Shown here: positions 1 through 64,000 of the stretch, piece after piece
Numbering within the stretch: position 1 is the first letter of the stretch
Layout of the letters: each line of letters opens with the position of its first letter
Source: Rhizophagus irregularis
Taxonomy: Eukaryota > Glomeromycota > Glomeromycetes > Glomerales > Glomeraceae
Reading direction: 5' to 3'
DNA: 64,000 bases
Assembly (NCBI RefSeq): GCF_026210795.1
Contig: NC_089434.1
Location: forward strand, 434,001-498,000
Translations under genes and position numbers: made by a program
The notes under the pieces: generated by a model
The model's input: the letters and a program-made list of their open reading frames with translations, nothing else
The model's database searches: none
What the model was told of the DNA's origin: nothing

Positions 1-780
1 AAAAAATAAGAAATTTTAAACTATCGCGTACAATGTAGCATGAAGAATCACCAAATTACTATAGAAAAATAACTATAAAATAAGAATATATTAAAAATTA
101 ATAAATATAATAAAATAAGTTTTGCTCTTTTATAGAAACTAATTTTTTTTTTTAAAAAAAAAGAAAAGGCCACTTACGATAGTAAATACAGTTTTTTTTG
201 CATTTTGCGCAAAATCTGACTGAATAACCATTATTATAAGCTTAGAAAAACTTTTTCTTCTCATAATTTTACATATATTACTACTGTTAAAACTATAAAT
301 TTCTTCCTATCTCAACTTAGATATTGAAAAAAAGCTAGTTTTTAAAGCGATTTCAGTTTTCAGTACTTGTGAAAAAAATTTTTTATTTAACAAAAATGTG
401 CAAAATGTTCCGATTAATGTTGCACAAAATTGGTTAATATGAAAATGATCTGCGTGTGACATTTCCGGTGACTGATATAAAAAAATTTTTAGTCGACATT
501 ATCTCTTTCCTATATGATGATGTTTTTAAAGAACAAAACGTAAATTTATAATGAAATAGTGCAATTTTTGTAATGTCCAAGAAAAATATCGAGAAAAAAT
601 ATATAACTACTGATAAAACTTAATAAATTTACAATCGTTTTTAATAAATCTCGATATAGTGGTTGATCTGCCAATTCTGCCATGGCGTAATATTTTGTTA
701 CACCTAACCGCTAATTTAATCAAATGCCGATCACGAAAATGAACCTTCTTTTCTACAAATTTCTTAGTTTATAAAAAGAT
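1..780. other. Intergenic, upstream of K1
   Basis: AT-rich sequence with no convincing coding potential on either strand and no recognisable repeat. It leads into the K1 core promoter region. Confidence 0.5.
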
Positions 781-796
781 AATATAAAATTGCATT
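781..796 (+). promoter_or_regulatory. TATA-like motif immediately before the K1 start codon
   Basis: The sequence AATATAAAATTGCATT directly precedes the ATG at 797. The same arrangement, TATAAAA or TATATAAAA then about 4 nt and GCATT(A/T)TG, is found before psiK3 (31225-31241) and psiK5 (54901-54915). Conservation across three paralogues suggests a real element, but it lies too close to the ATG for a normal TATA box unless the leader is extremely short. Confidence 0.45.
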
Positions 797-2894
797 ATGT
801 CTAATATTCGAAAAGAAGTAGTTAATGCAGCACTTAATAGAACATTTGCATTATTAGATACTACTATTCATAATAATATACATAAACATTTTGAATTTCG
901 AAAACAAACACTTCTTGCTGATAAATCTCTTACAGAAGATGAAAAAACTGAGGCAATAAAAAAAATAACTGAAACTTATGATAGAACTAAAATTCTTCAT
1001 AATTCAGGAACAAAAAGAATTTGTGAGAATTGTAATCAAGAATGTTTGGCTACATTATTTTGTGAATATTGTGTTCGAAATTATTTAAAAGCAAATTTTT
1101 CAAATTGGACGTCTGGAAATGATAATATTGATAACTTAATACAAAAATGTCAATCAGAAACACTCTTTACGAATAAGATAATTGAATGGATACCATATAA
1201 TAATTTACAAAATATTAGTTACCTAACAGAAGGTGGATTCTCTAAAGTTTATACAGCAAATTGGATTGATGGAAGATATAAAGTATGGAATTCTAAAGAA
1301 CAGGAATTAGAAAGATCTGATCGTAATTTAAATGTAATACTTAAAAGATTAGAAAATATTAATGCAAATCAAAGTTGGTTTGAAGAGGTTTGTATTTCAA
1401 AAATGTATAATTAGAAGTTCTTAATATAAAAATTTTTTAATAAATTGTTTTTTTTTTATAGGCTAAATCACACTTAACTGTAAGTAGTAAATGGCCACGT
1501 GTTGTTGACTGTTATGGTTTAACACAAGATCCGTCAAATGGAAATTTCATGCTTGTATTAAATAAAATGGATGTAAATTTAAGAGAATATTTACAACAAA
1601 ATCATAATCAACTTACATGGAAAGAAAGGATTCAAATTACAACTGATATAATTTATGCACTTGGTGATATTCATGAGGAGAATGCAATTCATAGAGATTT
1701 GCATTCTGGAAATATATTATATAAAAAAAGAAATCAGGATTGGTATATTAGTGATTTTGGATTTTGTGGCCCTGCAGACAAACCATTAAAAAGTATATAT
1801 GGAAATCTTCCTTATATAGCACCTGAGGTTATTGCTGGAAAACAGGCTACAAAAGCATCTGATATTTATAGTTTTGCTATGCTTATGTGGGAAATTTCAT
1901 CTGGACAACCACCATTTCTTAATTGCAAACATGATTGTGATCTTATATTGAATATTATTAATGGAATAAGACCAAGAATAGTATCAGGAACCCCTTTAGA
2001 ATACGAAAGTTTAATGAAACAATGTTGGGATGCTGATCCATTAAAAAGACCTGACGCTTATACACTGTATAAAAAAATGGATGAAATTAATTTATATTAT
2101 CAGAAAAAATCAGATGAACCAACTCAATTGGAAATAAATAAAAATTTTGAAATAAATAAAACAAGTAGTTTTAAAACAAACTACGCTAATAGCAGATTAT
2201 ATGCAAGTAAAGTTCATCAATTTGAATTTTTTTCTGAACCGAAAAATGCAACAGAAGGTATTAATCATATACTTATCATTATTTATGAAATTAAAAATAT
2301 ATTAATATTGTAAAATTTATATTTTTTCAAAATTTTCAATTATAATAATAGAAGAACAAGAAGGTATGAATGAACAATTTTTATTTGTAAGTTATTCACT
2401 TATAATATCTAATAATTTTAGTTCTTTGTAGCATTTTATAGTAAATCATATGATGAGTTTCAAATTCCTGATAATAGTAAGTGTCCATTATGATATAATA
2501 TTCATTAATCATTTTACTAATTGAATTTTGCTTTATAGTTGATGATTTTAATAATTCAAGTTATTGGAAAAATAATAGTACATCAAAAATGAGTAGTATT
2601 TTTAAAGGTACTAATTTTACTAATATTAGATCTTTAAAATTACAAATAAGTATTAATTTATGCCTTGAACTTTTATAGCTAATAGTAAAGATGCTCAAAT
2701 TGATAATAAAATTGAAACTATGCAACAACAGATTAAGAATATCAATCTCGAAGGTATTTGCATATTAAATCATATCAATTCAATAATATCATAATTTCTA
2801 ATTTATTTATCTTACAGACGAAAATGAAATACATAATAATCCAAATCTTCATTCAGAAGAACAAGTTAAATCGGAAATTCCTGATATTATTTAA
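797..2894 (+). CDS. K1: TKL-type protein kinase, 7 exons
   Basis: Exons by splice signals and frame are 797-1387, 1462-2257, 2352-2363, 2432-2476, 2539-2607, 2679-2753 and 2818-2894, giving about 554 residues. The N-terminus has a five-cysteine module (Cys 76, 79, 83, 89, 92; CxxC-x3-C-x5-CxxC), probably metal-binding by inference. The kinase domain follows: glycine loop EGGFSKVY near residue 145, VILK lysine at 183, HRDLHSGN near 274, DFG near 295 and an APE motif. The last five exons encode an acidic, Asn/Ser-rich tail starting with the 12-nt exon encoding EEQE. All catalytic residues are present, so an active Ser/Thr or Tyr kinase is likely. Its substrate is unknown. It belongs to the kinase family expanded in Rhizophagus. 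The start is the only in-frame ATG near the conserved promoter motif. Confidence 0.85.
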
Positions 2895-2987
2895 TTTTTT
2901 AAATTTTACATGATGTTAAATTACTAAATTTTTATAGATTTTAGTTTCTTTGAATTTATTTTATATTTTTATAATTTTTTCTGAATA

Positions 2988-3062
2988 GTTTAAACACTGA
3001 GATTAGAGTAGTAAGATAAAATTCTTAGCAATGTTTCTTAGTTTGTAATTTAAATTATTCAT
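2988..3062 (+). promoter_or_regulatory. Conserved 3' element of the kinase family (copy 1)
   Basis: Begins GTTTAAACACTGAGATTAG and ends CTTAGTTTGTAATTTAAAT, about 95 bp after the K1 stop codon. Closely similar copies follow K2, MK (two copies), K4, psiK5 and a relic near 42.4 kb. In most copies the ends can pair (AATTATTTAAA with TTTAAATAATT, CTAAGA with TCTTAG), giving a two-part stem. A role in 3'-end formation or mRNA fate is inference. Confidence 0.6.
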
Positions 3063-4240
3063 TCAATTTAGTTATCATATAAATTAACTTTAAATAAATT
3101 TTCTTTATGCAATACTTATAAAATTCAAAATTAAAGTCAATTCGGTAGTCTACTATATAATATGTTCTTTTAACATAAATATAAATTGTTTGATGAAATT
3201 GACTAAACTGTTTCAATGTCTAAAATTTATGATTCACAACGATATGTACTAATATAAATTTTTACAATGAGCCCTTAAATTTATTATATAATAAGCCTTT
3301 TCATATTGCAAACTTAAAATACAGAATATTAATTGCTCTTTACAAACGCCTGGAAAATGGCGTTTCTTTTATATTTTATGTTAAAGGGTTGATCATCTAT
3401 TTGACATGCGTTTATTATATTTTTTCTAAAAATTTTAAAACGAGTAATGCATTTTAATAATGCTACTCTCAACATCAAAATTTTTTTTTTTAAAAAAAAA
3501 GCCATAAAGTATTAAGCATGAGCGAGATCAATCTTGAAAATGGAATTATTTAATATTTACCAGACAAATTAATTTTTTTTTCTATATTTCATGATATTAT
3601 TTATAATAATGGACATTAATTTAATCATAATTCACTACAGTACTACAATTGCATGTCGTTATTTTTTTTTGACTGCAGTCTCAAATGACCTAAGTTAAAT
3701 TTTTTTTAAAAAAATATCTTTAAATTTTGATAATATAGTATCATAATATTACTTTTACCTTACGGAGATAAAATAAATAATACAACTATCATAAACAAAG
3801 AAAGAAATATATATATTATATCTTTAACTAAATTACAAAATTTATCGATTTTGAAAGTATCGAATGCAAAAACTATAAAGTTATTGTACGCATAAATCTT
3901 AGTTGTTAAAGTAATTAATAATGTATGAAATGAATTGTGACATACAACATCAAATTACATATGGAAACAAAGATTTTTAGACCGAATTGGTGAATATATA
4001 ATTATTAAACTAAAAAAAACGGCTGAAATTGAAATTCATTTACTAGTTGTCCCCTACGAAAAATGCCTAAAGTTTAATATTTAGTATATTTAGTGAGAAT
4101 AGCTAATTTATAATATAAAAAATTAGTCATAAATATCGCTACTCTAACAAGTATGTATAATGTGTAATAATAAAAATAAAATCATGTTACAGTTCATCCT
4201 CGATATAGAATCCCCTCGGGCTGGAGATTAAAATTCATTA
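3063..4240. other. Intergenic, nothing recognised
   Basis: AT-rich sequence with no gene that I can support. A short hairpin, AAACGCC/GGCGTTT, lies near 3352-3373. Confidence 0.4.
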
Positions 4241-4242
4241 TA

Positions 4243-4765
4243 CACAGTGAAATTCGATAAACCGGATCTTCGATAAACCGGATTTGGGCCTAAACCGGAC
4301 TTTTTTGCTGGAACCAAATCACGTATATTAAAATAGGTTCGATATATCAGTGTTTACTAGTAAAAGCTCGATATTCGCTATAACGGATCAATTTTCTAAT
4401 CAGCTATAGTAAAAATGATTTGATAAACCAGATCACGTGACTGGGAACCAATAAAATTTAAGTAACGTGATGTGGTAAATCTTAAATTTGGCCGGAATTA
4501 TAAAAATCTTAATTCCGGCTGAAGTTATGTATTACTTATATATTCAATTAAAATATTTTATATTCATTTTCATGACCTCTATGACTTAAAACTAGATGAA
4601 AAAATCAAATTATAGTGTATATTAGTTTTATTAGCATGAAAATTTTTTAAAAATTCAATATAATAGATTTTCAATATATCAAAATTTTTTCGCTAAACCG
4701 GATATCCCGATAAACCGGATATTTTTAGTGGAACCGATAGATCCGGTTTATCGAATTTCACTGTG
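4243..4765. mobile_element. pogo/Tigger-like MITE with TA target duplication
   Basis: Perfect terminal inverted repeats start CACAGTGAAATTCGATAAAC and run 26 bp into the element; with the flanking TA on each side the match is 28 bp (4241-4268 and 4740-4767). TA target duplication and CAGTGAAATTCGATAAACCGG-type ends fit the pogo/Tigger branch of Tc1-mariner elements. Subterminal copies of GATAAACCGGAT recur at both ends. No transposase is encoded, so the element is non-autonomous at about 523 bp. Confidence 0.75.
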
Positions 4766-4767
4766 TA

Positions 4768-5250
4768 CTAGTGAGGAATTCACTATAGAAAATAGCGAAT
4801 AAAGATAAAATTTTCACTATATCAAAATTTATTATAATCACGCGACTTACGTATATTTTCTTTATTTTTTATTGACTAAAAAATAGTAGGACAAATTGAT
4901 ATAGCAAAAAACCTGACATTCTTCTTTGTAATCATAAAAGCATAACTCAGAATTTTACATTGTAAAAATTTTGCGTATAACAAATATCATGTGATAAAAA
5001 TTTATTAATGATCTGTGTAACTCCTTAAAAATTCGCTATAGTGAAAATCTTCATTATAGCTAGGGTCATTTTATTATATTTGTTCTGACATTTAAATTCG
5101 AATTACAAAGTACAGAGGTTTTAATATAAAAATTCACTATATCAAAAATTATTGATTATAAAAAAATGTGTACTGGAGCTTTTCTTCATTATAGAAAGTT
5201 ATTCACTATACAAAAATTCGTTATAGTAAGGGTGAACTGTATACTATAGT
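4768..5250. repeat. Degenerate repeat with CACTATA-type motifs
   Basis: ATTCACTATA, TTCGCTATAGTGAA and TTCGTTATAGTAAG recur in both orientations through this interval. It looks like a decayed relative of the adjacent pogo-like element, but no clean boundaries remain. Confidence 0.35.
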
Positions 5251-5956
5251 ACTGCAGCGTCAATCTGATAACCTAATCCCAATCCTAATTTCTTTATACA
5301 CCAATAAATATTGCAAAAGAATATACTTGACAAAAAAATTTTTTTTTATTTTTTATAATAAAATAAAGAAAATTCATGTTTTTCTTGATTTTTGAGCAAA
5401 TTAGCTGCTACACCCTTGCTTTTATAAATAAACAAATAATATAAACCTAAAAATTTATTTTCATCAAAATTAAAAAAAAAATGCTATTTATATATTTATT
5501 TAGTTTCAATACAAAAAAAATTAACTATGGGGACATACGGCACGGCATAATGCTAGTTACCACATTAATGTAACACACCATGCATTTTTGTGCGGGTGCA
5601 CAGGAAAAAAAACTAAAATAATCTTTAAATTATAATTATATAAAAAGATTTATGTTTGCTTTCACATTTTATACTTTTATTCTTCTGTTTTAAAAACTTT
5701 TTATAATGGTTAAAGAAATTTTTGTTTGTAAATAAATATTTCGCGTATGTTTTTTAGTCTATATGAAGCTTTATAAGGAATTGAGGATTTTTTTCTATTT
5801 TAATAAAAGAAGCAATAAAAAAATTTTTTAACATTGAACAGAACTTGTATACACATATGATTAGTAATTTTTACAGTCACTTTCAAAATAAACAAACAAA
5901 ATTAATTTTATAAACGAAAACAAATTTTTATAAATAAAAAATTTTCCGTGCCTTTT
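5251..5956. other. Intergenic, nothing recognised
   Basis: AT-rich, with no coding potential that I can support and no clear repeat. Confidence 0.4.
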
Positions 5957-6251
5957 CCCTATAAAAAAAGAAAATTCGGAATTTGTCCTGAAAAGTATGG
6001 AAAATGTCCGGAAATTTTCCGTGCGTCCGGAAAACATTCGGAAACGGTCACGTTTTGGAACATTTTCCGGACGCACAAATTCCAGACATTTTCTTGACAC
6101 TCCAGAATTTGTCCGGAATTTGTCCAGAATCGAGCGTCCGGAAAATGTTCCAAAACGTGACCGTTTCCGAATGTTTTCCGGACGCACGGAAAATTTCCGG
6201 ACATTTTCCATACTTTTCAGGACAAATTCCGAATTTTCTTTTTTTATAGGG
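5957..6251. mobile_element. Foldback element with 118-bp perfect arms
   Basis: Positions 5957-6074 and 6134-6251 are perfect or near-perfect reverse complements around a 59-bp spacer. The arms begin CCCTATAAAAAAAGAAAATT and carry many TCCGGAAAA motifs. The termini match those of the foldback at about 46251-46631, indicating a family with CCCTATAAAAA ends. Open frames across both strands here are by-products of the palindrome. Confidence 0.8.
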
Positions 6252-6332
6252 TTTATATAAGGGGAGTAACGTAAATTGACCTAAAATAGTAATTTTACGT
6301 TACTTACTTAGCCAATTTCCGTTACTTACTTT

Positions 6333-6551
6333 CTATATATTCCTTTTTCGGCACTTTTTCTTTTTTGTAGTGTTGTCCAATACCATAGCTTGGTTCACCT
6401 GGTGGGGTGTACGTAGGACAAATAGGCTCTTCATCTCTTTTTTCAATGGTTCTTGTAGAAATATAATCTCTTTTTCAATAGTTCTTGTAGGAGCTGCTTG
6501 GGAAATAACGACAAGTGACAAGAGGATTGCGAGAAGCAAATATAATTTCAT
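6333..6551 (-). CDS. Candidate small secreted protein, 72 aa
   Basis: The N-terminus MKLYLLLAILLSLVVISQA is a textbook signal peptide: one Lys, a hydrophobic core, and an SQA cleavage site before APTRT. The mature part would be about 52 residues, charged and lysine-rich, ending in a basic KKKKCRKR cluster. It contains two related segments (TRTIEKEIIF and FLQEPLKKEM). A TATATAAAAC motif on the minus strand lies about 85 bp upstream, near 6630-6640. Small secreted proteins act as host-directed effectors in these fungi, but nothing here shows that role. The short length means a chance ORF is possible, although the signal peptide makes that less likely. Confidence 0.5.
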   Translation of the reverse strand: MKLYLLLAILLSLVVISQAAPTRTIEKEIIFLQEPLKKEMKSLFVLRTPHQVNQAMVLDNTTKKKKCRKRNI

Positions 6552-7484
6552 GATTTCATTTCTTAAAAGAGAAGGAAGTATTTTATGGTATAGGATTTTG
6601 AAAGTTGTTCAAGTAAAAAGATTGAAAGTTTTATATAGATTAATGTATTTATTCTTTTATTTTTTTGATAAAATATTTAGAATGAAGCTGGAAATGCGGT
6701 AAAAATCCGAGAATATTTATATTGTTGAATTGAGTGATCTAATGATCATTGAGCATTTTTTTCTATTGCCATAATCAGATATTTCCAATAATTAGTTTTA
6801 TTGTATATGTCATATGTAAGCACTGGACATTTTTCACGTAATATTCTACTTCAGAATTGGCCGATTGCCATTTTGATCACAAAAACTAAAACCAATTAAA
6901 ATTTGCGATTAAAGTAGTTCGACGATTAATTGACCGTCGATTCAAAATGACCTACGTTCACGTTAATCACGTTAATCGGTTAGTTGATCATTAGATCATT
7001 ATACAGTTAAAAATTTATTGGTCAAAATTTTTAGTATAACCGATCAAAAATCACGATCAATCAATACTGAAGTAGACTAGTGATACGACCACTTTATATA
7101 ATCAATAAGATACATGCAGTTGCTTACGTCAGACATCTCCAATAATAATTACTTATTTGATTAATTCGATTTTGCCATATGATTATTAATTATTGTTGAA
7201 ATTTTCTTTTTGAATTTCGCCGTCAGGAATTTTGACTTTTATGGATAATTTAAGGATTGCATCGGTCTTTATAGAAAAAAAATACCCCGAAATTCTTGTA
7301 TTTGATTAATTTGCTGTCTTTTAACTTCACTTTTATCACATCTAGTATATGGTATGCCTGAATCATCTTGAATATTTTTAATCTTTAATAATTTTTTGTC
7401 ATGTCTTTTTTCACTAAAAAAAATTAAATTAGTAGTTACAAAAATAAAAAATAATATAATAAATAATATAAATAGTTAAATATA
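6552..7484. other. Intergenic with a weak inverted repeat
   Basis: TCTACTTCAGAATTGG near 6848 and its imperfect reverse complement near 7063-7078 may be the ends of a decayed MITE containing GATCATTAGATCAT-type motifs. Nothing else is recognised. Confidence 0.3.
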
Positions 7485-8140
7485 TTACCATAAAATAGCT
7501 GACATTAAGTTTAATTGTTTTCCTTCTCTATTAATTAAAGCGTGGGCTGATTCTGCTATATTGGTATAATTTCCATATTTTCCCCAAATGTGACGCTCCA
7601 TTTTGGACATATTAATATTTAAAGAAGAAATAATCCGAGTCTTATAATATTTTGCCCAATCTAGATAATATGAAAACAACAAATAGTTTTTTAAAAAAAT
7701 GGTTAGTTTTAAAATTATTTTTAGTTTATTTTACCTTTAGCACCTGATGACTTGAATCTGTCCAATCTGCAACATGAAATATAGTGGCAACACCTTCTGG
7801 TGAAGTTTCCCAAACAAGGGTATGTCTTTACACGCCCGTTGATGGATACTCTATAGGCACATTAGAATGATGATGTTTTTTATATGAAAACGAGATATAA
7901 AACTAGCGATTTCTGAGACTTCTTCATCTTTATCATTATTTAATTCTTCTCTTAGGTTCAATTTCAGATAATTCCTAATAATAAATTAACTTTAGTATAA
8001 ACTATAAAACCAAGGAATATAAATCATAATAATTATACAAACCTGTTCAAATTCAGGATTTAATAATTCAATTGGAAAGTCCTCAAAATCGGATATATTA
8101 TTTACAATTATTTTTTCTTCTTCAAAGTTTATGACAAATA
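7485..8140 (-). pseudogene. Transposase-like relic (MULE/zinc-finger type, uncertain)
   Basis: On the minus strand an open segment at 7485-7682 contains TNIAESAHALINREGKQLNL, the style of a transposon-encoded protein common in Rhizophagus. Upstream, near 7730-7870, further fragments such as ATIFHVADWTDSSHQVLK are interrupted by a stop codon. The frames do not join into one protein, so this is a degraded copy. Family assignment rests on recalled sequence style only. Confidence 0.4.
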
Positions 8141-9407
8141 TATAATAAACAAAACGTTAAAATCACGATGTAAAATTATTAGTACGGAAAATCAGTCTGA
8201 GTACGGAAAAATTAAAAAATTTTTTTCGAACGTCTGTCCAAATTTGTATTATCATACAGTACTATTTTACTATATATTCTGTTTTAAAACTACACGATGA
8301 TTATTCATGGTGTCATAAAATAAAGATACACACTAATACAATCGAGAATTATTTATACAGAGTACTCTAAACGTACGATGATCGTAATTAATGATTTTAA
8401 AGAAAAAATTTCATATTAAATAAAAAATTATTTTCAATAAAAATTATTATAAAAAATAAAATTATTATTAAAAAAATGTCATGTCAAATAAAATTATTGT
8501 CAAATAAAAATTATTGCTTAATTAATTAATAAAAGTAATAATAAATATTTTAATATGAATGAAATTATGTTGGTATCAAAATATCCCATTAATCAATTTA
8601 AAATCCTTTATTTAGATAAATTTCCTTTTTTTTTTAATACAAATTATAAAAAAAGAAAATAATTTTAATTCTAAATAATACAATGCTTGGTCGTTTAAAC
8701 CCAGATATTCGGTAAGTTGCTATAAAAAGAAATTTGATTTCTGTTTATGAAAATCATGGACCACGACATGAAAAGGAGACATGTTTTAGGAGTGACATTG
8801 TTTTTACATTTACACGGCACTGTCGGGCCGGTCGGCAAACTGTAGATTGAAGTAAGTGTGCAACCCATTCATGTGATTTAAATAAAAAGAACAAAAAATG
8901 CATTTTTTTTATATGCAAAATAAATTTAATTGAGCATATTTATAAAAATAAATTATTATTAATTTGTAATAAGATTTAAAAATATGATAAATGTCATATT
9001 TAAATTTTAATTTTATATTATTATTGTGTCAATCTTTAATTAGTGATCGATTAAATTAGGTTTCAATATAGTATAAATGGATATCTATATTATTACATTT
9101 AAATAAAATTTAACTTAAAAATTTGAATGTAAATTAATTTACGAATTTACGAATTAAGTATAGTTACTAGACTGCAGTATATCGAAAATGAACTTGATAA
9201 AAATCCATAGATTATGACCTTATTTTAGTTAATATAGTTATGACATTAAATATTGCTAACTAAGACTCCAAGGACGCATCGAAAACTCGAACGTAATCAA
9301 AATTAAATTACTTTTAGTCATCTTATATCTATTATTTTATTGATACGTATAATATGATTCACTATTAAACCAATATACGTTGTTATCGCGACTAACCTGT
9401 GAGAATA
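8141..9407. other. Intergenic, nothing recognised
   Basis: AT-rich, with no coding potential or repeat structure that I can support. Confidence 0.4.
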
Positions 9408-9651
9408 GGTACCAGAGGACCCAGAAATATATATAAGGGTCAGGTTTGAGCTTGCGTATTCTGAACTAAAAAAAAATCATGAAAATCTTTCCTTTTTTAA
9501 ATAATTTTGATAATGCCAGTCAGAATTTTATTTCCTATTATAGTAACTACTGACATTATCATAATTCCGGCCCTGAAAAAATGCGTACAGCTCAGTAAAA
9601 ATTTTTTTTTTTCATCATCTGACCCTATATTTATTTCTGGGTCCTGGTACC
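9408..9651. mobile_element. MITE with GGACCC(A/C)GAAATA ends (copy 1)
   Basis: Terminal inverted repeats read GGTACCAGAGGACCCAGAAA and the reverse complement of TTTCTGGGTCCTGGTACC. The interior includes CATTATCATAATTCCGGCCC. A second copy lies at 41108-41320 with the same ends and interior. About 244 bp, non-coding. Confidence 0.65.
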
Positions 9652-9897
9652 AGACTTCCCATTCTTTTATTTTTTCAGACCGATGTAACTAGCGCTTTTT
9701 TTAAAAAATAGTAGTAAACGGGAAAAAATAGAAACAATTCTTAAAAGCATGTTATATCATGATGAACGCATCAAGCTTTTAACAAATTTCAATGAAGTAA
9801 TAAATCATAATGACTACGAAAGAGATTTTCAAAGTCCGGTTACAATTTCATGATCGCATGATATCTAAGATTGAATTTCGGAATCTCTCATTGTTAC
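9652..9897. other. Spacer between two MITEs
   Basis: Short AT-rich spacer with no gene. Confidence 0.4.
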
Positions 9898-9900
9898 TAA

Positions 9901-10208
9901 GGCCACGCAAATTCAATTTTTCGGTTCACGTAACATTGAAATTTAAAATTGACCTGGGGACCCGGAGTTTATTGTTTATTAATAAAAAAAGTTTATATAT
10001 AAAATCGTGACATCTGATTGGTTGACTTTTAAAGGGGAAAGATTTTATTTTCGCTCCAGAAGTTCTCAGCCACGTGATAAACTTACCCGCCAATAAAATT
10101 ACGTATTGATCACGTGATAAACTTTTTATATATAAACTTTTTATTATTGAAATTTGAAAAAGTGACCCGGCCGGGTGAAGTGAACCGAAAAATCGAATTT
10201 GTGTGGCC
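9901..10208. mobile_element. Harbinger-like MITE with TAA target duplication
   Basis: The imperfect terminal inverted repeats are GGCCACGCAAATTC...TTCGGTTCAC and its counterpart ending GAATTTGTGTGGCC. TAA flanks both sides (9898-9900 and 10209-10211). A 3-bp TWA target duplication is typical of PIF/Harbinger elements. About 308 bp, non-coding. Confidence 0.6.
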
Positions 10209-10211
10209 TAA

Positions 10212-10685
10212 TAGATCATCTTTCTAAGGATTACTCAACGTTTGAGTTAACGTTACCTGAAAATGTTATCACGAAAGTTTGTATATCTTTAAATTTACAA
10301 TTAATAAAATAATTATAAAAATTCATTAGATTATAAATTATAAGTGTGTTAATTACATCTAAGTTATATCCATAAATATCCTATTATTATATGAATAGCG
10401 GTGAACCAACTTTAATAAGTCGAAATTTAGGCCATACTAGGAGTTAGTACACTACGACATATCATATTCACTAAGATAAATAACATTTACAAATCATTCA
10501 GAGTCAGCAAAACTTTCATCATGAACTTTGTTGATATTTGTGATAAATCACAATACTAATGCAAACAATGCAAACATCAATTCAATCTAATCTTTAGTAC
10601 AACGAATGATATTAAAAGAGGAATATTCTATCTTTCTCTCTCTAAATATGACAATGCTAACAAAGTAATGATAAAATTAATTTTA
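10212..10685. other. Intergenic, nothing recognised
   Basis: AT-rich, no supported feature. Confidence 0.4.
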
Positions 10686-10693
10686 AGTTGGAT

Positions 10694-11480
10694 TAGTGCT
10701 CCTACCGGGTCAAGTCGGGTTGGGTTTTGAGGAAATATTCGACCCGATCTGAATAAAAAAATATAAGACTCGTATTTATTCGGGTCTCATATTTTCGTAA
10801 CCCAACCCTTGACTCAACTGAGTATAATTTAACTCATGTAACCCAGGTTAGACCCGAACATTTAAGTAAAATAGGTACTAACTTATATTATGTGAGATTT
10901 TCTTATAATAATAACAAAATTAATTTTTTTTTATTTGAAAAAAAGGCAACTTAGTGATTAACCACTAGTAGCCACCTAAAATTTGTATCATGAATGGTTA
11001 TACAAAACATGTAACACTAGCTCTTATTTTCTCCTAGACTAATTAAATAAAATACAATTAAAAATACGAATTTTGAACCTGGTTTAATATAATAAAAGTC
11101 AAAGAATTAGGCAAAATAATTAGCAGATATTCAAATCAAAGATAAATTGGAATTCTAAAGCTATCAGAAAAATATTATTCTCAAAAGCCAAAGGTTAATT
11201 TTTTTTATTTTTCTGATTAAGCTATGTTAATATTTGTTAAAACTAATTATTGGCTTAATTTTGGCAAAAATTATAATTTTGCCAGAATTAAAAACATCCG
11301 GGTCGATCTGGGTCAAACCCGGGTCAAACCCGAGTCAAGGAAATTTATAACCCGACCCGGCGGGTCGGGTCATGCGGGTCATGCAGGTCACGGGTCATTA
11401 AAAATCGTTAGTACTGACCCGATTTAAAAGTCGAGTCAGGTCAAATTAACCCGGGTCGACTCGTATCATTCGGAGCACTA
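10694..11480. mobile_element. Non-autonomous hAT element with 8-bp TSD (copy 1)
   Basis: Ends are TAGTGCTCC and GGAGCACTA. The 8-bp duplication AGTTGGAT flanks it perfectly (10686-10693 and 11481-11488). Subterminal regions are packed with GGGTC/GACCC and ACCCG/CGGGT motifs, as expected for hAT transposase-binding repeats. No transposase domain is visible. A second, 870-bp copy lies at 30168-31037. Confidence 0.85.
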
Positions 11481-11488
11481 AGTTGGAT

Positions 11489-12111
11489 TATTATTTTATT
11501 AAAAAAGGATTTCATTTATAAAATTCGTTTATGTTTACTACGGAAAAACGATTTATATGAAATGATTGGTTTGTAACCATACCATATGCTCGCATTGTGA
11601 TCAAAATAGTATGTACGTCATTTACGTTAAAAGATTTTAAACCACATAATGTTAAACACTTTTAAAAGTTATAATAACGATTATAAAAAAAATTTTATTA
11701 ATATATATAAAAATAAAAATATATATATAATAAATAAGTCTTACGAAAAAAAAAATTAAATAATTAATTAATCTAAAAATTATATACACATTAAATTTTT
11801 TAAATAACCCAATTTTTTTTTTCTTAAATATTTGAATACTTAAAAAAAAATATTATTAATATTATCTAAATTTTCAATAATTATTTATTTATTTTTTTTT
11901 TAACTAAATTTATTTCTTTTTTTTTGATTACATGCAAAAATATTCCAAGTAATGTAACCTAAAATATTGAATATTAAATAAATTAATAATGAGTAATTTA
12001 GAATTACGTGATCTATATATGGTTGGTTAAAATTTGACAACATTTTCGCAAATTACCTGACGTTAAACTGTGTGAACTATAAATAATTTTAATTTGATTT
12101 ATGTAACAGAG
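11489..12111. other. Intergenic, nothing recognised
   Basis: Very AT-rich with poly-A and poly-T runs; no gene supported. Confidence 0.4.
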
Positions 12112-12650
12112 TATATAGTACGGTTACGGTACATTTCACCGAAGCCATTTCACTGAAGCCGAAGGGCATTTCGCCGCAAATAAAAATATTTATCGCGCAA
12201 TGAAAAGAGATTTTTTTTTCAGGATATTATCACTTTAACATTCAAGTAACTGATATTAATTGTTAGAGATAAATAAATGACTTTATTATATTTATTCACA
12301 AAAAGTAAGTAAAAAAAAGATTATTAATATATTTAAACAACGAGATAAATTTAATAAAAATCAGCTAATTCAAAATTTTTCTAGAAAATATTTCTTTATA
12401 TATTTAGTATAGAAACAATAAAATAACCAAATGGAATAAATACAGTAATTTTTTGGCGAAATTTCCCTTCGATAAAATGGCTTCGGCGAGGTGGAATTTG
12501 GTGAAATAGGGTATCGGTAAAATGGTATTTTGGTGAAACGTCCTTCGGCGAAATATCCCTTCGGTTAAATATCCCTTCGGCAAAATGGCTTCGGCGAAAT
12601 GGGCTTCGATGAAATGAACTTTAGCGAAAAGTCCGAATACCATATAATAC
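12112..12650. mobile_element. Foldback element with TTTC(A/G)CCGAAG repeats (copy 1)
   Basis: The left part has repeated ATTTCACCGAAGCCATTTCA-type motifs. The right part has the reverse complements, GGCGAAAT and GGCTTCGGCGAAATG, about ten times. The arms are subterminal repeats rather than one exact arm. A related element with TTTCACCGACA motifs lies at 32005-32909. Confidence 0.6.
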
Positions 12651-13983
12651 TAGTAAGTGTTTTCGCAAATAAATCAAACAAATACTAGGGAACTTTATTT
12701 TTAATTGTTAAATATTTGTTGCTCATGAAAATTTATTGAGATAAAAGACGTTCTAAAATAGACAATGATATATGGATAACAGAAATTCTTTTTACAGTAT
12801 TGTGTTTTATATATTATTGAAAATATGTATAAAGTTTACATTACGTCAACCCTTTAAGTATTTTTTGTCATATACAGTATATGTACAAGGTTGCAAAATA
12901 ATTTAATTTTAAGGCAAAATTGTAATTTTTGGCCAAAAATTAAATGCAAAAATTATTGATGAAGAATAAAAAAAAAAAAATTATTTTGTATTACAGTATA
13001 TGTTGTGTCTGCTGTGATATTTGCTTTAAAGTAACTATCCTTGGCATAAGAATCCTAGATATATTTGATGCTAATCCTGGCCGAATTTTAATTCTGACTA
13101 GGATTGAGTTTTAACCGGTTAAGACTTTTTGGACCGGTTCCAACCTCTACTTTTGTTGTATTTTTTTGATTCGAGTAAATTTTGAATTGATGAATTGAAC
13201 TTTTATATAACCTACTTGTTTCAAATCACTTGTTTATCAAAAAAAAAAAAACTATACCTTTACGAAGTTGGTTGATCATCTACTGTATATAACTAAAAAA
13301 AATTTCCATATAAATAATTTGAATTGTGCAACATGATAACCCGTAAACCCGTGCCATAATATCGGGTCTGAAATTCTGTGATTTGGTCAGAATTATGCAA
13401 GTTCGGCCAACTTTACTATTCACAAATCCTGGCCAAGCTTAGCCAGCATTATGATGATTGCAAATCCTAAATCAGGCGAAAATTATCATCATTTTTATAA
13501 CCCTATTCTGCGTCCCTGTATAATATGAAAACCCGTGACATACTTGCGCCTGATCTATTCCTTATTTATTATTACATGAAAATTGTTACGTAATAATTTC
13601 TTTTCATTCAAACTTATTTTTTTTATTAAACCATATTACATCTTAAAAAAAAAATAATTATAATTCTACAGAAATTCTTCTCTTAGTTATGAACTTTTTT
13701 AGTAGAAATAATCAATTGAATGATTTCTTATAATCTTTCATGTTCATTATTCGCCACGTTATTTATTTAAAATACATCAATCATGTTTATATTGATTTTT
13801 TAAGTAAGACTACAAATTAATAGTCTATTGAATATATAATCAAGGTGTTATCTATTCATTAGTATGACAATCAAATTTGTTAAACTGAAAAAAAAAAGTA
13901 CGATAATATTTTCTTTTTTTGGTTATGAGGCGTAAAATACTACGCCTCAAGATCGCAAAATTTATGTGGGCACAACATGAAGT
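12651..13983. other. Intergenic upstream of K2
   Basis: No gene supported. The conserved TATAAAA-TTGCATTATG motif seen before K1 is absent here. Several CCTGGCC and AATCCTGGCC-like pieces near 13070-13460 suggest a decayed repeat. Confidence 0.35.
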
Positions 13984-16299
13984 TTGATCAACAATTTGCA
14001 TTTCACTAATTTATCTCGGAGTACTCTTCGAAAGGGGTTAATTTGTGCAACAATTAATAGAACAATAACATTAACAGATACCAATATTTACAATGATATA
14101 CACAAACGATTTGAATTTCAAAAACAAACAACCCTTGATGATAAAATTCTTACAAATGATGAAAAAACTTATGCAATAAGATGGTTAACTAAAATTTATG
14201 ATCGAAATAAAATTATTCTTAATTCAGGAACAAAAGGAATTTGTGAAAATTGTGACCAAGAATGTTTAGCCACATTATATTGTGAGTATTGTGTCCGAAA
14301 TTATTTAAAAGAAAATTTTTTAAATTGGACATCTAAAAATGATGATATTGATGATATAATACAGAAATGTCAAATGGAATCACTTATGCCAAATATGGTA
14401 GTTGAATGGATCCCATATAGTAATTTAGAAAATATTAAATATTTAACAAAAGGTGGATTCTCAAAAATTTATACAGCAGATTGGATTAATGGAAGATATG
14501 ATGAATGGGATTTTGGCAAAAAACAATTAGAAAGAGATGAAACTTCTAAAATAATACTTAAAAGATTAGAAAATGTCGAAAGTGCAAATAAAAGTTGGTT
14601 TGAAGAGGTTTGTATAATTATATTCTAAATTTATTGTATAAAATTATGCAGTCTTTATATTAATATGAACTAATATTTTTACAAATTATTGCCTTTTAGG
14701 CTAAATCACATTTAACTATAAGTAACAAATGGGCAGATGTTGTTCGATGTTATGGTTTAACACAAGATCCATCAAATGGAAATTATATGCTTGTAATGGC
14801 AAGAATGGATATAGATTTAAGAAAATATTTACAACAAAATCATAATAAACTTACATGGAAAAAGAGAATTAATATTACTTATGAAATAATTACTGCACTT
14901 AGTTATATTCATGATGAGGAAGCAATTCATAGAGATTTACATTCTGGAAATATATTATATTCACAATTAGATGATTATTGGTGTATCAGTGATCTTGGAT
15001 TTTGTGGACCTGCTGATAAATCTTCAACAAGTATATATGGGAATCTTCCTTACATAGCACCCGAAGTTATTGTTGGAAGAGAATATACTTTTGCATCTGA
15101 TATTTATAGTATTGCAATTCTTATGTGGGAAATTTCATCTGGACAACCACCATTTATAAATTATGAACATGAAAATGATATTTTAATGAATATTATTAAC
15201 GGTATAAGACCAAAAATTGTGCCAGGAACTCCATTGGAATATAAAAATTTAATGAAAGAATGTTGGGATGCTGATCCATTAAAAAGACCTGATGCTGATA
15301 CACTTGCGGTAAGAATAAGAAGAATTAATTTAGATTATCAAAATATGTCAGATGAATTATTCAAACCAGAAATAAATAATTCAGAAATGAATATAGTAGA
15401 AGAAAATTATACGAGTAGCAGATTATTTACAAGTAAAATTCACAACTTTGGAAATCTACCTGAACCAAGAAATGCAATAGAAGGTATAAGTGTATAATAT
15501 TTTATTAATGAATGTATTTATTTTAAAATACATTATTAATATTATCTTTTTTTGAATTTATATTATAATAGAAGAACAAGAAGGTATTAACCGTATAAAT
15601 AATAATTTCTACCATTTTTTTGGTTACTATAATGATTTTAGTTCTTAAAATACTTTATTTTACTACTAATAGGGTTTCATAGTAAATTGTATGATTTTAA
15701 CATTCCTAACAATAGTAAGTAACATTATTACGGCGTTGAATTATTACATAGTGATATTTAATAATTGATATTTATTTTAGTTGATGATTTTAATAAATCA
15801 AATAAGCGAAATAGCAAATCATCAAAAGTAATTACTATGATTAGAGGTAATGTATTTTAATTATTGTCAAATCGAGATTAATTTTTATATTAATTCTATA
15901 TCTTAATTTTAGGTGATAGTGAAAAATTACCCGAAGAATTTATAAAGTTACAAATAAATTCAAATGGTAAGTTAAATTACTAACAAATAAAATCATCATT
16001 TTATCAAATTTATTTATTAAATGCGACTTTTATTTAAAATTTAGATGATGAAAAGGAAATAACTCAACGTGTCGACGGTAGGTGAAAATTTTACGTAATA
16101 ACAAACAATTTTTATACTATTTTAATTATGTTTATTTTCTTATAGATGATGACGAAGTATATAATAATCCAAATCTTCATTCTAAAGAACAAGATGAACT
16201 GGAAATTCCTGATGGTAAGTTCTTAAATAAATTAAATTTCTTCTTAAAGCAAATAATTAATTTATAATTTGTTATTTTTTATCTTTAGATGGATTTTGA
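13984..16299 (+). CDS. K2: TKL-type protein kinase, 9 exons, start codon missing
   Basis: Exons are about 14017-14607, 14700-15483, 15572-15583, 15673-15714, 15781-15846, 15913-15966, 16045-16077, 16146-16214 and 16289-16299, about 553 residues without a frameshift. The plan matches K1: five-Cys module, glycine loop KGGFSKIY, IILK lysine, HRDLHSGN, DLG in place of DFG, APE, then a phase-1 tail ending Asp-Gly-Phe-stop. The codon aligned with the K1 ATG is CGG (14017-14019). An in-frame TGA lies at 13978-13980, and no ATG occurs before the middle of the exon. Either an upstream exon supplies the start, translation begins at a non-AUG codon, or the gene is newly dead despite an intact frame. The 13984 boundary is the open-frame limit only. 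Confidence 0.75.
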
Positions 16300-16357
16300 A
16301 TCATTTAACAATGTTTTTTTATATTTTATTTATTTATTTATTTATTTATTTATCATG

Positions 16358-16430
16358 GATTATTTAAACACTAAGACTATAGTAGTAAATGTTTTACAAA
16401 ATTCTTAGTTTGTAATTTAAATAATTTTAA
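16358..16430 (+). promoter_or_regulatory. Conserved 3' element of the kinase family (copy 2)
   Basis: Starts GATTATTTAAACACTAAGAC and ends TCTTAGTTTGTAATTTAAAT, about 60 bp after the K2 stop. AATTATTTAAA-type and CTAAGA blocks can pair with TTTAAATAATT and TCTTAG. A (TTTA)n run precedes it at 16322-16352. Confidence 0.6.
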
Positions 16431-18175
16431 TAAATTTATTCAAATTATTAAATTTATAAATTACCGTATATTTATTTAGACGAAAATTATGTATCTTAAC
16501 GTCATAAATATTGTAAAATCACGACAGATTATTCCATTCGTTATAGATGAATTTATTTAAACAAGTTGAAAGAATAATCTTGTCTTTAACAACCTCCAAC
16601 AAGATATTGTGCACACGTTCTATGTTAAAAAATTTGTTTTTATTTATAATAAATAGTTTAGATTGTCAAATTTTTTACAATAACCTCTTGTTAATATTGA
16701 TTTGCCGGCCTTTACGTTAAAATTATTAAGAAACTTATAAGATATTTTGGTACATAACAAGTAACGAAACATTCTTTTTACAATAATCCTAATATTTGAT
16801 CGGAATTACTGATACAATGATAAAGAATTTTCAAAACACCAAGATTAAAATAATAAAATTTCTTAGCTTATTAATTTGTTATCTGATAAACTAAATATAT
16901 AGCATAGCTTTCAACTTTTTCTTTTTTTTTTGTAATAAACTTTTAATGAATTAGTATGCTATTTAATTCAAATTTTATAATGTTGTTTTGATTCTTCTAT
17001 TATATTAAGAAAAAAAATTAATATTTCAATGATAAAATCACTTTATTAGATAAAGTTTAGATTCAAATATTCAATAAAATTTTTTTTTTTTTCAAAAAAA
17101 AGTAATAAATATTAATAAAAATTAAACAATACTTTTAAATTATCGAACGTTCTCCAATCTTATTACAAATTATTAAAATTTATTCGCGATATTAGACTTA
17201 ACTATAGACTTATAGTAAAGTTAATAAAATTAATAATATTAATACACATTTACACATGGTAATAAAATTGGCTCAATTTCCATTAATTTTTATAATAAAG
17301 TTAGTTAGTTTATTATTAACTAATATTATACTACTTTTATATGTATAACAAATGGTCTTTTTTTTTATTGCATTATTTTAGTTAGAATTTATAGATCTAT
17401 TTTATAAGTCTATTGGCGCAGGACTTCTTGCCACCTAGGCTTATCGATCTACCGGCAAATTATCTATTGGAATTTACAATTGACCCTCAAGATTGAGAAA
17501 GTAGAAAGAGAATTCTCTTTGAAGTATTTTTTAGGCTTACAAGTTTTTCTTTCAAGAAAAGTTGGTTTTATAGTGCTTGATAATATTTGGATTTATTACA
17601 GCGCAATAGTAAAAACTGTTTTTTGAGATTATCAACTAGAATATGCGATTTGCTGGGGGACTTCGTCCCCCAAATATAACATTTATAATTAAAAAAATTC
17701 TTTGATATAAATAAATTGAATTGTTACTGAATAATAAAATTTTATTATAATTAGACCCTATAAAAAATCATGTTTTAATAAGATTTATACAATTTTTTCT
17801 TAAAAATAATGTATCTAAACTATATATAAGGATATAGGAAAATGCACAATTCCATATCACAAAAATGCACCATGTGTATGATTGACCATAATTTATACTG
17901 AATTTATATTGATTTGATCAAAGAAATTACATAATTTGAGCATAGAATTTACAAGAATTGGTCAATGAATTTACTGCTTAAATTATAATTATTAATATTA
18001 GTTGCATTTATATGAATTTAATTTTAAATAATAATATTTTATTAAATTATTAAATCAAATAGTATCATGTGATTATAATTAGCCAATAATATAAATTAAT
18101 TTTTATAATTTAAAATAATGACATAAGCTGTAATAAGTGTTCTAAAGTTAATACAGCTACAAAAAAATGAAATCT
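16431..18175. other. Intergenic, one strong hairpin
   Basis: No gene supported. At 17655-17671 a perfect GGGGGAC-TTC-GTCCCCC hairpin stands out in the AT-rich background. Confidence 0.4.
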
Positions 18176-19310
18176 TATGAAAACTAATATTCAAGTAGTT
18201 TCAACTTGCCTGAACAACTTTCAATTAATAAATAAAGTTGATTTCATTTGCCCAAAGTGGAAATATTACGCTCTAAATTAAAAAAACAGAAAAGAGAGTT
18301 AATATCATCAAGAAAAATGCAATTTTCTCTAAGCACTACACCTACATTCATGAAAATTAATATTCAAATGGTTTCAACCTGCCTGAACAACTTTCAATTA
18401 ATAAATAAAGTTGATTTCTTTTGCCCAAAGTGGAAATATTACGCTCTAAGTTAAAAAATAGAAAAGAGAGTTAATATCATCAAGAAAAATGCAATTTTCT
18501 CTAAGCACTACATCTACATTCATGAAAATTAACATTGAAATGGTTTCAATCTACCTGAACAACTTTCAATTAATAAATAAAGTTGATTTCATTTGCCCAA
18601 AGTGGAAATATTACGCTATAAATTAAAAAACAGAAAAGAGAGTTAATATCATCAAGAAAAATGCAATTTTCTCTGAGCACTACACCTACATTCATGAAAA
18701 TTAATATTCAAGTGGTTTCAACCTGCCTGAACAACTTTCAATTAATAAATAAAGTTGATTTCATTTGTCTAAAGTGGAAATATTACGCTCTAAATTAAAA
18801 AACAGAAAAGAGAGTTAATATCATCAAGAAAAATGCAATTTTCTCTAAGCACCACACCTACATTCATGAAAATTAATATTCAAGTTATTCAAGTTGTTTT
18901 AACCTGCCTGAACAACTTTCAATTAATAAATAAAGTTGATTTCATTTGTCTAGAGTGGAAATATTACGCTCTAAATTAAAACACAAAAAAGAGAGTTAAT
19001 ATCATCAAGAAAAATGCAATTTTCTCTAAGCACTACACCTACATTCATGAAAATTAATGTTCAAATGGTTTCAACCTGCCTGAACAACTTTCAATTAATA
19101 AATAAAGTTGATTTCATTTGCCCAAAGTGGAAATATTACGCTCTAAATTAAAACACAAGAAAGAGAGTTAATATCATCAAGAAAAATGCAATTTTCTCTG
19201 AGCACTATACCTATATTCATGAAAATTAATATTCAAGTGGTTTCAACATGCCTGAACAACTTTTAATTAATAAATGAAGTTGATTTCATTTGGCCAAAGT
19301 GGAGATTATA
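18176..19310. repeat. Tandem satellite, about 172-bp unit, 7 copies
   Basis: The motif CCTGAACAACTTT occurs at about 18209, 18382, 18554, 18726, 18907, 19079 and 19251, a period of 172 bp with one 181-bp unit caused by a small internal duplication (TTCAAGTTATTCAAGTTG). Units differ by a few percent, the outermost ones more. Other unit landmarks are AAAGTGGAAATATTACGCTC and CACTACACCTACATTCATG. No conserved open frame runs through the array. Confidence 0.9.
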
Positions 19311-19941
19311 GTATATTTGGAAAAAGAAGTTTAATTTAAAAAAATTTTATATAAAAAATAAATGTAATATAAAAATTAAGAACTGAGATGATAAAAATTT
19401 GAAAATGACCTGACATAAATTTTTAATTAATTTTTTCATTAATTATAAATTCAAGTAGTTTAAAAATAAAAATAGTAAGAAAAAATATTTTTTATGAAAT
19501 ATCACATTATTTTCTAAAAGAAATACACTTAAATACACTTATAAATTTAATTAGTGATTATGTAATATCCAAATATTTAATCTTACAAATAGAAAAAAAT
19601 GTAAAAAAATTTATAAAAAAAGAAAAATTTTTGAAAAAAATTTTCGTCTAACACTTTTTTATTTTGATTATCACAAGATCTACATGATCATCTACACGTT
19701 TCAATTTTTTTAACGAAAAAGAAATATATTTGAATCTATTTTTATTGAAAATCAATAAAGATCAACAAAATCAAATACAAATATAAAACTTATTGTTTGA
19801 TGCCTCAAGTTAATATGTAGCGAAAGTGGCACAAAAATGAATATTTTGTAATTTTATTCTAATGATATCAAAGAAGCAATATTGCAATAACAACGTCTAT
19901 AGCTATATAGCTATTGCAATTGCAATTGCAATTAGCAATAT
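19311..19941. other. AT-rich spacer before the retroposon
   Basis: No gene. It ends in a palindromic TAGCTATA / GCAATTGCAATTGC tract (19895-19950) that became the retroposon target site. Confidence 0.45.
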
Positions 19942-19957
19942 ATATAGCTATATAAAA
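19942..19957. repeat. Left 16-bp target-site duplication of the 7-kb retroposon
   Basis: ATATAGCTATATAAAA is repeated exactly at 26988-27003, directly after the poly(A) run. This brackets everything between as one insertion. Confidence 0.8.
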
Positions 19958-20054
19958 AGTTATCCGGACGATCATTCAGACCAAAATTCATAGGAAGAAA
20001 AATTTAAAAAAAATACTTCGTTTTCTAATAAAAATACTTTTAAAAGTCAAGGAA

Positions 20055-20540
20055 ATGGAGTCTTACCTACAACAGGACGAGTTCGACTTAAAAATACTAC
20101 GAGAAGTCAGCACTTTGGTGAATAAAAACTTCAAAAACGCAGAGTCAAGGTCATCAGAAAATTTGCAAGACGAGCTTGATAAAATTTTTTTCAGAACGCT
20201 GCGTACACATAAAGTAATAGCAGACATAAGTGAAACTACAGGAATAAAAGGAGAGATAGTGGAAATACTATTAAGAGGTTGCTTGAGATATGCTTACAGA
20301 GAATATGATAATGACGTTAAACAGATAGGAAAACAAAATACTAGGCTTCGTTCATGGCTGCGCCAGGCGCAGCAAAAAAATCAGCCACATGAAGAAGTTC
20401 TAAAAAAAGTAATCGATAGCAATTTTAAAGAACCAACCAAAAGTCAGAACGAACAAAGAAAAAAGGGGAAAAAAAGAGAACGTGTAAAAGAAGCAATTAA
20501 GGAACATCAGCAAGTTTTAAACAGGCGTATAAAGTGTTGA
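20055..20540 (+). CDS. Retroposon ORF, 161 aa, unknown function
   Basis: ATG-initiated frame near the 5' end of the 7-kb insertion. The first half is mixed and probably helical (LDKIFFRTLRTHKVIADISE). The C-terminal third is strongly basic (QRKKGKKRERVKEAIKEHQQ), suggesting nucleic-acid binding. I do not recognise the family. Codon use is less AT-biased than flanking DNA. It may be the first exon or a separate cistron of the element's protein. Confidence 0.5.
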   Translation: MESYLQQDEFDLKILREVSTLVNKNFKNAESRSSENLQDELDKIFFRTLRTHKVIADISETTGIKGEIVEILLRGCLRYAYREYDNDVKQIGKQNTRLRSWLRQAQQKNQPHEEVLKKVIDSNFKEPTKSQNEQRKKGKKRERVKEAIKEHQQVLNRRIKC

Positions 20541-21229
20541 AAAACACCATGTGTTGCTCAACGCCAAAAAACGTAGGGAAACGAACCCTTTGTCAATCAA
20601 CACCACTTAAAAATGTTTAAAAACGTGTAAAACAACACCCATTTAAGTGTAAAGCTACACATAGTAAAACAACGATAGTTTAAAAACACGTATACAATGT
20701 ATAAAAACGCGTATATTGATATTAAAAACACGTATAGCAACGGTAGCAATGGTATTTTTTAGTCATCGTACGATAGTTAACTTTAATTGTAGTATTAGTA
20801 ATTTATTAACATATATATTATTGTATATTATTAACGTGTATATTTTAAAATTTTTAAATTGTAAAACATTGTAAATTTATTTATAGAATACAGTACAATA
20901 CAAATACAATATCTAATCATGTAAAATTGTAAAAATTCATCCTCTTGTTATAATTGGATTGCCGCGGATTTTTAAGCGATCAACGTACTAAAATTCCGTT
21001 GACATAGCGCCCCTGGTGACACAACCATAACAAGGTGGAAATATGAACTTTCCCTCAATAATTATATTAATATTATGCTCCTTCATGATAAAAATCAAAA
21101 CCAAATCTCGTCGTATGTGTCTTAACAACATCAAGTGGTTTAATATTCACATTGAGGATTGAGGAATTATCTTCCATTATTCATTCGCTCAAGGGTCGAA
21201 ATAACCATCAAGCTGACCTACAAAAGAAA
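20541..21229 (+). other. Non-coding part of the retroposon with GTGTTG/CAACAC motifs
   Basis: Small self-complementary pieces such as GTGTTGAAAAACAC and GTGTAAAGCTACAC recur, along with AAAAACACGTATA repeats near 20680-20740. No frame is open for long. Confidence 0.45.
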
Positions 21230-22310
21230 AATCCAGAGCGCCGAAAAGAAAATCTAGGCCTACAAAAAAAAGAGAAACGTTCAGTTAGAACGTTTCTTAA
21301 AGAATAAAATTAAAAAAAATAATTAAAAAAATGTAAGTTTCGAATATCGAAACTTACCATATCGGCATATCCAAGTCCCAAAGCCGAAAGAATCGATACC
21401 TACAAAAAGAAAAGAGAAAATTAAAAAAAAATAAAAAAAATAAAAATAAAAAACGTGTTTTATTCAAAACTTACTGATTCTTTGGGTTTTCCGTTCTTCG
21501 GAAGCCCACCCGAACCTATAAAAAAAAATACAAGAACGGTTAGTTAACCGTTCTTAATAATAAAAAAATAAAAAAAGTTAAGATTCGTACCATACCTTAC
21601 GAATCTTTGGGTTTTCCGTTCTTGGGAAGTCCACCCGAACCTATAAAAGAAAAAAGAAAGAACGGTTAGTAAACCGTTCATAATAATAAACAAAGAAAGA
21701 AAAAAAATAAAGATTCTTACGAATCTTTGGGTTTTTCCGTTCTTGGGAAGCCCACCCGAACCTATAAAAGAAAAGAAAGGAACGGTTAGTAAACCGTTCC
21801 AAAATATTAAAAAAAAAACAAAAACCAAAATTCGTACTCGTACTTACGAATCTTGGTTCTCCCGTTTGTCCGAAGTCCACCCGAACCTATAAAAGAAAGG
21901 AACGGTTATTAGTAACCGTTCATAATATTAAAAAAAAAATAAAAAAAACAAAACCAAGATTCGTATACTTACGAATCTTGGTTCTTTTCCGTTCTTCGGA
22001 ACCGAAAGTTCGCCCGAAACCTAAAAAATAGAAGTGAACGGTTATTGTAATCGGTTCATAATATTTTTTTTTAAAAAAAACAAAAAAAACAAAACCAAGA
22101 TTCGTATATACTTACGAATCTTGGTTCTTTTCCGTTCTTCGGAACCAGGAAGCCGCCCGAAACCTAAAAAAAGAAAAGAACGGTTATTAGTAACCGTTCA
22201 TTAATAATATTAAAAAAAAAGAAAAAAAATTAAACCAAGATTCGTACTTATCTTACGAATCTTGGTTTTCCGTTCTTCGGAACTTGGAAGCCCACCCGCT
22301 GACCTAAAAG
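21230..22310. repeat. Tandem modules with hairpins and antisense splice-like ends
   Basis: Seven modules recur at a 120-143 bp period; their 39-48 nt cores lie at 21475-21515, 21601-21640, 21721-21761, 21848-21886, 21973-22020, 22116-22163 and 22257-22303. Between cores sit stems such as GGAACGGTTAGTAAACCGTTCC. On the minus strand every core is preceded by T(T/A)TAG and followed by GTAAG, exactly like an exon, and most start GTTCGGGTGG. Core lengths are not consistently multiples of three. Whether these are real antisense exons is unknown. Confidence 0.65.
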
Positions 22311-22329
22311 AAGAAAGGAAAAAAAAATG

Positions 22330-23345
22330 AAAAAAAATTACGAAACGTTAATAAGCGTTTCGTTAAAAAATGTAATAAAAAAAATCGGAACGTTAGCCAA
22401 CGTTCCGATTAAAGAAAAAAATCAAAAAAAAAAGTTTCGAAACGTTAAAAAATGTTTCGTTAAAAATGAAATACAAAAAAAATCAGAACGTTAGCCAACG
22501 TTCCGATTAAGAAAAATAAAAAAAAAATGTATTTTCGAAACGTTAAAAAACGTTTCGTTAAAAAAAATGAAAAATAAAAAAATCGGAACGTTAGACACGT
22601 TCCGATTAAAGAAGTTAAAAAAAAAGAATAAATGAAAGCGCTTTTTCAACGTTTAGGCAAAAATTAAAAATAAAATAAAATGTCGGAACGCCAACGTTCC
22701 GATTAAAAAAATTAAAAAAATTGTTTCGAACGTTAAAAAGCGTTCCGATTAAAAAAAAAGAAAAAAATATTTTCGAAACGTTAAAAAGCGTTTCGATTAA
22801 AATGAAAAATCGGAACGTTAACCAAGCGTTCCGATTAAAAAAAAAATAAAACAAATATTTCGAAAGCGTTAAAAAGCGTTTCGAAAATAATTTTAATGAA
22901 AAATCGAACGTTAGCCAACGTTCCGATTAAAAAAATGAAAAAACAAATATTTCGGAAGCGTTAGACAACGCTTCCGATTAAAAAAAAAATAAAACAAATA
23001 TTTGAAAGCGTTAAAAAGCGTTTCAAAATATTTTTAATAAGAAAAATCGGAACGCTAGCGTTCGTTATTAAAGAATTTTTTAAAAACAATATTTCGGAAC
23101 GTTTTCAACGTTCCGATTAAAAATGAAGTAAAAATTAATCGAACGCGGCCAACGTTCGATTAAAAAAGAATTTAAAAAAATAATATTTCGGAACGTTTTT
23201 CAACGTTCCGATTAAAAATGAAATAAAAAATAATCGGAACGCTTAGCCAACGCTTCCGATTAAAAGAATTTTTAAAAAATATTTCAAACGTTAAAAAACG
23301 TTTCGTTAAAAAATGAATAAATAGTTTCGCAACGTTTCGTTGTGA
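22330..23345. repeat. Array of about 22 short hairpins, about 48-bp period
   Basis: Two palindromic stems alternate, separated by A-rich linkers: CGGAACGTT..AACGTTCCG and CGAAACGTT..AACGTTTCG. Stem positions include 22341, 22385, 22436, 22485, 22535, 22583, 22683, 22725, 22774, 22810, 22860, 22903, 22951, 23003, 23047, 23094, 23140, 23189, 23236, 23283 and 23326. Some arms differ by matching changes on both sides (for example AGCG with CGCTT), which suggests that pairing is kept. Confidence 0.85.
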
Positions 23346-23355
23346 AACTCACCAA

Positions 23356-23490
23356 ACTTTTTCCGTAAAAGGCTCATATCTCCGGAATTAATGACCTTAT
23401 ATTACAGAATTTATCCACTTATTACATTTTCTGTGAATGGATCTGTGAAGGCTCATTTTTACGGAGTTTTTATAGAAATAACGGATAAAA
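23356..23490. repeat. Dispersed repeat, TTCCGTAAAAGGCTCAT type (copy 1)
   Basis: Shares TTCCGTAAAAGGCTCAT, CCGGAATTAATGACCTTAT, GTGAATGGATC and AGAAATAACGGATAAAA with 53191-53301. Probably a MITE family, here inside the 7-kb retroposon. Confidence 0.6.
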
Positions 23491-23504
23491 CTTTTATAAA
23501 GGAA

Positions 23505-23610
23505 AGGGGAGAAAGGGAGAACGAAAGGGAAAAGAACGAAACGAAAGGGAAGGGGAGAACGAAGGGGTAATGGGAAAACGAAAGGGAAGGGGAGAATGAA
23601 GAAAAGCAAA
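23505..23610. repeat. Purine-rich tract (GGGAGAACGAAA)n
   Basis: About 100 bp of irregular GGGAAAGGGGAGAACGAAAG repeats, almost pure purine on the plus strand. A hairpin with ATTAAGCTTTGC follows at 23619-23642. Confidence 0.6.
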
Positions 23611-23774
23611 AAAAAATTAAGCTTTGCTAAAAAAAGCTTAATTTCTTTTTTTGCTATACCGCAGTCCGCAGCGGTAATCCAGTATCACGTGATACATGTG
23701 ATATAGAGTACGGCCATTATAGTATTGACGAAATGATTTTTTTTTTAAATACTAATTTTAATAAATGTATATTA

Positions 23775-23860
23775 TACTTAAATTAAATAGTACAGTGGTT
23801 AGATCGTGAGATATGATATTGTAAGTTGAGGTAACCGGTTCGGTTCCTGAGGTGAGTAAA
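23775..23860 (+). ncRNA. tRNA-derived sequence (degenerate)
   Basis: TAGTACAGTGGTTAGATC resembles a tRNA D-arm and box A. GGTTCGGTTCC about 45 nt later matches the box B/T-arm consensus GGTTCRANTCC at 10 of 11 positions. Acceptor and arm stems do not pair well, so this is not a functional tRNA. It may be an internal pol III promoter or a SINE-like head captured by the retroposon. Confidence 0.4.
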
Positions 23861-25370
23861 AATAAATAAATAAATATAATTTAATTAAAATATACACATG
23901 TAATCATATATATGCGTTAATATACAGTGCGTTGAACAACAATGCATAATGTGTTGCACTACAAATTAGAGTTGAACGACGCGTATATTAACATTATGCG
24001 CTGATATACTCCAATATATGGGTGTTGATTAATATTGTTAATCATGTTGAACAACTAGCTGGTGTTGATCAACGCGTATACTGGTGTGAATCAACGCTTT
24101 TCAAACTTGCTGATGAAGTTGCACTACCTGCACCGGACGATCAACAGCCTATCGTACAAAATTCAAGGGGCGTATGTGCAACATCACGTGACATAATGTT
24201 TTACGATATACCAAGCCGGTGAGATCCCCCAATTCCCTCTGTCATCAATTTACAGAGTTGCCACATCGAACGGGCATTCTCATGGTCGAACGAACGAACA
24301 AACGAACAAACGAACAATTAAACGAACAAGCGATTAATCAACAACATAATTAACAAACAATATAATTAACGAACAATGTACAACAACATTCTTGGTTCAC
24401 GACATAAATAGCGTTAGTAATATAAAACATTAAACGATATAAAATAAATTTTACTTCTCTAAATTTTCCCCAAATTATATCCACTTTTACCTTTAATTAC
24501 AAACTTCGATAGCTCTCACTACGAATTATTACTTTCCAAAAGTGTATATTTAATTCATCTTAAATTTCCATTTTATTCAATTAAAATTAATTAAGCGAAC
24601 ATTAATTAAAGTTTAGGGCGAACCTATTACCTTTAATTAATATTATACTTCATTAACAAATAATTAAATTTAACTTATATTTTTATTGAGTTCTGTGGAT
24701 GAGAACTGTGGAATTACTTTGAATTCCGCTCTCTATATATACAATTTTTATGCTACTCTCTATTCTGTCTATATACTATCTTTTATGTTCTTTTTACATA
24801 TTATCTTTGAACTATTTTTCTAATATACTATCTATATTTTAAATACGCTATCTTTTAATATGCTATCTTTTAATATGCTATCTTTTTATATATGTTCTTT
24901 TTAATATATTATCTTTCACGTTCCATCTTTATACTATCTTTTTATATTATCTTTTACATTATTTTGTGTTCTTTAATCTTTCTGACATTATTCTATATGT
25001 TCTTTTAATTCGCTTTATGTGTTTTGCTTATAATCTATCTTTTGTGGCTTATAATTATTCTTTCTTATCGTTCTTATTGTTAAAGATTGCTAAGCCGCAA
25101 TTGATCGACTCTATTTATCCTATTGGTTCCTTGTCAATCATTCAATAAATATTACATCATGTAGATCATTACTCTTCCTAAATGTTTATCAACATTATAG
25201 ATATCACTTAGTTTATATATCACCAAAAATTTGAGTTCGTAAAAATTATGGGATTCCTATTACTCTTCCTAAATGTTTATCCTTTTCGGCTAATTATTTA
25301 TCCATCTACGCCAATCCATAATTAATTTGTTCGTTCTTAATATTTAATAATTACATTTGGTGGTTGAATT
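23861..25370 (+). other. Retroposon interior: simple repeats, no clear gene
   Basis: Contains CGAACGAACAAACGAACAAA repeats (24285-24360) and TATCTTTTA repeats (24770-24960). A 66-codon frame at 24022-24222 exists but overlaps GTTGATCAAC-type inverted motifs and has no other support. Confidence 0.4.
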
Positions 25371-25373
25371 TTA

Positions 25374-26718
25374 TCATCTTTTCGTGCTTGATATTCGACC
25401 GTTTACACCGGTATAGTGAAAGTGAAGTTATTTCAGCCATCAAAAATATAGGAAATGTTCACAGAATAAGGATTAAAAAGCACTATAAATACCAATCGGT
25501 AAGAGCTGAAATTAGTTTATTTGATGAATACGAAAGTGAGTTTGTTAGAGAAACGTGGAAGGTACAACTTTTATTTGGAAATAGTGAAAAGAAACAAACA
25601 ACGATGCAAGTTCGTTGGTTTCCAGGACAAAGTACAGTCAAATCTATAAAAGAAAAATGTAAGCGGAAGGCATACAAAATAATTCGTTCAAGTTATTATC
25701 AAGACGTAGCTAGAAAAATTACTCTTTTGAGTATGGCAAAATGGCGCGTTTTGGAAAAAACTTAGTATTCCTTGCATACTTTAAAGATAAAAATCAGTTG
25801 GACGCAGCTAAGGCATTGGACAAAGGAGCAGTCGATACTTGGATTATTCATGATAAGGGTTTGGGCAATCAACCGGTAGAGATCTCAAAAAGGGACTCAC
25901 GTAGTGATTTGGTCAGCACTACGCCAAGATATAATGGAAAAGCAACGCCTGCAACGAAAATACAACCTATAGCCAAATCAACAATTATAGATAACATTAG
26001 TACAGACGAGGTGGTTGATGTAGTAAATAAATATAGGAAGAATTTATTAGATGAATCTCCACAAAATGTCGCATCAACATCAATAAAAGACTACGCCTCG
26101 CCAGAGAAAGTTGTAGATATAGTTTTGGATTTGAGAGCAGAAATCAACAAAGAGTTGTCACATGATGAAAAAGAGGATGAAAAGTGGATTGACCGATGTA
26201 GAAATGGGTATGCCGCGTTAGTTACAGATCTGAAAGAAAAAAAAAAGAAGATGGACGAAGTAAGGTTGGAACGTGATACGCTAAATAAAGAATTGGAAGT
26301 AGTTAATAATAAAGTGAATGAAAATCAAAAAATGCTGGATAAGCTAGCAAAATCCAACGAAAATACTAAACAGGTATCACCATTAGAATTACATGAGTAT
26401 GAATCGATAAATGAAACATGTAGCAAGAGGCTAGAGATAAAAAAACCGATTCATTCTCAAGAAGTTATGGAGGCTCTACGTGCGGACCGTGAAAAGTACA
26501 GAAGCTCATAGAAAAAGCACAAGAAGAACGGAAACGCCTACGAAAGACACAAGGTGACCGTGTAAAAGAGGAAGAAGGAATAGAAAGTGATAGTGATGAA
26601 GAAGAAGAAGATCAAGTGGTGGTAAGTATAGAAGCGCATAACAAAAGAGGAGGAAAACCAGGTAGTCGCGGATGAGGTAGAGGAGGTAGACGTAGATTAG
26701 TTAAAAAGAAGTAGTTTC
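25374..26718 (+). pseudogene. ORF1-like RNA-binding protein of the retroposon, frameshifted
   Basis: Three overlapping frames form one interrupted protein of roughly 440 residues: 25374-25740, then 25741-26505, then 26506-26718. The first part (SESEVISAIKNIGNVHRIRI onward) may be a small RNA-binding fold. The middle contains a charged coiled coil (ERDTLNKELEVVNNKVNENQ region). The last part has an acidic run and an RGG-type basic tail (GGKPGSRG, a TGA, then GRGGRRRLVKKK). This order, coiled coil plus basic nucleic-acid-binding tail, is typical of non-LTR retrotransposon ORF1 proteins. Two shifts and one stop suggest a dead copy. Confidence 0.5.
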
Positions 26719-26799
26719 ACTTAATATAGTTACTGTATATTTTAAATAGTTAAATATAATTTATAGATAGATAGTTTTCTTTTTCTTGTAGTTGTGTAG

Positions 26800-26890
26800 T
26801 ATTTAAAGGGATTGTGGGTTGACCGAGCGGTAGGCCGAAGCGCCTGGTATGGAGAGGTTAAATCAGTGCTTGACATTGGTTACTTCAATG
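26800..26890 (+). ncRNA. tRNA-Leu/Ser-like 3' tail of the retroposon
   Basis: TTGACCGAGCGGTAGGCC followed by GAAGCGCC resembles the D-arm of class II tRNAs (GGCCGAGYGGTYNAAGGCGCC). No convincing anticodon arm follows, and the box B-like GGTTACTTCAATG is poor. It probably reflects a tRNA-derived 3' tail recognised by a LINE reverse transcriptase. Confidence 0.35.
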
Positions 26891-27003
26891 TGATTCTTTG
26901 ATGTTAATTTTGTAACTAGTGCGCTTTTTACATTTTTAATAAAGAAGTTTCGCGTTTACGCGAGTGAAAAAAAAAAAAAAAAAAAAAATATAGCTATATA
27001 AAA

Positions 27004-28952
27004 TTGAATCAAAAAAGTTCACATTGAGCATTTCCGAAATTATGAAAAAATGCATGTAGATCGTATGACAAACTACAAATTAAGCGAAAAAGTGAATAAA
27101 TTTGGAAGATGATCGTCAGAAATTTATCATCCAAAAGCATACTATCACTAACGTACATCCAAATAAATTGCTAATCATATTTTTAAACCCTTATTTTGAA
27201 CGCATAAACATATATATATATAAAAGGTATTACATCAGTCAGATAATTGGATGCTAGAATTTATTAAAAATAATTAATTTTATATTACCGAAAATATTAA
27301 CGTATAATCTAAGTCCATCAAAATTACTATACACTTTTGTTGTAGCATAACTTGTACAGTAGTAAGATAATTATACATATAATTTATACACAAAAAATAA
27401 TATATATATAGAAAAGATAATATATATTGGCCAGTCAGAAATAATCATATAATTCATTTTCGATATGGTGGCCTACTTTAAAATTTCACTATTCGATTCC
27501 TGCTGAATGGGTACGTGAACTTATAATATCTTCAAATCCTACTAAGTTCTATTTCAATTTGTGATTTTGTAGAACTCACGTGAATTTAAATTTTAAGTTA
27601 GCTCTGTTACAGGATGATCATGCAATAATAACGGATCCGTATGACAATTATTATTTGAGTTTTGTTATTTACTGGATAAATGTCATAACGTACTAATCCA
27701 TAGAAGACGAATGAAGACGCTCTTGTTGGTTATATATAGCACCTCTTTCAGTGGTGTTTAATGCAGGTACACTACATAGGATCTGATTAGATCTTTTTAT
27801 TGGTAGTAGAAATAACTCCTTCAAAGTTATGAATATTTCACATTTAAATGTGATAAAAATTGACGTTCGAAATTCTAATAGTTAATAGAATATATAAAAA
27901 TTTGTCCATTGTACGAAATTTTTTCCGGAATTGAACTAACTGAAATTATATTTCTCTGAAGAAACTCTAGCAAAAAAATCTAATTTATTTTCTGAACGTT
28001 TAACATAGTCAAATTAACCAATTAATATCGGGTGCCATCAAGAAAAGGAAGCGATAGGTTATTATTTTGATTAATTAAAATCATTATAATTTGTACGTAC
28101 ACTTGAATCTATTTCTTTTAGTCATAAAATTTATTTAGTAATTTATATATAAGATTATTTTTAACATGTTTTTTATTGTATTATTATAATAAGATTAGCA
28201 AATACTACATACAGCTCATAATAAATTTAACTTATTGTTTTTATAGTCGATTTTTTCAAGTATTAAAATATTAATTTCAATTGAGTATCTGTCACAAAAT
28301 GGTGGGCGTAATTATATTACACTAAATACATTAATTAATTCAAAATAATTTGTTTTATTATTACCAACTTTCTACGCCTTAATAAATTTTCTTTAGTAAG
28401 AAACTCGCAAAATATTCTTTGCTATTGTGCCAAAATGACCTGGTGATTAAATATACTATAAATTATGGAGCTATTATTCGTACCCCTAGTCACAACTTTT
28501 GTTATTCGTATCCTCTTCCCCTGTAATAAATCATGATCTACAATCACGTTAAGCAGTTCATTAATTTTATTACGCCATTCATTGAAAAATGAAAGTCAAA
28601 TGACAAACGAGCTCATTCGTGTTGGTGAGAAATGTACTCTTTACCATCAGTATGGACATAATTCTCACAATTTCCAATTAAATTATAAATATTTAGTTTA
28701 TTTTCATAACAATAAATATATACTTTAATGTGCACTATAAAATTCGCGGTAAAATTATTAACGTGATCATAGATCGTCTAATCACATGGTTTACTACAAG
28801 AAGGTATAATAACAGCCGCCTAAATTATAACCGCATAATTTTTAATTAATTTAATTTATTATACAAAAATTATAATAAAATTTTTAAATTTTTGTACTAT
28901 TTTTAAAAATTAGACTTTGTAACTACTTTATATTAAATATGTGAATAAAAAC
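27004..28952. other. Intergenic, nothing recognised
   Basis: AT-rich, with no open frame of interest and no clear repeat ends. Confidence 0.4.
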
Positions 28953-28954
28953 TA

Positions 28955-29699
28955 TCCCTTAAACGGTAATGCAGGCAAATTTGCCTGCAATTTTTTAAAA
29001 TGAATTATATCCAAACTCAATATGATTTGGATTATCCTATAATTCCGCAGCTATATTGATCTACATTTTTAGCATCAATTGTATAGTTTGGTATGGTGGC
29101 TAATCACCAAAATTAGACGCAAATTAACCTCAAAAAATAACATCGGAATTTTTATATAATAAATTAATTTTCTTTACCATAACATTCTGCTTCATTACAA
29201 AGTATTTTAATATATTTTATTAATTTATTATGAAACTTCAAACTCTAATGAACAAAATAGAGATGATAAAATTTAACTTTATGCATTTTTTACAAGTTCA
29301 CAAAAATAATGTTTTTTTAGGGTTCTATGTAAAGTCAAATTGTCACTTCTAAACATTATAAATCATATTAATAAAAGTTGTTCCCTATAGCAAATTCTAC
29401 ATATTCTATTAAGCTTTAATATAGCCATAATCAAATCCCAATGAGATCGTCAAAGTTGAATGCAAAATTTTTCAAATTTTTTGTCATTTTAAAAAACACA
29501 ACTTTTGTCCAATAGTTAATCTTCAATCTTATAATATGAAATTAATAAATAATGATTATTGCCACATAAATTATGATTTAATCTCTTTGCAAAAAAAAAA
29601 TTTTATTAGAATAACTTCATTTTTCATAAAACTAGATGAGAACTGAATTTTCGGTAAATTGCAGGAAAATTTGCCTGCAATGTCTTACCGTTTAAGGGA
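28955..29699. mobile_element. TA-flanked MITE with TCCCTTAAACGG ends
   Basis: The ends TCCCTTAAACGGTAA and TTACCGTTTAAGGGA are exact reverse complements, flanked by TA on both sides. Next to each end sits another palindrome: TTGCAGGCAAATTTGCCTGC-type at 28971-28992 and a one-mismatch version at 29659-29680. 745 bp, no coding. TA target sites point to the Tc1/mariner group. Confidence 0.7.
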
Positions 29700-29701
29700 T
29701 A

Positions 29702-30159
29702 AATTTAAGTATCGTAACACAGTTATTCATAACACTTCAATCAACAATCGCTCCATGTACAAAAAAATGTTTTTTTAAACTCGCTTTATCATTCGATATT
29801 TTTATATTAATACATTGATATCAAATTTTAGCTAACATAAGTGCGTGAGAAATATTATACAAGAGAGATACATGTATATATTTTTATTAAAGTCTTTTCA
29901 TAGTGGAAAATACTGGAAATGATAACATGATTTTATTCTTAATGAGTGGAAAACTATACTTATTTAGAGAATAAACATTATTTTTTTTTACTTTCATAAC
30001 TGGTTGAAACAAAAATATGTGATCATAAATTAAATAATAATACAAATACTTCTTGATGATATACTTTACCAGAATCGTAACCATTTAATTTACATGAACT
30101 AAAATCTCATCATTAGAGTTTCTTTTACCAATATATCTGACACGAGTTAAAACATATTC
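29702..30159. other. Intergenic, nothing recognised
   Basis: AT-rich. The right end (30141-30167) matches the flank of the psiK5 locus near 53765. Confidence 0.4.
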
Positions 30160-30167
30160 CTCCTACA

Positions 30168-31037
30168 TAGTGCTCCGCAAAATTCGGGTCTAACCCGGAT
30201 AATTCAACCCGAGTGAATTTTAAATCGGGTCGGTATTAACAATTTTAATAACCCGTGACCCGCATGACCCAACCCGTCGGGTCGGGTCATTCATTTCCTT
30301 GACTCGGGTTTTGACCCGAATTAGACCCGGATGATAATTAAAATCACTGATCACATATTGATTACGTGTTAATATTGATTACGTTTATATGATATTGTTA
30401 GACAAATGAGGTAGTATATCCCCACTTAGCGAAAATGGCTAGAGACTACCTTGCAATTACAGGTATGTATATAAATTATTATTATTAATTATTAACATTA
30501 TATTAACTAATAAGTTGATTTTGATGATTAATAAAGCCCAGTAGAAAGAGTATTTTCCAGTGGAACCTATTTGATAGCTGCAAAAGGATGTAGTTTTTAA
30601 ACACATGCATGTTCTAATTGTATCTGCTTTAAGTCCTGGCAGACACAAAATATAGTCAAATTTTTGTTAAAGCAAGTGATACAATTTCGATTTTATAGTT
30701 CAAATATAAAATAGGAATTGAAGATATATATCGTTAAATTCGTGCTTAGCATTAGTTCTAATAATAAAAAGTTGAGAGACCTATATGATTATCTTGTAGA
30801 TCAATTGCCTTGCATTAATGAAAAAATTATATTTGAAAAAAATATTTCTGATATATTACTAAGTGTACAGTATATTATCCAATATATATATTGAAAATTA
30901 CTAAATTTCGGGTCTAACCCGGGTTATTCGAATTAAATATATTCGGGTCAGGTCAAAATCGGATCATTTCTATTTTTGCCGGGTCGAGTCGGATATATTC
31001 TCCAAACCCGACCGAATCCGACCCGGTAGGAGCACTA
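30168..31037. mobile_element. hAT element with 8-bp TSD and transposase remnant (copy 2)
   Basis: Ends are TAGTGCTCC and GGAGCACTA, with the TSD CTCCTACA at 30160-30167 and 31038-31045. Subterminal GGGTC/ACCCG motifs match copy 1. The homologous sequence near 53765-53820 lacks the element and has a single copy of the target, so it is a natural empty site. Confidence 0.88.
30435..30650 (+). pseudogene. hAT transposase dimerisation-domain fragment
   Basis: MARDYLAIT (30435-30462), a GTATGT...AAAG intron (30463-30536), then PVERVFSSGTYLIAAKGCSF followed by a stop and readable THACSNCICFKSW. This matches the C-terminal hAT dimerisation domain pattern (ARDYLAI..S..ERVFSSGG...R..L......ALMCLKSW). 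Only this end of the transposase remains, so the element is an internal-deletion derivative. Confidence 0.75.
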
Positions 31038-31840
31038 CTCCTACATTAACTCACAGTATTTGGAGTTTTTTATAATTCGTTTCAATTTTAAAATTTTTAA
31101 CATATTGCGCAGTATAATTATCAACTTGTGTTTTTATTTTTTTGGGTGTTAAACTTGTGTAACAATTAATTTTCAGTCCAAGCCTCCATATTTCCGTTAA
31201 ATGGCAACTTTTCTTTACATTTTCTATATAAAAGTTGCATTATGTCTTCTATTCAAAGAGAAGCAATTTATGCGGCACTAAATAAATTACTTGTAATAGC
31301 AAATTATAATGTTAATAATGACATACATAAACAACATGAATTTCGAAAATACTCCTTGCTGACAAATCTCTTACATAATTTGAAAAAACTGAAGCAATAA
31401 AAGAATTATATAAAATTTATGATCGAAATAAAGTTATTACTAATTCAGGAAACAAAAAGAATTTTGTGAAAATTGTAATAAAGAATGTTTAGCTATATTA
31501 TATTATGAATTTTTATATTAGAGATTATTTAAAAACAAAATTTTCAAATTGGACTTCTAAAAATAATGATATTAATAATTTAATACAAAAATGTCAATTG
31601 GAAAACATTTGAGCCAGAAGGAATAATTGAATGGATTCCTTATTATAATTTTGAAAATATACAAATATTTGACAAAAGGTAGATTTTCTGAAATTTATAC
31701 AGGAGTTTGGATTAATGGAATATAATGGATGGAAGACATAATGTAATACTTAAGGAAATTAGAAAATGTTGAAAGTGCAAATCAAAGATGGTTTGAAGAG
31801 GTTTATTATCTGACATAAATACCTAGAGAACTTATTTCGT

Positions 31841-33512
31841 GATCCGTCTCCAAACCAGTGAAATCTACTAATACATTTTGGGGAATTATTTTGCAAATTA
31901 ATTTAGTGGGAAATTCAGATAAGAGCAATAGATATAGCACGCAGGAAATGTGAAATGAACTTACAAATTATTAGAGAAAAGTAGTTTAGAAGAACTGCAA
32001 AATTACGGAATGCATTTATTTCACCGAAAATCATCTCACCGACAATCAACTTACCGACAGTCATTTCACCGACAGGGTCGTTTCACCTACAGTTGTTTTA
32101 CCAACGATCATTTCACTGACAAAATCATTTCACCGACAGGATCATTTTACTGACAACTAAAATATCAGTAAAAAATACAAAAAAAAATAGCATTATAAAC
32201 AATTTATTTATTTATTTTATTTTATTTTATGGATAGTAAGGAGAATTACAATGAAAATCACATCACTATTCTAACGAATAACTTCAGTTTGTCCAAATCA
32301 ATATGGAGCGGACCCTTACTAGAAAAAAGAAAAAAGAAAAAAACTATTCAGAGCTCTGACCAAGCCTGAATAGACAAGAACAAGAAAGGTTCAGGATAAT
32401 CTAGTAGTAGGTTGTGACAACGATTTGTAAAAAACTACTATACATAAAACAATCACGTAAATAATCCGTATTTTTCTTTCAACCCTAATGGTTGCCACCT
32501 GTAAATACTGTCAGAGGTGGAGTGGTTCACTCTATTCTAAATTGTTAAAAGGTTTAATGTAATCTACTATAAAAGGTATAAAATGACTCCTATGGATGAA
32601 ATATAAAAAATATTACGTTAATAACGAAATATCTAAAAAAAAAAATAAACATGATTAACCATTGTTAATCCTTATTGCTCGAACCAGACTCCCCATTTTT
32701 TTACAATAAAAAACTATTGAATATTAAATTAATAATTGTGGCTATGTTATCAGTTATCGAATTATGGTAAAAGATTAAAATTCGGTGAAATGATTTTCAG
32801 TGATATGATTTTCAGTGAAATAACCCTGTCGGTGAAATGATTTTCGGTGAAATGACTGTCGGTAAGTTGATTGTCAGTGAAATGATTTTCGGTGAAATAT
32901 ACCGAACCCCAAAATTACTAGATACACTACTCAATATAAGCAAAATATAGTACGACCTGTGTTTAATAGAAATAAATAATTTTAATACTTTTTTTTTTGT
33001 TTTTTCTTATTTATAACCTTTAAATAAATTATTTACCAGCAAATAAATAACATTTTAATAAAAAAATATCAATTTTGTGATTGTCACACCTCTTGTATTG
33101 AATAATTATGGCATTTTTAAAGGCCGGAATCCAGCGTCGCTAAAGAAAAAATTTTTTAACTAATCGTTCAATGTAAAAATTTTTGATGGATCCTGATTCC
33201 CTTGGTTTTAAGCAATTGGTTAAACTATTTTTCAGCCGGGTTGTAATACAAATTTGGCTGGTTACTTTTTAGGCAATATCGCCAATTTGTATAATAACGT
33301 AGCCTTAAATGGCAAGTATATGTTGATCAAACTTGTGATATTAATATTTGACGATGCAAATTTATCATTCAATATACCCAGAACATTATTATATAACACT
33401 TAAAAAAAAAAATTCTGGGAAAATCAGCTCAAAAGCCATTTAAGTTATAATTAATTTGTAAAACCAGTTCCCCGAAATTTATTAGTAGTTTTCACTGGTT
33501 CGGAGACGGATC
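31841..33512. mobile_element. Transposon with GATCCGTCTCC ends in the psiK3 intron
   Basis: The left end GATCCGTCTCCAAACCAGTG and the right end CACTGGTTCGGAGACGGATC form an inverted repeat that extends, with mismatches, for about 48 bp. No clear target duplication and no transposase were found. The foldback at 32005-32909 is nested inside. Confidence 0.6.
32005..32909. mobile_element. Foldback element with TTTCACCGACA repeats (copy 2), nested
   Basis: The left arm has about eight CATTTCACCGACA-type repeats, and the right arm the complementary TGTCGGTGAAATGATTTTC repeats (32761-32900). The spacer includes (TTTAT)n near 32200. Related to 12112-12650. Confidence 0.65.
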
Positions 33513-33895
33513 ATGAATTATATTTAAAATTATTTTATTTATTAACTAAATTATTTTATAGGCTAAATATAAGCAACAAATGTTCAACAGTTGTCCAATA
33601 TTTTGGTCTAACACAAGAACAATTAAATGGAGATTTATATACTACTTATAATGAATGGAATTGATATAAATTTAGTGATAAGAATAAAATTCTTTTTAAT
33701 TCAGGAATTTTGTGTTCAAAATTATTTAAAAACAAATTTTTTAAATCAGATATCTGGAAATAATGATATTGATAATTTAATATGAAAAATGTCAAATTGG
33801 AACATTCAGACCAGCTAGAAACAGTTTGGAATGATGGAAAATACGAAGAATGGGATTTCAAAGAAAAACAATTAAAAAAAATTGGAGAACTATTA

Positions 33896-34640
33896 GATAT
33901 TCACTAAATAACTCATCAGTTTGGCATTTTACTTGATTATCAAAGAAAATTTTTTTTTGATTTAGAAATTAGAAGATTTGATTTTAATAATTGATATTGT
34001 TACTTACCTTCAAAAACATCAAGCACAAAGCCAAATCTTTTATTTACAACTAGACAAATTTTTTTATTTCATATGATATTCTTAGCTAAAACGATTGAAT
34101 CACATGATATTAGTAAGATATTTCCTGATAATATCCCTTAATTTTATCACCTAATCATTACTTAGTGAAATGAGTCAATATGTTATTTCATACAATATAT
34201 GAGCATCAATTATAACAAAATTTTCAATAAAGTGTATATAAATTGTGGTCATTTTTTATATTTTAATAGTTTTGTTTGTTTTATTCATGCTTTTATTCAT
34301 TTATTTATTCATTTGTTTATTGTTTGCTTATTTATTTATTTATTCATTGATTTGTTTGTTTATTATTAAAAATTTCTCAATTTTTTACACGTAAAAAAAA
34401 GTATTAAGAATACTAGTAATTAAAAAAAATACATATTGAAAAAATAAAGTATCTGAAAAATTAAAAATCACATATATGAGGTGGGTCGCCATGATGACAG
34501 GGTCACCAAATAATAATAGTGTTGCACAAATTTTTGTTTAATTTAGTTTATTTTTTAGTTTATTTTTTTTAGTTTATTTTAAAATATAGTTTATTTTTTT
34601 AAGTGTATAGTTTAATTTTATATAATTAGTGGGACTATAA
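33896..34640. other. Intergenic with (TTTATTCA)n simple repeat
   Basis: TTTATTCATTTATTTGTT-type repeats occupy 34270-34365. Otherwise no feature is recognised. Confidence 0.4.
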
Positions 34641-35500
34641 ACAGGAATCAGAAGATGAGGTAATGGGAGCAATCTCAGCTTCTGTGGCTTTCATCACCAT
34701 GAAGTCCAGCATGTGGATCAGAAAAAAGAAGGTTTATAATGGAAGCATATACTTCGAGTTTGCTGCAGATTTCAAGGGAATTTCTACTAAGCACAAGGTA
34801 AGTATTCGGTCAGATGCAGGAGAAGATGATGGTATGACCACATCCACCAAGTTAAAGGACCTTCTTATCCAAGCCTCAGTCACAAAGATCTGTTATACAG
34901 ATGTTAATTTCATGCCTTATCCCCAAATGCACCAAAGTATAATCCTGAATTCTTCAATCTCTTCCTAGGTTTCAGGGTTCAACCCGCTGAGCACATCAAA
35001 CCGAACCTAGTTAATTCGACATGTTCATGAGGTATGATGTGCAGAGAACAAGCAGTTAACCACATACATCCTCAACTGGCTCACATTTCTGGTTCAAAAT
35101 CCAGACAAAAAACCCGGTACAGCAATTATTATGCGCAGTTCCCCAGATGTAGTAAGAATATCTTAACCGATTTTATCAGAGAACATATTCTTGGTCATGA
35201 AAACTTCCTCTCCACTACCCGTCTTGAAGATTAATGGGAAGGTTCAATGCAGCTGTTCATGCCAAAAAACTCATCATCCTCAATAAATGTGATATGACAG
35301 GCAAGAAATGGCATGGAGCAAATAACTGACTTAAGAGTTTAATCACTGAGCCTTACATCTCTATCGAGGAAAAGGGAGGCTGGAAGGGCTCGGTTGAGGC
35401 TTAATTGGACAAAATTGGCTGATCAACAAAATTGGCTGGAGGACAAAAATGGCCAGATGACAATAATTGTCACGGATATTGGATGATATATAAACAGTGG
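34641..35500 (+). other. Less AT-rich island of unknown origin, possible gene remnant
   Basis: Base composition shifts clearly towards G+C. Open segments follow each other on the plus strand: 34654-34968 (GAISASVAFITMKSSMWIRK onward), 35034-35234 (CREQAVNHIHPQLAHIS onward) and about 35232-35329. They are separated by stops and do not join with obvious introns. GGTTCAACCCGCTGA near 34977 resembles a tRNA T-arm but nothing else tRNA-like surrounds it. A short duplicated piece, ACAAAATTGGCTG, occurs near 35410-35450. It could be a transferred or transposon-borne gene relic; the family is not recognised. Confidence 0.35.
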
Positions 35501-35950
35501 TTTTCAAAGGATAAAAAAAGCAGTTGGGCTTTTGTTTATTAATTGTAGAAATAGGATAGTTGGAATATTACATTGAGGCAGTAATATTGTTTATTTGTTT
35601 GTTCGTTAATAAAGATACCCGCTGATCATTTCTGATTTCTTCATAAAACACTGTTTATTAATTTTATCATTATAATTCATGAATCAACGTCCACCGAATT
35701 GTCATCAAGTTCATATACATTATTTACTGATATTTTACATATATATTGTTTACCGATTATTGTCTATTTATTTATTATATATACACTATTTATATATTTC
35801 CTTACACTTTATTGTCGATTGTTAACCGATTGTTATAAAATCATTGTTTATCCTTCTGTTACTACTCCCAGACCTTCAGAAATCAGTATAACAATAGCCT
35901 TAAATTATTATTTTGATAATTTATCATAATTGGAAAAGTTTTAAAATAAA
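35501..35950. other. Intergenic, nothing recognised
   Basis: Sequence returns to the AT-rich background with no supported gene. Confidence 0.4.
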
Positions 35951-35955
35951 AAAAA

Positions 35956-36144
35956 GATTTATTTAAATTACAAACTAAGAAACTTGTAAAATATTTACTA
36001 CCTAGTCCTAGTGTTTAAATAATTCTAAGTATAATAAAAAAAGTGAATATAAATACATAAGCTAAAAAAAAAGGAATTATTTAAATTACAAACTAAGAAA
36101 CTTGTAAAACATTTTACTACTCTAGCCTTAGTGTTTAAATAAAT
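35956..36144 (-). promoter_or_regulatory. Two tandem copies of the kinase 3' element downstream of MK
   Basis: Read on the minus strand, 36144-36073 and 36026-35956 each begin ATTTAAACACTA and end CTTAGTTTGTAATTTAAAT. Two copies match the duplicated terminal exon of MK, as if exon and 3' element were copied as a unit. Confidence 0.6.
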
Positions 36145-36283
36145 CTAAAAAGAATAAAATAAAGAACAATTTTTGTTGAATGCATGATACCAAATATCAC
36201 TTTTAAATAGACTATAAATCATTAATTTTCATCTGTTTTAATATAATAAAATAAAATTAATTTTGTATAAATAATTTGCAAGA

Positions 36284-39200
36284 TTAAATTTTATATGCAC
36301 TATATTGCATACCTAATGACTTCAAATCTTTAATTATATAATCATTCAAATCTTCACTTAGCTGTTCATTTACTTCTACACTAGCTTGTAAATCTTCGCT
36401 TTCAAGAATTTCATTCAAGTTTTCACTAGTATTTTCAACTGCTTTAATATCTAATAATCAAATAAATAAATTATTTTCACATAAATAATTTGCAAGATTA
36501 AATTTCATATGCACTATATTGCATACCTAATAACTTCAAATCATTAATTATATAATTATCCAAATTTTCACTTTCAAGAATTTCATTCAATTTTTTACTA
36601 GTGAAATCAAGTAAGCAACTTGTATGATATGCTTTAGGATGAGATTTAGTAGCTAGATCGCTATGCACAATTGGTGCATTTATAAATTCCATAATGTTGC
36701 TTTTTAATTCTTCATTAATTTTATCATCAGGACGGATAATCCAATTCTTAATAATACCTTTCACTTCTGAGGTAGATGGCCTTTTCAATGGATCTTCATT
36801 CCAACATTTTTTCATTAAATCTACATAGCATTGTGGAGTATTTTCAATAATTTTAGGGCGTTCACCTTTACAAATACTATAACTAAGTCGAAAATCATGT
36901 GCTTTATTATTAAATGGTGGTACCCCAGATGTAAATTCCCACATAATCATAGAAAAACTATATATATCACTAGCTGGAGTATAAGATTTGCCTCTTAAAA
37001 CTTCAGGAGCCATAAATGGCATAACACCATAAATATCATACTTTTTCAAAAACGATTTTACAGGTTGACATAATCCTAAATCACAAATATAAATTTTATC
37101 CTTATTCTTATCATTATGATTTAAAATATTACCATCATGAAAATCACAATGAATAAGATTATTTCCATGTATCCTACTAAGTCCAGAAATAATTTCGTAC
37201 AACATATATAATTTTTGATTCCATTTATTTTCGACTATTCTTGTTAGATTTTCTCTTAAATTACCTTTATTTGCATAGTACATTACTACCATATATTTTG
37301 AAGTATTTGTATCTTCTGTGAATCCATAAACATTTATAATATCATTTGAAGTTAAAACACTTATATGATATTCCCACTATAAATATAATAATTATTATTA
37401 AATATAAATAAATTTTAATTTAAATTAAAAATAGAAAATAATATACTATCATACTTCTTTTAAAAATTCATTTAAATTTTCATCTAAATTCTTAAGACAT
37501 TTAAGAATTACTTCTTCATCTCCATTATTCTTTAACCAAGTAGCTTTGTATATAGTACCAAATCCTCCTTTATTAAGATATTCAACATTTTTAAATTTGT
37601 TATAAGGAATCCATATTAATTCTTTTTCAAGAATAAAATCATCTATAATTGCATTTCCACTTTTCCCAAATCTATAAATTTAAAGTATTAAAATTATATT
37701 ATGGATTGTATTATAATTTACACTAAAATAAATTATTGCTTACTCTAAAATTTAAATAGGAATTTAATTTAATATAAGTCTTAAGTTTTTGGATAAATAC
37801 ATATACTAATAATCTATAATTTACAACTTACCAACTAAAGTAATAGATATTTTTTAAATGAAAGAATTAAATTAACAAATAGATATTATATAAAATATAT
37901 AATAATAGAGATACTTACAAGCTAGATCATAAATATTTTTAAATAAAGAAATTAGATAGTTTAAATTATATGTAAATATTATAACAATAAGTAACAATAG
38001 AATTAAATAAATAACTTACCATCTATAAAATAATTTTTTATATAAAGAAATTAGATAGTTTAAATTATATGTAAATATTATAACAACAAGTAATAATAGA
38101 ATTAAATAACTTACAATCTTTAAAATAATTTTTTATATAAAGAAATTAAATAGTTTAAATTATATGTAAATATTATAACAATAAGTAATAATAGAATTAA
38201 ATAAATAACTTACTCACTATATTATTTAATAATTTTTTAAATAAAGAAAAATTAGATAGTTTAAATTATATGTAAATATTATAATAATAAGTAATAATAG
38301 AATTAAATAAATAAATTATGACTTACCAACTACAAAATAAAGAAATTAGATAGCATAAATTATATGTAAATATTATAACAATAAGTAATAATAGAATTAA
38401 ATAAATAACTTACACCCTATATTATTTAATAATTTTTTAAATAAAGAAATTATATAGTTTAAATTATATGTAAATATTGCAACAATAAGTAATGATAGAA
38501 TTAAATAAATAACTTACGATCTATTAAATAAATAAAGAAATTAGATAGTTTAAATTATATGTAAATATTATAACAATAAGTAATAATAATAGAATTAAAT
38601 AAATAACTTACGATCTATTAAATAAATAAAGAAATTAGATAGTTTAAATTATATGTAAATATTATAATATAAGTAATAATAATAGAATTAAATAAATAAC
38701 TTACCAACTATTAAATAAAAATTAGATAGTTTAAATTATATGTAAATATTATAACAACAGGTAATAATAGAATTAAATAAATAACTTACTCCCTATATTA
38801 TTTAATAATTTTTTAAATAAAGAAATTTGTTAGTTTAAATTATATAACAATAAGTAATAATAGAATAAGTAATAATAGAATTAAATAAATAACTTACAAT
38901 CTATTAAATAAATAAAAAAATTAGATAATTTAAATTATATGTAAATATTATAACAATAAGTAATAATAGAATTAAATAAATACTAACTTACCATCTATTA
39001 AATAAATAAAGAAATTAGATAATTTAAATTATATGTAAATATTATAATAATAAGTAATAATAGAATTAAATAAATAACTTACTCCCTACATTATTTAATA
39101 ATTTTTTAAATAAAGAAATTAGATAGTTTAAATTATATGTAAATATTATAACAATAAGTAATAATAGAATTAAATAAATAACTTACGATCTATTAAATAA

Positions 39201-40789
39201 ATAAAGAAATTAGATAGTTTAAATTATATGTAAATATTATAACAATAAGTAATAATAGAATTAAATAAATAACTTACTCACTATATTATTTAATAATTTT
39301 TTAAATAAAGAAAAAATTAGATAGTTTAAATTATATGTAAATATTATAATAATAAGTAATAATAGAATTAAATAAATAAATTATGACTTACCAACTACAA
39401 AATAAAGAAATTAGATAGCATAAATTATATGTAAATATTATAACAATAAGTAATAATAGAATTAAATAAATAACTTACACCCTATATTATTTAATAATTT
39501 TTTAAATAAAGAAATTAGATAGTTTAAATTATATGTAAATATCATAAAAATAAGTAATAATAGAATTAAATAAATAACTTACGATCTATTAAATAAATAA
39601 AGAAATTAGATAGTTTAAATTATATGTAAATATTATAACAATAAGTAATAATAATAGAATTAAATAAATAACTTACGATCTATTAAATAAATAAAGAAAT
39701 TAGATAGTTTAAATTATATGTAAATATTATAATATAAGTAATAATAGAATTAAATAAATAACTTACCAACTATTAAATAAATAAAGAAATTAGATAGTTT
39801 AAATTATATGTAAATATTATAACAATAAGTAATAATAGAATTAAATAAATAACTTACTCCCTATATTATTTGATAATTTTTTAAATAAAGAAATTAGATA
39901 GTTTAAATTATATAAATAATATAAATATAGATATCATATAACTTACACCCTGTAGTATTATTAATTATTAATTAGTTAGATATAAAGATAATATAAAAGT
40001 ATTTACTGTAAATTATATATATTACTTACAATCTAGTTGTTTAAATTAAGAATATAATTAGTTGAATTATGTAAAATATTAAACAAATAAATATAATATT
40101 TATATTGTAACTTACCATCTGTAATACAATTAATTATTAAATAGTTATTTAAACAAAGAATTTAGTTATTTGAATGTTGTATAAAAATAAATAAAGTAAA
40201 GGACTAAAGATTTAAATAACTAATAACTTACTAACTACAGATTATTAATTATTGAATAAATTATTTAGTTATATGGAATACAATAAAAATAATAATGAGT
40301 AATTCATTATATTAACTTACGAGCTAAATATTTAATCATATAATTTTTATATAAAATAGTTAGTCTAAATTATATTTGTAGTATTTGAATTGTTATAAAT
40401 AAAAACTTAATATTTCAGCTACCTTTAGATTCCTTGGTGTCACTTCCTTCAAATTCCTCAATACTACTACTTTCAAATTCTTCAGTGCCACTTCCCTCAA
40501 ATTCTCCAATGTCACTTTCTTCAAACTCTTCTATATTACTGGAAACTAGTTTTGTTATATTGCAAATTTGATTTTAATTATATTTGATTATTTACAATGA
40601 AATTTTTTTAATAAATAAAAAAACTTAATATTTCAACTTTGTTTTGTACATAATATTTACCTTCAGGTTCTTTTGTATCACCCAAAACTAGTTTATTATA
40701 TTGCAAGTTTGATTTAAAAATTTTGAATAATTCTAATTTATATTATTATTCATGTTATAAACTTTACCTTTACCAATACATTGGTCCAT
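36284..40789 (-). CDS. MK: protein kinase with acidic N-terminal exons and micro-exon array
   Basis: Start exon 40789-40768 (MDQCIGK), then 40687-40661 (GDTKEPE), 40545-40423 (about four acidic repeats of IEEFEGS type), the splice-site array 40322-37739, kinase exon 37671-37455 (KGGFGTIYKATW, VILK), kinase exon 37377-36527 and last exon 36450-36284. The catalytic loop is HCDFHDGN and the DFG position reads DLG; an APE motif and WNEDPLKRP are present. An alternative end uses the retained intron and stops at 36498. An extra base at 37320/37321 shifts the frame between GF and TEDTNTSKYM, so the copy carries a frameshift or the sequence has an error. All junctions up to the array are phase 1, while the first kinase exon needs phase 2. 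Confidence 0.65.
37739..40322 (-). repeat. Array of 28 splice-site pairs (AG-NNN-GTAAG), 82-115 bp period
   Basis: On the minus strand 27 units read AG, exactly 3 nt, GTAAG; the last unit (37746-37739) has 1 nt. The three-base cores from 5' to 3' are CTC, TTA, ATG, ATT, GGT, GGA, TTG, ATC, ATC, GGT, TTG, TGA, ATC, GGA, ATG, ATT, GGA, TTG, ATC, ATC, GGT, TTG, TGA, ATT, ATG, CTT, TTG and then a single A. The central units share a body (AATTTAAACTATCTAATTTC). A seven-unit block is duplicated about 1062 bp apart. The five outermost units at the 5' side and the first few at the 3' side have diverged bodies yet keep the spacing. Read as one-codon exons from the phase-1 end of the preceding exon, they give 28 residues without a stop and restore the kinase frame. 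Confidence 0.75.
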
Positions 40790-41107
40790 TACTATATCAA
40801 AATTCTCAATTGGAAAAGATAAATATCTTTTTTCTTTTTTTTTTATTATTAAATGCCTTTTAAACATCTTTATTAGTATGAGTAAATATAGTAATAATAT
40901 TTATGCAAAATACATTATGTGTAATCATAAGTACAAGCATTGCATCATTGCATATATGACAAACAAACCGGAATGTAGATCAATTATTACAAAATCGCAG
41001 TAACTGGTTAATCATTTCAGCTTAGGTAATTATTAAGTAATAAAATTATTATCATTCATTTTTATATAAAATTAGTTAGCTTACTTATTTTTATTGTATT
41101 GTTTTTA
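40790..41107. other. Upstream region of MK
   Basis: AT-rich. No TATA/GCATT motif like that of the other kinases is obvious. No other feature. Confidence 0.35.
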
Positions 41108-41320
41108 AGACCCCGAAATATACATAAAAGGGTCAGGTCATAGTTTGCGTATAATGAGTCAAAAAAAATCATGTAGATCATTCCTTTTATGGATAATCCC
41201 AGCCAAAATAATATTTCCTAATTTAGATAATGGCTGAAATTATCATAATTCCGGCCCTGAAAGAATGCGTATTTTGGACCACTTCTGGACCTGACCTCTA
41301 CATATATATTTCGGGGTCCT
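41108..41320. mobile_element. MITE with GACCCCGAAATATA ends (copy 2)
   Basis: The left end AGACCCCGAAATATACATAA and the right end TATATATTTCGGGGTCCT form an inverted repeat. The interior shares ATTATCATAATTCCGGCCCT with 9408-9651. Confidence 0.65.
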
Positions 41321-41955
41321 TTGTTTTTATTATATTGTTTTTAAATAAATTATAGCAGCGAAAAAATAAAAATTAACAATTCCTTTCAATAGTTATTATC
41401 TTTTTTTCTTTTTTTCAAAATGTAATTTTATTACTGTAAATTATAAATAGTTTCATAATGTTAGATATTAAAATAAAAAAAATTTAATTTATGTTTAAAG
41501 ATCAAAAATTAGTACTGTTATGAATAATGACAATTGCGTCATGGGTATTTACTTAAAATTCATAAAAATTAAAATACATGTATTTTCGACCTTACCGAAC
41601 ATTTTTCACTCCCAGTAAAAGTCCCGTACTGAATTCATATTAGGTTTGTATTGAATTTATACATGAGCCCGTTTCATATTTCCTATTTCTATTAGTGAGT
41701 GCACGTGAAAATCAAAATAATTTTCTATGTTCAACTTCCACACATTTAATTAGATAAATGTTACATGGCTACATATCATGTGCGCCGGCTGACACGGCTG
41801 CACTATGCTTTTCGGGTTGGAGAACGAGTTAGAGTGTTATTCTTCGAGTCAATAAATATCCTACAGTACTTTAAAACGAACGGACGAAGAGAAAATAACA
41901 ATATTTCCTAACATTAAGTAGTATAAATTAAAATATATCATTCGCCGTTCACCAG
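41321..41955. other. Intergenic, nothing recognised
   Basis: AT-rich without supported features. Confidence 0.35.
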
Positions 41956-42410
41956 TGAAATTTTGTTTTCAAATATCTCGAACTTAATTTATTCTCTCCT
42001 AAAAATGGCCTTTTATTTGTAATAAAAATTCAATAGATAAAGTCGTAATTATTTTTTCGTTTTGTTAGTTTTCACGCATTCTTATGAAGTTATTCCATTA
42101 ATAGTTTAATATCGTAAATCTTATTGTCCTAATCTAATACTGTAAGTATCAATAAGCCTTGATGTTGAATTGAGCGCATTAAAATCATGTAACTAATTGT
42201 AACTTCAATTTTATAAAATTCTTTAAGCAAATATATCTCTTAAACGCATTTTTAATTTTTGAAATAATTAATAAATTTCATTTAAAAATAATTATCAAGT
42301 AAAAGCATTTTTTTTTAAACATGAATATAAATTTATAATTAAGTAACATATTTGAACTATTTAAATTACAAACTAATAAATTACTACTCTAATATTAGTG
42401 TTTAAATAGT
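41956..42410 (-). repeat. Orphan 3' flank of a kinase gene, inverted paralogue of 50000-50470
   Basis: The reverse complement aligns with the K4 downstream region: it carries the 3' element (42408-42356) followed by AATTATTTCAAAAATTAAAA, ACGAAAAAATAATTACGAC and TATTACAAATAAAA in the same order. The kinase that should precede it on the minus strand is missing, so this is a segmental-duplication relic. Confidence 0.65.
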
Positions 42411-42439
42411 AAATAATTGTTAATAAATTAATGAAAATT

Positions 42440-43115
42440 TAGTTGTAACGAGAGACGGGTTCAGTGAAAATGAGGAACATAGTGAAGGAAAAGATCAGAA
42501 TCTAGTGAGGAAGATGAAAATTCCGAGAAGGATGATATATCATCAGAAATTTCTTTTAAACTTGTAGTAAATCAAACAGTCCTGCAAAATAGCTCATGAT
42601 TCAAAAAACAATTCTTAGAAGTTTTTTAAAAGAATTGAATGAATATTATTATATTCAGCAAATTAGATCAATGGACAATGGATCGAATATGATGATTATA
42701 TTACTACATATAAACAGGTGAATGACAAGAGTTTAGGTATTCAACTATCAGATATCAAAACTCAATTTCACGTAATAAGGAGATGATGGTGATCGCTACA
42801 AATGAAAATGAGAATGTTAAAATTTATACAAGAAGGTATTTGGTATAATATTAATTATTTATAAATATATAGTAATAAATTATGCTTATAATCACTTTAT
42901 TTCAGAAAAATGGATGATATAACTAATACTACTGATGCTACTAACAATCATCAAGGAGAGATCAAATACTATTTCAAAAGAAATGTCTTTTTGATGAAAG
43001 GAGACATGTTAACTCAAAAAATTATTGTAATGAACATGATAGCGTGTTACGTTACTGGATCACTTCATTTACTTTTAATACCTCAACATTTAAGTACCTG
43101 AGCTGCATCAATAGT
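42440..43115 (+). pseudogene. Degraded gene of unknown family
   Basis: Readable pieces in shifting frames include DDISSEISFKLVVNQ (about 42525-42580), YITTYKQVNDKSLGIQLSDI (about 42690-42755) and MDDITNTTDATNNH followed by a piece near CNEHDSVLRYWITSFTF (42910-43110). An intron-like gap with a TTTCAG end precedes 42906. Frameshifts and stops interrupt every frame. I do not recognise the family; the order of an acidic region and a YITTY-type segment suggests a transposon-domesticated protein. Confidence 0.4.
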
Positions 43116-43439
43116 AATTTTTATTTAATTTATATTTAATTTTTTCTTGTTGTTTAGTACATATTAAATATTAAAACTTGTAAACAATAATAATTACAAA
43201 ATATAATTCAGGAACATAATTTAGAAACTATTAATACACCAACAGTATTGGTATTAGAAAAAAATTAGATAGAGCAGCATAAATTACGCATAATAATTGG
43301 TTTATTAACAAAATGTGATAAATATTTTTTAAAATCAATGATCACTTTATTATGTATCCTTTGCTTTTTACAAATAAATGAGGTATCTAATAAAAATTTT
43401 CGCCTATAATTATTTTTAAAATCTTTTCTATATATAGTT

Positions 43440-44360
43440 TTATTGAAAATGATTTATTTTTTTCAAATAAGATTTCGCCATCATAGGCGTTATCTGTGAA
43501 AATGCTGCTATAATAGCAAATCTAGGGTCGGGATAAGTTTCCATAAAATCCTTATTTCTTTTAATCCAGCTTTTTACTGTAGAAAATGCTAATTTTATCA
43601 GATTGAAATCAGGAGAGTACGGAGGAAGAAATAATATTCTACAACCAAGACTTTTTATTACATTGATCAATTCTTCATCATGGTGTATTTTAGCGTTATC
43701 CATCACCAATACACTGTTCTTTCCAGGGTAAGGTTTCATAAAAGGTAACTATAAAATTAAAATAATTAGCAATTAGCAATACTGAAATTAAATCATAAAA
43801 AAAACTATAAATATAACGTGATCACAAACGTGATCGTAAAGTTGCGCGAACGCGAAAAATAAAAAAATACAATTTGAGATAAAACGATAAAACAAATGAA
43901 CAAAATCTCTCTTTAGAACAGCTACATCTCATAATATCACATGCAGCGAATCCATCTAATGTAAGCGTAGGTAAAATAGTATACCTAACGCATCTCAAAA
44001 AAACTACTTTTTGACATGCTCTTTGATTTTCAAATGAATATCCATAAGTTCGTAATAAAGATCTTTCATTTAGCAGTTTCGTCCAAAAAAATCAATTGCT
44101 CTGCTTGATATTCTGTACTAATAGTAAAAATATAATCAGTTTTTAGCAATTCACTCCTTTTTTTTGCAGCTTTTCCAACTAGATTTTAAAAATAATAATA
44201 TATACTTAACCTTCTTTCTTGTTATTCCATAATATTTTAAAGATCTCTATAAAGTAGGTATAGAAACCTATTTTTCCAGTTTTATTAATCATCTCTCCAA
44301 TAATTTCATCCAAATAATAATTAGGACATTCTTTAATAATTTCTTGTAAAATCTAAAAAA
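43440..44360 (-). pseudogene. Tc1/mariner transposase, DDE_3 type, inactivated
   Basis: On the minus strand the order is a helix-turn-helix part (ILQEIIKECPNYYLDEIIGE, about 44355), FTISTEYQAEQLIFLDETAK with the first catalytic Asp (about 44080), a frameshifted stretch reading YGYSFENQRACQKVVFLR, and an open segment 43739-43440. That segment has VLVMDNAKIHH (second Asp) and FLPPYSPDFNLIKLAFSTVK. The usual NPIE carrying the third acidic residue reads NLIK, so the catalytic triad is broken. At least one frameshift and one stop confirm a dead copy. Confidence 0.8.
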
Positions 44361-45989
44361 TAAAATAGCGAGACTAACATCAAATTTTGTTATAAAATTA
44401 TTATTTAAATACAATATTTTTTTAGTTTCATAAAAAAATCCCGAACGTAAACTGTTAAAAAAATTTTTTTTATATGAAAGGATTAACCATTAATGGTAAT
44501 ACGGTGGCTTGTGCGATTTCTGATGAATGATGATCTCTAACCGGCAATAAATGAGGTATCCTAATGAATGAGGTGCACCTGCAATTTTTTAATGTCGTAC
44601 GAAACTGTTCAAGTAAAAGTTACATCAAATGTAAAAGATTAATTATATTGCATTGATTCTTACTCGGATACCTTAACATAATTTTAATAAGTGATTCTGG
44701 TCAAGGAATTAATATTGTTTTTTTTAAAAAAAAAAATTACACTCTGCATTCTGCAATAATTATTCCCATTAAAATTAACTACGGTATCGTCATCTATTAA
44801 TTAAATATAAGTTTTAATTAATCCAGAAAAATAATACCATATTTTCCTTTGTATTAATTATATAATTCTAAAACCTGAAGTTTGAATATATCCTTACAAG
44901 CTTTGAAGTCTAATCAAATCATTATTGTACCGTAAGTGGTTTACTGTAAAATCAGGATTTTATGCACGTTATTACAATGATTACTGGAATGAATCAACTC
45001 AAACTACACTCTGTCGGGTGTATTTCGTCATCGAAAACGTATTTGTTATATTTGTTCTACATTACTACTCGATTAGATGATACATTAATAGAAAAATTTG
45101 CTTCTCGTAAATCGTAATGTACTTACAAAAATTTCCTTCGTAGTCAAATTGTCAAATCAAAAAAATTGCGATGAAAATTATAATGGAAATTAAGATATCT
45201 AATAAAAATTCGATGAAATATTTAATTATTAAATAATATTGTAATGAAAAAAAATAGCAACGAAAAGTAAATAACAAAGTAGTCCACAAGAGGATTTAAT
45301 AATTATTTTTAACTGTTGTCATCAGTATTCTTATTACCTACTAACGGTTCCTAAATTGATTTTGGATACTGTTAAACTAATGAAAAATTAGAATAAACTG
45401 TAAACGCTTCCACGCCCATGAATTTACTAGTCTTTAAAACATAAAATAACATTGTCACCTCGTCAGGTACCATATAAATTATTTTTTATTAATATTTATT
45501 TATTCTTTTTTATAGTATTTATAGAGAACCAAATAAATTATTTTCACATTGAACAATTTTTTTTCATTTTTTCATTTTTTATCACTATCGATATTGTTAT
45601 ACTGACATATATGATAGTATAAATTATTTAGATTCGTGTGTAAGTTTAAAAATTTTTATCTAATAAATTTTATTTTTCTTCGTATACTGTATATTGTGTA
45701 TATTTTAATTTAATATGACTTAATTAATATTTTTATTCTTCATTAACCTAGTTAATCACTTATTTTTTATTATAATGTCCTAAATTACTATTCATTACTT
45801 ACCAGGTTAATATTCCTCTGAGGTTCTGATTCTATTGCTTAAACTCCAACTCCAATAGCCTGGTAAAGTCCAGTAATTTATTTCGTAAGTTCTACATCTG
45901 TATTATTTTTTATAGCTAAGAAATTATTATTTCAACATAAAAATAACGTGACAATTTCATCTCGTGATGTATGTGACATGTGTAACATG
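44361..45989. other. Intergenic; part paralogous to the region near 51.9 kb
   Basis: The stretch 44840-45085 shares GAATATATCCT, AGGATT(T/C)T, CATGTTAT/CACGTTAT, ACTGGAATGA/ACCGGAATGA and CTACTCG(A/G)TTAGAT with 51865-52030 in the same order. This supports a local segmental duplication. No gene is seen. Confidence 0.45.
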
Positions 45990-45998
45990 AATGCAGGT

Positions 45999-47201
45999 AG
46001 CATAGCGGACATGCTTTTATCACCTTGCTGATCATTTGTCGATCATATATATATATCATATCACTTCTACTTTGAAGCATCGGGTAAAGCCATAAATGCT
46101 CAGGCAAATTATACTAATTGTTTTTTTTTGTCAGTTTAATTCATGAAAAATATACTATAAAATTATTATGGCAAAAAAAAATTTACAGTATTGCCTTGAA
46201 CCAAAATTTCCCATAATTTGATAATTGCCAATCATTTGCCGATCATCTGCCCTATAAAAAATATTTTTGCTAAAATATACTTAAAATAAACTTAAAATTT
46301 TATTTTATACTTAAAATATATTTAAATTTTTATTTTATACTTAAAATATACTGAAATAGGCAAAAATTAAATATTATTTAAGTATAATTTAAGTATATAA
46401 TAATATACTTAAAATATTCTTATTTTAAATATCCTTAAAATATACTGAAATGGGCAAAATTTAAATGTAAATTAAATATATTTTAAGTATATATTAAATA
46501 CAATTTAATTCAAATTTTGCGAAAATTCAATTTTCAGTATATTTTAAGTATAAAATAAGAAAATTAAGTATATTTTAAAGAAAATTAAATATATTTTAAA
46601 TATATTTTAAGTAAAATTTTTTTTTATAGGGCTGCTAACCTGATTTTGAAGCTTCGGGCAAAGCCACAGATTTACGGGCGAAACTTGAAATTTTTAAAAT
46701 ATATTATTTAGGTATTCAAGAATCAATGGTTAAAATAAACCAGCAGAATTTTAGATAAACCAAAAGTTATCATTAAATGAATATTATTAAAATATATATT
46801 AGGAAAAAATTTTGGCAAAATTTTATGAACTGTTTAAAGAATTTTTTTTGTTTTATTTATTTAAACAACAAATTTTGATCATTAAAAAATTATATTGTTT
46901 ATTTTTTTATAAATAGTCTTTAAAATTTTGTGAAGAAATACTCATAAAAACACATTTTATTAGAATTTAAAAAGTTATTATTACTAGTAAAAGTTACCCA
47001 ATAATGATGCGATCTTGATAAAATTTAATATGCAGTAAATCTAAATGAATATTAAGCTGTCTGTAAAATTTGAGTACATATTATTATGTAGAATTTTCAA
47101 CCAAAGCCAATCAATTTAATTATAGCGAAGAGATAAAAATTGAATAAATGATCGACAAATGATCGTCAAAATTGTGATAAAATAGGGATGTCCGCTATGC
47201 T
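45999..47201. mobile_element. MULE-like non-autonomous element with 9-bp TSD
   Basis: The 9-bp duplication AATGCAGGT (45990-45998 and 47202-47210) flanks ends AGCATAGCGGACAT and ATGTCCGCTATGCT. The inverted repeat continues, with indels, through TTTATCAC and GATCATTTGTCGATCAT, about 55-60 bp in total. A 9-bp TSD and long TIRs are hallmarks of Mutator-like elements. No transposase is visible. A CCCTATAAAAA foldback is nested at 46251-46631. Confidence 0.7.
46251..46631. mobile_element. Foldback element with CCCTATAAAAAA ends, nested
   Basis: Ends are CCCTATAAAAAATATTTTTG and the reverse type TTTTTTATAGGG, flanked by CTG on both sides (possible 3-bp duplication). The arms are made of repeated ACTTAAAATATACT and its complement AGTATATTTTAAGT. 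It has the same termini as the 5957-6251 element but unrelated arms. Confidence 0.65.
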
Positions 47202-47391
47202 AATGCAGGTACTACAAGCACCATATTTGGAGAAAACATTTTGTGTAAGTTGCACTACATTATAAGACTGTAAATCATTGCTAATAATTTTGGTCACAAA
47301 ACTTTATTTCTCTTTTTTCTCATCGTAATTTTTAAAACTTTCAAATTTATAAAAATTCTTTTCCTTTCAAAGCTCTTTTTTAAATAATCCA

Positions 47392-49899
47392 ATGTCTATA
47401 ATTCGAAAAGAACTTGCTCATGCAGCAATATCTAGGTCACTTGCATTAATAGATTATAATGTTCACAAGAATATTCACAAAATATATGAATTTCAACAAC
47501 AAACACTTCTTGCTGATAATTCTTTTACAAAAGATGAAAAAAATTATGCAATAAATTGGATAACTAGAGACTATGATCGAAATAAAATTAATAACAATTC
47601 AGGAACAAGAAGAATTTGTGAAAATTGTAATCAAAAATGTTTAGCTACATTATATTGTGAATTTTGTGTTCAAAATTATTTAAAAACAAATTTTTCAAAT
47701 TGGACATCTGGAAATGTTAACATTGATAATTTAATCCAGAAATGTCAATCAGAAACACTCATGCCAAGTATGATAGTTGAATGGATTCCATATAATAATT
47801 TACAGAATGTCAGGTATTTAACAAAAGGTGGTTTTTCTGAAATTTATACAGCAGATTGGGTTGATGGAAAATATGAAGAATGGGATTCTAAAAAACAGCA
47901 ATTAAAAAGAGTTGGAAGACATAATGTAATACTTAAAAAATTAGAAAATGTTGAAAGTGCAAATCAAAGTTGGTTTGAAGAGGTTTGTAACCTACTGTAA
48001 ATCTAAGAAAATTGATTAACCAATTCAGCTTTATATTGATAATAGATTTTTACATTTTTTTAGGCTAAATCACATTTAACTATAAGTAATAAAAGGTCAG
48101 ATATTGTTCAATGTTTTGGTTTAACACAAAACATATCAAATGGAAATTATATGCTTGTAATGTATAAAATGGATATAAGTTTAAAAGAATTTTTACAACA
48201 GAATCACAATAAACTTACATGGAGACAAAAATTAAATATATCTTTTGAAATAGTTAGGGCACTTTATTTTATTCATAAAGAGAATGCAATTCATAGAGAT
48301 TTGCATTCAGGAAATATATTGTATTCACAAATCAATAGTAAGTGGTATATTGGTGATCTTGGATTTTGTGGACCTGCTGATAAATCATCAAAAAGCGTAT
48401 ATGGAATTCTTCCTTACATAGCGCCAGAAGTTATTAATGGAAGAGAATATACTTTTAAATCTGATATTTATAGTATTGCAATGCTTATGTGGGAAATTTC
48501 ATCTGGACAACCACCATTTATTAATCATGGACATGATTGTAATCTTGCAATAAATGTTATTAATGGTATTAGACCAAAAATTGTGTCAGGAACTCCTACA
48601 GAATATAAAAATTTAATGGAACAATGTTGGGACGCTGATCCATCAAAAAGACCAGATACTAATACACTTATGATAAAAATAAGAGAGATGAATTTTTATT
48701 ATCAAAGTATGACGGATGAATCAGAAATACACAATAATTTAGAATTAGATGAAACAAATAGTAATACAAATAGCAGATTATTTACAAGTAAAATTCATCA
48801 ATTTGAGAATCTACCCGAACCAAGAAATGCGACAGAAGGTATTATATTTAATATATGTTGCTTTTATTATTTAAATACATAAATAATAACAAAAAATTCT
48901 CATTTTTTATATTAAAAATGAATAGAGGAGCTAGATGGTAATGTAAATTTGTCAATCTAATAATTAAAATCTTTTAATTTCTCAGATTATTTATATTCTT
49001 ATTCATTTCGACTTTTTTTACTAAAATATTTTATTTTAAATAGTATTCCATAGTAAACCATATGATTATAGTATTCCTACTAATAGTAAGTATTTTTTTT
49101 CAAATTGTAGGATTGTTATATATAGTATATATTTTTAATTATTAATTTTACCTTTTCTTTAGTTGATAACTCAAGCAATCAGAATAATAGTAGAACATCA
49201 AAAATAAATAGCTTTTTTAAAGGTTGGTGAATTTATCCATATACAGTCTTTACAGAAACTTCAAGATCGTAGCGATGGCTTAATGCGCAGTAACTGCGTT
49301 ATAAATACATAGTGACCACATTTATGTAATCGTAAAGAAATTACATATATGCAGTTACTGCGCATTAAGCCATCGCTACGATCTTTGAAGTTTCTGTAAA
49401 GGTATTTAATTGATTTATCTTTTTTTTTTATAAAAAAATAATTGGATAAATAAATAATGAATCATATTTTAAATTTTAGCCAATAGTAAAAAATTATCCA
49501 AAATGTTTAAAAAGCTACAAGTAAAAGATGGTATGTAAATAAGTTAATATTATTTATTAATGCAAATATTCATTAAATGTAATTTATTTCAATTTAATAT
49601 AAACAAGAAACAGTGCAACAAACAAAAGGACCAAATGTTAATTTTAATGGTAAGACTGACAAATATACACATTTTAATGACCATTTTTGTATTTTTTTCT
49701 AATTATTCTCATTTTGTTACTAAAGATGATGAAGATGAAGTATACAATAACCCAAATTTTCATTCTAAAGAACAAGATGAATTTGAAATTCCTAATGGTA
49801 AAAAATTCACTATTTTAAAATGTAAAAATTATTTACTTTAATTTACTAATTTTTATTATTGAAAATATTTTTTTTTTTTTGATATTAGATACAAAATGA
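47392..49899 (+). CDS. K4: TKL-type protein kinase, 9 exons
   Basis: Exons are 47392-47982, 48064-48838, 48926-48937, 49044-49085, 49163-49222, 49480-49530, 49608-49649, 49726-49797 and 49889-49899, about 551 residues with no frameshift. The first exon has exactly the length of the K1 one (197 codons) and the same five-Cys module. Kinase motifs are KGGFSEIY, VILK, HRDLHSGN, GDLG (DFG to DLG) and APE. The 12-nt micro-exon encodes EELD instead of EEQE. The tail ends Asp-Thr-Lys-stop. The exon at 49608 is inferred from phase and splice sites only. A hairpin MITE sits in intron 5 without touching the splice sites. The 3' element follows at 49992. Confidence 0.85.
49248..49401. mobile_element. Hairpin MITE inside K4 intron 5
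   Basis: About 50-bp arms, CTTTACAGAAACTTCAAGAT... and its reverse complement, differ by a single extra base and enclose about 54 bp including GTAATCGTAAAGAAATTAC. Near-identity of the arms points to recent insertion. Confidence 0.75.
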
Positions 49900-49991
49900 T
49901 TTTATACTGAAAATTTGCTACCATCTCTCATTACAACTATTTTTTTGTAAATCGTTATAAAATAGTTTATATTTATTTATATTTTATTAAA

Positions 49992-50062
49992 GTTATTTAA
50001 ACACTAAGACTAGAGTAGTAAGATTTCTTACAAATTTCTTAGTTTGTAATTTAAATAATTCA
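49992..50062 (+). promoter_or_regulatory. Conserved 3' element of the kinase family (K4 copy)
   Basis: Starts GTTATTTAAACACTAAGACT and ends TTAGTTTGTAATTTAAATAA, about 95 bp after the K4 stop codon. Confidence 0.6.
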
Positions 50063-50689
50063 TATATGTAAAATTATTAACCCTCCAAATAAAATTTATA
50101 AATTTATATTTATTCATTATTTTAAAAAAATGGGTTTTCTTAATACTTTTAAATGAAGTCTATTAATTATTTCAAAAATTAAAAATGTGTTAAAGAGGTA
50201 CTTAAGGAATTTATAAGATTGAAGTTTACATTTTAAATTTTAATGTAGTCAATCCACCATCAAGATTTATTGATACAGTATATCTTGGTTCGCTAGATTA
50301 GGATAACGTAAATAATTCATATTAAACTATTGAAGAGATAATATTATAAGAATGCGCAGAACGAAAAAATAATTACGACATTATCTATTAAACGTTTATT
50401 ACAAATAAAAAACCATTGGTCAGGAGGGAGTAAATCAAGTTCGGGGTATTTCTAAAGGAAAGCAAAATTCTTCAAAAAGTTGAACGATAATATAAATTTA
50501 TTATACGTATCAATAGTGTATCAATTAATAGATTTTTCGAAGGTAAATATTATTTAAATTCTTTTTTTTTAAAAAAAAAAGTAATAAATAAACAAGTATT
50601 TAAGAATTAATATTAAATCATACAACTTGCCAAAAGTATTTAACGAGCTATGAATAAATTCAATAAATGGCAAGTAAATAATTCTTATT

Positions 50690-50992
50690 ATTTTGTGGAT
50701 GAAGATGAAGTACATGATAATCAGTAGACCAAGATCAATTGAAAATTTCTAATGATAACGAGTAGAATTTTTTAAAGATATTAATTTAAGATCGCTAATT
50801 AATATACAGTTATCATTTTACATAATTTAGATATAGACGAATCTTGGACGAATTTCAAGTCATCTTTTTAATAAATAAATGGCAAAATTATTTATCTTTT
50901 ATATTTGAAACTTTTATTATTTACTTTTTATTTTATAAATCATATAAATTTATTTATTTTAAACACTAAAATTTAAGAATAGTAAGGTAATA
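50690..50992 (+). pseudogene. Relic of a kinase tail exon and 3' element
   Basis: GATGAAGATGAAGTACATGATAATC near 50699 resembles the penultimate tail exon of K4 (GATGAAGATGAAGTATACAATAA). A weakened 3' element (TTTTAAACACTAAAATTTAA, AGAATAGTAAGG) follows near 50957-50990 at about the usual spacing. It is a leftover from a duplicated 3' end. Confidence 0.5.
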
Positions 50993-51728
50993 TGACTTAC
51001 GACCGCGATCTATACTATAAATTGCGGAATCATCAGACAGAGCTCATAAACTTACTTAGTAATTTCGCCAATTATCGATAGTAAGAGCTTATTTAAAGGT
51101 ACAGTAACGATAATTATTAGTGATTAGACTATCATATATTACTTTGTTTAATTAATAGATGACGATACTTGTAGTTAATTCTAATGGCGCAGAATGCAGG
51201 GTGTAATATTTTTTTTAATAAAGCTAATTTCTTGATTAGAAATTACTTATTAAAACTATGTAAGGTAGAATCAATACATGGAATTGTACACTTACTACTT
51301 TTAGTAATATAATTAATCGTAACACTATTTAACTTGAACAGTTTAGTTATACGACATTAAATATTACAGGTGAATCGTTACCGTAGACATTTTGCACCTC
51401 ATTCATTACGCATATTTCCCATTTAAATAAATTTTAAATAACAATTCTTTTATATGAGCAACGCGTGACTAAAATATGAATTTCTTATAACTTTAACTTT
51501 CTAAGTGTGTAACTCAGGATGCGAAAATTAAATATGTACATAAACTTTAATGTAGTTCCATTAATATATTTTATCAATCTTTAGTCGAATATCTTAATTG
51601 AGCAGGATCTTAGATAATACGTTGGAAAAACACATTCTAAATTTACAATAATTACGTAAAAACTCGTAAATAAATTATATTAATCACAAAATTATTTCTA
51701 CAATTTATTAATATATCCTTTTGTATTA
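50993..51728. other. Intergenic, nothing recognised
   Basis: AT-rich; no supported gene. Confidence 0.35.
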
Positions 51729-51862
51729 CCGTATTTGCCCGAAAATAAGCAATCACCGAAAATAAGCAACATGCCCCGCATTATAACAAATTTTGGCCCA
51801 CATTATCAAAACTTGGCCGGAATTATGTGCAAAACTTGTTGCTTATTTTCGGGCAAATACGG
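51729..51862. mobile_element. Short MITE with CCGTATTTGCCCGAAAATAA ends
   Basis: CCGTATTTGCCCGAAAATAA and its exact reverse complement TTATTTTCGGGCAAATACGG are flanked by TA (51727-51728 and 51863-51864). 134 bp. TA target sites fit a Tc1/mariner-group MITE. Confidence 0.8.
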
Positions 51863-53154
51863 TAATTATATATTTCTAAAATCCAAAGTTTTGAATATAT
51901 CCTCAACATTATTTAATTGTATGGTAGGATTCTGTGCATGTTATAATAATTACCGGAATGAGTCTACTCGAACTCTGCTCCGTTTATCATCAAAAATATA
52001 TTTGTCATATTTGTCCTACTCGGTTAGATCTTTATTTTAATTAACGTGATAACACTATCAAATAAATTACCTTCAATATTGACATTCAATTTGCATTTGA
52101 TAAAATAATTTAATAAACGGATTAAAGGGTTTTAATATTTCTTGTTTATTATATTTTGATTTAATTTTGTAAGTAGTTACGACTTAATAAAGTATAAAAA
52201 AAAAAGAAAATTTGTCAGAATTCACAATAAATACAGAATATATATCAAACTCGCCGCACACGATACAATAATCTCTTTTTGGTAATTTATACAAAATTAT
52301 GAATTTACCCTTTATGATTATAATTATTTTGTAGTTCCTATAAATAAACATTTTACTACGTACCCAAAGTATCACTTTCATAATAAATAAATAAGTCTTG
52401 TCAAATTCTTTGTAGTATTTTATTTGTTTTTCCTTTTTATCATAATTCTCTGGTTATTTTGCCTACGGATTTACCGGTTATCAAGAACATGATTTCATCA
52501 TTTTAGAGTCGTAATTATTAAACATGGTATATGGAACAACGCATACAGTATAGAATTAAATTAAGTATGTCCCATATGCAATGTATATAGCTTAAAGTCT
52601 CAAAACTAGTCGATAATATTCTTAACGTGCTTGAAAAATAATCATTGAAAAATCTGATCTTCTGAATCCAATGAATTTTGGTTAAAATTAAAAATATTTA
52701 TGAGGATTCCCGCTGTTTACATTCTTGTTTTTTTTATTTTTTTTAAAAAAAGGATACTGTACGAAACAGTTAAACAGAAAATTATATAAAAGGAAATTCA
52801 AGTGTCACGTGGCAAAAATGTACAAGTTTTAACCTTCAATGGTTAACAAAGTTTGTTGTATTATTGACATCTTATAATATTCTTATTAAATACAATTTTA
52901 ATAATTTGTTTTACATAGTAAAATATTACTATAACCGATTAAACAACCATTGACATATAACACACAAAGTCAATACTTAAATAAAAACTTAACATTCAAG
53001 CCTATCAAACCTCACATTATACATTCAAACTTCAAACTTATATAAACTTAAAAGGCTAAAAATCAAATTTAATAACCACATTCGAAACATTGATGTTTAG
53101 TGACTCTATTATTAATAAAAAAAAATGAAGCCATTTTTCTTAAAACATTAATAT
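51863..53154. other. Intergenic; left part paralogous to 44.8-45.1 kb
   Basis: No gene supported. See the entry for 44361-45989 for the shared segment. Confidence 0.4.
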
Positions 53155-53190
53155 CCCTGTAAAAAAAGGTCTATCCGTTTTTTATATTCC

Positions 53191-53301
53191 ACCTTTTTTC
53201 CGTAAAAGGCTCATAATATTTCCGGAATTAATAACCTTATCCGTGAATGGATCCGTGAAAGGCTCATTTTTTACGGAGTTTTCACAGAAATAACGGATAA
53301 A
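53191..53301. repeat. Dispersed repeat, TTCCGTAAAAGGCTCAT type (copy 2)
   Basis: Homologous to 23356-23490. Flanking ATCCGTTTTTTAT (53172) and ACGGATAAAATTTTTTG (53291) are roughly inverted, consistent with a small MITE. Confidence 0.55.
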
Positions 53302-53831
53302 ATTTTTTGTAAAAAATTGACAGACTTATCTACTATTGGGGAAAAAAGAAATTTCATATGCTTAATAATTTAAATAATTTATTTCTATTTCTAGGTGGGT
53401 TTTATAAAATTTTGAGAATTACACAAAATTTACAAGTGAATTGGGCGAAATTGATAGGACTTATATATAGGGAAAAATAAGATTTCATATGTTTACAGTT
53501 TTTTTATACCTCTAGAGACAGATTTGTAAAATTTCGAATTTTATAAAAAATTATATAAATATTTGGGTAAAAGGAACTAATCTTACAGTTATAGTATTCT
53601 CAGCAAAAATTTCAGGCGATTTGGTTACAAATTGATGGACTTAGCTATAAAGGAAAAAAAAGACCGATCATATGCGGTTCGGCAATTAAACTCTTAAAAT
53701 CTGTGGTATAGAGTTGCATAATTTACTATTTTAACATCCCATTTTTAATTTCTTTCGCCAAAAATATCCAACGTGAGTTAAAATGTACTCTTACATTAAC
53801 TTACAGCATCTTGGAGTTTGTATTACATAAT
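53302..53831. other. Intergenic; contains the empty site of the hAT insertion
   Basis: ACGTGAGTTAAAATGTACTC and TTACATTAACTTACAGCATC (53768-53810) match the two flanks of the hAT element at 30168-31037, joined without the element. Confidence 0.6.
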
Positions 53832-53849
53832 AATATTGCAGTGGCGCAA
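53832..53849. repeat. Left 18-bp target-site duplication of the short retroposon
   Basis: AATATTGCAGTGGCGCAA is repeated exactly at 54735-54752, directly after the poly(A) tail. Confidence 0.85.
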
Positions 53850-54734
53850 GTTGGAGAGTCAGCTTTTTGGAGTCGAAGTGGGTTTTTAGAGGGAGGTCTG
53901 GCGGGCGAACGGGTGTGTACGTAAGAAGGTAAACTTCGGAGTAGTGTGTTGGTGGAAGTTTTGGGACGCGGTTAGCTTTTTCTGGAGGTTGCTTGGTTTG
54001 GTGTTTATTGCCCTTTACCCTTTTTTCTTTCCTTTTTCTTTTCCTTTTTTCTTTGGGTTTCATTTTGGTTTGGCGCAGTAGTATTTTGGTGCATATGTTA
54101 AATGTCCTCTTAAGGTGTGGTAAAAGGTGTGGCCTATACGTTTTAGGCAAGATTTTTCAAGCAGAAGGTACCAATCAAAATTGAAGTTTGTGGATATGCC
54201 GATCAACATTGGGGAGGCCAATCATACCAAGTCACGTGTCTGCGATACGGTACATTGGAAGACGTTGAAATAAACTTCTTTGGAGAAACGTCCTGCATGC
54301 GAGAAACTATCTAAAGACTGCAGATTTCGCCGAAGGAAGGTTTTATTCTGGTTTACTGGGATATAGTACAGAGGGGATTAATCTGTCTTTAGTTAGATAA
54401 TAATCTTGATAGATTTCAAAATAGGTTTTTTAGCGATCTTGCTTTTCCTTTTTGTAATCTAAGTAGTTGTTATAGAATTTTTTTTTTATTTATAATTTAT
54501 TAGTATTAGTTCTGTTCGATATTACTCAGTTAAAGGGCTCGGGGAGCTGCTTTTACGTGAATAGCACGCTGGTTACGATAGTTTACACTTTAGAAAGAAT
54601 TCTAAAGTTTTTATATGGAGAGGTGTAGTTAGAAATAACTAGCTTCAATGTATTTTTTTTGTATTTACTAGTTAATGTAATGCGTTATCATTTACTAATA
54701 AAATGAATAAAATACGTTTATAAAAAAAAAAAAA
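53850..54734 (+). mobile_element. Short poly(A) retroposon, 885 bp
   Basis: Bracketed by an 18-bp duplication and ended by a run of A. It is G-rich at the start (GGTCTGGCGGGCGAACGGGT). A possible coding piece near 54165-54315 reads KIEVCGYADQHWGGQSYQVT, then CLRYGTLEDVEINFF and a stop, which looks protein-like but is unassigned. The 3' tail shares AAAGGG, TATGGAGAGGT, CTTCAATGTATT and AATAAA with the 7-kb retroposon. It may be a deleted member of the same retrotransposon family. Confidence 0.7.
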
Positions 54735-54915
54735 AATATTGCAGTGGCGCAACATGATGTTAATATTATTGTGGTGTAACCTTTGTAAAATATAAATTTG
54801 GGCGTTAAAATTATGTAACAATTAATTTCTAATATAGGTTAATCATTAAGAATTCCTCTTAAAATGGGAAACTTTCTTTACATTTGCTACCAAAAGATAA
54901 ATATAAAATTGCATT

Positions 54916-57230
54916 TTGTCTGCTATTCGAAGAGAAGCAATTCGTGCAGCACTTAATAAATCACTTGCAATAGTAGATTATAATGTATGTGATGACATGC
55001 ACAAACAACATATATTAACAAACACTACTTGCTGATAAATCTCTTACAGAAGATGAAAAAACTGAAGCAATAAAAGAATTGTATGAAATTTATGATCGAG
55101 ATAAAATTATTTCTAATTCAGGAATAAGTAGAATTTGTGAAAATTGTAATAAAGAATGTTTAGCTACATTATATTGTGAATTTTGTATTAGAGATTATTT
55201 AAAAGCAAATTTTTCAAATTGGACATCTGGAAATAATGACATTGATAATTTAATACAAAAATGTCAGTTAGAAACGATTGAACCAGATGGAGTAATTGAA
55301 TGGATTCCATATAATGATTTACAAAATATCAAATATCTAACAAAAGGTAGCTTTTCTGAAATTTATACAGCGGTTTGGATTGATGGAGGATATGAAGAAT
55401 GGAATTCTAAGAAACAACAATTAGTAAGATTTGGAATACAAAGAGTTATACTCAAAAGATTAGAAAATGTTGAAAATGCAAATCAAAGATGGTTTGAAGA
55501 GGTGCGTAATCTAAAAAAATACTTGTATTTAAATTTTTCAAGTATTACTTATAAAATATTATTATTTTATAGGCTAAATCACATTTTAATTTAAGCAAAT
55601 TATCACAAATTGTCCAATGTTATGGTTTAACACAAGACCCATTAAATGGAAATTACATGCTTGTAATAGATACAGCAAAACTATAATCAACTTACTTGGG
55701 AAGAAAGAATTCTGATTATCCAAAATATAATTAAAGGACTATTTAGTATTCATTCACGAAATGTAATTCTAGAGATTTGCATTCTGGAAATATATTGTAT
55801 TCAAAACGAAATCAACGATTTTATATTAGTGATCTTGGATTTTGTGGACCTGCTGATAAACCATTAGAAAGTATATATGGAAATCTTCCTTATATAGCAC
55901 CTGAGGTTATTACTGGAAAGAATACTACAAAAAAATCAGATATTTATAGTATTGCAATGCTTATGTGGGAATTTCATCTGGACAACCTCCTTTTGGTGAT
56001 TATGGAAATGATTATTATCTTGCAAAGAATATTTTCAATGGTATGAGACCAAGAATAGTATCGGGAACTCCTCTAGAATATGAAAGATTAATAAAACAAT
56101 GTTGGGATGCTGATCCATCAAAAAGACCACATACTTTAACAGTTTTTGATAAAATAAGTGAAATTATTTTAAATAATCTATATGAGACAACTCAATCAAG
56201 AACAAATTTTAGTTCAGAAACAAATAAAGCAAATATAAATTATACAAGCAGCAGATTATTTACGAGTAAAATTTATCAATTTGGCGGGTTTCCCGAGCCG
56301 AGAAATGCAACTGAAGGTAAATGCTTTAATGATATTTTTCAGTTATTAATTATTTGTATTTGTATGTTATTGTACGGGCGTGCTTAATAATGGTATGGAA
56401 GCGCCACATCAGATCATTATTAAGCGCCCGTACAATAATAATTATTATGATTTAAATTAATAAAATATATATTTTGTTTAAATAATAATAGAAGAACAAG
56501 AAGGTAAGAGTGAATAATATTTTTATTTAAAAAAATTATTTTACTGCAAATGATTTATATTAATATTGGCATCTTAATTTTTAATTTTGTAGCATTTTAC
56601 AGTAAATCATATGATAATTTTTATATTCCTGATGATGGTAAATATTTACTAATTTATTTTGTCGCAAATATAAATTAGCTGAATAATTAATTGATTTTAT
56701 TTTTTATTTAGTTGATGATTTTAATAAATCAAGTAATCAGAAAAATAATGGTAGTGTCTTAAAAATTGCTTTATTTGTATAATTATTTATAGCTAAATAA
56801 AATTACAACTTTAGATGACAGTGAAGGTTTATCCAAAGATTTTAATAAGTTACAAATAAATTCAAAAGATGGTAAGTAGTAATATAGTGATCAATTTTAC
56901 TAATTTAACCATGTATTTTATTATTAGTTATATTATTTTATATTTAGAAGTTGTTCAAAATGTTTATAAAATGGACGTGACGCAACAGCAAGTAAATAAA
57001 CATTATACCGATGGTATGTGATAAATTATTATCATAAATTTTTATATTGTTTTAAATTCTGATTTATTTTATTTTATTTTTTTATAACAGATGACGATGT
57101 AACAATCCAAATCTTCGTTCAGAAGAACAAGATGGAATTGAAATTCCTGATGGTAAGTTTACTTTTTTATAATTTAAATTTTATTTGATTTTATTTACTA
57201 AATTTATATATATATACTATATATTTTTTG
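54916..57230 (+). pseudogene. psiK5: TKL kinase pseudogene
   Basis: Colinear with K1/K4 but broken. The ATG reads TTG (54916-54918). A frameshift lies near 55010. Exon 2 (from 55573) loses about 36 bp and its frame after YMLVI. Two bases are missing at the HRD motif (AATTC-TAGAGATTTG near 55766). One base is missing in WEISSG (near 55971). Intact stretches include the five-Cys module, KGSFSEIY, SDLGFC and APEV. Tail exons 56492-56503, 56593-56637, 56712 onward, 56815-56871, 56948-57013 and 57091-57152 are recognisable, the last with a deletion. Splice sites remain good, so decay is recent. A foldback hairpin lies in an intron at 56367-56438. Confidence 0.85.
56367..56438. mobile_element. Tiny foldback hairpin in a psiK5 intron
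   Basis: TTATTGTACGGGCG(T)GCTTAATAATG and CATTATTAAGCGCCCGTACAATAA are reverse complements apart from one inserted base, around a 22-bp loop. 72 bp in all, without coding. Confidence 0.7.
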
Positions 57231-57259
57231 TAGAAATTTAAATTTCTTTTTACTTTATT

Positions 57260-57330
57260 TGAATTATTTAAACACTAAGAGTATTTAAATATCATATATA
57301 TCTTAGTTTGTAATTTAAATGATTCTGTTA
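57260..57330 (+). promoter_or_regulatory. Conserved 3' element of the kinase family (psiK5 copy)
   Basis: Starts GAATTATTTAAACACTAAGA and ends TCTTAGTTTGTAATTTAAAT. The middle is altered (GTATTTAAATATCATATATA). Confidence 0.6.
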
Positions 57331-57973
57331 TAGTAACTTATTCAATTATTTATAACTTATTAAATTATCAATAAACTATAGGCGCTTTTGCGAATAAGGT
57401 TATGTCATTAACATTTTTTATAAAGAAAAAGTCAAATTCATATTAAAAAAAAATAAATCGTCCTATCAAGTATCATAAAATTTATTGTAGTATAAAGCCA
57501 ATTAATTTAAAGGAGTGGATTGATTGGCGCTGTTGGAATCGCCATAACTTCAGTTCGATTCAGTTCGATTTTATTGACGTGACTAAATTAATATATATAT
57601 ATATATTCGGGTATTCGTGGAAATAAATGCATTTTCTGACTGAAAGGCTGAAAATTTTGCGTTACTAAACAACAAGAATTTAACTTATTTTCAACGTCCT
57701 TTGGCCAATTATATATTACATTTCCGCTAATATTTAAGTGTATGTATGTTTTGATTGAATACATAGAAGCTAAAATGTTATTAAGCCAAATGTTAATGTA
57801 AATTTATTTATTATTTTTTAAAAAGTAGACAAATAGAAACAATTACAAATAAATGAAAGTTGACATAAACAATTATTAACATTTAAATAAAACTCAACCA
57901 AATAAATCTCTTAACGATTTTTTACTAAACTACCTAATATATTACCTAATATAATATATTTTTTTTCACCTTT
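57331..57973. other. Intergenic between psiK5 and the sacsin-BTB gene
   Basis: AT-rich, with an (AT)n run near 57591-57606. It serves as the shared 3' region of two convergent genes; no other feature is seen. Confidence 0.4.
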
Positions 57974-60900
57974 TTAATTATTTAATATTATATTTAACAT
58001 TTGAGATTCTTCTTCTCTTTCTTCATCATCTATTGCATTTTCACAAAATTCTAACCTTTTTTCTAAAATTAAACCTCTATTTAAATTAATAAATTTTTCA
58101 CAATGATTTTTTAATTTTAAAGCTTTACAATTATCTGCCCATTCTGACATTTCAATTACATTATTAATATTAACACAACCATCTTTCATAATTGTAATTT
58201 CTACTATATCTTTAAGTGGTTTACATCCACTTATATCTGTAATTTTTAATAAATTGACAAGAAAATCTAAATAATAAGAATCATAATTTTCTTCTTCAGT
58301 TCGTTTTCTCAAAGTAGAACTTGCTTCTTCAAAAGATTCTCCATATAACCATCGAAGGAATACTCGGAAAGAATTTGATTGGATATAATCTAATCTAACT
58401 TCAACCTGTCTATTATCTTCTGATTCGGCTGTATGACCACAAAACATTTTCTCAAAGTATTCTGATGCAGCTATTTGAAAAAAAAAATGGTAAATACAGT
58501 GTTAATAAACAAATTATTTAATTATAAAACTTACGAACGATATTTAACTTACCAGAAAGTACATAACGACTAGCACCAATTCTTGTTCCCTCTTCACCAA
58601 CAATAAAAATAACATCATGATGTTTCGTATCAGGATGTCTTATAAGTCTTTTTAATAAATTATTATGTAATAAATCTTTTTGATCATGATAATCGTGAAT
58701 AAGATCATATTCATTAATATTTATTTCTTCCAACTCATGAGCTCCAGCAAGTTTCAATAAATCTTTATAAGGCATTATAAATTCATCAACTTTTTTTAAT
58801 CCTTTACTAATATCTTCTTGTACTCCAAATACAAGATTATCTCCTGCTACCCAATTATCATTATCAAATAAATCTTCTCCATTTAAGAATAATCTATTTT
58901 TTGTAATAAATGATATTATTATATTCTTATGAATCATTTCTTGTGAAAATTCATTCATTATTTCATAAATTTTTTCAATTATCTTCTTAATAACTTTATA
59001 ATTTTCTGAAGATTTCCAAGTTAAAGATCCTAATTTAATTTTTTCAACAACTAAAAACCAATGTTTAATAACATCAATTAAAGTTGGTTTTCCAATATTA
59101 GGAAAATATCTATAAAGTATATTATTTGGTTCAACACTTTTTTCAAATAAAGGTCTTTGAGACCAACATACTTCTTTATATTGTTGAGAACAAAGTACTG
59201 AAAAACATTCATAACCTAAAGTTACTTTAGCTTCTTCATTAAATAATCGATTTTGAAAATATTTTTCTGATGGAACGAATTTTATATTCATAATTTGATT
59301 CAATTGATCAATTGTTAAACCTAAACTAGTAATATGTCCATAGAAATAATCTGTAACATATTTTGCTCGATGTTTAACTATATTTTCTGGATAACTTTCG
59401 GATCTTCTAAATTGTGATTCAATTTCTTTTGCACATTCAATAAATGTATTAGCATTCACATGACGTTTAAGTCCGATTCTTTCTAAAGCTCCCATCAATC
59501 TTGGATTTTGTAATTCTGGAGCTAAAAATTTATCACTACCTTCAAAAACATTGAAAAATAAAGGAACGGTATTATCATATAAAGTATTTGCCTTCACCAA
59601 AGATTCATGTGTTACATTTGGAATTACTTGACATTCTTTAAGAAATTGTTCAATTTCTCCATTTTCTAAAGATAAAACCTTTTTTAAGAAATTTATATAT
59701 TCTTCAGATGGTTTTGTATATATATGTTGTGGTAAGAAATGATCTCTAACATATTCTAATTCATCAATTGAATTTGCGCCTAAGTTGAAGAGTGCATTAT
59801 AATCATTTTCGTTATCACATTTATAAAAATGTACATTTTCTTGTAAGGGAAAGAATGGAAGATTATGTGGAAGAAGGATTCCAGATTTCGCATCAATAAA
59901 TTTGTCATCACTTGAACATATTGGCCATATAGGTAATGAACGTAATGAACGAAGAATATTAGCAAATCTATCTTGTCTTCGACCATGTCCTATTTATAAA
60001 GTAGATATTAATTATCGTGAAATTAAATTTGATAATGTCAATAATCGAAAAATAATTAATAATGATTATACTTACTTATTAAATCATCAATATTATCTTT
60101 AATATAATTTCTAAATTTTTCATAATCTTTTGGTAAAAGATTACGTTCTTTAAATAATTGATCCATGGACATATTTGATGAAACACACATTCTTTCTAAG
60201 GCATTAATAATATTAACCGAATTAAATGGTAATACGCATTGTCTAATATTATGATTAGCTGAAGTTGGAAATTCCTTATTTGTGAATCGTAATTTAAGTT
60301 TCACTAATACAGGATAAAAATTTCTTTCATAATCACGTATACTAATAAGTGGATTTGTAATATCAAGTTGAACGAGTTTTTCATAAGGTTGAATCATTGG
60401 TAAAAGAGGAAATTTTGAAAGTCTAATAAAATTGATATTATCATCAACTTCAAGTTTTGACCAAATTTCTTCTAACCATTTACTATTTGGTATTGAAGTA
60501 CTATTAGGTTCATAATCTAATTCTTCAATATCATGAAATTCTAATGATAAAAGATCTAAAATTGCAGCAGAATCAAATCGTCTGATATTTGTTTGTACGG
60601 AAAATTTCTTACTTCTAAAAATTTCTAATAATGCCCCCGGTAGATCAATATGAACAAATCTTGAAGGTCCAAATTTTGGGAATAAATCTATATACTTTTG
60701 TTTCCCAATATAATAGACATTTCCAAATTTTCCAATCGAACCATCATTCAATGGAACTAATGGTAATCTATTAAGGATTTCATAAGATTCATCTATACTT
60801 TTAAGAATAAATTCAAGTAATAAGAATAATAAAGAACGAATAATTTCTTTTTTGGCAGTTTTATCATTTTGATAGAACATATGTATATATTCCTCATTTT

Positions 60901-63900
60901 TTCGTATTACGTCACAAATAGTTCTTCCACCAATCGTCGTATAAGGAAAACTACTTTGTTTAGAAATCTCCTTAAGTTGGATCAGTTTTTCCTCATCAAA
61001 TTTTAAAGATGAAACTCCCCAATATGCCAAAAGATCTGCAATCATAGGATCACTTTCTTCATGTACATTACTTTCTTTTAAGGATACAAATTTACCGCCA
61101 TTAGCTTCAGTCCAGAAAAATTTTGAATCATTTGTACCTAATTTTTTGATAACATGTAAACCATATTTTTTATATAATCCTATAATTGAATTTTTTGGAA
61201 TCGGCCAAAGATTATTTAAAGTATGTGGTTTGAAATTTATTTTTGTATCATCAGTACGAGAAGCCTTCATTTTTTCGAATCGAATGTTTTCAAGTTTAAC
61301 GATCTCTTCAAGTAATATAATATGTAATTCAGGTAAAAGATCATACATAATATATTGATTCCATTTTGCATCTTCATCATTAGCCGTCAAAAAATCAGTA
61401 GCAGATTGTATAATATTATTTCTCGCGCTAGTTAAGGAAAAATTTCCATTTAAATGAACGCTTAAATTGGTGATCATAGATAGAGATAAATAATTATAAA
61501 TTCCGCCAACGAATTCATCAGGAGGATTTGGAAACTATATGAATCATAAAAATTTTTCGATATATTTAATATTGGTGAAAAAGATATATTAATATTGGTG
61601 GAACATATATAATATTGATGAAATTATAAAATCGAAAAAAAATAAACATTACCGATTCATCTTTTAAATTATCCAACGTTTTATTAGATCGAGCGAGTAA
61701 AGCTGCGACTCCGCCTCTTGGCTTTTCAAAAAAAAAAAAAATTTAAGGTTTGTTTTTTAGTAAAAAGTTCTTAAATTCATTCAAGATCACTAATAAACTA
61801 TAATTAATTACCTTGAGTCGTTTATTCTTCATAAATTTTTTAAAATCATGTCTAGTTTTATCATGTTCTCCCGTACATATTAACCATATTTCCGAAGATT
61901 TCTTTCCCTTTATATCCATTTCAAAATCTAATTGATATACTTGTGATTTATGAACCACGCTTTTACGAATATTACGATAATTATCATTCATATTTATTTT
62001 AACTTCCCAAATCAATCGAGAATCACTATTTCCATTTGTTATATGACGTAAACTACACGATTCTACATTCCTTAAAAAGAGCATCTCGTTATTACTCTGA
62101 AAATTATCAAATATTTCCTTAATTTTAAGGACCTTTTTAGAGATTTCACTTTGTTCCGCTAATTTAGAAGTTCTTAATGGAAGTCTAAACAACGTTCCCT
62201 TAAATTCTTTTGTAAAATCACAACCTAACGCCTCATAAGGATAACATTGATCTGGAAAATGCTTCTTAAATTCCAGGTCAATAAAATTGAATCTATTACC
62301 TCTAAATCTTCTAGGAGGGTATCCTTGTGCTGGAAGATATTTTGCATTAGGGTCTAAAAATGCGATATATTTTCCACTTACAAAGCTAGGTAAATCTGTT
62401 AAATGAAAAGCACAATTAAATCCTATTCCAAATCTACCAATTTTTGTATCATCATCAGATTTTCCTCCAACTCCAAGTTTAATCAAAGATTGAAAATCTT
62501 TTGAAGTAAATTCAGCATCATTATAAATCCATATTGCGGGACCTTGCCAATCTTCCATCTCTTCTGATAAAAAAGATTTTTGTAGTTTATTATGACAAAA
62601 TGGTTTTCTTTCGTCTACTATTATGGAAAAGTGTGTGGCTTTAGCATCATCTGCGTTCTATACATAGAAGAGAAATCATTACGTTAATTCTTTAGATGTA
62701 ATTATTTTATATTAACTTCGTTCGTGTACTTACTTGAAGAAATTCTTTAAATATGGAGCTCGTCGGATAATCCTAAAAAAAAAAAAATTTAATAAATTTG
62801 TGAATTAATGTTAATGCATATATGATGATTAATGAAATTATTAAAGTTACCTCGATAATATGTTTAATTCTAGTAGTTAATAATTCATTTTGTTCATATG
62901 CATCCCAATTAATATCTCCACCGGTATTACTAATGCCAGTAATTTTTCCGGCTAAAGTTTGTAATTCCAATTCTTTAGCGATATCCAAAGTTACGAAACG
63001 ATGAGCAAGTTTATAATCTTTTTTCTCATCATCATCAAGTCTATCCTCCATATCATCAAATTGAATTTCATGTAAATTAACAAGAGTATCTTCAGTACTT
63101 GGTATTAATAATCCATCTAATTTTTCTCTTTCAATTCCTTCTCTTTTATTTTCCTTTTGTATTTTTGCGATATGTTCAAGAATTCTAATAATATTTGTGA
63201 TTTCAATCGCGGATAAGATTTTATCTTTATCCACTTTAACCATATTCTGAATAACTAAAATCAAATCCTTGATTCCAATCTCATCACGAACTCCCATATA
63301 TCTAAATAAAGATTTCATTCTATTATATTCCGTTGGAAGTTCAACAATTATAGAATTATTAACATGAAATTTATTTGGAAGATTAAAAACTACTTTTTCA
63401 GCTGGATAAAATATTTCTCCACATAAAATCCATGGATGAGTTTTTAAAGCTTTTTTTATAATCTCAAATTCTACATTAGATTTATAATCCCTTGAACGTG
63501 AATCAAAAATTTCATTAATATATTTATAAATAGCCATACAAATATCTTCCAAATTTTTTGGTGATTGTTTACTAAGTACTAATTTATAACAAAATATTAA
63601 TTGTTCTAAAACTTTTTCAACTTTAGGATAATTATCCCATCTTAAAAATTTTAAAAATTTCTTATTAACTTTTGTTTTAATTATAGGAGAAATTAAACCA
63701 ATTAAATCTTTATCTTTTTGACAATAACAATTATCAGATCTTGAAAATTTTATTTTTTCATTCATATCAATAGTTGGAATCCATTCTTTTTCTAAAATCG
63801 TTTTTGATAATAAATTATTATTAATATTACGAATAAATCTATTATTTTGTGAATCATTAATATTAAATGTATCCCATTTATCATCAATATATTTAAAAAG

Positions 63901-64000
63901 TTTGAACGCTTTGTTATGAATTAAAATTTCTTGAACGTTAGAATTTCTTCTTTGATTTATAATATTATTAATTCTATCAATAATATCGTTTGATGATAAT
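57974..64000 (-). CDS. Sacsin-like GHKL ATPase protein with C-terminal BTB domain (5' end outside window)
   Basis: Seven exons on the minus strand: 64000 (open)-62851, 62772-62734, 62657-61812, 61721-61653, 61534-60076, 59989-58553 and 58470-57974, about 1830 residues with consistent phases. The exon at 62772 to 62657 encodes the Bergerat N-box EFLQNADDA, split by an intron. The next part has GPAIWIYNDAEF and KIGRFGIGFN, then LTDLPSFVSGKYIAFLDP, all typical of the sacsin (SIRPT) Hsp90-like ATPase module. The part before it resembles the end of a preceding module, so at least two repeats are likely. The last two exons encode a BTB domain (HDVIFIVGEEGTRIGASRYV, EYFEKMFCG, FRVFLRWLYG) and a BACK-like helical tail. 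The BTB may dimerise or bind a cullin-3 ligase. This is inference. Confidence 0.85.

Follow-up and report, generated by a model that had tools for sequence, protein, structure and literature searches.

Rhizophagus irregularis is a root-inhabiting fungus and an important plant symbiont. In the stretch of 64,000 nucleotides of its genome analysed here (the window), a kinase gene on the minus strand carries a long run of small AG-NNN-GTAAG units between its acidic N-terminus and its kinase domain. This raises the question of whether the three bases enclosed in each unit are exons that are joined and translated, or whether the entire run is removed as intron.

A run of predicted one-codon exons precedes the kinase domain

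The initial annotation had reported a run of AG-NNN-GTAAG sites on the minus strand, and this run was recovered with 27 sites, outer coordinates 40325 to 37827 and a spacing of 83–116 bp. It had further been described as 28 one-codon exons. The micro-exon array itself stands, but the count has to be corrected to 27 one-codon exons and a single one-base exon: as had also been noticed, the last unit reads AG-A-GTAAG with a single A at 37744. The gene is laid out as follows.

40768..40789, minus strand: exon 1, encoding MDQCIGK, ending in phase 1 (AAA G|GTAAAG); taken from the sequence and deposited model P0001
40661..40687, minus strand: exon 2, encoding VLGDTKEPE, ending in phase 1
40423..40545, minus strand: exon 3, acidic repeat exon (...EEFEGSDTKESK) with a phase-1 end and donor GTAGC; paralogues have a similar acidic exon
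37832..40323, minus strand: 27 predicted one-codon exons, each surrounded by introns of 80–113 nt; order of cores CTC TTA ATG ATT GGT GGA TTG ATC ATC GGT TTG TGA ATC GGA ATG ATT GGA TTG ATC ATC GGT TTG TGA ATT ATG CTT TTG
37744..37744, minus strand: predicted one-base exon (A), which would change phase 1 to phase 2
37672..37743, minus strand: final array intron, 72 nt
37455..37671, minus strand: kinase exon, beginning FGKSGNAIIDDFI; its first base completes a codon for E
36498..37376, minus strand: main kinase exon, starting at 37376 with the frame open to 36498 (Pfam PK_Tyr_Ser-Thr, 1.3e-33); in the deposited model the end of this exon is different, probably owing to a further intron

All 28 GTAAG motifs of the minus strand between 37700 and 40400 belong to array units, and the array introns of the gene measure 72–113 nt. 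When core lengths of 0–9 were scanned in the array, only lengths 3 (27 sites) and 1 (1 site) were present. The whole window contains 31 AG-N3-GTAAG sites, 27 of them in the array, versus 3.1 (sd 1.8) expected, and none of 100 shuffles reached 31. The interior units are tandem copies of each other. As proposed earlier, the cores are free of stop codons in phase 1 and spell WIDHRFVN twice. A phase change is indeed needed, as the leader exon ends in AAA G| (phase 1) and the kinase exon requires phase 2. The claim that skipping of the array breaks the frame is valid for a direct join of 40423 to 37671, but dropping the 27 codons and keeping the one-base exon is in frame. Scores for PF07714 lie above the curated cut-off of 23.1 bits, both for P0001 (145.3 bits) and for the window exon (116.8).

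Similar arrays recur in the genome

The window gene is a member of a family. The terminal signature of the arrays was found 101 times in the 147-Mb genome, while the reversed control yielded 0 occurrences. The first batch comprised 16 places and the window; no run was present at C1:7914001 and C4:3471001, and C4:3310001 was kept out of the parsed set of 26 arrays. Two later loci also lie outside this set, namely L034, which is interrupted, and L040, the kinase exon of which is beyond the fetched sequence. Nine arrays were parsed with a longer intron limit.

Parsing of the 26 arrays gave 965 internal exons, of which 933 have a length of exactly 3 nt, and the last exon is a single base in every array (A in 25 arrays, C in 1). 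Among the 32 internal exons of other lengths, 19 were judged to be artefacts of forcing the path through inserted DNA (5, 7, 8, 9, 11, 13 and 15 nt, TCACCA, ACCA, TTCA); the remaining 13 comprise eight of 6 or 12 nt and five that break the frame (GT, GA, GA, GATT, GGAA). A path of exons that are all multiples of three leads into the kinase in 17 of the 26 arrays. In this parse nine arrays include exon lengths other than multiples of three, and genuine frame-breaking cores are present in at least three (L029, C4:4731001, C3:4844001). The leader exon ends in phase 1 in all 14 arrays in which it was located (by eye).

GTAAG is present in 860 of the 933 parsed 3-nt units. The parser admits AG and GT/GC only, and detection of units by their intron bodies provided an independent check: 623 of 659 candidates were within two mismatches of AG-N3-GTAAGT, and some of the other 36 are not true units. 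For array introns alone, the median length per array is 87–101 nt and a CTAAC/CTAAT branch-site motif occurs in 713 of 933, as compared to 26 in the reversed control.

The terminal units carry an ATT core in 26/26 arrays. Their intron bodies average 83–85% identity with 2–3 gaps per pair, and the terminal cores are mostly conserved although their introns diverge. Internal cores differ in 45%, versus about 6% for intron triplets, and the core differences rank 3 > 1 > 2 by position. Following CTC (8 arrays), the second core is TTA, TTG, TCA or TCG, all of which encode Leu in phase 1 and Leu or Ser in phase 0. The predicted phase-1 peptide has a W among its first 8 residues in 25/26 arrays, and FE-[FY]G is found in each of the 19 arrays arriving in frame. 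Kinase exon 1 is open across 70 codons in 26/26 arrays and exon 2 across 280 codons in all 14 arrays whose sequence covers it; median dN/dS values are 0.68 and 0.55, respectively, and 27% of the exon 1 pairs exceed 1.

Neighbouring cores avoid joint stop codons

In phase 1, a stop codon arises at a junction when a T-ending core precedes one that starts with AA, AG or GA. Adjacent cores in transcript order formed such stops 3 times in the 26 arrays, whereas 26.2 were expected (Fisher, 8.6e-11). The deficit was also seen when each distinct pair was counted once per array (3 vs. 20.2, 5.8e-8) or once overall (3 vs. 11.0, 1e-3), and in a non-redundant set with near-duplicates removed (3 vs. 18.0, p = 7.1e-7). 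Four arrays outside the 26 (C4:3310001, L034, L040 and L044) had 0 vs. 4.1 expected (p = 0.006), their core lists having partly been seen beforehand except for L044, the sole fresh one. No depletion was detectable for reverse neighbours (lag -1, 28 vs. 25.3) or at lags 3–5 (23 vs. 22.4, 22 vs. 21.9 and 19 vs. 22.7). Lag 2 exhibited partial depletion (13 vs. 24.2, p = 0.0026; one count per array 12 vs. 18.9, p = 0.031), which amounted to 11 vs. 12.8 (p = 0.32) with distinct pairs counted once overall; reverse lag -2 was likewise somewhat low (18 vs. 24.6, p = 0.06).

A fixed-pattern search of the fetched loci detected T|AG once, versus 45 cores ending in A, C or G before AG; at comparison junctions to AT, GG or TT cores in these loci, 165 of 484 were T-ending. 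Genome-wide, two T-ending cores before AG cores were counted. The 17 arrays composed of multiples of three throughout contain 2 phase-1 stops, compared with 9.6 in shuffles (P = 0.0012), and 86 and 4 stops in phases 2 and 0, respectively; two of the 17 clean arrays harbor a phase-1 stop. As cores ~95 bp apart would not be expected to avoid joint stop codons otherwise, these data argue that neighbouring cores are joined and translated.

Deposited models and alternative readings

P0001, the deposited model of the window gene (99% identical), skips the array by using an acceptor inside the kinase exon, and both P0001 and P0006 join the acidic N-terminus to DDFILEKE. In 7/26 paralogues the P0001 acceptor reads TGG rather than TAG, and skipping removes the conserved FGKSGN segment. 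Similar arrays are read in phase 0 by P0007, P0009, P0063, P0070, P0114 and R. diaphanus P0019. Among 120 deposited proteins, 6-mers of the predicted phase-1 peptides were found in none and 5-mers in 10, in all cases beyond the N-terminus, from residue 178 onward; N-terminal 6-mers matching phase-0 array readings were found in three (P0007, P0019, P0114).

If the array were a single long intron with no core retained, as P0001 and P0006 would have it, the repeats would represent a passive minisatellite or an aid for recursive splicing, and the tandem copies in the interior would fit this view. It is nevertheless very unlikely, given the joint-stop avoidance between distant cores, the altered acceptor in seven paralogues and the loss of FGKSGN; a passive minisatellite was rejected on account of the avoided junction stops and the conservation of the terminal units. 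Translation in phase 0, yielding peptides rich in I, L, G and M and ending with a five-base exon AGTAA, is the form adopted by the phase-0 models named above, three of which provide the shared N-terminal 6-mers, and the position ranking of core differences would then resemble ordinary purifying selection. However, the located leader exons end in phase 1 (by eye), TGA cores occur (two in the window gene), it is in phase 1 that junction stops are avoided, and the AGTAA exon of the window gene would require a GC donor, making this reading extremely improbable. A phase-2 reading was likewise set aside.

Several arrays contain cores that break the frame, stops or inserted DNA, which could also indicate formerly coding arrays, most of which are now decaying as pseudogenes. 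We give this little credence, as the kinase frames are open with median dN/dS below 1 and the sites of the window gene are intact. Combinatorial inclusion of real micro-exons, by which one gene would give rise to many linker lengths and sequences, is possible but rather unlikely. Every subset of three-base exons is frame-neutral by anatomy, and the weaker lag-2 depletion would fit occasional skipping of single exons; on the other hand, depletion is absent at lags 3–5, and the signal at lag 2 fades with a single count for each distinct pair overall, with lag -2 being somewhat low as well.

Proposed processing of the array

We favour, with a probability of roughly 0.87, that the units represent consecutive one-codon spliceosomal exons, which would be translated in phase 1 and form a variable linker ahead of the kinase domain. 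The anatomy, recurrence, core length, conserved terminal units and stop avoidance between neighbours are observed in the DNA and, along with the 17/26 frame paths, back the micro-exon reading put forward initially. Each unit would comprise a short intron (GTAAGT, branch-site-like CTAAC/CTAAT, TAG) and one three-base exon. The introns would be removed by the spliceosome, most simply in succession starting at the 5' end, because every excision puts the next GTAAG beside the three bases just added. Read in phase 1, the codons would encode ALNDWWIDHRFVNRNDWIDHRFVNYAFE, linking the acidic N-terminus to the kinase domain, and the terminal one-base exon would bring back the kinase frame. Since every unit contributes exactly three bases, its tandem duplication would extend the linker with the frame intact. 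We infer this splicing order, near-full inclusion of the exons and a function of the encoded segment as variable linker or recognition segment. Strictly full inclusion leaves the lag-2 depletion (13 vs. 24.2) unaccounted for, which counts against that model.

A search for a spliced retrocopy, i.e. contiguous FEFGKS DNA, gave 69 matches with up to three mismatches (reversed control 1), with no retrocopy among the 64 that are the ordinary AG|ATTTGG junction and the one further match inspected. The five matches other than this junction are at C17:245730, C11:84923 and, as three identical matches, on C12, C16 and C18. C17:245730 (L043), the only one of the five inspected, was dismissed as a chance match by eye, with no array peptide or kinase nearby.

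More tentatively, the arrays may constitute a system for codon-by-codon diversity. Roughly 100 kinase genes would have their introns homogenized through exchange between units and between arrays, with the single codons diversifying. This would result in hypervariable linkers of differing length with many D, R, F, Y, N, W and H residues, which are perhaps recognition segments, with exon skipping adding variants.

Discussion

Schistosoma micro-exon genes (MEGs) possess exons of about 6–36 nt and encode secreted proteins. Like these, the arrays would use many symmetric micro-exons to generate protein variation, but they differ in having 3-nt exons, in belonging to a kinase and in consisting of tandem units with near-identical introns. 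In recursive splicing, a long intron is removed stepwise at ratchet points with adjoining AG and GT, leaving no bases behind. The array resembles such points in the closeness of AG and GT and differs in that exactly three bases remain between them; no zero-base AG|GT ratchet site occurs within the array.

Plant micro-exons, as in APC11 and VPS55, are as short as 1 nt, the 1-nt ones being validated, and like those predicted here they are tiny intron-flanked exons missed by annotation and mapping (PMC8831610). In the available part of that source they occur singly or as a neighbouring pair (of 5 and 12 nt), whereas the arrays here hold at least 15 one-codon exons and a one-base exon in a large paralogue family. 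Aphid megacycle genes contain more than 100 micro-exons, with 118 exons for 2092 aa in one example, and bicycle and megacycle genes resemble the arrays in forming a divergent multigene family with numerous small exons, the internal ones almost all of the same phase; as described in the accessible portion of the paper, however, megacycle exons are tens of bases long and encode putative effectors, in contrast to one codon each in a kinase (PMC9168663). SP7-like effectors were considered as source of the architecture and rejected: the text passages among the matches listed describe a single conserved intron ahead of the repeats and mention no micro-exon array.

If transcripts bear out the prediction, these runs of one-codon exons would, to our knowledge and after a small literature check, be the longest known, and the accurate joining of tens of such exons would be a severe test of exon definition and splicing order. 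The stop-avoidance test makes splicing of tiny exons inferable from genomic DNA alone, and the array illustrates a way in which tandem duplication could extend a protein and keep its frame. Should transcription follow the prediction, a large kinase subfamily of this symbiont is probably misannotated.

An array of probable micro-exons ahead of a kinase

The window gene is read from the minus strand, where a run of tiny predicted exons bounded by AG and GTAAG (subsequently designated cores) lies ahead of the kinase exons:

40768-40789, minus strand, exon 1 of the acidic N-terminus
40661-40687, minus strand, exon 2 of the acidic N-terminus
40423-40545, minus strand, exon 3 of the acidic N-terminus
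between the acidic and the kinase exons, minus strand, 27 three-base cores and one one-base core
37455-37671, minus strand, kinase exon
from 37376, minus strand, large kinase exon

The initial annotation had claimed 27 minus-strand AG-three-base-GTAAG units at intron-like spacing, and this was borne out. The window contains 31 AG-N3-GTAAG sites as compared to 3.1 expected in shuffles (none of 100 shuffles reached 31), and 27 of them belong to the run, spaced 83-116 bp from core to core with introns of 72-113 nt. Every core of the array has AG directly before it and GTAAG directly after it. The run described as 28 one-codon micro-exons is present, but its count must be corrected to 27 three-base cores plus one core of a single base. 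This final exon indeed changes phase 1 to phase 2, as had been proposed, and phase 2 is what the kinase exon needs. The predicted protein comprises 449 aa with ALNDWWIDHRFVNRNDWIDHRFVNYAFE placed between KESK and FGKSGN; its last residues may differ, because they do so in the deposited model P0001. The kinase matches Pfam profile PF07714. Elsewhere, the window carries a ~172-bp tandem repeat (18177-19303; 6.5 copies, 92% matches), A-rich arrays of short units with inverted-repeat-like motifs around AACGTT (21469-23321) and, on the minus strand, a DDE_3 transposase fragment (43440-43748; Pfam 1.7e-17).

The array belongs to a family

Exact copies of a 34-base intron piece from the window array number 739 across the 146.7-Mb genome, with many lying in clusters, and the terminal signature TTG-intron-A matches 101 times, while the reversed pattern has no match. 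From part of the matching places, 26 arrays were parsed with exon length left free between 1 and 15, starting at the leader donor in 14 arrays and at a hand-set first core in 12. Exactly 3 nt were found in 933 of 965 internal exons, and the last exon is a single base in all 26 arrays (A in 25, C in one). The 32 exceptions were judged to be artefacts in inserted DNA (19), real 6- or 12-nt units (8) and real frame-breakers (5). In this parse, arrays have 16 to 88 exons, and identity of kinase exon 1 to the window copy falls to 56-64% (loci L041, L015, L033). A more distant kinase, with 46% identity, is found at L034 (C4:5866301-5870300), where the array looks broken up by inserted DNA. A hand count over the 26 arrays shows almost no A (29/933) or C (11/933) at the second core position, even though the window is 74% AT.

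Reading frame and stop avoidance

Read by eye, the leader exon ends in phase 1 in all 14 arrays in which it was located, whereas the kinase exon requires phase 2, a shift that the one-base exon supplies. Every internal exon is a multiple of three in 17 of the 26 arrays. Their 508 cores contain 2 stops in phase 1 as compared to 9.6 in shuffled order (P=0.0012), 4 versus 4.0 in phase 0 and 86 versus 71.6 in phase 2. Including two arrays whose odd exons cancel, 19 arrive in frame, all with FE-[FY]G at the kinase join, and a W appears no later than residue 8 in 25 of the 26 arrays. In the eight arrays with CTC before the second core, that core is TTA, TTG, TCA or TCG; in phase 1 its first two bases complete Leu either way, whereas phase 0 would alternate between Leu and Ser.

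A phase-1 junction stop arises when a core ending in T is followed by one starting with AA, AG or GA, a pair ~95 bp apart in the DNA. Among 883 adjacent pairs 3 such stops occur as compared to 26.2 expected (Fisher 8.6e-11), a figure of 3 versus 20.2 (p=5.8e-8) or 11.0 (p=1e-3) when distinct pairs are counted once per array or once overall; these p-values are approximate, since units are related by duplication. Once junctions that shared their cores and whose introns were 90% or more alike had been removed, 559 were left, with 3 stops versus 18.0 (p=7.1e-7). Four arrays outside the 26, with units taken by plain pattern, gave none versus 4.1 in 120 pairs (p=0.006). Reversed order gave 28 versus 25.3, 18 versus 24.6 and 21 versus 24.3 at lags -1, -2 and -3 (distance in cores), and lags 3, 4 and 5 gave 23 versus 22.4, 22 versus 21.9 and 19 versus 22.7. 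Genome-wide, the T|AG pattern has 2 matches, one already counted (reversed control, 1), as compared to 45 A/C/G|AG junctions in the fetched loci alone. We can account for this order-specific pattern only by the joining and translation of neighbouring cores.

Several observations count against consecutive one-codon micro-exons translated in phase 1. Stops are partially depleted at lag 2 as well (13 versus 24.2), in this parse 9 of the 26 arrays include internal exons whose length is not a multiple of three, and 2 of the 17 multiple-of-three arrays contain a stop. No spliced retrocopy was found in the one inspected of five candidate matches. Phase-1 peptide 6-mers occur in none of the 120 best-matching deposited proteins (of 1275); 5-mers occur in 10 of the 120, always at residue 178 or later. 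The deposited model of the window gene also leaves the array out.

Deposited protein models

The best 120 of 1275 protein matches are headed by kinase-like proteins of Rhizophagus irregularis. P0001 covers 89% of the query at 99% identity and evidently represents the window gene. It splices KESK to DDFILEKE via an acceptor within the kinase exon, thereby losing the array and FGKSGNAII; the acceptor position is TAG in 19 of 26 arrays and TGG in 7. Strings of I/L/G/M/V precede SK and the kinase exon in P0007, P0009, P0063, P0070, P0114 and, from R. diaphanus, P0019. Judged from the protein sequences, such strings would be expected if a gene finder had linked one-codon exons in phase 0 and closed with AGTAA; P0007, P0019 and P0114 have N-terminal 6-mers in common with phase-0 array readings. 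Many of the 120 models start inside or just past the expected array position, and their N-termini, for example MSKFGKS or ...LNLEFGKS, look improvised, also in some models from R. clarus. N-termini across the kinase family look widely misannotated.

Signs of selection on cores and kinase

Terminal cores are conserved across paralogous arrays (ATT 26/26, GGT 23/26, CTT 22/26, TTG 24/26); with an ungapped flank difference of 33-41%, the core differs in 0-29% of pairs. The introns between them have a mean identity of 83-85%, and 2-3 gaps occur in each pair on average. As the parser requires both AG and GT/GC, their presence there is not independent; the independent evidence is that a unit recurs in the same position and that its core length is unchanged. 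Internal cores differ in 45.5% of 143 nearest unit pairs with all 80 flanking bases identical (24.5%, 4.9% and 31.5% at positions 1, 2 and 3), as compared to a mean of 5.8% and a maximum of 23.8% for 23 leave-out intron triplets. Cores differ in 34.5% of same-array pairs (24-46%, bootstrap over arrays) at 0.9% flank divergence, and in 66% of different-array pairs (45-76%) at 1.3%. Identical 80-base flanks in 41 array pairs with differing kinase exons suggest that arrays exchange units with one another.

Read in phase 1, the two variable core positions fall on codon positions 2 and 1, and codon position 3 is the quiet one, which is the pattern of diversifying selection. Taken in phase 0, this ranking could be put down to purifying selection, but the stop counts speak against that phase. 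Selection on the cores between homogenised introns would leave the same picture in these data as mutation focused on the cores. The kinase itself looks kept by selection: exon 1 is open over 70 codons in 26/26 arrays (median dN/dS 0.68; >1 in 27% of 325 pairs) and exon 2 over 280 codons in all 14 arrays with its sequence in the set (0.55; >1 in 3% of 91 pairs).

Known relatives and proposed product

Micro-exon genes are known in Schistosoma. In plants, one-base micro-exons and adjacent small micro-exons have been described (PMC8831610), and aphid bicycle genes are built of many small exons that share one phase, their number exceeding 100 in megacycle genes (PMC9168663). None of these relatives is known to have a run of one-codon exons. 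A partial literature search found no published report of such a run, and we do not claim its absence from print.

Unit anatomy, recurrence, frame and junction constraint are established at the sequence level. Splicing would proceed stepwise, one unit after another across the short introns, because the three bases just added directly adjoin the next GTAAG, and inclusion of cores is probably mostly complete, since stop avoidance is chiefly seen at lag 1. The product would be a linker between acidic tail and kinase, rich in D/R/F/Y/N/W/H, which, as a guess, may serve as a recognition or docking segment.
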